Assembly (NCBI GenBank): GCA_018466975.1
Contig: CM031558.1
Coordinates: forward strand, 3,038,001 to 3,102,000
Origin: Sparassis latifolia
Taxonomy: Eukaryota > Basidiomycota > Agaricomycetes > Polyporales > Sparassidaceae
Reading direction: 5' to 3'
DNA length: 64,000 nucleotides
Part shown: one piece after another, positions 1 through 64,000 of the stretch
Layout of the letters: every line of letters begins with the position of its first letter
Numbering within the stretch: position 1 is the first letter of the stretch
Position numbers and translations under genes: made by a program
The notes under the pieces: generated by a model
Database searches by the model: none
What the model was told of the DNA's origin: nothing
The model's input: the letters and a program-made list of their open reading frames with translations, nothing else

Positions 1-529
1 TGACCGAAGTTAGTGAATATGATTGATTGAAATAAAGCGAAGCTGACTTTATTTTTTGCGGTGGAATGACCCTGCGGTGCCTCCTCCAAACAATCCTTAA
101 TCATGTCTGCCATCGTGTCGAGGGAGGGACGCGACGCGTGATTTGAGGGCGTGGGTGTCGGTCCTTTGTTGGATCGAACTGGGATGATTTAGATGTACGC
201 CAGTTGAGTAAACAAATGCGGGGATACATACAGGCTCGGACGTAGTGGTCGAAATACATCTTCCCGAGTTGAACTAGCGCCTTTTTGTCTTTGCACGATA
301 TGACTTGCTTGTAAACGGCGACCCGTGCACCGATATTCGGGCCATAACAAAGAAGGTAGCCGAGAATGCGACAAAAAATCATTTGCTCTTTGGAGTTTTG
401 TGCAGGGCTGGCGTCGGCCTCGATCTCCTCCTCGAGGCGCAAACATATCTGATAGGCACTGTTGAGGTGCGGGAATTGCTCGGAATGGCACTGTAAATCC
501 TCTGGGAGCTCTCTAGGAAGCTTGCTCAT
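1..529 (-). CDS. HNH-endonuclease-domain family protein, N-terminal part (cut by window start)
   Basis: Exon 1 runs 529-232 and starts at ATG 529. A 53-nt intron (179-231, GTATGT..CCCAG) follows, and exon 2 runs from 178 off the window. Joined, the frame reads about 159 residues. The pattern matches the N-terminal region I know from Agaricomycete HNH-domain proteins: a helical segment with RILGYLL, then YFDHYVRAF, then NKGPTPTPSNHASRPS. The splice falls exactly inside the conserved YVRAF/RSNKG stretch, which supports both intron and family. The HNH catalytic part would lie beyond the window, so nuclease activity is not shown here. These proteins are numerous in basidiomycetes and their cellular role is unknown to me. 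Confidence 0.7.
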
Positions 530-1700
530 TGTCGCAGATGAAGGACTTGGATGGGTGGTAAGGGCCTGATCTACGAGTCCCCAGCCTACCGTGGGCCGCC
601 ACGCTCAATTGATGGACAAGAGGTCAGATAGTCGCATATAACTCACCAACACCGGGTCCGCCTCGGTACACCGCCAACTGTGTTCAGGCCGATTGTTCCA
701 TGGTTGGATTGCATCACATACGTGACAGACGCGTTTCATGTCACGCTGCTCGCCCGAGTACGTGTCAGTTCGTATAGGTACACCAATGTCAGTCCGTTCC
801 GCCAACCTCTCATAGGACTGATTTTGTAGTCTGGCTTTGGGAGACTAGGTACACCACGGAATTTATGCCTTGGCTACACACTATACTTCAAGGTCGTTCA
901 AATTCGTGTCCCGCAGAGTGAAGAATATAGTGCTCTCCCGTCGTTCGGCATGCCTTGAGTCCTCTTTCCGCGATCTCGCGATTCTCGTCGTTTCAACCAG
1001 TTGGCTAGTGTCTGTTCCCATGGCTTCTCATGCACACCCATGGTCAGGAGCAGCTTTTCCAATTTCAGCTCTCAGCATCCGTCTCTTGTTGGAATTCCTA
1101 TGTGCGAGCATCTGTTGCATCATCTGAGATCAACGCAGCACAACAGCTTATCCCCGAGGCTCTCCAACGAAGAGAGCCACCTCGCGCCAACTTCACTCTA
1201 GCTCTCTTTGCAATGGGATCACTGCAGGTCAAAGAGTCGCCGCGCCACTTTGGCAGGCTCGCTTGCAGTGGCGCGGTAGCTAGGACCTCTATCTTTCTGT
1301 GCACTTCTGGTGCAGCGACCATTCACAAGGTTGCCGCACCAAATTTTTCGGGCTCACCTCAAGTGGCAGGGTATTTAGTACCTCTATCTCTCGGTGCACT
1401 TCTGGTACAGCCGCCAATTGCCGCTGCCTAAACACCAAGTGACTCCCGACATAAGCAGTGAAACGGTTTAATGCATGTCGTTCGACTCCGTTCCAGGCGA
1501 GCTCATTCCCATTGTTGTTGTTCTTGACCTCTCGGCGTCGTTTCTTGGGGTTGATAATCATAGAGGTATATAGAACCCTTTATCCCTCGATTCCACCCCC
1601 TCAATTATTTATCTAACCCTGACTCAGTGATGGAAACCGATTGTTGGAATGACAGAGACCTCCAGCAGCAACAACTGTAAAGAGTTGACTCAAGACACAT
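530..1700. other. Intergenic, no supported gene
   Basis: Short overlapping frames on both strands show no family pattern and no splice-supported continuity. The only structure seen is an imperfect direct repeat of about 40 bp at 1281-1320 and 1376-1415 (both contain ACCTCTATCT and GCACTTCTGG). Confidence 0.5.
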
Positions 1701-2268
1701 GTGCTGTCGATGTTAGGCCTTCCCTTCCTCCCGTTCGTACCTGCGTATGCATTCCTCTTGACTCGCCAAGCTGAAGCTGGACTGTTTTACAGAGATGCAC
1801 GTTCTGCGGACGGCGTGGTCACCCAGGAATTTACTCACGCGATCAGTATTTTCCTGGCAATCTGGTGGTACATTCGACCGCTCTCGAGTCCTCAGAAACT
1901 CAACTGATTATTTTGTTTCCAGCTTATTACCACGGTCTTCTTGTAAGTCTTCTAAAGCGGTTATAGGTCTTCGAGCACAGCTTACCTTCGTCTCCTACAG
2001 CATCGGATCCCTACCTACCACACTGCCCATCGCGTTCGTGCTCCAATTCTCGACCATTCTCGCTCTTGCCTGTCTCTCGGCGAACTGCTTCAGGTACGCC
2101 ACCTCCCCATTTCTCAACTCAATACTGGCGACTTGTGGCGCAGGGCTTCCCAGTCTAAACACGGCCGGCGGGGTCATCGGGCTCGTCGCCTCGTACTACG
2201 GCGCGATTTCCAGGTTCTATTTACGCCGGAAGACTTTCAAAGCGATCCGCGTGCCAAGATCGACCTAA
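1701..2268 (+). pseudogene. Possible relic of a GPR1/FUN34/YaaH-type (acetate) transporter
   Basis: Two hydrophobic stretches are visible. The first (about 1810-1890) contains TQEFTHAISIFLAIWWYI. The second (about 2120-2200) contains LNTAGGVIGLVASYYGA. Their spacing and flavour resemble transmembrane helices 4 and 6 of the ATO acetate-transporter family. An intron-like segment (2093-2144) lies between hydrophobic frames, but I could not join the frames into one open product. Hence it is called a relic. The assignment rests on weak similarity from memory; it could be an unrelated membrane protein fragment. Confidence 0.25.
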
Positions 2269-2617
2269 CATATGACCCTTGAGTAGGAGAATGGATGAAT
2301 CGAGGTGGTCGTTGCTACAAGCTAGCCTGAATTGGGCGTTTGGCGCTCGTGTCTGATTGTCATGGTCTTTATTCTGGAGTCACAGTTTCTATAGAATTTT
2401 ATCGGATTTAGATTCGCGGTAGAGTGTCTTGCTATTGTGCATAATTCGTGGCTAGTCTCACGGATGCATATGCCACTCTGACTTTGGCGCCTGTGCCGCG
2501 CGGGGAACCCAATAGGCGCTTGTGTTAGAATAATAATATTTAAATTGCCGGCTCGACTTTGTAGCCATGGGACGCAAGCCTAGCCCGATCGGGGCTTATC
2601 GCTTACAATGCGTCGCC

Positions 2618-2965
2618 AGGACCCTGGATAATCCCCAAAGGTCGTCGCCAAAACCCCCGGACTTTGCAGTTTTCTGTCCGGACGGTTTTTGGCCATTTTT
2701 CCCGAGATTTGTCCGGAAATAGCGACATCCTTGCTCTGGGTGGCTTCCATTTTAGGTAATTTGTGGCTATTTTTAGCCATTTTCGGCTTTTCCCGGAGAT
2801 TTTCCGGCGATTTTTGCCCCAGAACAGCTCCATGTCCGGATAGTACGACGGCTACATGGTCCTTAGGGGGTCCATTTGTCCGGACATGGCGACGGCGTGA
2901 GGTCGATTTTCGCAAAAATCTGTCCGGATTTGGCGACGACCTTTTGGGGGATTATCCAGGGTCCT
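2618..2965. mobile_element. MITE-like element with about 38-bp terminal inverted repeats
   Basis: The left end 2618-2655 (AGGACCCTGGATAATCCCC...) is matched in reverse complement by 2926-2965, differing by small indels. The roughly 350-bp interior has no credible gene. It carries three copies of TGTCCGGA..., each followed by a GCGACG/GCGACA motif (about 2710, 2877 and 2920), and several GGCCATTTTT blocks. No clear target-site duplication was seen. A short non-autonomous DNA transposon is the simplest reading. Confidence 0.6.
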
Positions 2966-3123
2966 CACGAGCCCCTCCCCGCCCGCGATCATCGGGCGCT
3001 CCCTCGCGTCGCTAGACGAATAGATCCGCGAAGACCTTCCATATCGGGCTGCTTGTCCCATGAAGCCTCAGAATCGAAATTCGGCATGGGACGCGCAGCC
3101 CGCTGGGCCGCCAGCCAAAAACT

Positions 3124-3163
3124 GCGTGTCCCATGAAGTTGCGATATTCTTCATGGGACACGC
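3124..3163. repeat. Perfect 15-bp hairpin
   Basis: GCGTGTCCCATGAAG at 3124-3138 is exactly reverse-complemented at 3149-3163, with a 10-nt loop. Two further partial copies of the same word lie just upstream, TGTCCCATGAAG at about 3055 and CATGGGACGCGCA at about 3086. The stem sequence is therefore repeated four times in about 110 bp. Confidence 0.7.
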
Positions 3164-3774
3164 CGATTTAGCCCGAGAACCGCCACGTACTCGCTTAGAT
3201 GAGTATCTTTAGGTAATCTGGCTAGGAGCAACACATCCACTCAAATCCCGGGACTCCTGTGGCCTCGAAAAATTCGTAAAAATTGCTCGATTGTACGCTA
3301 TAGCACCCCTGTACATGTACATAAAAATCCCCACTCAAAAACACGCCGGGACGCCTCTGCAGCATGAACTCTGTCGCGCCCGTTCGACATCTAGATCTCC
3401 ACGGGCGGCGAAGATCCGATCAACATCCGCGGGCGGCGAAGTCCGATCGTTTAGGTCACCGTTTAGGTCACCGTGTCCCAGGACGTTCTAAAGGCTGCTT
3501 TACTCCTCAATCTAGGGCTGAAGTCAGCTACACATTAATATTGGTGACAACAACGTCGGAAGATGTTTTCCTTAGGTCAAAATCGGTCAAATGTTGGTTA
3601 CTGTTTTCCCTGAATCCAACCATCGTGGAATCCGACCGAACTGTGGCCATGGGTCAAACTTGTTACATACGCGGCGACCCGAAATTTAAACATACCACAG
3701 AACCCGTTTCAACGCTCTTTCCCATGGCCAGAATCTTTAGGATTGTACATTCTTCTAGGCCTCCTGCGACTGTC

Positions 3775-3802
3775 GATGAATCAGCTCCTGAGCTGATTCA
3801 TC
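3775..3802. promoter_or_regulatory. Near-perfect palindrome upstream of the MDR gene
   Basis: GATGAATCAGCTC and its reverse complement are separated by only 2 nt. The palindrome lies about 115 bp before the ATG at 3915 and about 55 bp before the TATA-like element. Its position is right for a dimeric transcription-factor site; that function is inferred. Confidence 0.4.
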
Positions 3803-3853
3803 CTTTCACCATATTGCGTCACCTCCTGAGCATCTGGATTCCCCACACTAACT

Positions 3854-3863
3854 GCATATATAC
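3854..3863 (+). promoter_or_regulatory. TATA-like box of the MDR gene
   Basis: GCATATATAC lies about 55 bp before the ATG at 3915, the usual spacing for a fungal core promoter. Confidence 0.45.
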
Positions 3864-3914
3864 TCTCCCGGAACGACTTGAGCTCGCCCTCATTTCAGAA
3901 ACTGCCTTTACACC

Positions 3915-5191
3915 ATGTCAGCGCAGCAGAAAGTGCTCTTCCTCCAGTCTAAGCAAGGGAAATTCGCGGTCGGAACGACTGCGGTACCGACCCCTGGCCC
4001 CGGCGAACTGCTCGTCAAAGTCGAGGCTACCGCGTTGAACCCTGTCGACTGGAAGATACAAGCTGGAGGCTTTATGATCACCGAGTATCCTGCCATTCTC
4101 GGTGGAGATGTTGCAGGCACCGTCGAAGCGATCGGCGAGGGGGCTACCGGGTTTACTGTCGGCGACAGAGTGTAAGTCGTGTGTAATACCACGAAATTAA
4201 GTTCTGACCATGTTGCTCTACTGTCAGGTTGTCGCAGGGCTTGATTGGACATCCTACGCATGCTACGTTCCAACAATACACCCTCGTCTATGCAGATGTC
4301 ACTGCTAAAGTATGTCTCCTAACTTGCCTGTGCATCTTGGTGTCTTACAAAGACACTTCTAGATACCGAGCAAGGTCACGTTCGACCAAGCGGCGTCGAT
4401 CCCTCTCTGTCTTGCAACTGCTGGGCTTGGTCTCTTCTATCCCGAGAACCTGCAGGCAAGCGCGGGCTTCTTCCCTCCTTGGAGGGAGGGTGGCCGCGGC
4501 AAGTACGCAGGCCACCCCATAGCGATCTTCGGCGGTTCTTCTTCCGTCGGGCAATTCGGTGCGTTGATCACCTTCTTGACGAAGCAGATGGATGTTGAGG
4601 CGCTCCCGCAGCGATTCAGCTCGCGAAACTCGCCGGGTTCTCACCTATCATCGCCACCGCCTCTTTGCACAACACGGAGCTGCTCACATCGCAGGGTGCC
4701 ACGCACGTCCTCGACCGGCATCTCTCTGCCGCAGCGCTGCAAGCCGCCATTGCCAAAATCACGACCGCGCCTATTGAGACCGTATTTGACGTGATCGCCC
4801 TGCAAGATACGCAGAACGCTGCGTACCAAGTCCTCGCGCCTCACGGCAAGCTCCTCCTGGTGCTAGGGGATCAGGTAGACCCCGCGCTGAAGGCGAAGGG
4901 CGGAGACAAGAAAATCATCAACGTATTCGGAAACACCAACGTTCCAGCGAACCGCCAGGCCGGGCAGCATTTGTATGCTCAGCTCACGGCGCTGCTCGAA
5001 GAGGGTGCAATCAAGGTACGCGTGTGCCATCCTGGGTGGCGGATTAATGCTGATGCTTTTCTGTGGTGTAGCCGAACCATGTCGAGGTGCTGCCGGGTGG
5101 CTTGGCTGGTATACCGGGCGGACTTGCGAGGCTGCAGGCCGATAAGGTCAGCGGCGCCAAGCTCATCGCGCGCCCACAGGAAACGGCGTAA
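3915..5191 (+). CDS. Zinc-type/MDR oxidoreductase (GroES-like, enoyl-reductase-type)
   Basis: Five exons: 3915-4171, 4228-4309, 4363-4558, 4612-5015, 5072-5191. They sum to 1059 nt and give 352 residues with one continuous frame. The N-terminal GroES-like half shows the family pattern [22 protein letters not shown], then GGDVAGTV and GDRV. The Rossmann half contains [19 protein letters not shown], the NAD(P)H-binding loop, followed by GATHVLDR. It lacks the Cys/His set of the catalytic-zinc alcohol dehydrogenases, so a quinone- or enoyl-reductase-like NADPH reaction is likelier than zinc alcohol dehydrogenase. The substrate cannot be told from sequence. It is likely cytosolic, with no signal peptide. 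It stands alone, with no linked pathway genes. Confidence 0.85.
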
Positions 5192-6493
5192 ACCGTCGCG
5201 CATCCAGGTTATTTTTGGAAGTTGTAAGAGCAGTTCGTACACCGTGAATCTTGTATTATCAGCGATTTTTGTGTACTAAGAAGTTTGTACGTCACACTTT
5301 GTTCTGTGTATGGACGGATTTCAGATTGCCTGCGTTCTTGTGGACCATCAGCAACGGGCATGTTGGTGCGACAAAGTTCACTAAACCTTCCTCCTATTCT
5401 GGAGTTTACTAGCCCGCCTTTCACTTGCATTATTACCTGCGCGTGCCCAACAATCTTCTCCTTGGAAGGCTTCCTGGTATCTCGTTATCATCATGTGAAC
5501 TGCAAGGCATATCTCCTCGAATATCTCCCGTCATTGGATTCTGAACGGGCTCGCTCCGCCTTGTAGGCGGGCGTTCGCTTGCAGATCGCTGGCATTGTAC
5601 TGGTGTCTACCGAACTTACTAACGATATTAGGCCAGTACGACTATTCGTTTCTAAGCAAACTGAAATGCTAGCGAGCAAGTATTTCGAAGATGGGAACCC
5701 GAACGTAGGAAGCTTTGGATGCACCTTGATCGCGTTGTTGCTATAGTTGTAGGCGTTAAGTCACCGGACTGCAGGCTCACTCGCAGGTCATGGGGCACGA
5801 AACACTTACGCGCCAAAGGGATTCATGAACTCCCATTGCACAGGACCGTCAATAAGCCTTACATAATACTCTCCGGGTGGGAAGGATGACCGCTGGTAGG
5901 CTTGCTGGCAAGTTGAATGATAGCTCTTCTCAGGGAGGAACAACGAGGACGTACCGGAAGGCCATTGGGGTATTTCCTTGGATCAGGAGAATCGAGGATA
6001 AAATACTGCTTTCTCTAGAATTTGGGCGCGATGTGTCAACTTGGAAGGAGGACGTCATGCGATTAGATTACATACTCCGATCATGTTTGATCTAAGCGCG
6101 CGTCTTCGATAATTCTGCGGCCAGACTGCATGCGTCTGTGTATGCGTCCCCTCGGATCGCGGGCATCTCTTGTAAGATAGAGCTCTCGCGGACTGGTACT
6201 GGTAGCCTACATTCTGGAGAATGCTCAGAATCATTGACTTCGTTCGCACCTTACGATTGGTAGTTTTCCCTCTGCTGCAATTTCCGCGGCCCTCAAATTC
6301 CTCACCCATAGTATCGTGAGCTGGTTGACAGAGCAAGAGTTGCCCAGAGTCACCTATAGTAGTTGTCATCAACGAACGAATAAATATCTGTGCGCAGCGA
6401 GCGCGAGGTCACAGAATAGGCTATCATGTATAAATAATCAGATTCAACGCTTACTGGCGTCACAAATGCGCGACGCCAGGGCAGAACACCGAA
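5192..6493. other. Intergenic, no supported gene
   Basis: Frames up to about 100 codons exist on both strands, but none shows a family pattern, intron-supported joining or a promoter-like context. Nothing else was seen. Confidence 0.45.
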
Positions 6494-7856
6494 CTATTCG
6501 GTGGGTGCAGAGCAGAGAGTTTCATGAATCGCCTCTCCAGCCTCGACGGACATCGCCACGAGCCTCCGTGCGTCACCAGATCCCTCGACCCTCCACCATG
6601 AATATTCGCACCTGGTCTGCCAGTCCACATGCGGGTAAGGCGTAGATTTCAGTGATATGTAGCGCAGCGAGGGACCTATATGTTTCCAGAGTAGGTCTCT
6701 CATCTGTGGCACGGTGTGCCCAAAGCCCGTATCCGCCACAGAGATACGGAGACAGTGGAGGTTCAACGAGGCGAGGAGTGGGGGTACTACGTACTAATAA
6801 ACCGAAAACCAGAGGTCAACACGATACCACAATCGCATCATCAAGATCGAGTGTGCTTACCAGCCATTCAGAAACAGGGACAAACAGTCGATCACCATTT
6901 TCAAGCGCTCTCATGGTATCCAACTCTAGATGAAGATACCTGAGTTGTGGAGAAAGCGCGACGAGGCATGTCCAGAATGGACGCAACGGGTATGCGAAGA
7001 TTTTCAGTGTGAGCATCAGGGGCGGGACGAACTGCAGTACACGCAGTGCTTGTACAATGCCCTCTTCTGTCATCGCGGTCCTGATCCAAGATGCGTCAAG
7101 GCTTACGTTGCGGACAGTGCCCAGCGTAGGGGAGAGAATCACATCCGGTGCGGGTCCCAATATCTCGCCCAGCCACACCTCCACACGGTCAAGATTTCGG
7201 AACGAGAATAAAACTGCGGGGATCTGAGCATACTGGAGGCTGAGGTACTCCAACGCCACGAAAGGCGCCGCCGGTTGGCCCACAAGCGTGTCATCTTCGA
7301 TCGTGATGTTGAATAGTGAAAGCGTCACTGCGTGTCGCAGAGTAGAAAGCTGAGAGAGATGGAGTACAAGCCGAGGATACTCCATAGGGCAGAGAAGCTG
7401 GACTTTCCGCGGCTTACTGCGCAGTCTAGGGAGCATCTCCCGCACATGCTCGCGAGCATCAAAAAGAGTGACGTCCTCGAGGTCCTCGAGGGCAGCGAGG
7501 GCAGTGCCGATCCGCGGTTCCGCCTCGATGAAGGTGTCCGAATGATGCATGTGGATCGACCGCAGTCTGAGAGCCTGCTCAAACACGTCCGCGAGGAGTG
7601 CTGCGTTGGGAACGTCGCCCACAGGAGCTACGATGACGATCGCGCGCAAAAGATGCATGCGGGTTTGCGGGCTGCTGAGCATGTATCTGCAGAATGCGGT
7701 GAGTTGGAGGCACGTCCCGAGAACTATGGACGAAAGTGCCTGAGGGAGCGCAATGAGATGGAGATGGCGACAGGTCTCGGACAAGCGGAGAGCATCGAGT
7801 GGATGGAGAAAAGAGGTAACAAGGAAGAGAACATCGTCGTTGAGGGACAGGCTCAT
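6494..7856 (-). CDS. F-box protein, family A, copy 1 (intact)
   Basis: The first ATG is at 7856 (MSLSLNDDV); the codons before it are not ATG-initiated. Exon 1 is 7856-6861 and exon 2 is 6793-6494. The 67-nt intron has donor GTAAGC, branch-like TTGAC and acceptor TTATTAG, giving 431 residues. Residues 3-45 form an F-box (LSLNDDVLFLVTSFLHP then LRLSETCRHLHLIALP), which would bind Skp1 in an SCF ubiquitin ligase. The remainder is leucine-rich with about 25-residue periodicity (for example LEDLEDVTLF, LRYLHLELDTM) and should present the substrate surface. The target is unknown. Homologous copies are at 13.1, 24.0 and 31.5 kb; only this one and the 24-kb copy are full length. Confidence 0.75.
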
Positions 7857-8154
7857 GCTGTCCAAGCGTCTGTTGCGGTCACCTCGTGGCAGAGGGCGCT
7901 GGTTTAGGCTCGCAAACTATTAGATAGGAAGAAAGAGTCGTTGCTGGAGGGGATCGTACGAGACGCTTGAGAACGTAGAGACGTGTTCGAGAGGTCGACA
8001 GTGCGCTAAGCGAAGGCGCGCAATGGTCTGAGTGTGAAACGACCGGAAGGGTAAATGCTCGCGAAATATAAAACTAGAACAACATACGTCTCTATAAGCA
8101 AGGCTTCAGCGCAGCGTGACACTCCCGACCGTCGCGCTCTAAACTTGAGCTTGA

Positions 8155-8215
8155 AGCTGGAAACGTTGAGGGACAGCAGGCTCATGTGCTGTCCAGGCGC
8201 CTGCAGCACTGTCAC
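8155..8215 (-). pseudogene. Duplicated start region of an A-type F-box gene
   Basis: On the minus strand, the leader ending in CTGCAGGCGCCTGGACAGCA and the codons for MSLLSLN match the 5' end of the A genes. The frame then leaves the family completely. It is only a promoter plus start-codon fragment. The same fragment is at about 31170-31210 in the right arm, so it predates the inverted duplication. Confidence 0.5.
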
Positions 8216-8239
8216 CGCGGCAGGCGCTAGTCGTGAGGC

Positions 8240-8660
8240 GCTTGTCTAACTTTCCTTCTACCGCGCTTTCAGGGCCATGTGCTGACGATCGGGGTTCGCG
8301 CTTCGATATCCTTGGGTATCTATGGTGTTGAAGTACCACGCATGCGCTGAAATATTATTGCAAGTGACTAGTGACTGGTCAAGCAAGCTGGTGAAGTGAA
8401 CGTTCTCGTCGGATAAGCCGGCCGCATACCTCCTGCCAAAATCGGCGACGCACCCGCAAAGGTGATGCGCTGGTCATCTGAAATGCACTCGACTTGCTTT
8501 TTGTCTGCATACCCCACTACTGACATAACCCTGCTCGCCAGATATCCAGTATACACATACGGTATTTATCATTCGTTGCTGGGTCTTTTTCTGGAAGTTA
8601 CTAGCTTGTTGTTCCGATTTCCTATACATTCTCAGGCTCGACTGAAACCTCAGTAAATAG
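8240..8660. repeat. Conserved A-B spacer present in four copies
   Basis: Non-coding-looking sequence between an F-box A gene and a B gene is repeated at about 13990-14410, 23400-23740 (inverted) and 30620-30990 (inverted). Shared words include CTTGCTTTTTGTCTGCATA and ACTACTGACATAACC. Frames crossing it are not conserved between copies, so it is more likely a shared promoter/spacer for the divergent A and B genes than an exon. Confidence 0.5.
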
Positions 8661-8943
8661 TAAGTGGTTGAAGATCCAATGGGGACTTCTACCATCTATA
8701 TTATTGTGCTCCTCTGGCCATCTTCTGGGTAACTTACGTCCCCGTGCATATCATGGAGATATCGAGCGACTTTCACCATATGGTCGGCAGACCACAATCT
8801 GGTGTAACTTGTATTGTTCCAAATGGAGGCCACTCAAGCCACCGAATCCCTTAAAGTTAAATGCGGTAGCCAGAGCAGCGGTCGACCACATCCCACATCC
8901 CTCAAACCCCGTCCTCCAGCACTTAGTAGTTCTCCACCAAATA

Positions 8944-9549
8944 ATGAATATGTTCAAGCGTTTCTTTTCAAAGGCTCACTCGAACGGATACGCCGCTCTG
9001 CGTTCTTATGAGGAGACGCCAAACCCTATGCAAGATATCCATATTCCCTTCCACACCTCTCTTCATTCCCTCCACGAACTGCCACGGTTGCCCGCTGCCC
9101 ATGTGCACATCGATCTCCGTCTTGCGAAGTCATTCGGTGGCGCCACAGCGTCTGACGAGTCCTTTGTTGTCCCTCCCATACGATGCGCCACACCGCACTC
9201 TTCATTTCTGCGATTACATATCATACCGGAGTTCCTCCGCTGGAAAACGATTAAAAGCGATGTGCAAGAATATTGTCGCTTGATCGGCTGGGGCGTTGTC
9301 GTCGTGCTATCGTGCACAGCAGTCGCGATAGCATGGTCGTGTTTTACCGTGTTCATAGGTGTGCTGGTTTTCCAAAGCACCCACTCGGAGCCTTACACTG
9401 GCGGTGTATTCCTCGAGGCAACTGCCGGAGCTTCTATCCTGGGTGGCGCAGCAGGATTGCCGCTGTACAGCAGTTACCCAATCGTGGTGATGGGTCCCGA
9501 GAGGAGGAAGGCGCCTGTTCGTGCCAATTTTTTTTCTTGCTTTGCTTAG
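8944..9549 (+). CDS. Family B membrane protein, copy 1 (C-terminally truncated form)
   Basis: The start is chosen at ATG 8944 (MNMFKRFF). Sequence upstream of it is in frame in some copies but differs between them, while the match begins cleanly here. The product is 201 residues. The soluble N-terminal half has a conserved FGGATASD..FVVPPIRCATP stretch. Two hydrophobic segments follow, about residues 115-142 (GVVVVLSCTAVAIAWSCF) and 165-185. The frame ends in APVRANFFSCFA. The 22.2-kb copy instead continues for two more helices, so this end is a replacement. I recognise no family. Likely a membrane protein of unknown role. Confidence 0.45.
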   Translation: MNMFKRFFSKAHSNGYAALRSYEETPNPMQDIHIPFHTSLHSLHELPRLPAAHVHIDLRLAKSFGGATASDESFVVPPIRCATPHSSFLRLHIIPEFLRWKTIKSDVQEYCRLIGWGVVVVLSCTAVAIAWSCFTVFIGVLVFQSTHSEPYTGGVFLEATAGASILGGAAGLPLYSSYPIVVMGPERRKAPVRANFFSCFA

Positions 9550-9695
9550 CGATTATTCTGCATCGGACACATGGCACGTTCCCTATTGTTGGTCTCTAAG
9601 GCGATTGTCTTTGTGCTGCAACGTGACGCGAACATCTCGCCGCTTGCTTTGTGGCTGCCGGAGTTGCTGACTGGCGTAAGCGCCGGGCTTTTGAG

Positions 9696-9704
9696 CTATA
9701 TAAG
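9696..9704 (+). promoter_or_regulatory. TATA box of small gene C, copy 1
   Basis: CTATATAAG lies 59 bp upstream of ATG 9763. It is preserved in the two other C copies (15451-15459; complement near 28796-28804). Confidence 0.6.
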
Positions 9705-9762
9705 ACCCTACGAGGTGCGAGCTTTCCTCAGTTAATCCCCCTCCTCCGCACTTCAACTAGAC

Positions 9763-9969
9763 ATGCAAAAACGAACTTTGTTATCCCGAGTCACCGCTTA
9801 TGAGCTCTGGACCTCATTCAGACAAACTCATCCGTGGACTGCACACGTTATCTTGGAATGGACGTGCGTTAGCTCGACTGTCTGTCTCTTCACTATCCTA
9901 ATGATTCCTTTTCTGCAGTGCCGGCACAGCACATATGAGAATGCGTATCAAGCGTTGTCTAGTCAGTAA
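9763..9969 (+). CDS. Small membrane protein C, copy 1 (68 residues)
   Basis: Single-exon frame MQKRTLLSRVTAYELW..., with one hydrophobic segment at about residues 28-51 (HVILEWTCVSSTVCLFTILMI) and a short polar tail ending YQALSSQ. Three copies (9763, 15518, 28735 on minus) keep the frame with only a few substitutions, and each has the same TATA box. The stop overlaps a GTAACT donor followed by a branch-like CTGAC and TTAG, so it could also be a first exon. I do not recognise a family. Confidence 0.45.
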   Translation: MQKRTLLSRVTAYELWTSFRQTHPWTAHVILEWTCVSSTVCLFTILMIPFLQCRHSTYENAYQALSSQ

Positions 9970-10013
9970 CTTTTCCGTGAGTTCAAGAACTGCGCTGACA
10001 TTATTAGTCTCAG

Positions 10014-10570
10014 ATGCGTTTGCGGGTTTGTATTATATGCAGAGAAATCGACGGTGCGGAGTGCGGCCGCTCAGCGCGTGACCTAGGATTTCCCCTCTTT
10101 CATGATCCGTATATATTGTGCGTCAGAGTCTTCTTTCGCTCACCGATACTGATGCCACTGCTCAACTCAGGTGTGAACAATCTATGTCTGACTCCATGGC
10201 AAATATGGCGGACGTCAGTGTACAGTCCCCGTTTGTTCAGCAGGAACACGCTCTTCCGGGTCGAGCAGTACCCTCCTCACGTAACGGAGGATTTTCCATC
10301 CCTGCTCATGGAGCACCATGGATTACGGATGTGCAAGCGCCTGCAGCACGCGGACCAGAGCATCTTTCGCTGTGCCACGCACCTCCCGTCGGCATTGTGG
10401 TGTTGTCCGATTTTGGGTTTTGGACGACAGGAGGGCTTACATCTGCTCGAAACTGACTGTTTATTGCAGGGTTTGTGAAGAGAGCTCAGGTTTTCGTCCA
10501 CCACATTCACAGTATTTCCCGCACAGAATGACAGATTCCCCTATGTACGTCCTTCACCATGTCTTTCAAT
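10014..10570 (+). pseudogene. Gene D, copy 1: unrecognised multi-exon gene, internal deletion
   Basis: The frame starting MRLRVCIICREIDG runs to PYIL. It is joined by a 50-nt intron (donor GTGCGT, acceptor AACTCAG, about 10122-10171) to CEQSMSDSMANMADVSVQ. Compared with the right-arm copy (28484-27922), about 41 codons between HGAPW and VQAPAARG are missing here. Downstream a further exon-like piece (VCEESSGFRPPH..MTDSPM) ends at a good GTACGT donor. I could not fix all splice phases. No domain recognised; rich in Ser/Pro/Gln. Confidence 0.3.
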
Positions 10571-10606
10571 AAGACGATCTGACTAAAAGCTACAGGATGA
10601 CCATGG

Positions 10607-11000
10607 ATGGGCCTGCCCAGGGGAGGTGGGAAAATGGGGAACTGCGCCATCCGACACCTCGCATCTCTAGCTACTCTTGCAGGAGCTCTTAGGCATCCTG
10701 CTGTCATCGAGGTATGCGATGTTGAGGCCTAAATTGTCTGTACTAATAAAAGTTCAACAGAGTCAGCCAGTAGTCGAACAGGACCAGCTAGTGATTGAAC
10801 AGAACCAACCTGTATTGGACCAGCAACCAATTGAACAGAGCTACTTAGTGGTTGACCGGATTCCGCAAGAGCGTTGCACGCCCTCGCGTGAATTTCAAAC
10901 AAACGCGGCACTGACGTTCGAATTCTGCAACAATGGAGATAAGTTCTTTCCAGCGAGGGACACCCTAATTGAGAATTTTGCCGGACTACACCCGGCGTGA
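10607..11000 (+). CDS. Gln-rich hypothetical protein (gene D 3' part), copy 1
   Basis: The frame from ATG 10607 (MGLPRGGGKMGNCAIRH) is joined across intron 10712-10760 (GTATGC..CAACAG) to SQPVVEQDQLVIEQNQPVL. This is a short imperfect repeat of Q-x-V-x-E/D-Q units encoded by a degenerate DNA tandem repeat. It ends ENFAGLHPA. An alternative frame continuing into DYTRRDEVV and, after intron 11063-11112, WLGQRTEDYRC may be the true C-terminus. It may be the 3' portion of the gene that starts at 10014 rather than a separate gene. Function unknown. Confidence 0.3.
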
Positions 11001-11640
11001 CGAGGTCGTGATCAACAAAGGCTACGGGCGAGAAAGCGCCAAGCCGATGATTCGATTCTTCGTACGTTTTCACTCGCCCTCCGAGATCATATTGCTGATT
11101 TCTTTTCCCACAGTGGCTAGGTCAACGAACCGAGGACTACCGTTGCTGTTTGCTTACCTGGACACGGAGCTCAAGCATGGAGCTGAAGAATGGCTATGTG
11201 TGGAAGGTGATCCACCTCCGGGACCGAAAGGTCGAGGCGAGTTCGCGCGCCGCAGACTGCAATATGTTGAGTTCGACGTTCAGCGATTCTTGAAGATTTC
11301 GATGTCGGTTCTTTCTATCCTGTAATGTGCATGTTGTATGTGGAGAAGATGTTCGTCTCGGTGCTGGTTCTATCCAATCTGTAACGTGCATCTCGTCCGT
11401 TGGAGTCTCCGTGTTGGTTCTATCCACTCTGTATTTTGAGCATTGTACTAGTCCACTTAAAATTCATATCTGTAGATGAGCTTGTTTACCGTGTACGTCA
11501 AGACTAGGTAAAAGAAGAATTAGTACATCTGCGTGGATGTAGAAGATAATATCATGTCAATCTTAGTAAATGTTGAAATGCCAGTCACTTTGGAAGTAGC
11601 GAAGCACCAGTGTCACTCACCTCTCCACACACCACTCTCC

Positions 11641-12515
11641 TCACCTCGTAAATTCTAACTTTGCAATCCCTCGCTCTTGCAATCTGGGCATTACAGAGAC
11701 AATATCCTGCTCCCAACCTCTCGCGGAGTCCTCGATGTCGCCTGCGGAAGAGACCGGAAGATCATCTGCTCTAGCAGGGAGAACTGTGGACGGGCCAAGA
11801 TGTCCTCAATGCCCGCGCGCTGCATCCGGAGTAACACATCTTTCGCACCGTCCAGCGGCGTAGCGTTATATCCACAGTGAAATGAAAATGTCAACGAGCA
11901 CATTAGTTGGCTGCATATGTCGAGATAGTAGCTCTTTTATCCAGCCAAAATCTGTACGATCAAGACGGATAGTAATCTGGAGCGACCGAAGGCTCGTCAA
12001 ATGAACCATGCTCAAGCCTTCTTCTGGCAAAACTCCATCTACCTTGGGCTCAGCATAAGAAAGACTGACCTGATATAAACAACTCCATCCGTTCATTGTC
12101 TGCTCTAAATGTGAGATGCTGAAGAGACGAGCCGACAGCGCGCAGTAACTGAGCTAGCCCAGTGAGTTCTACGTCGTCGATCTGAAAAAAAGTAGACACA
12201 AGAACTGCAAGCAGGGATAAGTACTACGTACGATGAGATCATTCCATTGGAAGCGGGACCTGTAGCAATCCAGCGCAAACTGATTTGAGCCGTGTCCCAG
12301 CCAAGATACGTTCCAGAATTCAACAGCAAGTAAGTTCGGAAAGCTCGAGACTAGGCGGGCGAAGTCCAAGAAAGTCCGAAATTCGACGTGAAAGAGCTGC
12401 AGATCGGTAACGGAAGCAAACACGTGGATAGCTAAGAAGTAAATTCGATGGAGGGGAGCCACAGACGGCGTGGAATAAGGCGATTCGATAGTAAGTGACG
12501 TCGTTGCTCGCGTTC
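11641..12515 (-). pseudogene. F-box/LRR gene F, copy 1 (decayed, 5' end replaced)
   Basis: It aligns with the intact copy J (17179-18381) from the stop region to the SLTIESPY segment. The frame is broken by several small indels near 11760, 11930 and 12060. The F-box-encoding 5' quarter is absent. Instead, sequence at about 12515-12830 is shared only with the right-arm copy at 25.7 kb. It carries an in-frame stretch including GDVDSAVSLRHDELHLS and a CCACCACCACCAC run. The shared chimeric 5' end shows that this fusion preceded the inverted duplication. Confidence 0.6.
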
Positions 12516-13057
12516 TTAATCCTAAATTGTCCCACGTGCTTTTCCCCAGATGCGTAGACACACTTAGGTGAAGTTCGTCATGTCTAAGACTAACCGCCGA
12601 GTCAACGTCGCCGTGTTGCTGGTGCTCGGCCACCATGAAGAACCGCCGCCGCTATGAACCACCACCACCACTGTGGAGACCGCGGCACACTGTAAACGTG
12701 TGGCTCGCGGACTCGGACACCTTTTGGCTCACCTTCGAAAAGGCCCATAGACTGCACGTAACGATTAACGCGTAAATCCCCGACGCGGCCGTAGCGGCAG
12801 TTGAGCGGCCCTAAACGCACTGCAATTTCGCAGATCCTCCGCTATCCCACTGGCTGTTTCACCCATATCAGTATCGTGAGCCTATCGACAGCGAAAGGGC
12901 GGTCAACAGTACAGGCAATTTTCATTGACGATGGAGTAAACATCCGAAGTGAGGGAATTATCACAGAACCAACGGCTAAGACTGTCATCGAATACGTGAG
13001 TAATTACTCGCTCCCTAGTGCAGAACAACCTACAGGTCCGTATCGCAAACATCGAAT

Positions 13058-13847
13058 TTAATTCGCAACTGCAGAGCATAGAGTTTCGTGAATGGCCTCA
13101 CCAGCCTCGAGGGACATCGCCACGAGCCTGCGTGAGTCGTCGGATCCTTCGACCCTCCACCATGAATACTCGCACTCGGTCTGCCAGTGCTCATGCTCGA
13201 TGGGCATAGATTTCACTGACATGTAGCGCAACGAGGGACCCACATGTTGCAAGAGTATGTCCTGAATCTGCTGCCGGGGGCTAGTGCGCGTATGCGCCAC
13301 AGATACACGGAGACAGTGGATGTTCAACGAGGCGAGGAGTGGGGGTATTACGCGCTAATAAATAGAAAACCGGAGGTCAACGCGATACGACAATTGCATC
13401 ATCAAGACTGAGTGTGCTTACCAGCCATTCAGTAACACGGATAAACAGTCGATCACCATTTTCAAGCGCTCTCATGGTATCCAACTCTAAGTCCAGATAC
13501 CTGAGCTGTGGAGAAAGCGCGACAAGGCATGTCCAGAACGCAAGCAACGGGCGGACAAAAATTTTCAGCGAGAGCGTCAGGGGCTGGACGAACTGCAGCA
13601 CACGCAGTGCTTGTACAATGTCCTCTTCTGTCGTCGCTGTACTGATCCAAGACGCGTCGAGGCTTACGTTGCGCACAGTGCGCGGCGTCGGTGAGAGAAC
13701 CGCATCTAGTGTGGGTCCAAGTATCTCGCCCAGCCACACCTCCACACGGTCGAGATTCCGGCACGGGAATAAAACTGCGGGGATCTGAGCATAGTGGTGG
13801 TACCTCGAGATGCTGCGACGCCACGTAAGTTGTCGAGGCGCCTGCAG
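13058..13847 (-). pseudogene. F-box gene A, copy 2 (internal deletion)
   Basis: The start-region leader is fused directly to the codons for YAQIPAVLFPCRNLDRVEVW. This removes the F-box and about 200 residues of the intact paralogue at 24.0 kb. The 3' half is well preserved, including the intron with GTAAGC donor and the last exon ending GEAIHETLCSAVAN. Without the F-box it cannot join an SCF complex. Confidence 0.65.
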
Positions 13848-14689
13848 CACTGTGGTCACTGCAGGCGCTAGTAGTAAGGCGCTTGTCTACCTTTCCTTCT
13901 CACCTGTGAGGACCACATACAACTTCCCCTGCTCACAGGTGGTCGCACAACATTGGCCATAAGGCGATTTCATCAAACATTCTCAAGTACGTACTCCGCA
14001 TTGTTGATTACTTGGCGAAATCCTCAAATCTTGCGCTGACGATCGGGGTTCGCGCTTCGATATCCTTGGATATCTCTGTCGTGTTGAAGTACCACGCATG
14101 CGCGGAAATATTATTGCAAGTAACTGGTCAAGCAAGCTGGTGAACGTTCTCGTCGGATAAGCCATACCTCCGACCAAAATCGGCGATGCACCCACAAAGG
14201 CGATGCGCTGGTCATCTGAAATGCACCCGACTTGCTTTTTGTCTGCATACCCCACTACTGACATAACCCTGCTTGCCAGATATCCAGCATACGCATATAG
14301 CATTTATCATTCGTTACTGGGTCTTTTTCTGGAGAGTGCGCATCCCTAGCTTGCGGTTCCGATATTCCTGTACGTCCTCGGACTCGACTGAAACCTCAGT
14401 AACTAGTAAGTGATTGAAGACCCAATGGGGACTTCTACGGTCTATGTTGTTGTGCTGCTCTGGCCATCTTCGGGGTAAGTTATGTCCCCGTGCGTATCGT
14501 GGAGATATCGAGCGCCTTTCACCATATGGTCGGCAGACCACAATCTGGTGTAACTTGTATTGTTCCAAATGGAGGCCACTCAAGCCACCCATTCCCTTAA
14601 AGTTAAACGCGGTAGCCAGAGCAGCGGTCGACTACATCCCACATCCCTCAACCCCCGTCCTGCAGCACTTAGTAGTTCTCCACCAATTA

Positions 14690-15304
14690 ATGAATATGTT
14701 CAAGCGTTTCTTTTCGACGGCTCACTCGAACGGGTACGCCGCGCTACGTTCTTATGAGGAAATGCCAAACCCTACACAAGACATCCGTCTTCCCTTCTAC
14801 ACCTCTCTTCCTTCCCTCCACGATCCGCGGCAGTTGCCCGCGGCCCATGTACACATCAATCTCCGTCTTGCGAAGTCATTCGGTGGCGCCACAGCGTCTG
14901 ACGAGTCCTTCGTCGTCCCTCCCATACGATGCGCCACACCGCACTCTTCATTTCTGCGATTACATATCATACCGGAGTTCCTCCGCTGGGAAACGATTAA
15001 AAGCGGCGTGCATGAATATTGTCGCCCGATCGGCTGGGGCGTTGTCGTCGTGCTATCGTGCACAGCAGTCGCGATAGCATGGTCGTGTTTCACCGTGCTC
15101 ATAGGTGTGCTGGTTTTCCAAAGCACCCAGTCGGAGCCTTACATTCAGGCCACTGGCGGTGTATCAATCGAGGCAACTGTCGGAGCCTCTATGCTGGGTG
15201 GCGCGGCAGGGTTTTTGCTGTACAGCAGTTACCAAATCGTGGTGATGGGGCCAGAGAGGAGGAAGGCGCCTACTCGTGCCAATTTTTTTTCTTGCTTTGC
15301 TTAG
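14690..15304 (+). CDS. Family B membrane protein, copy 2 (truncated form)
   Basis: 204 residues, almost identical to the copy on the complement of 28949-29563. The N-terminal segment is HIDL/HINL-type, the hydrophobic spans are near residues 115-142 and 168-188, and the tail is APTRANFFSCFA. It has three more residues (IQA) than copy 1 in the loop after FQSTQSEPY. No family recognised. Confidence 0.45.
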   Translation: MNMFKRFFSTAHSNGYAALRSYEEMPNPTQDIRLPFYTSLPSLHDPRQLPAAHVHINLRLAKSFGGATASDESFVVPPIRCATPHSSFLRLHIIPEFLRWETIKSGVHEYCRPIGWGVVVVLSCTAVAIAWSCFTVLIGVLVFQSTQSEPYIQATGGVSIEATVGASMLGGAAGFLLYSSYQIVVMGPERRKAPTRANFFSCFA

Positions 15305-15517
15305 CAACTATTCTGCATCGGACACATGGCACGTTCCCTATTGTTGGTCTCTAAGGCGATTGTCTTTGTGCTGCAACGTGACGCGAACATCTCGCTGCTT
15401 GCTTTGTGGCTGCCGAAGTTGCTGACTGGCGTAAGCGCCGGGCTTTCGAGCTATATAAGACCCTACGAGGTGCGAGCTTTCCTCAGTTAATCCCCCTCCT
15501 CCGCACTTCAACTAGAC

Positions 15518-15724
15518 ATGCAAAAACGAACTTTGGTATCCCGAGTCACCGCTTATGAGCTCTGGACCTCATTCAGACAAACTCATCCGTGGACTGCACA
15601 CGTTATCTTGGAATGGACGTGCGTTAGCTCGACTGTCTGTCTCTTCACTATCCTAATGATTCCTTTTCTGCAGTACCGGCACAGCACATATGAGAATGCG
15701 TATCAAGCGTTGTCTAGTCAGTAA
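15518..15724 (+). CDS. Small membrane protein C, copy 2 (68 residues)
   Basis: It differs from the 9763 copy by only a few bases in the gene (Leu7 to Val, Cys53 to Tyr). Its TATA box is CTATATAAG at 15451. Downstream sequence diverges from the other copies after about 40 bp, marking the end of the duplicated block there. Downstream to 17178 no gene is supported. Confidence 0.45.
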   Translation: MQKRTLVSRVTAYELWTSFRQTHPWTAHVILEWTCVSSTVCLFTILMIPFLQYRHSTYENAYQALSSQ

Positions 15725-16730
15725 CCTTTCCGTTTGTTCGAGAACTGCGCTGAGACTATTTGTATCTCAAGAGTGCGATTGACGGGTTGGGGGAGCTTTA
15801 ATTGCCGCGGGCATTGCCGCCCGGTGCGCATCTTACCGTGAGTACCGCTATGCTTTTTCTCGTATTAGCCATACTCACATAACTCAGGCAATCTTCGACT
15901 CGTGCCATTCCGGGACAATGCTATCCCGCAGTGGGGGGCTGCCTATGGGCAGGTCCATGAGCAGCTCCGCATAGTTGGGCATAAATTCTACGGCTTTGTG
16001 CTAACGGTGAGTGGGGCGCAGGAGATGCGCACAACATTTGAACGGTTCGTTATAGATGAGCCTTCACCGCGACTCACCTCGATAATTGTCGCACAGGCTC
16101 ACTGAGTGGATGACCGCACAGTGCTAATAAAGGGCCGTCTCTGCTCGGAGTACTTGCTGTGCGCTGTGAGTGCTCGATAACCGCGTCTAGTGAGCGAAGC
16201 TGACGCCCTTGACCTTCCCCAGTTGCTGTATTCTCTCGCTATCCACTCGCTTTCTACTGCAATATGTTGGGTTCGACGTTCAGCAATTCTTGAAGATCTC
16301 GACGTCGGTTCTTTCCATTCTGTCATGTGCATGTTGTATGTGGAGAAGATGTTCGTCTCAGGAAGCGAGTGCTCAAGTGTAGGCCAGGGAGCTGAAACAT
16401 TCCCCAGGGGCAACGGCTCGAGAGGTGAGAAGCCAGAACTGTACGGCGAGGCCTATATGTCAGCATATGATGTTCAGTTACTGAAACACGCACGACAGAG
16501 CACGCGCCGACGAAGAGTGAAAGAATGAACAGGGGTCGATGAGCGGATCTGGGTAGTCGGCCTGTTGGCCATCCCATATGGAGGTGGAAGTCAAACAAAG
16601 GGGATCGGCGAACAAAGAAGAGTTCATGGTTGGGACGGGAGAAGAGGAGGGAAGGGAAAGAAATTAAAGTGACACGCGAAGGAGAGAGGAGAGAAGACCT
16701 GCGTTGGCTGCACATCATGCGGAGGTGAAG

Positions 16731-16975
16731 GTGCTGGTTCTATCCACTCTGTAACGTGCATCTTGTCCGTTGGAGTCTCCGTGTTGGTTCTATCCACTCT
16801 GTAATGGTCACATTATGTGTTGGAGAAGATGTGCTCCTCCGTCTTGGTTCTATCCACTCTCTGTAACCCACTGTGTACTTCATGGTTTTATATCCATGTT
16901 GGTTCTATCCGCTCTGTAACCTTCTGTGTACTGCATGAATTTATTTCTATGTTGGTTCTATCCACTCTGTATTCT
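16731..16975. repeat. Degenerate minisatellite, 22-bp core repeated five times
   Basis: The core TTGGTTCTATCCACTCTGTA occurs at about 16734, 16784, 16844, 16899 and 16951, with 50-60 bp periodicity and partly related spacers. Fewer copies flank the other F genes (about 11360-11430 and, inverted, 26950-27070). It lies in the 3' flank of the F-box/LRR genes. Confidence 0.65.
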
Positions 16976-17178
16976 GAGCGCTGTACTAGTCCACTTAAAA
17001 TTCATATCTGTAGATGAGCTTGTTTACTGTGTACATCAAGACTAGGTAAAAGAAGAGTTAGTACATCTGCGTGGATGTAGAAGATAATATCATGTCAATC
17101 CTAGTAAATGTTAAAATGCCAGTCACTTTGGAAGTAGCGAAGCACCAGTGTCACTCACCTCTCCACACACCACTCTCC

Positions 17179-18381
17179 TCACCTCGTAAATTCTACCTTT
17201 GCAATCCCTCGCTCTTGCAATCTGGGCATTACAGAGACAATATCCTGCTCCCAACCTCTCGCAGGGTCCTCGGTATCGCCTGCGCAAGAGAACCGGAAGA
17301 TCACCTGCTCTAGCAGGGAGAACTGTGGACGGGCCAAGATGTCCTCAATGCCCGCGCGCTCCATCCGGAGTAACACATCTTTCGCACCGTCCAGCGGCGT
17401 AGCGTTATATCCATAGTGAAATGAAAATGTCAACGAGCACATTACTTGACTGCATATATGTCGAGATAGTAACTCTTCTATCGAGCCAAAATCTGTACGA
17501 TCGAGTCGGATAGGAATCTGGAGCGACCGAAGGCTCGTCAAATGAACCATGCTCAAGCCTTCTTCTGGCAAAAACCTCAGCAGTCTACCTGGGGTATCGT
17601 ATAAGAAAAACTGACCTGATACGAACGACTCCATCCATTCATTGTCTGCTCTAAATGTGAGATGCTGAAGAGACGAGCCGACAGCGCGCAGTAACTGAGC
17701 TAGCCCAGTGAGTTCCACGTCATCGATCTGAAAAAGAGGTAGACACAAGAACTGCAAGCAGGGATAACTACTACGTACGACGAGATCATTCCATTGGAAG
17801 CGGGACCTGTAGCAATCCAGCGCAAACTGATTTGAGCCGTGTCCCAGCCAAGATACGTTCCAGAATTCAACGGCAAGTAAGTTCGGAAAGCTCGAGACTA
17901 GGCGGGCGAAGTCCAAGAAAGTCCGAAATTCGACGTGAAAGAGCTGCAGGTCGGTAACGGAAGCAAACGCGTGGATAGCTAAGAAGTAAATTGGATGGAA
18001 GGGAGCTACAGACGGCGTGGCATAAGGCGATTCGATAGTAAGTGACCTCAGTTGTGGGAGCCTCCGCGCAAAAACTGTAGGAAAGATATTCATTAACCTG
18101 AAGGGTTTGTTATCGTCCGGATGTTTTATGATCAACTCCCGAACAAGCGGAGCAAGGCGTGGGGACAGCTCGGTCGACTTCGAAAATGCGAGTAGTTGCT
18201 CTTCTGTGTTCAATTCGACTGTGTGGTATAAGTTATACTGGCCCCTGGCGAGCCAGGCGTGGCATGTGAGAGTGCAGGAACGAAGCGTGGTGTAGTTGCG
18301 TTCGTCCGATGACTCTTCCCGCGAGAGATCAATTATAAGGTCGTAGATCTCAGGCGGCAGGCAGGACCCCCCCGAGCGCAT
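17179..18381 (-). CDS. F-box/LRR protein J (family F, intact copy)
   Basis: A single open frame from ATG 18381, 400 residues. Residues 7-50 are a typical basidiomycete F-box: CLPPEIYDLIIDL, then TTLRSCTLTCHAWLARGQYNLY. The rest contains leucine-rich segments such as LPQLRSLTIESPY, FPNLLAVEFWNVSWL and LTSLRSLQIPIRLD. By family knowledge it should act as an SCF substrate adaptor. It is the only copy of family F with an intact F-box; those at 11.6 and 25.9 kb have lost it. It lies in the central loop of the long inverted repeat, next to GAL1. Confidence 0.75.
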   Translation of the reverse strand: MRSGGSCLPPEIYDLIIDLSREESSDERNYTTLRSCTLTCHAWLARGQYNLYHTVELNTEEQLLAFSKSTELSPRLAPLVRELIIKHPDDNKPFRLMNIFPTVFARRLPQLRSLTIESPYATPSVAPFHPIYFLAIHAFASVTDLQLFHVEFRTFLDFARLVSSFPNLLAVEFWNVSWLGHGSNQFALDCYRSRFQWNDLVVRSSYPCLQFLCLPLFQIDDVELTGLAQLLRAVGSSLQHLTFRADNEWMESFVSGQFFLYDTPGRLLRFLPEEGLSMVHLTSLRSLQIPIRLDRTDFGSIEELLSRHICSQVMCSLTFSFHYGYNATPLDGAKDVLLRMERAGIEDILARPQFSLLEQVIFRFSCAGDTEDPARGWEQDIVSVMPRLQERGIAKVEFTR

Positions 18382-19470
18382 TCTTCAATGCTCTGTGAGG
18401 TTCCTAGACTGCATGCATGGCCACAGCTGCAGGTAGCATCACAGTCCACGGACGGAGTGTACTCGATACTGTGCAGAATGAAGTAAGTGGTGCAATCACT
18501 GGGCAAAAGATGATCGCATCAATAGGTGGGATAGAATGTTAGGAGGAACAATCGTACGCGCAGAGATGACCTGACAGTGAAGGTAGAAGGTGAGAGAGCC
18601 AGGCATGGCACTGAGCATCGCTCTTAACGCTTCAATTAACATGGTCCTACATATCTATCGTCAATTCCACCACGATATATTAGCTGTGTTGGACATATGG
18701 AGAAGAGCGAAACTTTGGCGCAAAGCGTGGGCATACTCTGGAAAACGTGGACGATTTTGACCTTCATACTTGGCAGTCAATCTATTGATGTTCAGTCGAC
18801 TGCGATCCCAAACGGTGCAATAGGATAACATTGGTTCGCCGACGTTCATTGCCACAGAGGATTGCAGGATATTACGAAGTTTCGGCGAAACATCACAGGC
18901 GCAAGAGTGGTTCTACAACTCAGACGTCCAACTGCCTCACCCAGGCGGGCCTCGCTTTGTGGTCCACCCTGCCTTCTGTGGTGATCAAGATAGTCAGTGA
19001 CACGGGGAAGGAGAAGCACCTGAAACCCACAAGTGGTATAACGTAGGCCGTGTATCCTATTAGCTGGATGTCATTGACTCATCGTCGAACCCAGACGTTG
19101 CAGTGCCACTGGTGGCAGTGGTTAGGCCGGCGTATGTGGAAATCCGCCCATATATTATCATAATAGAAGGGTGGGGGCGCCCATCGGGCGCTTACCCGCA
19201 AACTCTATAGTATCATTGCCGTGACGTCGCCCGTTGAATATGCTGCATCTACACTTCACCTTTTACTAGCCTCTCTCGAATGTACAGCGGGCGAGACTAG
19301 CAGTCTTCGTCCACTTCAATCTAGGACATGAAATGGCCCCTGTTCGCATGTGCTACAATGCTTACGATGAGACATCCGGCCCGGTCTCGGGCTGGGAAAC
19401 ACTGCTGAGGACTCCATAAGACGCTCCGGGCTCTGCTTCTGCGAGACATCACACTATCATCTGAATTGTC
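18382..19470. other. Intergenic between F-box gene J and GAL1
   Basis: No supported gene. The first 300 bp is the presumed promoter of J and the last 300 bp that of GAL1. Short frames at 18661-18855 and 18831-19046 show no family pattern. Confidence 0.45.
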
Positions 19471-21684
19471 ATGGCCGCACAGCTACCTATTCCTGTTTTC
19501 ACGTCCTTGAACGAGATACACACTGATCTGCAGACAGCAGCTCTCCAGGCGTATGTATATACACCTTGACGGTCAATCAGCGCTCACCGAGACAATCTGT
19601 TGCAGGACACGGTGGGATAATCTCGTCCAGGAGTTCGAGAAACGCTACGGAACGAAGCCTGCGTACATTTGTCGTGCGCCGGGCAGAGTGAAGTCTGTTT
19701 TTTTTTCTTTTAGGCTGAGCATGCTTCTGATCTGTGCATTCATCAGTCTCATCGGGGAGCATATCGATTATGCGTTGTTCGGAGTATTCCCTGCTGCCGT
19801 GGAAAGCGACATTTTGATTGCGTGCGGTCCCTCCACCGACGAGCGTCTCGGCGGTGTCACTGCAGAAAATCTCAACCCGCGATATACCCGTCAGACCTTT
19901 GCACCTATACTCAAGAACACGCTTTTACCTTCCGCGCAGGGGACGGAGGCAGCGAGTAATGAGGAAAGCTGGTTTTTGGAGATCGATAAGAAGGAGCTGA
20001 GATGGGAAAGCTATGTTAAGGCAGGATATTATGTGCGTATATTATCTGTCACTGCGACAGTTTCTGCGACGATGCTTACAGCAGCTTTCAGGGTATTCTT
20101 AATCGCTTCTTCCCTCCATCGGCGCCAAATACTAGGCCAGTTCCGGTCAATCTCCTCGTAACAGGTTCGGTCCCCTCTGGATCTGGGCTGTCATCGAGGT
20201 AAATCCAATGTCATCGAGTCTCATCAGTAGAATTCACCGCTCTGGATTTCAGTGCCGCGATGGTTGTTGCGTCCACCCTCGCCTTTCTTGCCGTGAACGA
20301 CAAGCTCTCCGGACTAACTAAAGGCCAGCTTGTTGAAATGGATATGGAGAATGAGAAGCGCGTCGGTACGTATCGCGTACTTTTACCACCCCCTTGAATA
20401 ACGCTCTTTCTACTCAGGCGTGAACAGTGGTGGGTAAGTAATTGGTCGTCCGGCTTAGAGGACCGGATAAATTGACAGGAGTCTAGAATGGATCAAGCCG
20501 CGTCGGTGATTTCGATTCCCCAATCTGCGCTTTACATCACTTTCTTCCCCTCGCTTTCTGCGGAGCCCATCCCTCTTCCGACACCGCGCACAACCCCCCG
20601 CGCGGTCTTCGTCTGTGCGAACTCGCTTGTCGTCAGTGACAAGGTCGTAGGTGCGTGTTATGTGCAGCTCTCTCGTCGTATAATGTCTGAATATGGGCAC
20701 CCTGATAGGTGCGAAGACGCGCTACAACTTACGGGTGGTCGAGACTTTGGTCGGGGCACGTGTCCTGGCTCTCCGCCTCGGCCTGTCCTTGGGGCCCACG
20801 GAGCGGCCGACCCTACGTGAAGTCTTTGGTAGGTGGCTAGGGATTGCAGAGACTAAGGGCGGACCATCGACGCTTGACGTCGAGACCCTACGCGCAGGGC
20901 TCGAACGCATTCTGCCAGAAGTTGAGAAGCTGAAGCCGAGCCGAGCCGACGGACAGGAAGGTTTGACACTGGAGGAGATGGTGCAGTGGAGTGGCCTTTC
21001 GCCCGAGCAGTTCCATGAGCTGTATTTGTCGTGGGTGGACGGTACGTTTGGATCGCTTTTCTGAGTCTCTTAACCATGACCGACGCTAATGCCACGGTTT
21101 TATCGTTGTTGATTGTTCGCAGTCGAGGCGACACATTTCCAGCTCTACAAACGCGCCAAACACGTTTTCTCCGAGGCTCTGCGCGTACTACAGTTCCGCG
21201 ACGTCTGTCTCCGTGCGGCTGCATCCTCCGACACGACTCTGCCAGAAAGCACATTAGTGGAGTTGGGCGTTCTCATGAACGCGTCTCAAACAAGCTGTGC
21301 GGATTTATATGAATGTTCCTGTCCTGAGCTGGACGCGCTTACCAAGCTCGCGCGGGAAGCTGGAGCGTACGGCAGCAGACTAACTGGTGCGTTCATCCAA
21401 TTACATAATTTAATATCTGCGGCCGATGATTCGCATTGATGTGCAGGTGCTGGGTGGGGCGGATGCACGGTATCTCTTGTCGCGGAAGATAAGGTGGACG
21501 AATTCATCTCGCGGATTAAGGCAGTATACGGGCCATACAAGAATCTCGAAGGTGATGCGCTGCATGATGCGATATTTGCGACGAAGCCAAGTAGCGGCGC
21601 ATGTGGTGAGCAGAATGGCTGTATTATATTTCGATTATTTGTCGCTTATAGCTCGTCTCTGCAGTGTATAAGGTTGAGTCGTAG
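19471..21684 (+). CDS. GAL1: Galactokinase (Leloir pathway)
   Basis: Phosphorylates galactose to galactose-1-phosphate with ATP in the cytosol. Eleven exons: 19471-19550, 19606-19692, 19747-20032, 20092-20198, 20253-20365, 20418-20433, 20487-20650, 20709-21041, 21123-21386, 21447-21605 and 21665-21684. They sum to 1629 nt (542 residues) in one frame. The galactokinase signature [12 protein letters not shown] is split by intron 2 inside the Asn codon. The GHMP ATP-binding motif [16 protein letters not shown] is split by intron 4. The third GHMP motif is [11 protein letters not shown] in exon 10. The catalytic Asp would lie in GGMDQAAS, right after a 16-nt micro-exon (exon 6). Length matches fungal GAL1. 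It is intact. Confidence 0.93.
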
Positions 21685-22248
21685 CGGTTTTAGTGAGGTT
21701 AAAGTTGAGAATGTAAGATACGAGGACTGTAGTCATGGAAGGTACAATATATGACACTCAGAAGAGAACTCAACAATCAGAACAGGCCACTTATCTCAGC
21801 CAGTCACTCGTCTCTAGCCAGCATTGGCCGTACGTGTATCTATATATATAGATACATTTCACGATAATCTTCTTTGCTAATGCATCTAGACGATATTATA
21901 TCCGGAATATTTTGAAACAGTGAAAGTTGACTGGACTGTGTGGACGCAATCGGTGAGCATATTGTATCTGTCTCCTGCGTCAATGCTTCGTCGTTTGGGT
22001 TGAATCGTTTACATTGTGACGTACTACCCTTGAGATCGATTCACGATATCGATCAAGATTCCTCGCACTTGCGATTAAACTTCATTCTGTCAAACTTTTG
22101 GCTACATTCGGTTTATGGTCGTTCATGTGAGTCCTTGAAGGCATGATATTAATACTTACGTGCTAGGGACCGGTTCGTTACAGCTGCGGAAGTGAAGCAG
22201 AGCAGAAGACGCAAAGTTAGAGTGAGTTGACATACGCAGATCTGCTCG
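21685..22248. other. Intergenic, no supported gene
   Basis: Contains a perfect 22-bp AT-rich palindrome (see separate entry) and otherwise nothing recognised. It separates GAL1 from the right arm of the inverted repeat. Confidence 0.5.
21835..21856. repeat. Perfect 22-bp palindrome
   Basis: TGTATCTATATATATAGATACA is its own reverse complement. It lies about 150 bp after the GAL1 stop and could extrude a cruciform. Confidence 0.7.
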
Positions 22249-23064
22249 CTACAATCTATACGACCTCTTTGTATTCCCTTCCAAGGTGCCTAGAAAGACG
22301 GCCATACCAGATAGAACCTGCCCGACGACGCTCACGATAAGAGCGTTGCCCGCGCCCAACCCACCCGAATGTTTCCCATTAAGAACCGCCATACCGAGGC
22401 ACTGTGCCGCCAACCCGACGCCGCATAGGGTTACGCACATGACGGGAAGCAAGTTATGGCCATACAGCTTCGCGATGCGGCCTTCCTCCTTCCTCCTCTC
22501 TGGCCCCATCACCACGATTTGGTAACTGCTGTACAGCAACAACCCTGCCGCGCCACCCAGGATAGAGGCTCCGACAGTTGCCTCGATGAATACACCGCCA
22601 GTGGCCTGAATGTAAGGCTCCGAGTGGGTGCTTTGGAAAACCAGCACACCTATGAGCACGGTAAAACACGACCATGCTATCGCTACTGCTGTGCACGATA
22701 GCACGATGACAACGCCCCAGCCGATCGGGCGACAATATTCATGCACGCCGCTTTTAATCGTTTCCCAGCGGATGAACTCCGGTATGATATGTGATGGCAG
22801 AAATGAAGACTGCGGTGTGGCGCATCGTATGGGAGGGACGACAAAGGACTTGTCAGACGCTGTGGCGCCACCGAATGACTTCGCAAGACGGAGATCGATG
22901 TGTACATGGGCCGCGGGTAACTGCCGCGGGTCGTGGAGGGAAGGAAGAGAGGTGTAGAAGGGAAGATGGATGTCTTGCGTAGGGTTTGGTGCCTCCTCAT
23001 AAGAACGCAGCGCGGCGTATCCGTTCGAGTGAGCCTTTGAAAAGAAACGCTTGAACATATTCAT
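22249..23064 (-). CDS. Family B membrane protein, full-length copy (271 residues)
   Basis: Starts at ATG 23064 (MNMFKRFF), as in the other copies. It shares the soluble N-terminal half (FGGATASD, VVPPIRCATP) and two helices (about residues 117-145 and 172-192). After GPERRK it alone continues, with EEGRIAKLYGHNLL, a third helix (VMCVTLCGVGLAAQCLGMAV) and a fourth (NALIVSVVGQVLSGMAVFLG). This gives a four-helix protein that looks like the ancestral form. No known family recognised. No signal peptide; the membrane location is inferred from hydrophobicity only. Confidence 0.55.
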   Translation of the reverse strand: MNMFKRFFSKAHSNGYAALRSYEEAPNPTQDIHLPFYTSLPSLHDPRQLPAAHVHIDLRLAKSFGGATASDKSFVVPPIRCATPQSSFLPSHIIPEFIRWETIKSGVHEYCRPIGWGVVIVLSCTAVAIAWSCFTVLIGVLVFQSTHSEPYIQATGGVFIEATVGASILGGAAGLLLYSSYQIVVMGPERRKEEGRIAKLYGHNLLPVMCVTLCGVGLAAQCLGMAVLNGKHSGGLGAGNALIVSVVGQVLSGMAVFLGTLEGNTKRSYRL

Positions 23065-23951
23065 TATTTGGTGGAGAGCTACTAAGTGCTGCAGGACGGG
23101 GGTGAGGGATATGGGATGTGGTCGACCGCTGCTCTGGCTACCGCGTTTAACTTTAAGGGATTTAGTGGCTTGAGTGGCCTCCGTTAGGAACAATACGAGT
23201 TACACCAGATTGTGGTCTGCCGACCATATGGAGAAAGTCGCTCGATATTTCCACGATACACACGGGGACGTAACTTACCCTGAAGATGGCCAGAGCAGCA
23301 GAATAATATAGACGGTAGAAGTCCTCATTGGGTCTTCAAACACTTACCAGTTACTGAGGTTTCAGTCGAGTCTGAGAACGTACAGGAATATCGGAACCAC
23401 AAGCTAGGGATTCGCACTCTCCAGAAAAAGACTCAGTAACGAATGCACAATGCCATATGCGTATGCTGGATATCTGGCGAGCACGGTTATGTCAGTAGTG
23501 GGGTATGCAGACAAAAAGCAAGCCGAGTGCATTTCAGATGGCCCAGCGCATCGCCTTTGTGGGTCCACCGCCGAATTTGGCAGGAGCCTGAGGTATGGCT
23601 TATCCGACAAGAACGTTCACCAGCTTGCTTGACCAGTCACTAGTCGCTTGCAACAATATTTCTGCGTATGCGTGGTACTTCAACACGACAGAGATATTCA
23701 AGGATATCGAAGCGTGAACCCCGATCGTCAGCGTAAGATTTGAGGATTTCGCCAAGTAATCAATAATGCGGAGTACGTTCTTGAGAGTATTTGATGGAAT
23801 CGCCCTATGGCCAATATTGTGCAACCACCTGTAAGTCGGGGAAGTTGTACGTGGTCCTGAACGGTGAGACGCGGTAGAAGGAAAGTTAGACAAGCGCCTT
23901 ACAACTAGCGCCTGCCGCAGTGACCACAGTACTACTTGGTGCAGGCGCATC

Positions 23952-25325
23952 ATGATGTTGTCCATGCGCCTGCTGTCCCTCAACGACGATGTTCTCCTCC
24001 TTGTCGCCTCTTTTCTCCATCCACTCGATGCTCGCCGCTTGTCCGAGACCTGTCGCCATCTCCATCTCATCGCGCTCCCTCAGGCACTTTCGGCCATAGT
24101 TCTCGGGACGTGCTTCCAACTCGCTGCATTCTGCAGATACATGCTCAGCAGCCCGCAAACCCCTATGGATCTTTTGCGCGTGCTCGTCATTGTAGCTCCT
24201 GTGGGCGACGTTTCCAATGCCGCACTCCTCGCGGACGTGTTTGAACAGGCTCTCAGACTGCGGTCGATCCACATGCATCATTCAGACACCTTCATCGAGG
24301 CGGAACCGCGGATCAGCACTGCTCTCGCTGCCCTGGAGGACCTCGAGGACGTCACCCTGTTTAATGCTCGCGAGCTGGTGCGGGAGATGCTCCCGAGACT
24401 GCGCAGTAAGCCGCGCAAAGTGCAGCTTCTCTGCCCTATGGAGTATCCTCGGCTTGTACTCCACCTCTCTCAGCTTTCTGCTCTGCGACACGCAGTGACG
24501 CTTTCACTATTCAACATCACGATCGAAGATGACACGCTTGTGGGCCAACCCGCAGCGCCTTTCGTGGCGTTGCAGCACCTCAGCCTCCACTATGCTCAGA
24601 TCCCCGCAGTTTTATTCCCGTTCCCGAATCTCGACCGTGTGGAGGTGTGGCTGGGCGAGATACTTGGACCCACACCAGATGCGGTTCTCTCACCGACGCC
24701 GCGCACTGTGCGCAATGTAAGCCTCGACGCGTCTTGGATGAGGATCGCGACGACAGAAGAGGACATTGGACAAGCACTGCGTGTGCTGCAGTTCGTCCAG
24801 CCCCTGACGCTCTCGCTGAAAATCTTTGTCCGCCCGTTGCTTGCGTTCTGGACATGCCTTGTCGCGCTTTCTCCACAGCTCAGGTATCTGGACTTAGAGT
24901 TGGATACCATGAGGGTGCTTGAAAATGGTGTTCGAGTGTTTTCCCTTGTTACTGAATGGCTGGTAAGCGCACTCGGTCTTGATGATGCAATTGTCGTATC
25001 GCGTTGATATCTGGTTTCTATTTATTAGCGCGTAATATCCCCACTCCTCGCCTCGTTGAACCTCCACTGTCTCCGTGTATCTGTGGCGCATTCGCGCACC
25101 AGTCCCCGGCAGCAGATTCAGGACATACTCTTGCAACATGTGGGTCCCTCGCTGCGCTACATGTCAGTGAAATCTATGCCCATCGAGCATGAACACTGGC
25201 AAACCGATTGCGAGTATTCATGGTGGAGTGTCGAGGGGTCCGGCGACTCACGCAGGCTCGTGGCGATGTCCCTCGAGGCTGGTGAGGCCATTCACGAAAC
25301 TCTATGCTCTGCAGTTGCGAATTAA
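23952..25325 (+). CDS. F-box protein, family A, copy 3 (intact)
   Basis: Exons 23952-24962 and 25029-25325, with a 66-nt intron (GTAAGC..TTATTAG), give 435 residues. ATG 23955 is an alternative start. The F-box at residues 6-46 has LLSLNDDVLLLVASFLHP and LSETCRHLHLIALPQAL. Leucine-rich segments follow, with a C-terminal exon containing LRVSVAHS..PRQQIQDILLQHVGPSLRYMS. The proposed role is SCF adaptor by family knowledge. It corresponds to the internally deleted left-arm copy at 13.1 kb, so the deletion happened after the inverted duplication. Confidence 0.75.
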
Positions 25326-25886
25326 ATTCGATGTTTACGATACGGACCTGTAGGTTGTTCTGCACTAGGGAGCGAGTAATTACTCATGTATTCGATGTCA
25401 GTCTTAGCCGTTGGTTCTGTGACAATTCCCTCACTTCGGATGTTTATTCCATCGTCAATGAAAATTGCCTGTACTGTTGACCGCCCTTTCGCTGTCGATA
25501 GGCTCACGATATTGATATGGGTGAAACAGCCAGTGGGATAGCGGAGGGTCTAAGAAATTGCAGTGCGTTAAGGGCCGCTCAACTGCGGCTACGGCGGCGT
25601 CGGGGATTTACCCGTTAATCGTTATGTGCAGGCTATGGGCCTTCTCGAAGGTGAGCCAAAAGGTGTCCGAGTCCGCGAGCCAGACGTTTACAGTGTGCCG
25701 CGGTCTCCACAGTGGTAGCGGTGGTTCATAGTGGCGGTGGTTCTTCATCGTGGCCGTGCGAAGCACCAGCAACACGGCGACGTTGACTCGGCGGCTAGTC
25801 TTAGAGATGACGAACTTAAACTAAGTGTGTCTACTCATAAGGGGAAAAGCACGAGGGGCAATTTAGGATTAAGAAAACGGGCAACG

Positions 25887-26745
25887 ATGTCACTTACTAT
25901 CGAATCGCCTTTTGCTACGCCGTCTGTGGTTCCCTTCCATCGAATTTACTTCTTAGCTATCCACGTGTTTGCTTCCGTTACCCATCTGCAGCTCTTTCAC
26001 GTCGAATTCCGGACCTTCCTGGACTTCGCCCGCCTAGTCTCGAGCTTTCCGAACTTACTTGCCGTTGAATTCTGGAACGTATCTTGGCTGAGACACGGCT
26101 CAAATCAGTTTGCGCTGGATTGCTACAGGTCCCGCTTCCAATGGAATGATCTCGTCGTACGTAGTCCTTATCCCTGCTTGCAGTTCTTGTGTCTACCTCT
26201 TTTTCAGATCGATGACGTGGAACTCACTGGGCTAGCTCAGTTACTGCGCGCTGTCGGCTGGTCTCTTCAGCATCTCACATTTAGAGCAGACAATGAATGG
26301 ATGGAGTCGTTCGTATCAGGTCAGTTTTTCTTAAACGATACCCCAGGTAGACTGCTGAGGTTTTGGCCAGAAGAAGGCTTGAGCATGGTTCATTTGACGA
26401 GCCTTCGGTCGCTCCAGATTCCTATCCGACTCGATCGTACAGATTTTGGCTCGATAGAAGAGTTACTATCTCGACATATATGCAGTCAAGTAATGTGTTC
26501 GTTGACATTTTCATTTCACTATGGATATACCGCTACACCGCTGGACGGTGCGAAAGATGTATTACTCCGGATGGAGCGCGCGGGCATTGAGGACGTCTCA
26601 GTTCTCCCTGCTAGAGCAGGTGATCTTCCGGTTCTCTTCCGGAGGCGATACCGAAGACCCCGCGAGAAGTTGGGAGCAGGATTTTCTCTCTGTAATGCCC
26701 AGATTGCAAGGGCGAGGGATTGCAAAGGTAGAATTTACGAGGTGA
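25887..26745 (+). pseudogene. F-box/LRR gene F, right-arm copy (no F-box, C-terminal frameshift)
   Basis: It follows J from SLTIESPFATPSV to MERAGIED. A deletion of about 10 bp relative to J at about 26590-26600 then shifts the frame. The original 3' end (ending GIAKVEFTR) is still readable in another frame to 26745. The 5' end is the same chimeric sequence as in the left-arm copy. An open frame from about 25731 exists but lacks the F-box. Confidence 0.6.
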
Positions 26746-27381
26746 GGAGAGTGGTGTGTGGAGAGGTGAGTGACACTGGTGCTTCGCTACTTCCAAAGTG
26801 ACTGGCATTTCAACATTTACTAAGATTGACATGATATTCTCTGCTACATCCCCACATATGTACTAACTCTTGTTTTACCTAGTCTTGATGTACACAGTAA
26901 ACAAGCTCTACAGATATGAATTTTAAATGGACTAGTACAGTGCTCAAAATACAGAGTGGATAGAACCAACACGGAGACTCCAACGGACGAGATGCACGTT
27001 ACAGATTGGATAGAACCAGCACCGAGACGACATCTTCTCCACATACAACATGCACATTACAGGATAGAAAGAACCGACATCGAAGTCTTCAAGAATCGCT
27101 GAACGTCGAACCCAACCTATTGCAGTCTGCGGCGCGCGAACTCGCCTCGACCTTTCGGTCCCGGAGGTGGATCACCTTCCACACATAGCCATTCTCCAGC
27201 TTCATGCTTGAGCTCCGTGTCCTGGTAAGCAAACAGCAACGGGAGTCCTCGGTTCGTTGACCTAGCCACTGTGGGAAAAGAAATCAGCAATATGATCTCG
27301 GAGGGCGAGTGAAAACGTACGAAGAATCGAATCATCGGCTTGGCGCTTTCTCGCCCGTAGTCTGTGTTGATCACGACCTCG

Positions 27382-27775
27382 TCACGCCAGGTGTAGTCCG
27401 GCAAAATTCTCAGTTAGGGCGTCCCTCGCTGGAAAGAACTTATCTCCATTGTTGCAGAATTCGAACGTCAGTGCCGCGTTTGTTTGAAATTCACGCGAGG
27501 GCGTGCAACGCTCTTGCGGAATCCGGTCAGCCACTAACTGGCTCTGTTCAACTGGTTGCTGGTCCAATACAGGTTGGTTCTGTTCAATCACTAGCTGGTC
27601 CTGTTCGACTACTGGCTGACTCTGTTGATCTTTTATTAGTACAGACAATTTAGGCCTCAACATCGCATACCTCGATGACAGCAGGATGCCTAAGAGCTCC
27701 TGCAAGAGTAGCTAGAGATGCGAGGTGTCGGATGGCGCAGTTCCCCATTTTCCCACCTCCCCTGGGCAGGCCCAT
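27382..27775 (-). CDS. Gln-rich hypothetical protein (gene D 3' part), right-arm copy
   Basis: Inverted counterpart of 10607-11000, with the same intron and the QxVxEQ-type repeat (SQPVVEQDQLVIEQNQPVL). It begins MGLPRGGG at 27775 and ends ENFAGLHLA. Both copies stay open with few changes, mild evidence that the frame is used. Function unknown. Confidence 0.3.
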
Positions 27776-27921
27776 GGTCGTCCTGTAGCTTTTAGTCAGA
27801 TCGTCTTATTGAAAGACATGGTGAAGGACGTACATAGGGGAATCGGTCATTTTGTGCGGAAAGGGCTGTGAATATGGTGTACGAAACCTTGGGCTCTCTT
27901 CACAAACCCTGCAATAAACAG

Positions 27922-28484
27922 TCAGTTTCCAGCAGATGTAAGCCCTCCTGTCGTCCAAAACCCAAAATCGGACAACACCACAATGCCGACGGGAGGTGCG
28001 TGGCACAGCGAAAGATGCTCTGGTCCGCGTGCTGCAGGCGCTTGCACATGTGATGAGGATGGTTGATATGGATAATGTAAGTCGTGATACATCATCGTGG
28101 AACTAGCGAGAAGCCGCTCGGAGAGCGGATCAAGCTGGTCATGATCCAAAAATGTTTGATCATCCAACTCCGTCATCCATGGTGCTCCATGAGCAGGGAT
28201 GGAAAGTCCTTCGTTATGTGACGAGGGTACTGCTCGACCCGGCAGAGCGTGTTCCTGCTGAACAAACGGGGACTGTACACTGACGTCCGCCATATTTGTC
28301 ATGGAGTCAGACATAGATTGTTCACACCTGAGTTGAGCAGTGGCATCAGTATCGGTGAGCGAAAGAAGACTCTGACGCACAATATATACGGATCATGAAA
28401 GAGGGGAAATCCTAGGTCACGCGCTGAGCGGCCGCACTCCGCACCGTCGATTTCTCTGCATATAATACAAACCCGCGAACGCAT
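27922..28484 (-). CDS. Gene D, right-arm copy (longer form)
   Basis: ATG 28484 (MRSRVCIICREIDG). The intron has donor GTGCGT and acceptor AACTCAG, and then CEQSMSDSMTNMADVSVQS runs through HDQLDPLSERLLASS to the stop at 27922. It is the more complete of the two copies. It is Ser/Pro/Gln-rich and acidic in the middle, with no recognised domain. Whether it is spliced further to the Gln-rich part at 27775-27382 could not be decided. Confidence 0.35.
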
Positions 28485-28528
28485 CTGAGACTAATAATGT
28501 CAGCGCAGTTCTTGAACACACGGAAAAG

Positions 28529-28735
28529 TTACTGACTAGACAACGCTTGATACGCATTCTCATATGTGCTGTGCCGGTACTGCAGAAAAGGAATCATTAG
28601 GATAGTGAAGAGACAGACAGTCGAGCTAACGCACGTCCATTCCAAGATAACGTGTGCAGTCCACGGATGAGTTTGTCTGAATGAGGTCCAGAGCTCATAA
28701 GCGGTGACTCGGGATACCAAAATTCGTTTTTGCAT
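28529..28735 (-). CDS. Small membrane protein C, copy 3 (68 residues)
   Basis: MQKRILVSRVTAYELW..., same length and hydrophobic segment as the 9763 and 15518 copies. The TATA box complement is at about 28796-28804. It is divergently spaced from B copy 28949-29563, as in the left arm. Confidence 0.45.
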   Translation of the reverse strand: MQKRILVSRVTAYELWTSFRQTHPWTAHVILEWTCVSSTVCLFTILMIPFLQYRHSTYENAYQALSSQ

Positions 28736-28948
28736 GTCTGGTTGAAGTGCGGAGGAGGGGGATTAACTGAGGAAAGCTCGCACCTCGTAGGGTCTTATAT
28801 AGCTCAAAAGCCCGGCGCTTACGCCAGTCAGCAACTCCGGCAGCCACAAAGCAAGCAGCGAGATGTTCGCGTCACGTTGCAGCACAAAGACAATCGCCTT
28901 AGAGACCAACAATAGGGAACGTGCCATGTGTCCGATGCAGAATAGTTG

Positions 28949-29563
28949 CTAAGCAAAGCAAGAAAAAAAATTGGCACGAGTAGGCGCCTTCCTCCTCTCT
29001 GGCCCCATCACCACGATTTGGTAACTGCTGTACAGCAAAAACCCTGCCGCGCCACCCAGCATAGAGGCTCCGACAGTTGCCTCGATTGATACACCGCCAG
29101 TGGCCTGAATGTAAGGCTCCGACTGGGTGCTTTGGAAAACCAGCACACCTATGAGCACGGTGAAACACGACCATGCTATCGCGACTGCTGTGCACGATAG
29201 CACGACGACAACGCCCCAGCCGATCGGGCGACAATATTCATGCACGCCGCTTTTAATCGTTTCCCAGCGGAGGAACTCCGGTACGATATGTAATCGCAGA
29301 AATGAAGAGTGCGGTGTGGCGCATCGTATGGGAGGGACGACGAAGGACTCGTCAGACGCTGTGGCGCCACCGAATGACTTCGCAAGACGGAGATTGATGT
29401 GTACATGGGCCGCGGGCAACTGCCGCGGATCGTGGAGGGAATGAAGAGAGGTGTAGAAGGGAAGACGGATGTCTTGTGTAGGGTTTGGCATTTCCTCATA
29501 AGAACGTAGCGCGGCGTACCCGTTCGAGTGAGCCGTCGAAAAGAAACGCTTGAACATATTCAT
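28949..29563 (-). CDS. Family B membrane protein, right-arm copy (truncated form)
   Basis: 204 residues, nearly identical to 14690-15304 (for example HIINE/HIVPE differs by one residue). It has the same replaced C-terminal tail APTRANFFSCFA. It is closer to copy 2 than to its positional partner copy 1, which suggests gene conversion between cassettes. Confidence 0.45.
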   Translation of the reverse strand: MNMFKRFFSTAHSNGYAALRSYEEMPNPTQDIRLPFYTSLHSLHDPRQLPAAHVHINLRLAKSFGGATASDESFVVPPIRCATPHSSFLRLHIVPEFLRWETIKSGVHEYCRPIGWGVVVVLSCTAVAIAWSCFTVLIGVLVFQSTQSEPYIQATGGVSIEATVGASMLGGAAGFLLYSSYQIVVMGPERRKAPTRANFFSCFA

Positions 29564-29889
29564 TAATTGGTGGAGAACTACTAAGTGCTGCAGGACGGGG
29601 GTTGAGGGATATGGGATGTAGTCGACCGCTGCTCTGGCTACCGCGTTTAACTTTAAGGGAATGGGTGGCTTGAGTGGCCTCCATTTGGAACAATACAAGT
29701 TACACCAGATTGTGGTCTGCCGACCATATGGTGAAAGGCGCTCGATATCTCCACGATACGCACGGGGACGTAACTTACCCCGAAGATGGCCAGAGCAGCA
29801 CAACAACATAGACCGTAGAAGTCCCCATTGGGTCTTCAATCACTTACTAGTTACTGAGGTTTCAGTCGAGTCCGAGGACCTAAGACCAA

Positions 29890-30321
29890 CAATAGGGAAC
29901 GTGCCATGTGTCCGATGCAGAATAGTCACTAAGCAAAGCAAGAAAAAAATTGGCACGAGCAGGCGCCTTCCTCCTCTCGGGACCCATCACCACGATTTGG
30001 TAACTGCTGTACAGCAGCAATCCTGCCGCGCCACCCAGGATAGAAGCTCCGGTCAAGCGACAATATTCTTTCACCTCGCCTTTGATCGTTTCCCAGCGGA
30101 TGAATTCCGGTATGATATGTGATGGCAGAAATGAAGAGTGCGGTGTGGCGCATCGGATGGGAGGGACAACAGAGCACTCGTCAGACGCTGTGGCGCCGCC
30201 GCTAAATGACTTAGAAGGGAAGATGGATATCTTGCGTAGGGTTTGGCGTCTCCTCATAAGAATGCAGAGCGGCGTATTCGTTCGAATGAGCGGTCGAAAA
30301 GAAATGCTTGAGCATATTCAT
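29890..30321 (-). pseudogene. Family B, partial copy with two internal deletions
   Basis: Starts MNMLKHFFSTAHSNEYAALHSYEE at 30321. Codons between HLPF and KSFSGGATASD, and the first transmembrane helix, are missing. Frames change between the pieces. The tail APARANFF is still recognisable. Positional partner of B copy 1. Confidence 0.6.
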
Positions 30322-31514
30322 TATTTGGTGGAGAGCTACTAAGTGCGCTGCAGGACGGAGGTTGAGGGATATGGGATGTGGTCGACCGCTGCTCTGGCTA
30401 CCGCGTTTAACTTTAAGGTGGATTCGGTGGATTGAGTGGCCTCCATTTGGAACAATACAAGTTTCACCAGATTGTGGTCTGCCGACCATATGGTGAAAGT
30501 CGCTCGATATCTCCATGATACGCACGGGGACGTAAGTTACCCAGAAGATGGCCAGAGCAGCACAATAATATAGACGGTAGAAGTCCCCATTGGATCTTCA
30601 ATCACTTACTAGTTACTGAGGTTTCAGTCGAGCCTGAGAATGTATAGGAAATCGGAACCACAAGCTAGCAACTTCCAGAAAAAGACCCAGCAACGAATGA
30701 TAAATACCGTATGTGTATACTGGATATCTGGCGAGCAGGGTTATGTCAGTAGTGGGGTTATGCAGACAAAAAGCAAGTCGAGTGCATTTCAGATGGCCAG
30801 CGCATCGCCTTTGTGGGTCCACCGCCGAATTTGGCAGGAGGTATGGCTTATCCGACGAGAACGTTCACTTCACCAGCTTGCTTGACCAGTCACTTGCAAT
30901 AATATTTCAGCGCAAGCGTGGTACTTCAACACGACATAGATATCCAAGGCTGTCGAAGCGCGAAACCCGATCGCCAGCGCAAGATTTGAGAACCAATAAT
31001 GCGGAGTACGTTCCTGAGAATATTTGATGGAATCGCCTTATGGCCAATATTGTGCAACCACCTGTAAGTCGGGGAAGTTGTACATAGCCCTGAAAGGTGA
31101 GACGTGGTAGAAGAAAAGTTAGACAAGCGCCTTACGACTAGCGCCTGCCGCGGTGACAGTGCTGCAGGCGCCTGGACAGCATGAGCCTGCTGTCCCTCAA
31201 CGTTTCCAGCTTCAAGCTCAAGTTTAGAACGCGACGGTCGGGAGTGTCACACTGCGCTGAAGCCTTGCTTATAGAGACGTATACTGTTCTAGTTTTATAT
31301 TTCGCGAGCACTTACCCTTCCGGTCGTTTCACACTCAGACCATTTCGCGCCATCGCTTAGCGCACTGTCGACCTCTCGGACCGAACACGTCTCTATGTTC
31401 TCAAGCGTCTCGTACGATCCCCTCCAGCAACGACTCTTTCTTCCTATCAAATAGTTTACGAGCCTAAACCAGCGCCCTCTGCCGCGAGGTGACCGCAACA
31501 GACGCTTGGACAGC

Positions 31515-31803
31515 ATGAGCCTGTCCCTCAACGACGATGTTCTCCTTCTTGTTACCTCTTTTCTCCATCCACTCGATGCTCTCCGCTTGTCCGAGACCTG
31601 TCGCCATCTCCATCTCATTGCGCTCCCTCAGGCACTTTCGGCCATAGTTCTCGGGACGTGCCTCCAACTCACCGCATTCTGCAGATACATGCTCAGCAGC
31701 CCGCAAACCCGCATGCATCTTTTGCGCGCGATCGTCATCGCAGCTCCTGTGGGCGACGTTTTCAATACCGCACTCCTCGCGGACGTGTTTGAGCAGGCTC
31801 TCA
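31515..31803 (+). pseudogene. F-box gene A, 5' fragment at the repeat boundary
   Basis: From ATG 31515 the frame matches copy 1 (MSLSLNDDVLLLVTSFLHP) for about 97 codons to DVFEQAL, then homology stops abruptly at about 31803. The F-box is intact but the leucine-rich part is gone. This is the outer breakpoint of the right arm. Confidence 0.7.
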
Positions 31804-31823
31804 AGTGGGAGAGCGTTACATAC

Positions 31824-31932
31824 CCCCCCCTCTATACAATTTTCACCAGACGTTCTGACAACCCTTCCACCTCAATTCCCAAAAAGGGTTGAAGGTCAGA
31901 ACGGGTGGTTCCGAGACTAAGCTTCTTGGGGG
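31824..31932. repeat. Foldback sequence at the inverted-repeat breakpoint
   Basis: ATACCCCCCC near 31830 faces GGGGGGTAT near 31925. Inside these, GTTCTGACAACCCTTC (about 31850) faces GGGTTGAAGGTCAGAAC (about 31885). The 110 bp could form one long imperfect hairpin. It begins within about 20 bp of where the A homology ends. A second short perfect hairpin (GCCAGGGG/CCCCTGGC) is at 32073-32094. Confidence 0.45.
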
Positions 31933-32168
31933 GTATCGATATCACCCGGTAAGTTGAGTTGAAACGTCGGTTTACAGTTCTCCATGGCCAGTTTCACTAG
32001 TACGTCGGTAGTAGGTACTGCCCCCGGACCACTCACGCAGAGGTCGGCGCTAGTGTCGACATTACGGTTCCCGCCAGGGGTTTGTGCCCCTGGCTTCACC
32101 CCCAATGAATATACTCTCTTCCCTCGCAACTAATAGGGTAGTAGTCTCCCCACTGCTCTCTTGCCTTA

Positions 32169-34181
32169 ATGCTCATGCAAACTCGTGCCCTTGAGACAGA
32201 AGACATCCTCCGAGAAATATTTAACCATCTCAACTCGCTCTCCGATGGGAGGACTCTGGCCAACTTGGCGTTGGTGTGCAAAGACTTCTGTGATGCTGCG
32301 CTTGACGTTCTGTGGCAGCACTTGGAAAGTGTTATGCCTCTGTTGAAGTTACTGGAGAAATCAATGCGTTCGGAAAGGCTATATGCATATCAAAGCGTAT
32401 GTTCTTGCCCCCATACTGCACGATCACGTTGCAATAGCTAGTTTTATCGTCCCGCAGGCCACCTCAGCACCAACTTTGGATAACGACTGGATGCGGTTCC
32501 TCGCCTATGCCCGTCGGGTGCATATCCTGTGCCTTCTTCACATTGCCGAGAGTGTCAGACCCAAGGATTTAATGTTCCTGGCTCGCCATTCAGGCGACCG
32601 ACCCATTTTTCCATCGTTAGTCTCGCTGGAGCTGTCCTCTAATTCTAGTACTGCTGAGATGCTGCTCCTTCTCGTGACAGGGGTAATCCGCCCTTCTGAT
32701 GAGATGACGGTATTAGCATCATCCACACAGACAAAGCCCCTCTTTTCTCTCTCTCACCTACACAGCTTCTTAGAAGACACGTTCATCCTCTAGCGCCACA
32801 GACCTCCTCCTTGCGAGAACTTACCGTGTCTGGTGCGCTGTCCTCCCTCCTTCCGGAGATCATCGTCCAGTTCAGCAGGCTCGAGAAGTTGGATGTCGAG
32901 TCTTGTGGTGTCTCGGCCCCGATTCTAAGCGCACTGGCTGATATGAAGGCACTGCGATATCTGCGCCTTTCGGTTGGAGCTGCAAAAGTTGTAGTTCCGT
33001 ACACCTTTGGATCTCTGGAATCTCTGAATATTACAGGACGCCCATCAAAACTAGCCTGCTTTTTAAAGGTCTCTCTGCACCCCTTTTGCACACGGTCAAA
33101 GTTGAGGTCAACTACTTCTTTGATGTATGGCTGCCCTGCCGTGCATTCATTGACGCACTGAGCATGGAGCTCAGTTCCTCCCTCCGTGTGCTCGCAATCA
33201 AATGCTTCTACGTCGTGGATAAACCTTGCGCGCGTGTAATCGACGCACTGGCACCGCTCTTACAGGTTCGCGGCCTCGAGTCTCTGGACGTGAACGTTCG
33301 TGTCCCGTTGTCTCTCACCAGTGTGGATGTCCACGACATGGCTGCAGCCTGGACTCACCTAGAGTCGCTAACGCTGGCTTATGATGACAAACACAACGTG
33401 GACGCGCCATCCATCTTCTCTCTCTCGGCATTCGCCCTCCACTGTCCCCGCTTGCACACGCTGGCTATCCCCCGTGTAGTCTCCCAGGCTGCCATTCTAG
33501 AATCGGATATAGTAGCAGGTCCCTCAAGCCAGACCCTGACGAGTCTTTCCTTCAAGTATTATCCGACGGAACCAGTCGCCGTCGAGAAAATGAACATCTT
33601 CCAGATGGCGGTGTTCATCTATCATACCTTCCCGAATTCGCCTAATAAAAATTCTACCCGGCGATCAGTCACCTACGCTTTTATTGGACTGCAGCAAGGT
33701 GTGCATATGCTCATGTCGCGGATCAGGCTAGAAGGTAAGCCAGCTGGCGTTCACAGCTTTTATTCAGCTCGTGGCTGACACGTGTTGTCGCCAATTAGTA
33801 TCCCGGGCGATGCGCGGACTTCCTCCGCCGCCTTTGCCTGCACGGCCTGTCGTGCAAACTAAGCTTGTCCTACTGGACAATCTCTTCGACATGGTTGTCA
33901 CCCGACCTGTTCGTATGCGTACAATTTCTACGACACTCGTTTGTTCGCGCATACTCAAAATTTTTGTCACCTTTCTCAAAATCCTTGTCACTTTTCTCAA
34001 CGTAGGGGAAGATTTACCCTATATTTATCTAGCATTCCTCGGTGATCTCTCAATGACGAGGCGTGACCCCTCTTCAGCCTTTGTTAAAGATATACTATTC
34101 AGATGGGTTCTCCTTAGTTACATTGAATCGATTCTATCATTCTGTGGTTCTGCAGATTATCGGTGTTATATCGCCATGTAG
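32169..34181 (+). pseudogene. F-box/LRR gene with one frameshift
   Basis: Exons 32169-32396, 32458-32709, 32766-33734 and 33799 onward are joined by GT..AG introns in consistent phase. The F-box is at residues 9-50 (ETEDILREIFNHL, then LANLALVCKDFCDAALDVLWQHL). Leucine-rich segments follow (FPSLVSLELSSNSS, LEKLDVESCGV, LESLTLAY). In exon 3 the frame changes by -1 at a T run near 33060: LACFLK in one frame, GLSAPLLHTVKVEV in the next. One base appears to be missing there. Either a young mutation or a sequencing/assembly error. The 3' end after 33799 is less certain; a 21-bp imperfect tandem repeat lies at about 33955-34000. Confidence 0.6.
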
Positions 34182-36997
34182 TGCAGTGTACTCGAATCCC
34201 CTGCCAGTGCCAGAATCGAGTAAACACTGGGACTTCGGGATGTTGATTTGCCTCCCCCTTACCCGCGGTCGAGTACGATATACTTATCTTGTTTGCGAAC
34301 ACCGACCGAATTACTAGGATGTAGCACGCTGAGACTTGGTCATCGCGCTGTGTGCAGCTCGACGCTTGGCCCGGGCCAAGGTGATCCACCCACGCTACTT
34401 GATATCGGTGTCAAAGTACCTATGGTTGAAGAAAAATGCACGTTGTGCGTGCAGTCATCAAATTGTGGTATAATATGAGGGAAAGAGCCCAAAGCGACTG
34501 CGCGACACAGTTAACGAGTTGAAGTTCAAGACTAGGGAAGCGCCGACTGGCGTCGGCCTTGACCTTGCTTGCCGAGTGGTAATGCATTTGTTAGATATGC
34601 ATGTAGTCTAGACAATTTGAAGGGTATTAGTAAACAATAATTTCCCCCCAACAGAGGTTGTACAAGATCGAAGGGGAAGTTCACAATTCAATTTCGGTAC
34701 TTCAGATGTCAGAGCCGTCATTAAGTGAATGGGTGACGAACACCACAGATTCACTTCTAGTGAATTTTCTTTATAGACTACATACATGTGCTGTGACAGG
34801 GAAAAAGTCGAATTAGTGGTGGAAAAAAACCTGTGTGTGATAGTTGTAGTGAAGTGTTGAATGGACAAGTACAAGCATACAGCAACCGGGCTGGTTTTCG
34901 AAAGAGAATAGACAACTGGATAATGTTTGTTAGTGATTGAATAAGCAACGCCGTGCAACAGATTGTACGCAACACTCGCCGATGGTTCTATATATTCAAC
35001 AACAGACTGTACAGGGTTAACGCGAACGATGTGACGACAGCGGGAGTCGAACATAAAGGCCTTAACCGGAGACACTCGGGAGAGAAGTCGGGCAGGTACG
35101 GGGCACGAAAAAGTGGTGCAATTAAGGGGGGCGAGGAGACCTTGGCAAGCAAGGTGATCTACGGCGTGGACTTGTGAACCTGGTGAGATCTGGTGTCACC
35201 GAAATGATCACGTGCCTGTGTCACAGCGCGTGGACGATCACACTTTGACTCTCCTTTCAGCAGTATTTCAGTGGGTTCATTTTTTCTGCAGCTATTCTGA
35301 TTGGCATTTCGCTCTGGTTTGTTCTTCTGTGCGTACGCACAAACTGCCCTTCATGTTCGTCAGCTCTCGCTAGCAATCGCCTGCCATCGAATCTGCGCTT
35401 ACTGGCCATGGCCGTGAAGGTATGCACTCCGACGTCGATGCGATTCCTGCGGATGTCCCCCTACTGGCCATGGATGTGTGCACTCCGATGCGATTCCAGA
35501 CCTCGAACATGCTCGGATGTCGACTGTGCGAGGACGAACGTCTTTTGCATCACCTATCTCGAGCTGAACTGAACGTAGAACCCTCACCTACAAACCCACT
35601 AAGTGGGGGCTCGAGTACATCTATGTCATTACCTGAAGTGTCCGCCCTCTCGTCATTCATTGCGTCCCATGACTGGCGGCACTAAATCCCGGTCTTCCCC
35701 GGCACAGATTCATTGTCGTTGTCATCTACTGGGATACAGTGGACGGAGGTCGGGAAGTACAAGGTTAGTGTAATGGTGGGATATAAACTTGACGCGGAGC
35801 AGGGAGGGCGTCGCTTGGGCATTATTGGTGCGTCTTATGCGGGTGTACCCAACAATGCGCTGAAGAGTTGTGCGGTCTCGCCTGCCATAAATGACGTTTT
35901 GTGGGTCGACCACGTCGACAGCAGCACCTTTGTGGATAGTTGCAGATTGATAGACCTATTTCTGATCCGGGTATTATTTCTCTGGCTTTGCCTGTGGCCC
36001 GTCCTGACGCTGTGACTGGGATGCATCCAGATGCTCTCGACTCCGCGCTGCGGCGGACTCTCTCGGCTTGCCGATGCCAATTGACGCATCTCAGAATTCG
36101 CATTCCCGACTACGCCTCGCTTTGAGGCAGGGGCCCATCGGTTTCTAGCTGTAAGTTGGACAACAATTACATTCACTCAGCAGTACAAATCCGGGAGGTT
36201 CGAGTGCATGTCCTACAGGGATTCTTCAGGTATTGCTGAGGCCTCCACGCCGCAGGCTTCACTTCGCAGAACGACGCAGAGAGGCGGTGCATCACGTTTG
36301 AAGGCACCCCGACTCGTCATTTGGCACCAGCCTCTGACGCTGACGCCGACGCTCTGCATCTCGACCACAGCGACACTGCGCATGTATGTCGTTCTTCTGG
36401 TCCTCTGGTTTCGTCATAGGTGAATCAGTGTCATCATCATTTTGACAGCCCCAGGGAGAATCTACGTACGAGCTTTACGCCACCCCACCTTCTCCACTCG
36501 TTGAGTGAGGGCTCGAGCGTTCATTGAAACTCTTAAGACTTCTCCACTGATGGAGTTAAGTGTGCGTTTGGACCAAACCGAGCGGTATTATTTCCGATAC
36601 TCTAAACGTGTAGAAGCAAGCTAATGGACTTTGTCTCATCTGAAGAAACGGGCGAAAACGTGATGCAGGTGAAGACTGCGTTCCTTTTTCCGTTCACTTT
36701 CCCTAGCGTTCGTATCGACGTCACTTTTCACAGCGTCTGTGTTGGCGCCAATGAATCGGCGCCTGCCTCCAGATCGTGAGAGTTCGAGGAACGGTGATGG
36801 TTTCGTCGTGGTTTCCTGATGAAGACTTTGCAGACAGGACCTCTCGACCGCGCTCTCGAACTGCCCCCCAATCAGCGGCGCCCGCCAACGCTTCGACGAA
36901 ACATATATGCATCCCACCGCTCTGGAGATCCCAAATCTCAACCATTGACCGGGATTGGTAGGCCTCTGTATCCCACTAGTACGCTCCACCCCGCACC
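34182..36997. other. Long region without a supported gene
   Basis: AT-rich frames at 34608-35075 (-) look random. A direct repeat of about 40 bp containing TACTGGCCATGG and GATGCGATTCC lies at about 35399-35447 and 35460-35497. A weak leucine-rich frame (about 35970-36125, SALRRTLSACRCQLTHLRIRI) could be an F-box/LRR relic. The last 300 bp should hold the promoter of the STAND gene. Confidence 0.4.
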
Positions 36998-39900
36998 ATG
37001 GACGGCATATCGACGCTCTCGACGATCCTCGGCGTGCTGCAGGTGCTCGGTAGCGCGACGATCGCAGTGTACAAGTACGCCGCGAGCGTAAAGGGCGCAC
37101 CCGCGGCGTGCGACAGGCTCCTCCAGGAGCTCTCTGCCATCGGTGGGGCGCTCGCCCATGCGAATGTCGTGCTCGACGGCCTCCAGGAGCAAGACGACAT
37201 CTCGTCGAACCATACTCTCAAGATCATCGCGCTCCTCGGCGGGACTGGGGGCCCGCTCGAGAGCTGCAGGGCGACGATCGACGAATTGTGTGCGTGGCTT
37301 GCGCGCGATGGTGATAAGCGCATGCGGGTGGACAGGCGTATGTTGTGGCCATTCCAGGAGAAGGAGTTGATGGAGTTTGTGCAGAGGCTGGAGAGGCACA
37401 AGACGCATTTTATTCTCGCGCTTTCGTTGAATTCTGCGTATGTTGCGCTTTCCCTGTGTTCATTCGCCACTGAAAGCTGACCACGTTCAGTGACTCGTTG
37501 ATGCATCTGGGAAACTCGGTGATCGATGTCAAGAAAGAGCAGCAGCGCGTGAAGGACGAAGAGGCGCGGCAAGAACTACGTAAAGACATAATGTCCTCCT
37601 CGATTACTTCTACTCACACGCAGTTTCATAGAGATGGATCTCCGTGACCTCGTTAAGTGGTTGTCTCCACTTGATGTTGACGTGAAGCATGAGTCGTCAT
37701 CGCGCATTCGTCAGCCGGGGACGGGCACCTGGCTGCTTGACAATAAGCTGTTCAGAGAATGGCGCTCCTCAAATAGTGGACTCCTGTGGCTGCATGGCAT
37801 TCGTGAGCGCTCCTTGCTTGCTTTGGGCATGACCTCATGCTAATTCTACTTCAACGACAGCCGGAAGTGGGAAAACTATTTTGGTGTAAGATTTTTGATT
37901 ACAGCCTTGATAATCCTCCCGACTAAGTTTTGTGGACAGGTCCACGGTGATCGATGAGTTGAAATCATCCTGCAGTGGTAGCAACGAGGAGGCGATCCTC
38001 GCCTACCATTACTGCGACTTCGGTGACTCAAAGAGCGCCAACCCAGTTACGGTGCTGCGCACGCTCCTGACGCTCCTTATGGCGACGATCAACGATAACT
38101 CCGTCGACACCTTCGAGGACCTCCTGAAGCGAAAGAAGGCGAGCAAGAGCCCCCCCGACGACATCGAGCTGCTGCAGTCGCTGGTGCTACGCGCAATCGG
38201 CAAGCGGAAGGCCATCATCGTCCTCGACGCGCTCGATGAATGTGTCGACCGGCGCTGGCTCCTCGAGTTTATCCCTCGCCTTGTCCAACAGGCAAGCGTG
38301 CGGTGGCTCGTCTCGAGCCGACACGAGCAGGATATCGTGGGTGCCTTCGAAGACTTCCCCACGATCTCACTGTCGCACGAGCTAAAGAATGTGTGCGCGG
38401 ATATACACTGGAGGCCGAGCCGAAGCTGCGTAGGCTGGATAGCGAGCTCAAAGCTGAGATTGGGTCGGCTCTGCTACACAGTGCAGACGGAATGTATGTC
38501 AACCTTTACTTGAATTTGCACCGCTCTCTGAAACTTCAATCTAATTTTAATGGTACCTAGGTTTCGCTGGGTGCAATGCCAGCTAGATTTCATCAACACT
38601 CGACGGACGAGGCAGAGTATCCGCGAGGCACTGCGTACTCTGCCCCGTAGCTTGTATGCGACGTACGAAAGGATCTTGAAGCGGATCGAAGACGAAGGAG
38701 AGGAATCTGCCTTGATTGCGAGGAAGACGCTGCTCTGGCTCCTCTCGGCTCTCCGCCCCCTCAGACTCTCGGAAGTGGAAGAGGCAATCACGATCGAGTT
38801 GGGCAGTCATAGCCTGAACCATGATGCAGGCGTATTGGATAAACACGACATTCTCGAGATCTGCGGCAGTCTGGTCAGCTACAATGCTTCAGCTGACTGC
38901 ATCGGTCTCTCGCACTACTCTGTTCAGGTGCGTAACGTTGGTTTTCAAGTGGCCTACGCATGTTCATTGACGCTGCACAGGAATTTCTTCTTTCTGACCG
39001 CTTGTTAGCCAGCTCGTTGCGGCAGTACCACATCTCACTACCCAAAGCACGGCGCGAGGTTGCTCTTCTGTCATTGACCTACCTTCTGCTGGAGGATTTT
39101 AACGGCGGACCGTGCGAAAGCCGTGATGAAATGTCCGACAGGGGCGAGCGACATCTGTTCTTCATTTATGTAGCGCGACGGTGGATCTTGCATGTGCAGT
39201 TGGTTGAGGAAGATGATGAAGAGCTCTTCGCTCTCTTTGAAACTTTTCTCTTCAATCCGGACTTCCACGAGCAGTACCTTGGGTTCCGCCAGATGCTCCA
39301 AATGCAGGAATTCCCCGTTCTCGGATTCCAGGCCTACAAGCGGGATAAGCTTCCGAAGGTCATCATTACCCCGCTCTACGAGCCAATTAGTTGCGGCCTC
39401 CAGTGGGTAACGCGGCACATGATAGAAAACGATCCCACCTTAATAGAAACCGAGATTGAAGGCTACGGCACACCGCTGACCCTCGCGACGTTCAAGAACC
39501 AGAAGGAGATGGCCGCGCTGCTCATCGAGCTTGGTGCGGACGTTAACAAGACCACGCGCAGTCATTATGTCGGTGCTGGGCAGGTCGTCTCCCCGCTCTT
39601 CTTTGCGGTCGAGCTAGGGCGGGCAGAGATTTTCGCAATGTTTCTCGAGCATGGGGCTAAGCTGGAATTACCCGGGGGACCTATGGGCTATTCTCTCATA
39701 TTCCTTGCAGCGTTCAACGGGCAGACGCCCATGCTGGAGGAGCTTATCCGCCGTGGGGTCGATGCCAATGTGACAGCAGGGGATGCAAAGACAGCTCTCC
39801 ACTACGCCGTGGAAGGATGTTCACTCGATTGTGTGCGAGCCCTCGTGGAAGCGGGATGCACCGTGAGCGACCACCGTCGTTCGGGGAAGACCCCGCTCGA

Positions 39901-40701
39901 GATTGCATTCACTCTCCGGTCGACCGATATTATACAGTACCTGCTTGACCACGGGGCCAGCGCCAAAGACTTTGGCTGTCTTTCACCCGACCAATGTGAA
40001 TGGGCGGCCTCGGAGCCTTGGTTTCCGATTATACAAAATAGTCTTGTCGGATTGCCTGAAGCGGATTTTCATGTGCCAGAGTCTTCAAATGATGTCTTCC
40101 GGGTGCGGGATATGATGCATAAGGCTCTACGTCTTCCCGTGGATATTATCTGTTCAATCCTAGACTATGCCGAGTACTGGGTGTGTTCGTCCGTCAGCCG
40201 CGAAGATTATATTATCGTTGACAAAACCATTGAGACGCCTTACGTATCGGTCGAGGTCACTGGCCGTCCACATCTACCCCTGCGCAGAGTGATTTTCGAG
40301 ACGAAGTCGCATGATCAAGGTGTGTAGAGCAAACAATCGGATGTTCTCCAGATGTTTACTTGGTGTCTCCGGGAGCAGGTTGGAGCGACAACCGCTGGGC
40401 ACACGGCTCGTACCACTTCTCATATACCTGGTTTGAAGCGGGGCAACAGTTCACTGCTTCTGATGGCCCGCAGCGAGAAGAGCCACGACGGCACATGATC
40501 CAAACAAATGTGCATGGGTCATCGAAAAGTCGTGTACACATTAACACATGGGCTGCGCACAACGAGACGCCCGAACTTGCGGAGTGGATGGACACTTTTC
40601 GTCCGGGAGACGTGCTGCATGTCTTCCCCCGGGCGTCGTTCTCCGGTTGGGAAAATCATGTGGAGTCTGTGAAAGTGGACGCCTTCTGCGCTTGGGCGTG
40701 A
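36998..40701 (+). CDS. NACHT-ankyrin STAND (NLR-like) protein, one apparent frameshift
   Basis: Eight exons: 36998-37437, 37491-37579, 37632-37802, 37861-37885, 37940-38493, 38561-38927, 38981-40319, 40379-40701. They total 3308 nt, one short of a multiple of three. The discrepancy sits in exon 5 near 38400, where the frame shifts by -1 between NVCADI and TLEAEPKLRRL. Domains in order: a fungal STAND N-terminal domain (about 1-150; MDGISTLSTILGVLQVL), then NACHT with Walker A GIPGSGKTIL split by intron 3 and Walker B AIIVLDALDECVD, a winged-helix-like region (TLPRSLYATYERIL), ankyrin repeats (YGTPLTLATFKNQKEMAALL, DAKTALHYAVEG, SGKTPLEIAF) and a C-terminal extension (GWSDNRW..HINTWAAHNETPE). 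By family knowledge, STAND ATPases of this kind sense non-self in fungi; no effector domain is obvious. Confidence 0.75.
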
Positions 40702-40842
40702 TTTCGTTGCTTTTAACTGCTGTCCGAATGTTTGATATCTAGAGAATGTCATTTCAGAACTAGGTTCATATCGTTAGGTCCTTCGTCAGACATGCATGCG
40801 CGGGCGGCTGTGCAAAAAAGCCAGGTCCCAATAGGTAGGGGT

Positions 40843-41300
40843 CCGCTCGAGAAGTGCAGGGCGACGATTGGCGACTTGTGTGCGTGACTTGCGCCCGATG
40901 GTGATCAGCCTATGTGGGCGCACAGGTGAATCTTGTGGCTGCTCCAAGAGAAGAAAAGAGGCTGGAGCGACACGATTTTTATCGCGTTGTTGTTGATTTC
41001 TGCGTACCTCGCGCTTTGGTCTAGTCGGCTCATCTCTAAAAGCTGATTATGTTCAGCGACTCGGGGATGCGCTGAGGAAATGCGGTGGTCGACGCCAGAA
41101 GGAACAGCCGTACGTGAAGGTAAGAATCAGGTGCACCCGGGGGAATTTAATGTCACTGTGAGTGCTTGCGCTGACGCTTGATGCCGGTACGAAGCACGAG
41201 TCGCCTTCGGCCATTCGTCACCCAGAAACATGTACGTGGTTGCTCGCTAATGAGCTGTTCAAAGAACGACGCTCTTTGGAAAGTGGCTTCTTGTAGCCGT
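40843..41300 (+). pseudogene. Decayed copy of the STAND gene's 5' part
   Basis: About 140 bp downstream of the intact gene's stop, nucleotide similarity to its 37255-37770 region reappears. It includes CTCGAGAAGTGCAGGGCGACGATTG, the exon 1/2 splice region and the region encoding NKLFREWRSSNSGLLWL (here NELFKERRS). Many indels and stops. Homology ends before the Walker A exon. Confidence 0.6.
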
Positions 41301-41541
41301 ATACTCTCCGTGCGTGCACCGCCTTGCTTCAAAGATAAATCCACCCTATCCTATTTCCATGACAGCGGAACCAGTGAAGGTTAACAGCGAACCTTCTAGT
41401 CGACATGAATACGTTAAACCAATTGTCAGATTGAGGTCGCTTTGATACATCGAGAAACACCAGATTTGAGGTATCTATTGTGAGACAACAATAAAGTTGA
41501 AATGATGAAGTAACCATGTTCACCGCCTCCAAGTACAGTAT

Positions 41542-43137
41542 TCAATCTTGAGAATTAAGCTGTTTCTGTAGCATGATGACATCTCGCACGAGCCCATTGA
41601 CAGATTCTCTCAGTGCTACCACATCTTCCCGAGTTCGGATGACCTCCCGCCAAATGCGAGCTATGTCTGGGTCAGCCCCACCGGGGAGAGGGCTGTAGGA
41701 CTCGGATGGCCCATTCGGTTTGCCGAAGGCATAGATATCATCAGACACTGACTTCGAAGAAGTCGCAGACAGTTCCCGCCCAGCGCCGGAAGCAACCGGT
41801 GTTACCCTCGGTGAACCCAGGTTGGAGATGAAGGGAGATGGGGGAGTGTAGCCCTTCTTTTTTCTGCCTACGGTGATATAGAGCTGCGGTTCTCCTTATG
41901 ATCCCAGAAAGTGAGGAAATATTACTTCAGTCTTCAGAACGGCTCACCTGGCACGATGCATTTTTGCTTCTTGAGCCTGCAATACGTGCATGCTCGGTTC
42001 GAAGAACGGTCGCATTTTTGTTCCACTCCTGCGGCCCGACAGTTTTTGCATATCTGGTGTAGAGGTAAGATCGGCACCGAATGAGTCGAATTTGCGCACC
42101 TTGGTCTCTGCTGCCACTTGAGCGTCGCCTTCTTTCTCAGACCTTGGCCTCTTGCCCTTCTGGGTGGCCTTGTCTGACACGGGCTCTTCTTCAGAGTCTT
42201 CGACAGTGGGCATAGACCTGACACACGCTCTTCTCTTGTGACCCCGCCGCTGTACTGGTAGATTAACCTCCGTCAGCTGTGTTTCCATCTGGCTACTAAC
42301 GCCCGTGGCTCCGTCAGAAATCCTGCCGATGGCGTCTTGTAACTCGCCTTCATCGTCGGCCCTCGCTCTCTTCCGCGTGGAGAGGGCCTCAAGAGTCCCC
42401 GCCTTTTCATCAGGGTTCTTGAGAATGGAGGCCGACTTCGCAGCGACTTTCTTCCTACGCAACTGGTTCTTCCTACGTAACTGCGGCTTCAGGAAACGAA
42501 TGTCTTCCATTTGTTCGATTTGCCTCTGGGTATCAGCAATGTCAGCAGATCCCATACCGACACCCATCGATACCGCCCCCCCTAGAGAATTATGCTCGGA
42601 TGCCACCGGATGGTCACCCGTCAGACTTGCCGGTGCCGGTGGTGTGTCCCGATGGACGGATGGATTCGCAACTCCTAGAAAGTAGTCAGGAAAAGTATGA
42701 TGACAGGATGGATGGCAAGACACACCAGGTGGAGTCATCCACCACTTATTTTCCCCGCAGTCAACCTCCTCCCTCTCCCCTTCCCCATCACTACACCCAG
42801 TATCATCCTTAAACGCGGCTGCAACCCGGGGATCCTCACTCCCAATGGACTGCCAATCAAAATTAGTGTCCTCCAGAGCACGCTGGAGGCTCCGGAGAAG
42901 ACGGGTACAGCGGATGCCGCGGTATATTGACCAACTTGCTTCGAACTACGGTCAAATGTGAGTATTCTGACGGTGACATCAGTTGTTGCGACGCACATAT
43001 TCTTCGTCCAGGTGCTCTTTGGCCCACGGCAGCCACACAGATTCTGGGATGTTGGTCAGAGTGTGCAAGGAGGACAGCGCCGCCCGAACGCGGGCAGATA
43101 TCAGGTTAACTGTTGTCTGGTCATGAGCTAAAGACAT
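41542..43137 (-). CDS. Cys-rich putative DNA-binding protein with C-terminal coiled coil
   Basis: Exons on the minus strand are 43137-42997, 42945-42100, 42053-41948 and 41867-41542, giving 1419 nt and 472 residues in one frame. The start MSLAHDQTTVNLISARV leads across intron 1 (GTGCGT..CCGTAG) to FEASWSIYRGIRC. The middle is basic and low complexity (KRARADDEGE, KGKRPRSEKEGD), probably nuclear. Exon 3 encodes CKNCRAAGVEQKC then CTYCRLKKQKC. This spacing resembles a fungal binuclear-cluster-like or CxxC zinc motif but is not a canonical Zn(II)2Cys6. The C-terminus (REDVVALRESVNGLVRDVIML) is a likely coiled coil. I know similar uncharacterised basidiomycete proteins but no function. Confidence 0.65.
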
Positions 43138-43229
43138 TGTGGCGGTGGCAATGACGTTGAATAAGGCCGAGTCCCAGTATGGGCCTTCAGATCTTCGATC
43201 TCAGATCTGGACTTCTTGGACAAGACGGC

Positions 43230-43470
43230 GGCCCGAGGTGAGCACTGCACTCGTGTCCGAGTTTCCATGCTATCGTCTCCGTTCCATGTTCTACAAGTTC
43301 GACGCATACGACATTTGGCTCCTTCCGCGGCTGACTGTCCTTGAGATAACTGATTGTGCCAACTTCATGACGACAGACGTATGCGATGGTTCAGGCGTGC
43401 CAGAAAGCTCACGCGGAATGCGCTTTTGCTGATGGTGAATTCACCGTTACGTCCCCTTACTCACATCATA
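43230..43470 (+). pseudogene. F-box/LRR fragment
   Basis: The frame with WLLPRLTVLEITDCANFMTTDV, followed in another frame by MVQACQKAHAE, parallels FPVILELSDCGNFSSDELRQMV in the intact gene ending at 49761. It is a short C-terminal relic with at least one frameshift. Confidence 0.4.
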
Positions 43471-43913
43471 ACAGTTATCAGCGGTATGGTCCTCTTACCG
43501 GCGGACAGGGATAGCTGGACAACAACGTTGGCTATATGTCGTCGAATGGATGGTGTGGCGGTTACGAGTGTCATACGATATCTTACTGAGGATTGTCAGC
43601 ATAAGCGTACAGTTTGGTACGCCGCTGTGTTCTATATGTACCACGTACCTGAGCGCTGATATGAGAGTGATGACGGACGAAGGAATCCTGCACACCTTAC
43701 ACAATGAAAAATCTCACCGCGAGGCTTGCGGTTGTCGCCCGAGGCGCCGCTGATGAGGAGGTACTTCACAACTACAGTTATATATAGAGTATACACGAGT
43801 TTCCAACATATTCAACGCAGTTCGCCAGAAGCAAGCGTCCACGGGTAATAATACACAAGACTGTTTGCCTGCCAGTGATTGTGATCGCTGACTGCGAAAT
43901 TTTTGTCGCGCAC

Positions 43914-45131
43914 TCAGTCGAAAAAGGAGCCTCCATTGATGTTGACGCACTGGCCTAGAGATGCCCACAATCCAATCAGCACTTTCCCCAACGGCGTCGG
44001 AAGACAACAATCTAACACCCACCGCTGATAAACTGAGATTCGGGCCTTATGAGGTAGGATACCAGTCCTGCGATGGCAGAGGGATCGGCCTCCGGTAAGT
44101 TCGCGGGCATATGAAGAGACTACGTTGGAGTAGATGATGTGAATGACTGTGAAGTGAAAGATAACACGGATCAGACGGCCCACCTCCTTGAACTTATTTG
44201 CATCAGTGCGCTTGGGATCGTCAGGAGTTGCAACTGTTCAAAGAATTTCTATTAGGTGTTCCGATACGAAGGCAATCAGACGAACCCATTGCAGTGTGGA
44301 TGAGTCCGGGGGCATAGCTGTTCACGGTAATTCCATGCTCCGCCCACTCAATTGCTGCGTGTCAAAATTGGTGAGATCTCTCGTCGCCGGAAAGGATAGT
44401 CCACCTACCGCAAGTCTGTGTGAGCGCACGTATAGCGAACTTCGAGCAAGAGTACGCAGACAGATTGTACGCTCCTGAGCAAGTATTGCATGAGAAGCAA
44501 TGAAAGCTGAAATAATCGCTCGGACACACCTGTCTTGCCAGCCAACGAGGAGGCACCTTAAAGGAAAAGATCAATTTGTTTACGGAAACAATTTGTCGCA
44601 TTCCATACCTATGATTCGGCCGCCTCGCCCCTGCTTGATCATTTGCATAGCAGCGTACTTGAAGCATAAGAAGGTACCTAGGACATTGATAGACATGACC
44701 CGATTGAAGTCTTTGACAGAAGCTGTCATCGCTCGAAGTCAGTATCAGTCACATGGCAGTTTGGGGACGAACAGACTCTCAAGCACAGAATCAAGTATAA
44801 GGATGCCTGCGTTTGCTACCATCTATGATCCAACAACTCAGCGCCCGCACATCTGGCGAGAATGGAAACATACCACATCCAGACCTCCGAGGTCGTGAAC
44901 GGCTTTATCAACCATAGCCTTCACGTCGTGCTCGTGGGACACGTCCCCGAGGATAGCTACAGCGCGTCTGCCCTTCAGCTGGACCTTCTTAACAAGAGCG
45001 GCCAACCCGTCGGCCATGGGAGCTAAGTCATTCAACGCCAAATCGTATCCATCCTCTGCGAGACGCAGGGCGATGGCCTCTCCGATGCCTCGGGAGGCAC
45101 CTGTAACAAGAGCAATGTGGGTAGTGGACAT
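43914..45131 (-). CDS. Short-chain dehydrogenase/reductase (acetoin-reductase-like)
   Basis: The start is ATG 45131 (MSTTHIALVTG). Exon 1 is 45131-44874, followed by about eight small exons joined by 45-65 nt introns, ending at the stop at 43914-43916; about 265 residues. The classical SDR features all appear across the splices: TGASRGIG cofactor loop, NDLAP, GDVSHEHDV, VMVANAGI (the NAG motif), ASSLAGK with the catalytic Ser, YSCSK (Tyr-x3-Lys), SYAPGLIHTAM, and the C-terminal GQCVNINGGSFFD. The overall pattern is close to fungal diacetyl/acetoin reductases, which reduce a dione with NAD(P)H in the cytosol. The exact substrate is not provable from sequence. It appears intact. Confidence 0.85.
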
Positions 45132-45689
45132 TTTTATGAGTGACGACGTGCGCAGCGATAGTGTACTGATATGCCAGGCGATAGACAGCCCTGGTACTTT
45201 ATAGTCTATGGAGACGATTAGGGGCCAATCATGCCGCTTGTGTTCTGGACAGTAGTATTCTGACGAGAGCAAGTCTAGTCAAACTGTCAGTAAGAGGCCC
45301 GCGCCTAGTGCGGAACGAGACTGTGACGTCCGTCGCGTTCAATCTGGAAGGGCATCTTCGATCTCGTTCCATGAACAAGGAGCTTTTAGTCTGTAACCAT
45401 GATTCTCTTCGATACTCTATGCATATTGCCAGGGTTGCCTAGAAGCGCAGAGTACGGCTTTCACGCATCGTGAAGAGTTCCTGTGAAGACTGCGCTACAC
45501 CGAGGCGCCGGAGTTAGCCGAGGCGTGGAATAGGCGCTCAACCGCGTTGACGTTCTCTTCACTCGCCTTCTGAATATACTCGGTTCAGTGCATTTCTCGC
45601 GACTTAAGGACCACCAACAGGCCGCAAAAGCCTTATAGGCCTGCTGGGATGAATTAATCGATCCGATCGTATGTCAACGTTTCAACGCT

Positions 45690-46646
45690 GGATGGTCCCG
45701 CGAAACATTTCCACACGCTGGGTCGAAGATGCGCACTCGTGCTCTCTGTCACTCTTCCCTGATGTGTTTGCCGCCGTGTGCTGACTATTGCTAGTCTCCC
45801 GAGGCAGAGTAGGTACTCTGCTTCAACCTTCGTGCTTCAGGATATCCGTGTCTGACCCTATTGCGAGACACCCTTACGCTTGTCTCCTTATTTTGGACAC
45901 CCATTGTGGTCTTCGCCGATGACGACCCTACGCCGTTGTACAGGCTACGTACGCATCTCAAGCTATCCCGCGAAAATCCTCTCGACATCATCATAACGAG
46001 GCACCTTTGCTCGATCGCTGACCCTCTCGAAGACCGGCATGTCACAGACGCAATGCAGGTCCTCTACGAGCACATAGCTTAATTGCACTCACTTCGTATT
46101 GCTGTGCTGCACGCAATATCTATTCCCGCACCAAATATTCAGATGCAGGGTCGTGCCGCATCCCTCATCAATCTTCGTTTACAGTCACAGATGGTCAGGA
46201 AGCGATTTCGACCTGCCGGCACCGCAAACCTCTGTTTCTATGCACCTGGACTGACTCATATGGAAATCGATGGACCGACGTTCCGCCGTTCGTTTCTCTC
46301 CATACCTCAGTCCATCGTCTCTGTAAAGCGGCTCGTCATTTCGCGTTATTCGCCACACATCCAGGCACGCATGTTGTCCACCGTACGTGCCCTCGCCGAA
46401 TGCTTCAGTGCTCTCCCGCATCTGGATGAGGTTTCTCTCATCAATCTCGACATATCTTCGTCAGTCGGCGCTGCGCTCCCCCCTCACCTCAAAGATCACA
46501 TGTCACCCAGGTCCAGCTTCTTCTCGCGTCACTTCTCAGTCTCAGTCACATGGACTCGTCACAGCGTGTCGTCCAATCAGCGCGGTTCGCTTGCTGTGAC
46601 AGAGTTGCTCATCTCTCATTTAGTTGCGATAAATATTGTACGACCT
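45690..46646 (+). pseudogene. F-box/LRR pseudogene, family Z
   Basis: Frames 45861-46082 and 46083-46646 are the same frame separated by an in-frame TAA at about 46080-46082. Together they parallel the intact Z gene: DTLTLVSLFWTPIVVFADDDPTP, then LHSLRIAVLHAISIPAPNIQMQG. The 5' F-box region is out of frame and the 3' end is missing. Confidence 0.6.
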
Positions 46647-48078
46647 TGAGCACTGCTTGCTGACCATTGTAACTAAACTCCAACTTGATACTTACTTGTG
46701 CATGTCACCGCAGCTTTTCGTGATCACTTCAAGCACATTGTCATTTTGCATCGTGGTCGATACAGGCCGCACGGAGGGTGAGAATGACGATGAGTTCGAA
46801 GCAGCTACATCAAGGGAGGTGCGCAGCTGCTTTATTGGTTGCATTCTCACTCTCATTTAGTTACAACGTATATGCAGCCCGAGAGCATGAAATAGTACTC
46901 ATCCGATGACTCGCCTGTTGGTGCGCACCGATAACTCCATACAAACGTAGCATCCTTGGGTTCAGTGTTCCACTAGTACCTCAAGAGAATCCCCTGTAAG
47001 GCGTGCGAGACGGTGAGTACCTTGATCCCTGAGCTATGACCTGAAGGACGTGTAGATCCTGCGATCGCCGATGAGCACTAACAAAACATATGACTAGAAT
47101 GGCGTACGAGGGGGAAACGACCACACTGATATGGATGGCAGTGCTGGCGGTAAGGCTGTCGATGATATGAGACAAGTCCTAGTCCATAATATGCCATCCG
47201 TCCACGACCGTCGCCGCATTCGTGAACTTAGTATTTTTATCTGTAGATCATGACTGACCCAATATGTGAACTAGACTTCTGGCTCTCACAGGCTCTATCG
47301 TCTTGAAACGGGCTAACAGCGTTCCTGATTACGCCAACGCCACCGAAGACCCCTTATATTTCACCACCAGGAGAAGGCTGCAGCGTCTTGTAAAACGTAC
47401 ATCATGCCTTGGGAAGACGCAGAACTATTCTTGCTGATGTAGGCCCGGATTTTCGCCCTATTGACCCTCTGTAAGTGTTTCTCCATGCCGAAAATTTATA
47501 CTGCTTTCCATGACGAACTCTCGACCAACCGCTCCTTTCATGTCACCTACTTGACCAACTCTGACCTAAACAAGAGAGCGCATGCGATACTTCCCCTGAC
47601 TGGAAACGCTCATCAATTCAGGCTGGACAAATTTCGCAAGGCTTCACCAATGAATGCGAAGGGCGCAATAGTCATGTTTAACCGGCCCAATACCGGCATC
47701 GAACAGCGTGTTTATGATGATAATTGTATTCCAAGGCACCCAGGACGGAGCGAAATTTATGTGTCTCGGCCGGAGTTCGTGAGGAAAACCGAATACCTCA
47801 TGAGTCTCACGTGGAGAACATGCGTGGTTCTGAGCTTCTTTGTCGTCGAAGCTGCTCTCTTGGGTTCACACCATCGATATCGCCTACATATCTGAGGCGA
47901 CTATTCAGGTGATAGGACCGCTCAACGTAGGACTATGTATTGATGTATTGCCTTGGAAATTCCAGGTCATCGTTGCGTTGCAGGTCTCGTGTCTGAATAA
48001 ATCGGGTCTTTTCTGATTCTCTGTAGGACGACGACTATGGTATGTCCAAACAGTCTTGTTGTTAACGTGCATTAACGA
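46647..48078. other. Intergenic, no supported gene
   Basis: A 144-codon frame at 47461-47895 has no family pattern, and no splice or promoter evidence supports it. Nothing else recognised. Confidence 0.4.
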
Positions 48079-49761
48079 CGCCGTTGTACGGTCGGTGTAC
48101 ATTTCATTGCGAAGGATCAACCTGTCACTACAAACAACGTCACGCTATCAACTCATTCAACACGAAACGACAAGACCCGTTCAATCGATGACCTGCCCGC
48201 GGATGTCCTGATCGCGATCTTCAAGATCGTGCACTCGATGTCACTGCGATATCCTTCTGCAATAGATGGTGCCAACAATGAGATATTTTGGCAAGATGAG
48301 GATCTGTCCTCGCTCACCTGGTTCCCAGAGGCTCTTGCAGCCGTGTGTCCGTCGTGGAAGGACACTCTGTCTCTCGTCTCCGTGTTCTGGACTCGCCTGA
48401 TCATTTTCGTCGATGACCACCCCACACCATCGCCTGCAATCAGTGACCATCTTGCCCTCTCCGCTGACAATCACCTCGAAATCGTGATCACTCGCAGGCC
48501 AGGTGCATTTCCGAGCGCAGATCCGTGTGAGAAATCACGAGTCTCAGCGGTGATGGATGTTCTCACTCCTAATATATCGCGCTGGAAGCGCCTTTTCGTG
48601 GATGTCCTGCATCACCATTCGATCCCCAGACCTCATATTGACATATATGGTGAAGCCCGTCACCTACGTCATATCTGCCTTCAGTCAAGATTGCAGGACG
48701 CGTTGCACATCACCTACTACTATCCTAAGGTAGAGCAAGACGAGTCAAATGACGGGTATCACACGTACATCGTCGAGCAGGCATTTAGGAGAACAAGCCA
48801 GCTTCAGCATTACGATACCGCGACTCGCCGTCAGGTCAGCCTCGATCTCCATGCACCACAGCTGGCCAAATTGCACGTCGACGGGCTAACATTCTGCACA
48901 ACCTATCTCTCCACTCCGAGGACAATTGCCCGCGTCAGGGAATTGACAATATCGCACTACGGCTCAACATATCGCAATCAATTCAAAGTCGACCAGCTCA
49001 TACGGTGCCTGCAGGCATTGCCGTACCTCCAGCACCTAATGCTGGTCGACGTCGAGATTGGGCCCTCAAACGGAAACATGTTTCCTGCAGGCGACTGCAC
49101 CATGGCACGATGCACACTCGAAGACCTCTCTTCGAGGACACTACTCGAATTACGCCCGCTGCTTATATCTCCATCCATCACGAAGCTCAATTTTAGGCGA
49201 TGTGCTGCACCTCCGTGGCGCGGTGGTCCCCGTATGGTATTTTTTCTGAATGTAGAAGAAATTGACAGCTCAGACCACCTGATATGGTTGCTGCAGTCGT
49301 ATAGGCCTCTGTGTCTCGGCATCAAGAGCTGTCCTGGTTTCAACACCGACTTTCTGTTGGCATTGGGGACACGGACGAATACTGGCGAGTGGATGTGCGA
49401 GTTCCCCGTGATTCTAGAGCTATCCGACTGTGGAAATTTTTCCAGCGATGAGCTGCGGCAGATGGTGGAGAGAAGGGACAGTGCGAATGTGAACGGTCGA
49501 CGTGGATTAACGCGGTTGAAAGTTTCCGGGTGCGGCGAGCTGAATCCGGAGGACAAAGCGTCGCTTGCGGTGCATATCGGAATGGTGACCTGGGACACGG
49601 AAACGTTTGGCATTGGTTGCTGCGATGATTCAGATCCCGAGAGTGACGAGAATGCCGAGAGCGTCGATAGCTTTCCCGGCCGTGACGCTCCCGATGGCGA
49701 GGACGATCCTGATGCAACTGATAGTCACGCCAGTGGAGACATCGCTGACGATAGCGACTAA
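48079..49761 (+). CDS. F-box/LRR protein Z (family intact copy, 5' end uncertain)
   Basis: One open frame from just after a TAA at about 48076 to the stop at 49761. The F-box (SIDDLPADVLIAIFKIV, starting near 48181) precedes the first in-frame ATG at 48238. The true start must therefore be in an upstream exon or the annotated 5' end is incomplete; an ATG followed directly by GTATGT lies near 48034. Further family features: FPEALAAVCPSWKDTLSLVSVFWTRLI, then leucine-rich segments (LEIVITRR, LPYLQHLMLVDVEI, FPVILELSDCGNF). The C-terminal 45 residues are almost all Asp, Glu and Ser (DSDPESDENAESVDSF), an acidic tail. Likely an SCF adaptor; target unknown. Confidence 0.65.
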   Translation, partial: RRCTVGVHFIAKDQPVTTNNVTLSTHSTRNDKTRSIDDLPADVLIAIFKIVHSMSLRYPSAIDGANNEIFWQDEDLSSLTWFPEALAAVCPSWKDTLSLVSVFWTRLIIFVDDHPTPSPAISDHLALSADNHLEIVITRRPGAFPSADPCEKSRVSAVMDVLTPNISRWKRLFVDVLHHHSIPRPHIDIYGEARHLRHICLQSRLQDALHITYYYPKVEQDESNDGYHTYIVEQAFRRTSQLQHYDTATRRQVSLDLHAPQLAKLHVDGLTFCTTYLSTPRTIARVRELTISHYGSTYRNQFKVDQLIRCLQALPYLQHLMLVDVEIGPSNGNMFPAGDCTMARCTLEDLSSRTLLELRPLLISPSITKLNFRRCAAPPWRGGPRMVFFLNVEEIDSSDHLIWLLQSYRPLCLGIKSCPGFNTDFLLALGTRTNTGEWMCEFPVILELSDCGNFSSDELRQMVERRDSANVNGRRGLTRLKVSGCGELNPEDKASLAVHIGMVTWDTETFGIGCCDDSDPESDENAESVDSFPGRDAPDGEDDPDATDSHASGDIADDSD

Positions 49762-50465
49762 GGCATCTGGTTGTCCGTGGGTGCAGAATGTGGAGATGGG
49801 GGAAACAAGTGAGTCATAGCATAGTATACTGGCCTCCGTTGGCTTAAAACTCTTTCACTTAAGGCCCGCGTTTCGGATGAGTGCGACCAGAGTAGTCTCT
49901 CGTCCACCTCCCCACGAATGCAAGACCAGATATGCATCCATCAATGACCGAGTTCTAGTAATGAAATGTACGAGATGGGGTGGTACTCACTGAGGCCAAG
50001 GATCAGCGAAATGTCGTGGTACGAGATAATACATGGTCTTCTGGAACAGAATCGGGCTCACGCAGCTGTTTGTAACGAGTGTGCATGTGGGCAACGTAGG
50101 TCTTCTCGCATTCCAGATGCAGGCGGTCGCATTGATGATATGACAATCATGCTGGTGACTGGTCCTATGGCCACAACTGGCACTCTAGTACTTACGTCTG
50201 GCGCACACACCGCCGACTTCTTCAGATATCTGGCGGGAGGAAGAAAACCATATGGGTTTCACAATTCCTTATCTTCGCATCGCTTTGTCTCTTTCCCACG
50301 GCAACTGCTTCGAAGCCTCGTGTGTGCTTGAAGAAATACTAGGTACGATGCGCCACGACATTCGTCGTATAAAGTAGCCCTCCACCTCCGAAACTCGCGC
50401 CACAGCAAACAGATACATGCCCCCGGTCAAGTCTGTGCATATCGGTTACTTCAGCCAGGTTCTTC
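49762..50465. other. Intergenic, no supported gene
   Basis: A 121-codon frame at 49966-50331 has no family pattern. The last 100 bp contains the TATA box of the small gene downstream. Confidence 0.4.
50368..50374 (+). promoter_or_regulatory. TATA box of small membrane protein gene
   Basis: TATAAAG, 98 bp before ATG 50466. Confidence 0.45.
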
Positions 50466-50737
50466 ATGTCTGACACCCTGCCCCGCGGCCCTTGTGAGCA
50501 CCGTGCCTCACCCATCTTTCGCCCGCCGATTCTCTATCAGCTGTTCTCCTCCGCGATCATGAGGATCCGAATGCAGAAGACTTGGAATGCGGAGAGAAGG
50601 TGCAGAAGGCCGAGGCAACTTCAATGAAGATCGTGGCATGTCTTTGTGGCACCTGGCTCGCACTCATCCTCTACACCGTCGCGTTCATCCTCATGATGAT
50701 TTTCGGTAACAACGACGACAACCGTGGCCTTCAATGA
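50466..50737 (+). CDS. Small single-pass membrane protein (74 residues)
   Basis: Exon 1 is 50466-50493 (MSDTLPRGP). The intron is 50494-50540 (GTGAGC..TATCAG) and exon 2 is 50541-50737, totalling 225 nt in one frame. A charged segment (LLRDHEDPNAEDLECGEKVQ) is followed by one hydrophobic helix (LALILYTVAFILMMIF) and a short GNNDDNRGLQ end. A TATA box, a clean intron and exact phase support a real gene although it is very short. No family recognised. Confidence 0.5.
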
Positions 50738-51342
50738 AGCTTTGGGACGCCGAACGCCGCAATTGGTGCCATTCTGTTTTGAATGACACTGAGAGGGCGA
50801 AGAAACTTTCAGTTTTTCTTGGTGCTGGTCCGGCTGGACGTGACTTAGGAAGGCGACGGCTGTGGTACTGGAGAGCGACCAGGAAGGTGCCGAATCTGGG
50901 TTGACTTCGAAGCTAACTGGACCTAGGCGGGTGCAGTAGGGTGCTTCATATCCTTTGATATCCATCTATATATAACTACTCATATTTATGTGACCGCTAT
51001 TTTCTCACCTGCTTATGTTTGATTCTGGCGCTCTGTCCACTGGGGCCTAACGCGCGACGCGACGGTGACAGATAACGCTCACGTGGAACCGTAACACCGC
51101 GCAAATCTCACCCACTCTATCTTACCCAGTCTTCCTCAGGCGAACGTCGCATCGTCATGACTGGTCATCGCTTCATCCGCAGTTCGATCCTGAACAGACG
51201 ATGCTCCCGCCGACTGCCAGTACTTGCCCATGAGATTGGTAGTGTGCAGTAGAGTCAAGGACGCCATTGGGTCTAGTACTACGGCAGACTGTTATGCACG
51301 TCGCGAAACGTACGTATTATCTGCAAACTCCACACTGTACTA

Positions 51343-51380
51343 GTCTGCTTTCTGACGCGGGGGGTTAGTCGAGAGGTCGG
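51343..51380 (+). repeat. Left terminal inverted repeat of the two-gene element
   Basis: GTCTGCTTTC at 51343-51352, a G-run at 51359-51364 and AGAGGTCGG at 51372-51380. All are mirrored in the right end. Confidence 0.5.
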
Positions 51381-52841
51381 ACAATTTAGACGGAGCTGGA
51401 AAGTACAGTAATGTTGGCTACAGCGGAAGCTCAAGTATTGTAGAGTCACGTTACTGCTTTCTCGGACGCGGAGGCGGCTAAGTGTCTCTGCTAAGTGTCT
51501 CTGGCACGAAGCTCTCCATGGCAGGGCCATCGAAGCCAGCAACGGTCTCGCCAGCTGTTTCTTTCGATAAAACCCAGATCGCACATCTTGAGGCCATATT
51601 AAAGCTCATCCAGCAGCGTCGATGGACCCTCGGTTCCTTCCTCCAGGCTGTCTTCACGGAACCCGCAGCCGGCGACAAGAATATATCGCAAGTTCGTTTA
51701 CAGATGGTGGCTCATTTTCTCTCGGATCGTTCCACCATTCAAGCTCAAGATATTGCCGAGCTGATGTACTCAAGCAAACACAGCGCTCTAACCAGATCAC
51801 GTACGGCATCAATGCTTCCTGCAAACATCGTGGAGGGCTCCAAGCAGGCCAAGATGGCACGCAGTCGTTTGCAAGAATGGGCTATCCAAAAAGTGGAGGC
51901 TGTAGTCAATTTGGAGGCCGAAGAAGTGTCTGGTAAAGGCAGTGGATTTCACCTGAAAAATTCGAATGCGACTTGGGACTTTGTCCTTAACTTTTCCCTG
52001 AAAAATATATTACTCCTTGTTGAAAAGAGGGGCCCGACCATCCTACGCTTACTCGTAGCGTGCGCTATGCCTCCTGGAAGACGACCCGCATGACAACCAC
52101 AACCAGTCGCACTGGCTGCACATGGTGCAAGCACTGCGACTGCTGTCGTTCCCATGAATGCTGCCACAGCTGCTTCCACCGATGGTCGCGCAACTACCAC
52201 CACCCCCGCAAGCACTACTAGCAGTGCAAGTGCCACGACGATCATGAATACTACTGCCATTGAGACAATCCCTCCTGCAACAATGGTGATACCAACCAGT
52301 GCGAGCATAGCTCAGCCTGCCATGTCCTATGCTGCGTATCTCACAAAGGATGCCCTGCACGGGATCGGTAAGAATCGCCGAGACCCTTTCGTGGTATGTA
52401 CTGTGAAGACTCTCTGTGTGTTACTGGGCATTTAATATCTAAGCTCTCTAGATTGTCCTGGTCACTCTCGTCCTCCTGATGAGTGCCCGAAATCTTCACT
52501 TTTCAGCTTTTCGGAAAGTCGTTGGTGTATGGCTCTTCGCACACACCTCACAACATGGAGTATATGCTATTCTCACTCGCTTCGGCTTCACGGTCTCGTA
52601 CACATCTGTCCTCAAGCTGTTGCGCAGTCTCTCGCAGTCTGCCAAGAGCCTCATTCAGCAGAAGGCAAAGTCTCGTGCATTCTTGCTGATATATGACAAC
52701 ATCAACCAAATGTCACGAGCGTGGGATCCGGACTTAGGCCAGAAGGATACAATCCACAATGGCACGGCGGCGACATTCGTGGAACTAGATGACTGTGACG
52801 TGACCAAAGCTTTTGACATCAACCGCCTTCACCATGCACAT

Positions 52842-54745
52842 CAGGGAAAACCTCCCACGCAAATTGGTCAAAATTATATGTTAATTGTCAAGAATAGTCG
52901 AGATTCTACGTGTTCCAGCGATTATCAAGATTGTTGAGAATTACATGAAATAGACGGCCCCTGCCGATTTCACTTATTAATTCTCAACATTTCTTAACAT
53001 TACACACATTTGTTACAGGGTTTTCTCTTCAATTCTTGCTATTATACATGTTGTGACAACGAATCAGGCCTCATTTACTCAATAATACAGTAGGAAAATG
53101 AGCATGTTATTAGACAGTACAAAGTATAATACTTAAAGAGATATGTTAGTCATCGAAAGGGCACTTGCATACCGCCTGGGCAAATAAGGGAGAAAAATCG
53201 CCAGCATACCATCCCGTATCCTAAGAGGCCGTGAGGGTTTCGCAGTCACGTTCACAAAGACACGGTCGTTGGAGGTGCCCCCTCCGATCGTACCAGCGGG
53301 CGCATGCGGGGAAAGCTCGAACCTCTCGACATAATAGCTCGGCAAAATCGCAGCCGCGACCTCCTGAGCCAGCCGCCTTCTCCGTGCATCATCTGTACCG
53401 GCAGAGACGAGATCATTGGAATTGCCGTACTCTTTTGGCAGTGCACGATCTGATGGACCAGGAGGGGAGCCAGGGGGCGGGTGTGCGTAGTCATAGTCAA
53501 CGGCTTCGAGGTCATATATTCCTGGTGTGGATTGTTCGTGCGCAGATGACGGCTCGGGGTCATTGTACGCAAGGGGGTGGTAACCGCTGCGGGGGTTTAT
53601 GGGGTGGTGCGGGTCGACTCCAGCGTCCGACTAAATTTGATGTGTTGAGGGGGGCCGGAGTCGGAGCATCCATAGATGCCCTGCATTTTCATTTTACTAG
53701 TAACCGAGTTAGTCTTTCAGCGAGGCACATAGAACGTAGTGACGCACCTCGAGTGTTGCCCTTGTGCTACTACACAATACTATGCCTAGCATTGCGTGCC
53801 AATATCAGCTTTGTTAAATGCATCCGTGAGGGTGACAGAGAAAGCACGCACCATAGAATAAGTGTTGCGGGTCAACAAAGACGTGAATATGAAGCAGAGA
53901 AGACGGACGCTGCAGTGAACCAGTGCTTGCTCTTGTTTGGTCCAATCAACGTCATCACGTGCCGTTGGACTTAGCAATTCCTGGGCGATGACTTCAACTC
54001 ACCCTTGCAAGTTGCATCGTCACTGGTTGATCACCTATACCCCATATCCCGCACTTATCTCGCAGCTCATATCTCCTGCCTTGCCTGGCATCTCCCCACC
54101 TTACCTGCCTCGCTGACTGCATCTGTCCAGCCTCCACATGTCATCTCGCCCTTGCATCTTGCCTCCTCCACCTCTCTCGCCTCACGTCTTTGTACACCTT
54201 GCATCTGCTGTCCCGCATTCTCGCCTGCCTCGCGTTCTTACCCATGCTGCTCAGTTGGACACATCGGCAACATCTAATACACCATTCGGATCGCTCGAAC
54301 CGGCTGCTGCATTTACAGCCATCTTTGCTGAGTGTCGAGCCGGTGCTGTTTCTGCTTTTGCTGTGTGATCATGGTAAGCACTGGTTCAGCTGATGACTCT
54401 CTTCAAGAGTGTTCTGGAGGAACTGTTTTCCAAGATCCCAGTAGAGTTTCTGATTAGCGTACAATTTACATGTAATTATGAGATTTTCAAATCAGATTAT
54501 CATTGAAGTCGAGATATTGAGTGACTTTCCTCAGTGCACGATGCACTTCAAATTTTCTCGTTCTTGTGAATTATCCACAATTATCATACATTTCTTCACA
54601 ATTGTGCTGGGTGGTTTTTCCTGATGTCATTGAAGTTGAGAAATTAAGTGACTTTCCTCACAATGCACTCCAAATTTTTTCATTCTCATGAATTATCCAC
54701 AATTATCATATAATTCTTCGCAATTGCGCTGGGAGGTTTTTCCTG
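52842..54745. mobile_element. hAT-like non-autonomous element (1904 bp) inside DUF6589 exon 2
   Basis: The left end CAGGGAAAACCTCCCA and the reverse complement of the right end CAGGAAAAACCTCCCA continue as imperfect inverted repeats for about 50 bp (both include TTATATG.TAATTGT). The flanks are ATGCACAT (52834-52841) and ATGCACAG (54746-54753), an 8-bp duplication with one mismatch. Both the CAGGG terminus and the 8-bp duplication are hAT hallmarks. Joining the host across it gives RLHHA directly into QQAERRKDLNLETLY in frame. No transposase is present. About 120 bp at the right end is tandemly duplicated (54500-54626 and 54627-54745). Confidence 0.75.
53150..53630 (-). pseudogene. Captured fragment of a bsd2/Ndfip-like gene inside the hAT-like element
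   Basis: The minus-strand frame starts at an acceptor-like TTTAG and runs DAGVDPHHPINPRSGYHPLAYND, then GIYDLEAVDYDYAHPPPGSPP, LPKEYGNSNDLV, ILPSYYVERFEL and GGGTSNDRVFVNVTAKPSRP, ending shortly after RIRDG. This order of motifs is what I know from the N-terminal cytosolic part of basidiomycete metal-homeostasis protein bsd2, an adaptor that targets metal transporters for ubiquitination. The PPxY and transmembrane regions of bsd2 are missing. It is a partial capture, antisense to the host gene. The assignment is from memory of the family. Confidence 0.6.
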
Positions 54746-56684
54746 ATGCACAGCAAGCGGAGCGCAGGAAGGATCTCAACCTCGAGACGCTGTATAAGCG
54801 GGTCGACTGGGAAAGGTTGAATGCTACCATCACTACTCACGTACTGAGCTTTCTAGTCGAAGCGGTGCCGGCATTGGCGGTACATCACGAGATGGTCCAG
54901 TTGCGGCTGAAAACAACACTGATGGTTCATCGTATGCGCACGGGACGTCAGACAGGAGTCCACCCACTCGCGACATCCAATCACAATGAGGGGAACACTG
55001 CTGAGAATGCAAAGGTATTGGAGGATCTTCTGGTGGACCAACTCCAGATGTCCAAAGAGGAAGTAGAGAAGGGGCTAATTCTTGTTGGCGGTGATCAGTC
55101 TACTGTCGAGAAGTTGCGCACGTTGAAGAAATATGTTGCAACTTGCCCGCATGGTTACTCCCGATATGGCTGGGTTCTGCCCCTCATCCAGCTTTGGCAC
55201 ATGGGTTGGGCGGACCTGGAATGCATTTTGAGTACGCACTGGGGGACCTCAACTGCGGATGATCTCTCATCGTTCCGCGCGGCAAATGTCTTGTTGGGGC
55301 GCAAGGTGAAGGACCGAAAACGGCCTGATTACTATCCGACACAGCACCTGGTTTTCGACATGCTGAAAGCAGAAATACTGGACTGTTGGAGGTACACCGG
55401 GCAGCATACATCCAAGAAAGTGGCTGACAGACAATTTCAGAATCCATCTCAAGGCTGAGAACCTCAAGGAGTATTTTTGTTCACATTACGTGGCGTACGA
55501 GCAGTTGCTCAAGTTGGCGGGTGAGATCTGTGATCATTATTTGACTGCAGATGCATACGACCGTGCGCTCAACCCTGTGGGAGGTCAGCCTCAAGCATTT
55601 TTTGGAAATGGTACACCATGGACAAGGGATGTGGCGGAAGGTACAGAGATAGGTGCCGAGCCATTTCCCGGTGACCAAGTCTTGGCAAACACTATTCTGC
55701 GTATGCGGGATAGCATTATCCACTATGAGTTCCAATGTGCAATCGCAGATGGGGATATTGGACGGGCAATGAATGTGATGGCCGTGAGTGGCGGTCTTTA
55801 TCGGGCGCCTTGCATTCTTGTTGATCGTCGTGAAGATCTGGACCTTCACCTTTGCAGGATCCGGTCGAAGTAAATACGCTAACGAGCTACTTGAATTCAC
55901 TTGCCAATTTGAATTCGAATACTCAGAAGAACTGAAGACCGCAATCAAAAACAACTGGCTGTGCAATCTGTCTGGTATTGAGGGGTGTTGGTTCCCTATG
56001 GACCTCTTACAGGAGAAAAATATTAAACAGCTGAAGAAAATGTCACAGCGCAAGGATAATCCTTTCGGGGGAGAATTTTTCAAGAACATCGTCGCTATGA
56101 ACATCCGTGCTTTCCTTCAGGCTATCGTGTCAATGCGAGACACTGTCCGGCTACTACGCAAGGGGAGTTCCCACCGACGGTCAGCCAAGCAAGCGAGCAT
56201 GAATGAGCTCATGCGCAATATGATAGAACAAGAACTTCACTGCTTTCGTGCAGGCCGCACGGCTGCACACCCGGCGAAGGATGATTTTGCGACGGGCTAT
56301 GAGCGCTTGGCAGATGGGAAGCGAATAAAGGACTTTATCACAAGAACACTGCGGGACGCAGGAGCCATTCATGAAGACGAGGAGCTCACCACAGATCAGA
56401 CTGTTGAAGGCATTGGCCCAGATGTCATGCGTGATGCGTCGGACGCACCGCTTCCGAATATTCTCTTCAATGGACAGTTGCTCGAGGGCGGTTCAGACAG
56501 CGTAGATGAAGATGGCATTCTGTCAGTATTAGATGACAGTGACGTGAGCACGTCAGACTCCGAGTCAGAGGGGGGGGAGTGACGACTGCAAGGAGCTGTG
56601 AGTATTTTATTAGGCACTCGTACGTTTACGGGTGCATAGCTGACAGCCGAGTAGAACGTCACAGAAAAGCGGCTGGGGACGGGG

Positions 56685-59600
56685 CTAAATTCTCCTTTTG
56701 ACAGGCTGTTGTTGTAGTACTTTTGCTTGTGCTCTATCATCGACTATGTCAACTTCTGCAAATGGACATCCAGAATGCCAGATGCGACGGGTACTCACCG
56801 TTGCCTTGGTTCCAATTCGAGATCTTTTCTTCTCCGGTGCGTCTGTGCTTTCAGATGTCGAGGCGCGACGTTTTCCAAGTGAAGAAGCTCCTCCTGAGAT
56901 ATTATAGAACTGCGCCGATGGCACAGGTGCAAGGAGCCCAGCGCGCACCGGAGGCTGAGGTCCCGGCCGTGGCGGAGTGCTCGATTCCACGGCTTGAGGT
57001 GCCACCATGGAGCACACACTTGGTATTTTGACTTTCAGCATGACCCGTTTGATGCTGTTCAGTCCCACAGCCGCCAGTTCTGCTCGAACTTCCTCCTCGC
57101 GCTTCTTCTGTCTGTTAGCTCGCTGTTTTCCCAACATTTCCTCGTGGCGCACCCTGAGGAGCTCACGCATCTCATCAGCAATCTTCTTCACAGCATCCCA
57201 CAGTGCAGCCCCGGAGTCCTCCCAATACCGCCACCCGCTCAAGCACGATGCAAGAACTGATCTAGAGTCCACGAGATGGAAATCACGTGTAATCTTCTTC
57301 ACGTACGTCTCGTCAAGGAAGCATTGTGGGCTGATGAACAGCCTATCTAGCTTTGAGGAGCCGCTCCTGTGAAGGTCGCGAGCAGCTGCGCAGAGCCTCG
57401 CCGCAACGTGATTGATATCCTTCGTGTTAAGCTTCATGTATGCGGGAACTTTGGGCGCATCGGGATCACCCTGAATTTCTGGTGAGTTCTCAGATGCTTC
57501 CTCTCCATTGTTCTCGCTCGGTAGAACTCGAGGTGTGGGAACTGGGCGAGGAAGACAGGAGCTGCATCGCCCGCAGTCTCGAGACACGCCAGGGTTTCCA
57601 TAAATGAAGTTGATTTGTCGTGTGATGCAGTACCCTCGAGCGTGCGCGGCAACAATCAGAAGCCGCGCGTGCAGATTCGTTTACCAGGGCCGGGAATACT
57701 TTTGCGTGAGCTCACCGCTGTCTTCATGATATGCGGCTCCTTCGGAAGAGAGTTTGTCTTCGTAGCGGTGACTACACTGGCAGTAGTCTGTACAGTGGTT
57801 GCATCGTCGCTCAATCCTGACCACCTGACAGTGAGTACAAACGTCCAGCCTAGGTAGTCAAGGCACAGACCTTCTCCATCATCATTCCCATTTTCTGACG
57901 GACCAGGCATCGCAAGCTCATCAGTACAGACGGCATCACCTTCACTCCTTCTCTCCGCAGCACCAGCTTCTACGTCTGAGGCTGTACGATCGTCTTCTCC
58001 AATATGGGCATTGCTATCGCGTGCTGTTAACAGTCGTTCATCTACGGGTTCTGACTGCACATAGGTAATGGCGGCATCGATATCGGATTTCTTCACATAG
58101 AAGATCGCCTCTCCAGTGGTGTTTGGTTCTCGTGCAGGCCGGTCGCCCTCTTGAATCCATGATGATGCACTCTTACTTCCCCCATAGCTAATGACACGGT
58201 GAAGTCCTGGGATATTCACGCCCACTTCGAGAACAGCCGTTGCCACGAATATAGCACTCTGCCGTTCATCTCCTGCCTCGTACAGGGCTGCAAAACCCTC
58301 GTGTTTGCATTCCGGGCAGTTGATAGAGTGCATATGGCGGATAAGGATGTGTCCCAGGCTCTTCAGCATTGGAGGAAGGAGACTTCGAAGGTAATGTGCA
58401 ACGCGATGGCCGAGTTCGATGGTGTCACAGTAGAGGACCACCTTATCAACATCGGAAGCTTTTGTCATCGTTTCGGGGATGAGCCAATCTAGATCTCGAA
58501 ATTCGTGGCCGGTAGAGGGATACTGCATTGTTCGGAAGATGAAATCAACATTGTGGCGCTCACAATCACGTCTGTCGAAGAGATAATGGTCTTTGCGGAA
58601 ACCGAGACAATGCAGTATATTCGTCGTCTGGGGCCCTGGTTCGACACTGGCAGACAAGGTGTTAGGGCTGGTGGTTTCCCAATCAGGAAACATATATTAG
58701 TCAGCACATAGGTATGTCGGAGAACATACTGGAATCTCCTAGAATTAATGTGTAGTATAAATATATGGCCCCAACCGCATGAGCCCCTCATGCGCTTGTG
58801 ACCCATGGCCTAACAGCCGAGTGAGTAGTAGTGATCAACCTCACAATACAAGCGCATACCTACTATTCACGCCGCGGGGGATAGTTTGTATACGGCCCGA
58901 TCTGGTAACAGAGTGTACCGCAAAAGGTCGCCGAGGCCGTAGGCGCGTAGGAGACTGTACCGTGATACGGGTAGGACCCCGCGAGCAGGTCAAGTCGAAA
59001 GTCTTCGCAACTAGGCAGGGTCGCCACTGCCGGAGTTGGTGAAGCATGGCGGCAGGGTATACTGGCATTTAGCATATGTGCAGAGAACCCTTGGAGCCAG
59101 GTGCAACTGAAGACAGTGTGCAAATGGCAAGCCGAACGTTACGCGTGTGTCGCGGACGAGGGACAGAGTTCCCGAATTGGAAGGATCCGTGGGAATACTG
59201 GAGCATCGGCTCTGTTGTCGTGGTCGAAGGATCTGGCGAGATGGTAGCATTGGCTCTCTTGTCACGAGCATAGGGCTCCCACAACATTTGGGATATTCAG
59301 GGTCAAAAGGAAAAATATATTGGATGGCATAGGAGATGCCAGGATTGAGGGGGGAGCACAGTAAGGTGTTTCCAGATTGAGGGGGAGTGTTAGGGCTGGT
59401 GGTTTCCCAATCAGGAAACATATATTAGTCAGCACATAGGTATGTCGGAGAACATACTGGAATCTCCTAGAATTAATGTGTAGTATAAATATATGGCCCC
59501 AACCGCATGAGCCCCTCATGCGCTTGTGACCCATGGCCTAACAGCCGAGTGAGTAGTAGTGATCAACCTCACAATACAAGGCAACAAATACGAGGTGCGA

Positions 59601-60234
59601 TGGACCACGCGAGCGCAATGACCAAATGTCCAAGTATGCTGTTCGGAAGTCGGCACCCCATTCATCCACTATATGTGCCTCGTCGGTCACCAGTACCCTC
59701 CACTGTGCACGAAATTGGTGATTCTGGATGAGCCTGCTAAATTCAGCTGTCCTCAGAGTCTCCGGCGAGAATGTAAGGATCTGCCAGCGGCACTCGCGCG
59801 CCTCCTTCCACAGGTCTCGTCCGGCTTTGCGAGCTTCGGCTAGACTCTCCGCATTGATAACTGTTGCTTGCAGTCCTTTCGCAAGAAGACTGGAAACCTG
59901 TAAAAGTAATCAACCACATGTTTGACTTCAAAGTGGGCTGCACTTGTACCAAATCACTCGCCAGAAAATTTGTTGGCTGAATCACCACAACAATAATGTC
60001 TCGTTGCGCCAATGCTGGTATGTAGATGAGTGCTGACTTTCCATCGCCAGTAGCCGTGATACAAAAGACGTCGCGACCATTAAGGATGCAGGCTGAGTCG
60101 TACAATTGAAAATTGCGTGGTTCATATTTTAGTAACGGTGAGACGAGCTTCTTCAATTTATCAAGACCTTCCTCGGAGGTCCAGTCATAAGGTATCCCAT
60201 TGGACCGGTCCAATGGGAGCGAAACAGCAGACAT
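56685..60234 (-). pseudogene. RecQ-type DEAH helicase gene, split by a TRIM-like insertion
   Basis: Exon 1 60234-59950 and exon 2 59897-59577 (intron GTACAA..TTACAG) lead to the insertion; coding resumes at 58654. Motifs: RNFQLYDSACILNGRD (Q/motif 0 region), ITATGDGKSAL (Walker A), VTDEAHIVDEWG (DEAH, motif II), FVAL joined to SASVEPGP (motif III region), IFVATAVLEVGVNIP (motifs IV-V). A degenerate motif VI, SWIQEGDRPAR, stands where RecQ has QxxGRAGR. Then come Cys-rich CTHCQVVRIERRCNHC and CGRCSSC segments and a long charged C-terminus. The frame changes near 57850 without a splice that fits phase, and a TAA (about 57688) interrupts the Cys-rich frame. Not functional as it stands. Confidence 0.7.
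58660..59576 (+). mobile_element. TRIM-like mini LTR element (917 bp) inside the helicase exon
   Basis: Two 189-bp direct repeats, 58660-58848 and 59388-59576, appear identical base for base. They start TGTTAGGGCTGG and end CTCACAATA. The element is flanked by an exact 5-bp duplication CAAGG (58655-58659 and 59577-59581). A purine run GAGGGGGAG directly precedes the second repeat, like a polypurine tract. The 539-bp interior has no gag or pol, hence miniature. Removing it and one CAAGG restores FVALSAS in the host frame. The repeat contains a TATA-like TATAAATATAT and a CGCATGA/TCATGCG inverted pair. The 3' repeat end is TA rather than the canonical CA, and no primer-binding site was recognised. 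Confidence 0.8.
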
Positions 60235-60411
60235 TCAGACTTAGATGTCAGAGAAATAAATAATACATGATGAGACGAGGTCGCTGGTCGAGAGTGGACA
60301 GCAGGGACGCGCTCTAACGATCGCGAGGCGCGTGTAAACAAGACGCGTTCGATAAGTTATGATCTGTTTGTACGTGCACATGACGTGCCGGCTCGGCAAT
60401 GTTCCGCGCGG

Positions 60412-60449
60412 CCGACCTCTTAGAAACACCCCCCTTAAGGAAAGCAGAC
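60412..60449 (-). repeat. Right terminal inverted repeat of the two-gene element
   Basis: Reads CCGACCTCT..GAAAGCAGAC on the plus strand, mirroring 51343-51380. Confidence 0.5.
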
Positions 60450-61237
60450 GTCAGATACGGATATCCTGAGACACGAAGGTTGAAGCAGAGTAGCTACACT
60501 GCCTTTGGGAGACTACACTGTACATGAAACTGATCCCACCATGCCCTGATATTCATCATAGGGCACACCAAATCCAACACAACTTCCACGAACTCCATCC
60601 AGTCCATCCTATACCAGCTACCAGCGACGTCTCCATCGATCATCCAAGCCTTCAATAGTTATTTCAAGCTTCTCTGCTAAACGTACCCTTCAGGTTGCGC
60701 AAGGTGGTGCTACTCAACTGTGGCCTACCGCGGTTTATTTCCGCTAATCGTCCTTAGTGTCTCTACTGGTCTACCTTCTCAATTTCTACACGCGCTATTT
60801 ATTATAACTTGTTTTGTCTTGTCGAGTCCAACCTCTATCAAGGACTTATGCGTCGGCAAACTGTTGAGTGACCTAGCTTCTCCGAGGGGACGTAGTGCGA
60901 GGTGGTCGGAATACCATGGCCCGGAGAAGAACTATTCTTTACCTCCCCGAAGACGTGTGGCCCGATATTGCTAAACAGAAGATATCTCCGCTACCAGAAC
61001 GGAAATTTCGAGAACAGTTAATCACGAAGAACCAGAAGATAGGTCGACATGGCGGATTGCGTGAAAAACAGTGTGGGGCATTGTGTTTGCGAGTGAGTTC
61101 GATCTTCGACGTTTTGTTACCCATCCGTCATCGTATATCTTCCGTTCTCGTGCTCTTTCGCCATGGCGACTGTTCCTTGCAGCGCCACGTGCTTGGACAA
61201 AGGTTGCAAACGCCACCTGGGGACGTGCTCGCTCGGA
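60450..61237. other. Intergenic, no supported gene
   Basis: A frame from ATG 60915 (MARRRTILYLPEDVW..) has no recognised family and no intron or promoter support. The rest is likely promoter DNA for the membrane protein gene downstream. Confidence 0.4.
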
Positions 61238-61246
61238 GTATATAAG
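61238..61246 (+). promoter_or_regulatory. TATA box of membrane protein gene
   Basis: GTATATAAG, 66 bp upstream of ATG 61304. Confidence 0.5.
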
Positions 61247-61303
61247 CACTACCTCAATCCGTCCACGTCTCTACCGCAGCAAACATCCTGTCTCTTAGTT
61301 CTC

Positions 61304-62257
61304 ATGGAGGATCCTTTCGATTTTGAGATGATCGACTCTTGCAGCGGCGGCATAGGTAAGCACGACACTGCACGCAGGTGTCCACCGCTGCTAATGCTTT
61401 CTCCTACCAGACTTCCCACCTCGCAATACTGTTGCCGCGTCCTTCCCTACTGCCACCATACGGTCCATGCCCACCCGCACAGATCTCCCCGTGCCCTCGC
61501 CTGAACACGAGCACATGCTCTGCGACGCGGTACTCCAGGCGGATGAGGAGAGAGGAGAAGTCGGTATGCCGGCAAGACTCTGCTACGTGGCCTCGCCTAT
61601 CGTCCGGCTTCCAGGAACGCGCACGCGCCGGCGAAAAGCAGACTCGCGCACTAAAGAGGCACATCGTGAGAGGCAGGCGCAAGGATCCATGCACCAGAAG
61701 CATTCTCTCGCCGAACTCTGGCTCTACGGGTGCGTGTGGGGCTTCTGGTTCATGCTCGCGATGGATGTCATAGTTATTGCGGTCCAAGCGTCGAGAGGCA
61801 CCTTTGATGTGCGCCACTGGCTCTTGCAGGTGTTTCCGAGGCAAATCTCATTGGAGGTGATGTGGATCTTGCTACCTCTGCTACGGCTTGTCATCTGGGA
61901 CTTCGGCGTACCGGCGTATCAGAGTCTGATTGTATAGGCCCTAGCCCTGCGGAGAGGAAAGAGACTTTGCAGATTGCAGGTGCGAGTTGCTCTCGAGGCT
62001 GGCCTGACCTGGTCGGTGTGTTTGAATTCGCAATCTACGTATCTGTATTTGCCCTGGTTGATTTTATTTATGAGGATGTAGGTGTGTGCTGGCCATTGAT
62101 TTCGCATACGGAGACGACTGGTAAGCGGAACGACGCGATCAAGTTGACTCAAACAGGTACCAAGCGGGAGAGTGCACGCCGGAGTATGATGGTGGACGAG
62201 CATACGATGGCAGCTCAGGACGCGTCTGACTGTCTGTGGCTCGTCGGTCACAAGTAA
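61304..62257 (+). CDS. Unrecognised multi-helix membrane protein
   Basis: ATG 61304 (MEDPFDFEMIDSCSGGI). The first intron has donor GTAAGC and acceptor CTACCAG (61355-61410), then DFPPRNTVAASFP. A soluble basic region (RTRRRKADSRTKEAHRER) precedes hydrophobic segments: WLYGCVWGFWFMLAMDVIVIAV, then VMWILLPLLRLVIWDFG. Across a probable 41-nt intron (GTATAG..TTGCAG, about 61934-61974) comes FEFAIYVSVFALVDFIYE. The last part (SHTETTGKRNDAIKL..) is polar. Three or four transmembrane helices with a cytosolic N-terminus are predicted. A 51-nt segment near 61565-61615 could be retained or spliced, as both keep the frame. No family recognised. Confidence 0.5.
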
Positions 62258-62596
62258 TGTTCATGCGTTGTTCGCGGGTCGACGTGACATTGTGGCACCC
62301 CCTGTGTCCGTATTCCTCCCTGTCTCGACGTACTAGATTATCCAGGAGAGGTGCACCATTCAGCGCAGCACCATCCATCCATGCACTGACGTGCCGCAAT
62401 TCCACATCCTCTCGTGTCTCAAGAAATCAAATCTCGTCTGTTCCTTAGAATCAACATTATCATCATGATAGTCCTCGCATTTTTGATGAAGAATCTAACT
62501 ATATGGACTTAGCTCTCTAAGCATTACAATGTGATATACAACCTGACGACATTCTCCAGATATCAGACATTCGGACAGCAATTGAAAGCAACGAAA
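62258..62596. other. Gap containing 3' flank duplicated from the STAND locus
   Basis: No gene. From about 62530 the sequence matches, inverted, the 3' flank of the STAND gene (after 40701), so the duplication extends past the stop codons. Confidence 0.45.
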
Positions 62597-63999
62597 TCAC
62601 ACCCAAGCGCAGAAGGCATCCACTTTCACAGACTCCACATGATTTTCCCAACCGGAGAACGACGCCCGGGGGAAGACATGCAGCACGTCTCCTGGACGAA
62701 AAGTGTCCATCCACTCCGCAAGTTCGGGCGTCTCGTTGTGCGCAGCCCATGTGTTAATGTGTACACGACTTTCTGATGACCCATGCACATTTGTTTGGAT
62801 CATGTGCCGTCGTGGCTCTTCTCGCTGCGGGCCATCAGAAGCAGTGAACTGCTGCCCCGCCTCAAACCAGGTATATGAATAGCGGTACGAGCCGTGTGCC
62901 CAGCGGTTGTCGCTCCAACCTGCTCCCGGAGACACCAAGTAAACATCTGGAGAACATCCGATTGTTTGCTCTACACACCTTGATCATGCGACTTTGTCTC
63001 GAAAATCACTCTGCGCAGGGGTAGATGTGGACGGCCAGTAACCTCGATTGAGACGTAAGGTGTCTCGATGGTTTTGTCGACGATAATATAATCTTCGCGG
63101 CTGACGGACGAACGGACCCAGTACTCGGCATAGTCTAGGATTGAACAGATAATATCCACGGGAAGACGTAGAGCCTTATGCATCATATCCCGCACTCGGA
63201 AGACATCATTTGAAGACTCTGGCACATGAAAATTCGCTTCAGGCAATTCGGCGAGATTATTTTGTAAAATCGGAAACCAAGGCTCCGAGGCCGCCCATTC
63301 ACATTGATCGGGTGAAAGATGACCAAAGTCTTTGGCGCTGGCCCCGTGGTCAAGCAGGTACTGTATAATATCGGTCGACCGGAGAGTGAATGCAATCTCG
63401 AGCGGGGTCTTCCCCGAACGACGGTGGTCGCTCACGGTGCATCCCGCCTCTACGAGAGCTCGTACACAATCGAGTGAAGATCCTTCCACGGCGTAGTGGA
63501 GAGCTGTCTTTGCATCCCCTGCTGTCATGTTGGCGTCGACCCCACGGCGGATAAGCTCCTCCAGCATGGGCGTCTGCCCGTTGAACGCTGCAAGGAATAT
63601 GAGAGAATAGCCCATAGATCCCCCGGGTAATTCCAGCTTAGCCCCATGCTCGAGCAACATCGCGAAAATCTCCGCCCGCCCTAGCTGGACCGCAAAGAGG
63701 AGCGGGGAGACGACCTGCCCAGCACCGGCATAATGATTGCGCGTGGTCTTGTTAACGTCTGCACCAAGCTCAATGAGCAGCGCGGCCATCTCCCTCAGAT
63801 TCTTGAACGTCGCGAGAGTCAACGGCGTACCGTAGCCTTCAATCTCGGTGTCTATCAACGTGGGATTGTTTCTGATCATGCGACGGGTTACCCACTGGAG
63901 GCTGCAAGTAATTAGCTCGTAGAGCGGGGTAACGGCGACTGACGGAAGTCTGTCTCGGACGATGTAGCCTTCGAAGCTGAGGCCAGGGAAGTCATGCAT
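62597..63999 (-). CDS. Second NACHT-ankyrin STAND gene, C-terminal part (runs off window)
   Basis: The frame from the window end to about 62979 encodes ankyrin repeats nearly identical to the 37-kb gene (YGTPLTLATFKNLREMAALL, DAKTALHYAVE, SGKTPLEIAF). It is followed by the same 59-nt intron and the last exon (GWSDNRWAHGSY..FCAWV), with the stop at 62597. The first about 30 residues in the window differ more (HDFPGLSFEGYIVRDRLPSV). The N-terminal and NACHT parts lie beyond the window. It is in inverted orientation relative to the 37-kb gene, about 22 kb away. No frame defect is visible in this part. Confidence 0.75.
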
Positions 64000-64000
64000 G

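Follow-up and report, generated by a model that had tools for sequence, protein, structure and literature searches.

The window, by which we mean the whole 64,000-nucleotide stretch of DNA analysed here, corresponds to C7:3038001-3102000 of a 41.4-Mb genome in 22 contigs and contains a DUF6589 gene and a RecQ-like helicase gene in convergent orientation. This arrangement had been proposed in an earlier note on the sequence and was corroborated by Pfam. Matches to PF20231 were obtained on the + strand at 54688-55458 (E 6e-58), 55490-55873 (8e-15), and 55788-56582 (3e-36), and the helicase frames of the - strand matched DEAD at 59743-60234 (E 2.6e-7) and Helicase_C at 57656-58693 (3.9e-7), with a C-terminal frame at 56685-57587. 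About 100 bp separate the stop of the DUF6589 frame (56582) from the end of the last helicase-side frame (56685), reproducing the gap described previously. Both genes are broken, in line with the earlier description of the copy as dead. The features of the locus are listed in Table 1.

Table 1. Features of the DUF6589/helicase locus, in window coordinates
Feature	Position	Strand	Remarks
Whole transposon copy	51341..60515	+	9175 nt including two nested insertions; common ends across copies, target site duplication (TSD), empty site
Left TSD, CACTGTAC	51333..51340		Exact 8-bp match to right-hand copy
Right TSD, CACTGTAC	60516..60523		Exact 8-bp match to left-hand copy
Left terminal region, starts TAGTCTGC	51341..51403	+	Recurs at at least 41 places in the genome
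Right subterminal inverted repeat (right end in the earlier note)	60412..60449	-	Kept in non-autonomous copies
True right terminal region, ends GGGAGACTA (TAGTCTCCC on - strand)	60450..60515	-	Alignment of copies
DUF6589 gene	51518..56582	+	ATG inferred; PF20231; predicted to encode a DDE transposase; disrupted by frame breaks and a nested insertion
RecQ-like helicase gene	56685..60234	-	Convergent with DUF6589; broken
Nested insertion in DUF6589 gene	~52844..54745		Inverted ends of ~51 nt; absent from C10:2337468 copy
Nested insertion in helicase gene	~58660..59575		Short LTR-like element; absent from C10:2337468 copy

Comparison with a second copy (C10:2337468-2349664), which is 93-99% identical to the window copy in the pieces they have in common, revealed the two nested insertions, which had previously been overlooked. 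The insertion in the helicase gene has identical direct repeats of 194 nt at 58659-58852 and 59387-59580. The C10 copy carries two nested insertions of its own that are absent from the window copy. The closest relatives of the DUF6589 protein were P0001 (89% identity) and P0081 (98% over 21% of the query) of Sparassis crispa, which makes a Sparassis species the likely host.

Element boundaries, target duplications, and empty sites

The two genes had been placed between 38-bp imperfect inverted ends. Both repeats exist (25 of 38 positions match) and are seen in other copies, but the right-hand repeat proved to be subterminal, lying 66 bp inside the true end. When the copies were aligned, similarity on the left began at TAGTCTGC (51341), outside of which the DNA is unrelated, and on the right it continued for 66 bp past the repeat and stopped at GGGAGACTA (60515). 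The earlier right end was accordingly rejected as the terminus; the terminal inverted repeat proper is short (TAGTCT), and the inner repeat is subterminal. Taken alone, the 38-bp inverted match is weakly above chance, 25/38 being the highest score of any ungapped 38-mer alignment of the outer flanks in all registers and being reached by three of 500 shuffles; the other copies confirm both repeats. A genome search with the first 301 bases located the left end at 39 or more places (among the best 40 of 44 candidates, one of which was an inner piece), mostly as matches spanning the first 57-63 bases, and two further left ends on C1 brought the count to that given in Table 1. The right-end query returned eight matches. 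Non-autonomous derivatives of 0.6-0.9 kb have the same ends as the full element.

The report that no target duplication was present did not hold, because the right "end" used in that comparison lay inside the true end; an exact 8-bp duplication flanks the corrected boundaries. We examined 32 of the at least 41 left-end copies, 31 of which start with TAGT. Of the 32, 21 were paired with a right end and flanked by an exact 8-bp TSD, representing 16 distinct events and 8-mers, and the remainder comprised two copies with 1-2 mismatches, eight without a partner in the examined DNA, and one without the TAGT start. Twenty of the 21 exact TSDs came from the scan of the 32 left ends, and the other was that of the C10 copy from a set of paired copies. 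This set was drawn from 19 listed end pairs, with C12:353073 omitted because its right side was unalignable, and 16 of the 18 counted pairs had an exact 8-bp TSD; C10:2901015 had two mismatches, and C14:470585 lacked the right motif. In the fuller left-end scan, C14:470585 did contain GGGAGATTA, with a TSD having one mismatch. When 12 events were considered with one representative each, an exact 8-bp match was obtained for 11 at the true junction and for none of 168 shifted offset pairs. The TSD of a DUF6589 relative at C8:387k is 9 bp long, which suggests that TSD size varies among DUF6589 elements. For a C4 relative in a trinucleotide-rich site, the 9-bp duplication seen at the ends is uncertain, and a clean TSD was not found for the C6, C10:3512k, C11, and C13 copies, which have common flanks.

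For the empty-site analysis, copies with the same flanks were collapsed to one each, yielding 12 events (C14 and five later-seen events were left out), and the joined flanks were compared with the genome. Paralogous sequences spanning the junction were recovered for eight of the 12, including the window insertion, with identities of 81% to 100% and an indel-free junction in seven of the eight alignments; this genome search gave no empty site for C6:1069856, C8:2581823, C9:854691, or C9:2708350. The empty site of the window insertion lies around C7:2975512-2975672 and shows 100% identity across 200 nt and 99.7% when about 300 nt per side are compared, which is direct evidence that the element inserted and duplicated 8 bp of target.

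Association of DUF6589 with a RecQ-like helicase

In this genome PF20231 matched 27 times, which by coordinates amounts to 15 loci. A convergent RecQ-like helicase adjoins 11 of the 15, three of them by weak matches (C10:4137k, C10:4539k, and C14:333k; E 7e-8 to 3e-6), and the helicase searches found none beside DUF6589 at C9:72k, C10:4154k, C1:893k, or C2:412k. The loci at C6:1441k, C10:3512k, C11:4412k, and C13:5k have common flanks and represent one insertion that was multiplied. Among other fungi, seven of 23 helicase homologues occur on contigs identical in length to that of a DUF6589 match (425539, 10568, 6379, 12672, 325940, 5456, and 9393 bases), and the DUF6589 and helicase locus tags are consecutive or near in Hermanssonia, Phanerochaete, and Athelia; from the lengths and the tags, we infer that the equal-size pairs share contigs. 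Protein distances within the seven pairs were correlated (r 0.82; 2 of 5040 permutations), a result that host relatedness alone would also give and for which four of the 14 proteins were fragments of 291-340 aa. A predicted protein of Actinomortierella (P0170) combines DUF6589, DEAD, and Helicase_C in a single chain, which could be a gene-model fusion.

ATPase motif I was present in seven of the nine helicase homologues scanned, as was motif VI. Of the NCBIfam models, recQ_fam TIGR00614 scored best against the helicase frames at C8, C4, and C6 (E 8e-21, 2e-14, and 4e-20, respectively) and was also the sole model matched by the window helicase frame (E 0.003), in every case below the curated cut-off. 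We take TIGR00614 to be the same model as CDD:129701. On the basis of the linkage, the conserved ends, the target duplications, and the empty sites, we conclude that DUF6589 and the helicase form one mobile unit, as the earlier note had surmised. That note named unlinked genes, or a lack of common termini and empty sites, as observations that would contradict it; what we found was linkage, in this genome and in other fungi, together with common termini and empty sites in this genome.

DUF6589 as a predicted transposase

AlphaFold models of two divergent DUF6589 proteins adopt an RNase H-like fold, and the best structural matches of these models were the DDE transposases Hermes, P element, Tn5, and RAG1. 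Hermes was the best match by VIA-align, and the second model had the P element as its top Foldseek match. The predicted models and residue conservation indicate a triad, D290/D452/E650 (P0004 numbering), that includes the aspartate of VGGDQS; the first Asp is predicted to lie on strand 1, the second after a later strand, and the Glu on a late helix preceded by an all-helical insertion. The results are consistent with DUF6589 being an RNase H-type DDE transposase, in line with the recombinase or transposase role suggested for it previously. A DUF6589 sequence profile gave no match to PDB chains. In a Pfam scan of four homologues to E 1, only DUF6589 was above the cut-off, with no hAT dimerisation, BED, or THAP domain and, among the models of that library, no match to a KDZ-type transposase. 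Homologues of DUF6589 numbered 168 (101 + 67), scored among candidates with common words, and the named matches among these candidates were restricted to species that we take to belong to Agaricomycetes and Mortierellomycotina. The viral contigs scanned with the A1 query contained no relative.

Relation to known transposons and competing explanations

We consider it highly likely that 51341-60515 is an inserted DNA transposon, with its 8-bp TSD and empty site, in which DUF6589 is the predicted DDE transposase and the convergent RecQ-family gene likely encodes a helicase that assists transposition. A DUF6589 transposase complex would bind the GTCTGCTTTC...AGAGGTCGG repeats, both terminal and subterminal, double-strand cuts would release the element, and the excised element would be joined to target DNA with an 8-bp stagger; the helicase, as the likely partner of this transposase, may open or unwind the ends or process the gap. 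The alternative of two unrelated host genes beside accidental inverted sequences has a vanishingly small probability. The 38-bp match alone is weak enough to allow it, given the shuffles that equalled it, but it is refuted by the empty sites, and the TSDs, the presence of the end at over 40 places, and the recurrent gene pair also speak against it. We likewise give little credence to the idea that the helicase was acquired a single time and has been kept as a passenger that plays no part in transposition. No helicase was detected at four of the 15 DUF6589 loci, and the non-autonomous copies consist of ends only, which informs the needs in cis and not in trans; against this, the linkage recurs in several species and the ATPase motifs are retained in most of the homologues scanned. 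That DUF6589 elements are a divergent hAT branch that gained a helicase also appears unlikely. The 8-bp TSD and the RNase H fold interrupted by a helical insertion resemble Hermes, but the Pfam scan of four homologues showed no hAT domain, the ends read TAGTC and the hAT consensus is YARNG, a helicase is present, and the models match P element, Tn5, and RAG1 as well. The P element differs in turn, since no THAP domain was seen in the four homologues scanned here and the DUF6589 element carries a helicase.

Several described systems combine a transposon with a helicase. Helitrons make no TSD and encode an HUH nuclease with the helicase; they are ruled out by the 8-bp TSDs, and the RNase H-like model and the helicase frames matching RecQ-type models also differ. 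Kolobok elements have a TTAA TSD, and KolobokH is ruled out by the 16 different 8-mers found here. It is likewise a fungal DNA transposon carrying a RecQ helicase, but in KolobokH the transposase domain comes first and the helicase follows it downstream, whereas the genes are convergent here; in the red-algal Kolobok, RecQ is on the complementary strand (PMC9587614, in the parts available). A Dileera (KDZ) family generates 8-bp TSDs, according to the available text of PMC12730594. The claim that the architecture resembles no known family was not sustained, and a helicase-bearing architecture is already precedented. As far as the accessible portions of the sources go, the Academ copies of fungi contain DEAD PF00270 and recQ_fam (CDD:129701) domains and frequently pass for host genes in annotations (PMC6416283), the name AcademH has been given to a lineage in animals and fungi that encodes a helicase (Kojima 2020, as cited in PMC10045372), and putative non-autonomous Academ elements are widespread in the mushroom Marasmius oreades (PMC8290104).

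AcademH is the best match as the nearest described system in working mode, on the analogy of a fungal DNA transposon with a helicase gene of the recQ_fam type. Probably the element is an ordinary AcademH member and DUF6589 is Pfam's name for the transposase of AcademH, an explanation that rivals ours on naming and not on mechanism. The fungal Academ helicase domains, the top rank of TIGR00614 for the helicase frames despite its scores below the cut-off, and the 9-bp duplication at C8:387k all favour it. So may the occurrence of AcademH in Basidiomycota, Ascomycota, and Mucoromycota, at low copy in the first and last (PMC10799480, in part), alongside the distribution of the named DUF6589 matches. 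The TSDs reported in the available part of PMC10045372 are 9 or 10 bp for AcademH (3 or 4 bp for AcademX) versus 8 bp in the family of the window element. We do not claim membership in AcademH because the TSDs of this family differ from that stated size and because AcademH was compared here by description and not by transposase sequence. The gene pair was not described under the name DUF6589 in the portions available of the literature on Academ, AcademH, basidiomycete helicase transposons, and Sparassis, including PMC10045372, PMC10799480, PMC12730594, PMC9587614, PMC9674265, PMC12210899, PMC6416283, and PMC8290104. It is conceivable, though rather doubtful, that DUF6589 with a convergent RecQ helicase, 8-bp TSDs, and ends that read TAGTCT and are accompanied by staggered subterminal repeats defines a separate eukaryotic DDE superfamily of Agaricomycetes and Mortierellomycotina, related to and distinct from AcademH.

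If there is such a superfamily, its members would be concealed by the labels "hypothetical protein" and "DNA 3'-5' helicase". The analysis offers a likely function, that of a DDE transposase, for a Pfam family of unknown function and explains the adjoining RecQ-like helicases. With the exact ends, TSDs, and non-autonomous derivatives known, helicase-assisted transposition becomes directly testable, and annotators could cease listing DUF6589-linked helicases as host helicases.

Insertions within the two long copies

The 194-nt repeat pair in the helicase gene of the window copy resembles a very short LTR element. Neither this element nor the 1.9-kb insertion of the DUF6589 gene is present in the second long copy, on contig C10, which holds two insertions of its own (1 kb and 4.8 kb), the larger having 239-nt direct repeats that are 97% alike. 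The palindrome of the helicase start region is present in the C10 copy too.

Features of the window transposon and related sequences (C, contig; k, kb position; TSD, target site duplication)
Feature	Location	Details
Second long transposon copy	G000:C10:2337468-2349664	TSD GTTGAAAC
Palindrome, 24 nt, perfect	window 60195-60218	helicase gene start region
Inverted repeats, 57 nt, 77%	window 52839-52895, 54692-54748	bound 1.9-kb nested insertion in DUF6589 gene
Direct repeats, 194 nt, identical	window 58659-58852, 59387-59580	flank 534 nt inside helicase gene
DUF6589-helicase relative	C8:382968-389811	ends TAGTCTCC/AAGACTA; 9-bp duplication GGTTGCCGC
Shortened DUF6589-helicase elements (4)	C6:1440-1444k, C10:3511-3515k, C11:4410-4414k, C13:3-7k	near-identical
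Related helicase frames L068-L072 (5)	C5:3958k, C7:1954k, C13:18k, C13:130k, C15:175k	238 aa

Relatives elsewhere in the genome

All four shortened elements have the same flanks, so it was as part of a larger repeat that they spread; the one on C13 lies within 8 kb of an end of that contig. None of the five related helicase frames is adjoined by a DUF6589 locus from the PF20231 profile search of the genome, and these frames possibly represent another helicase-carrying repeat.
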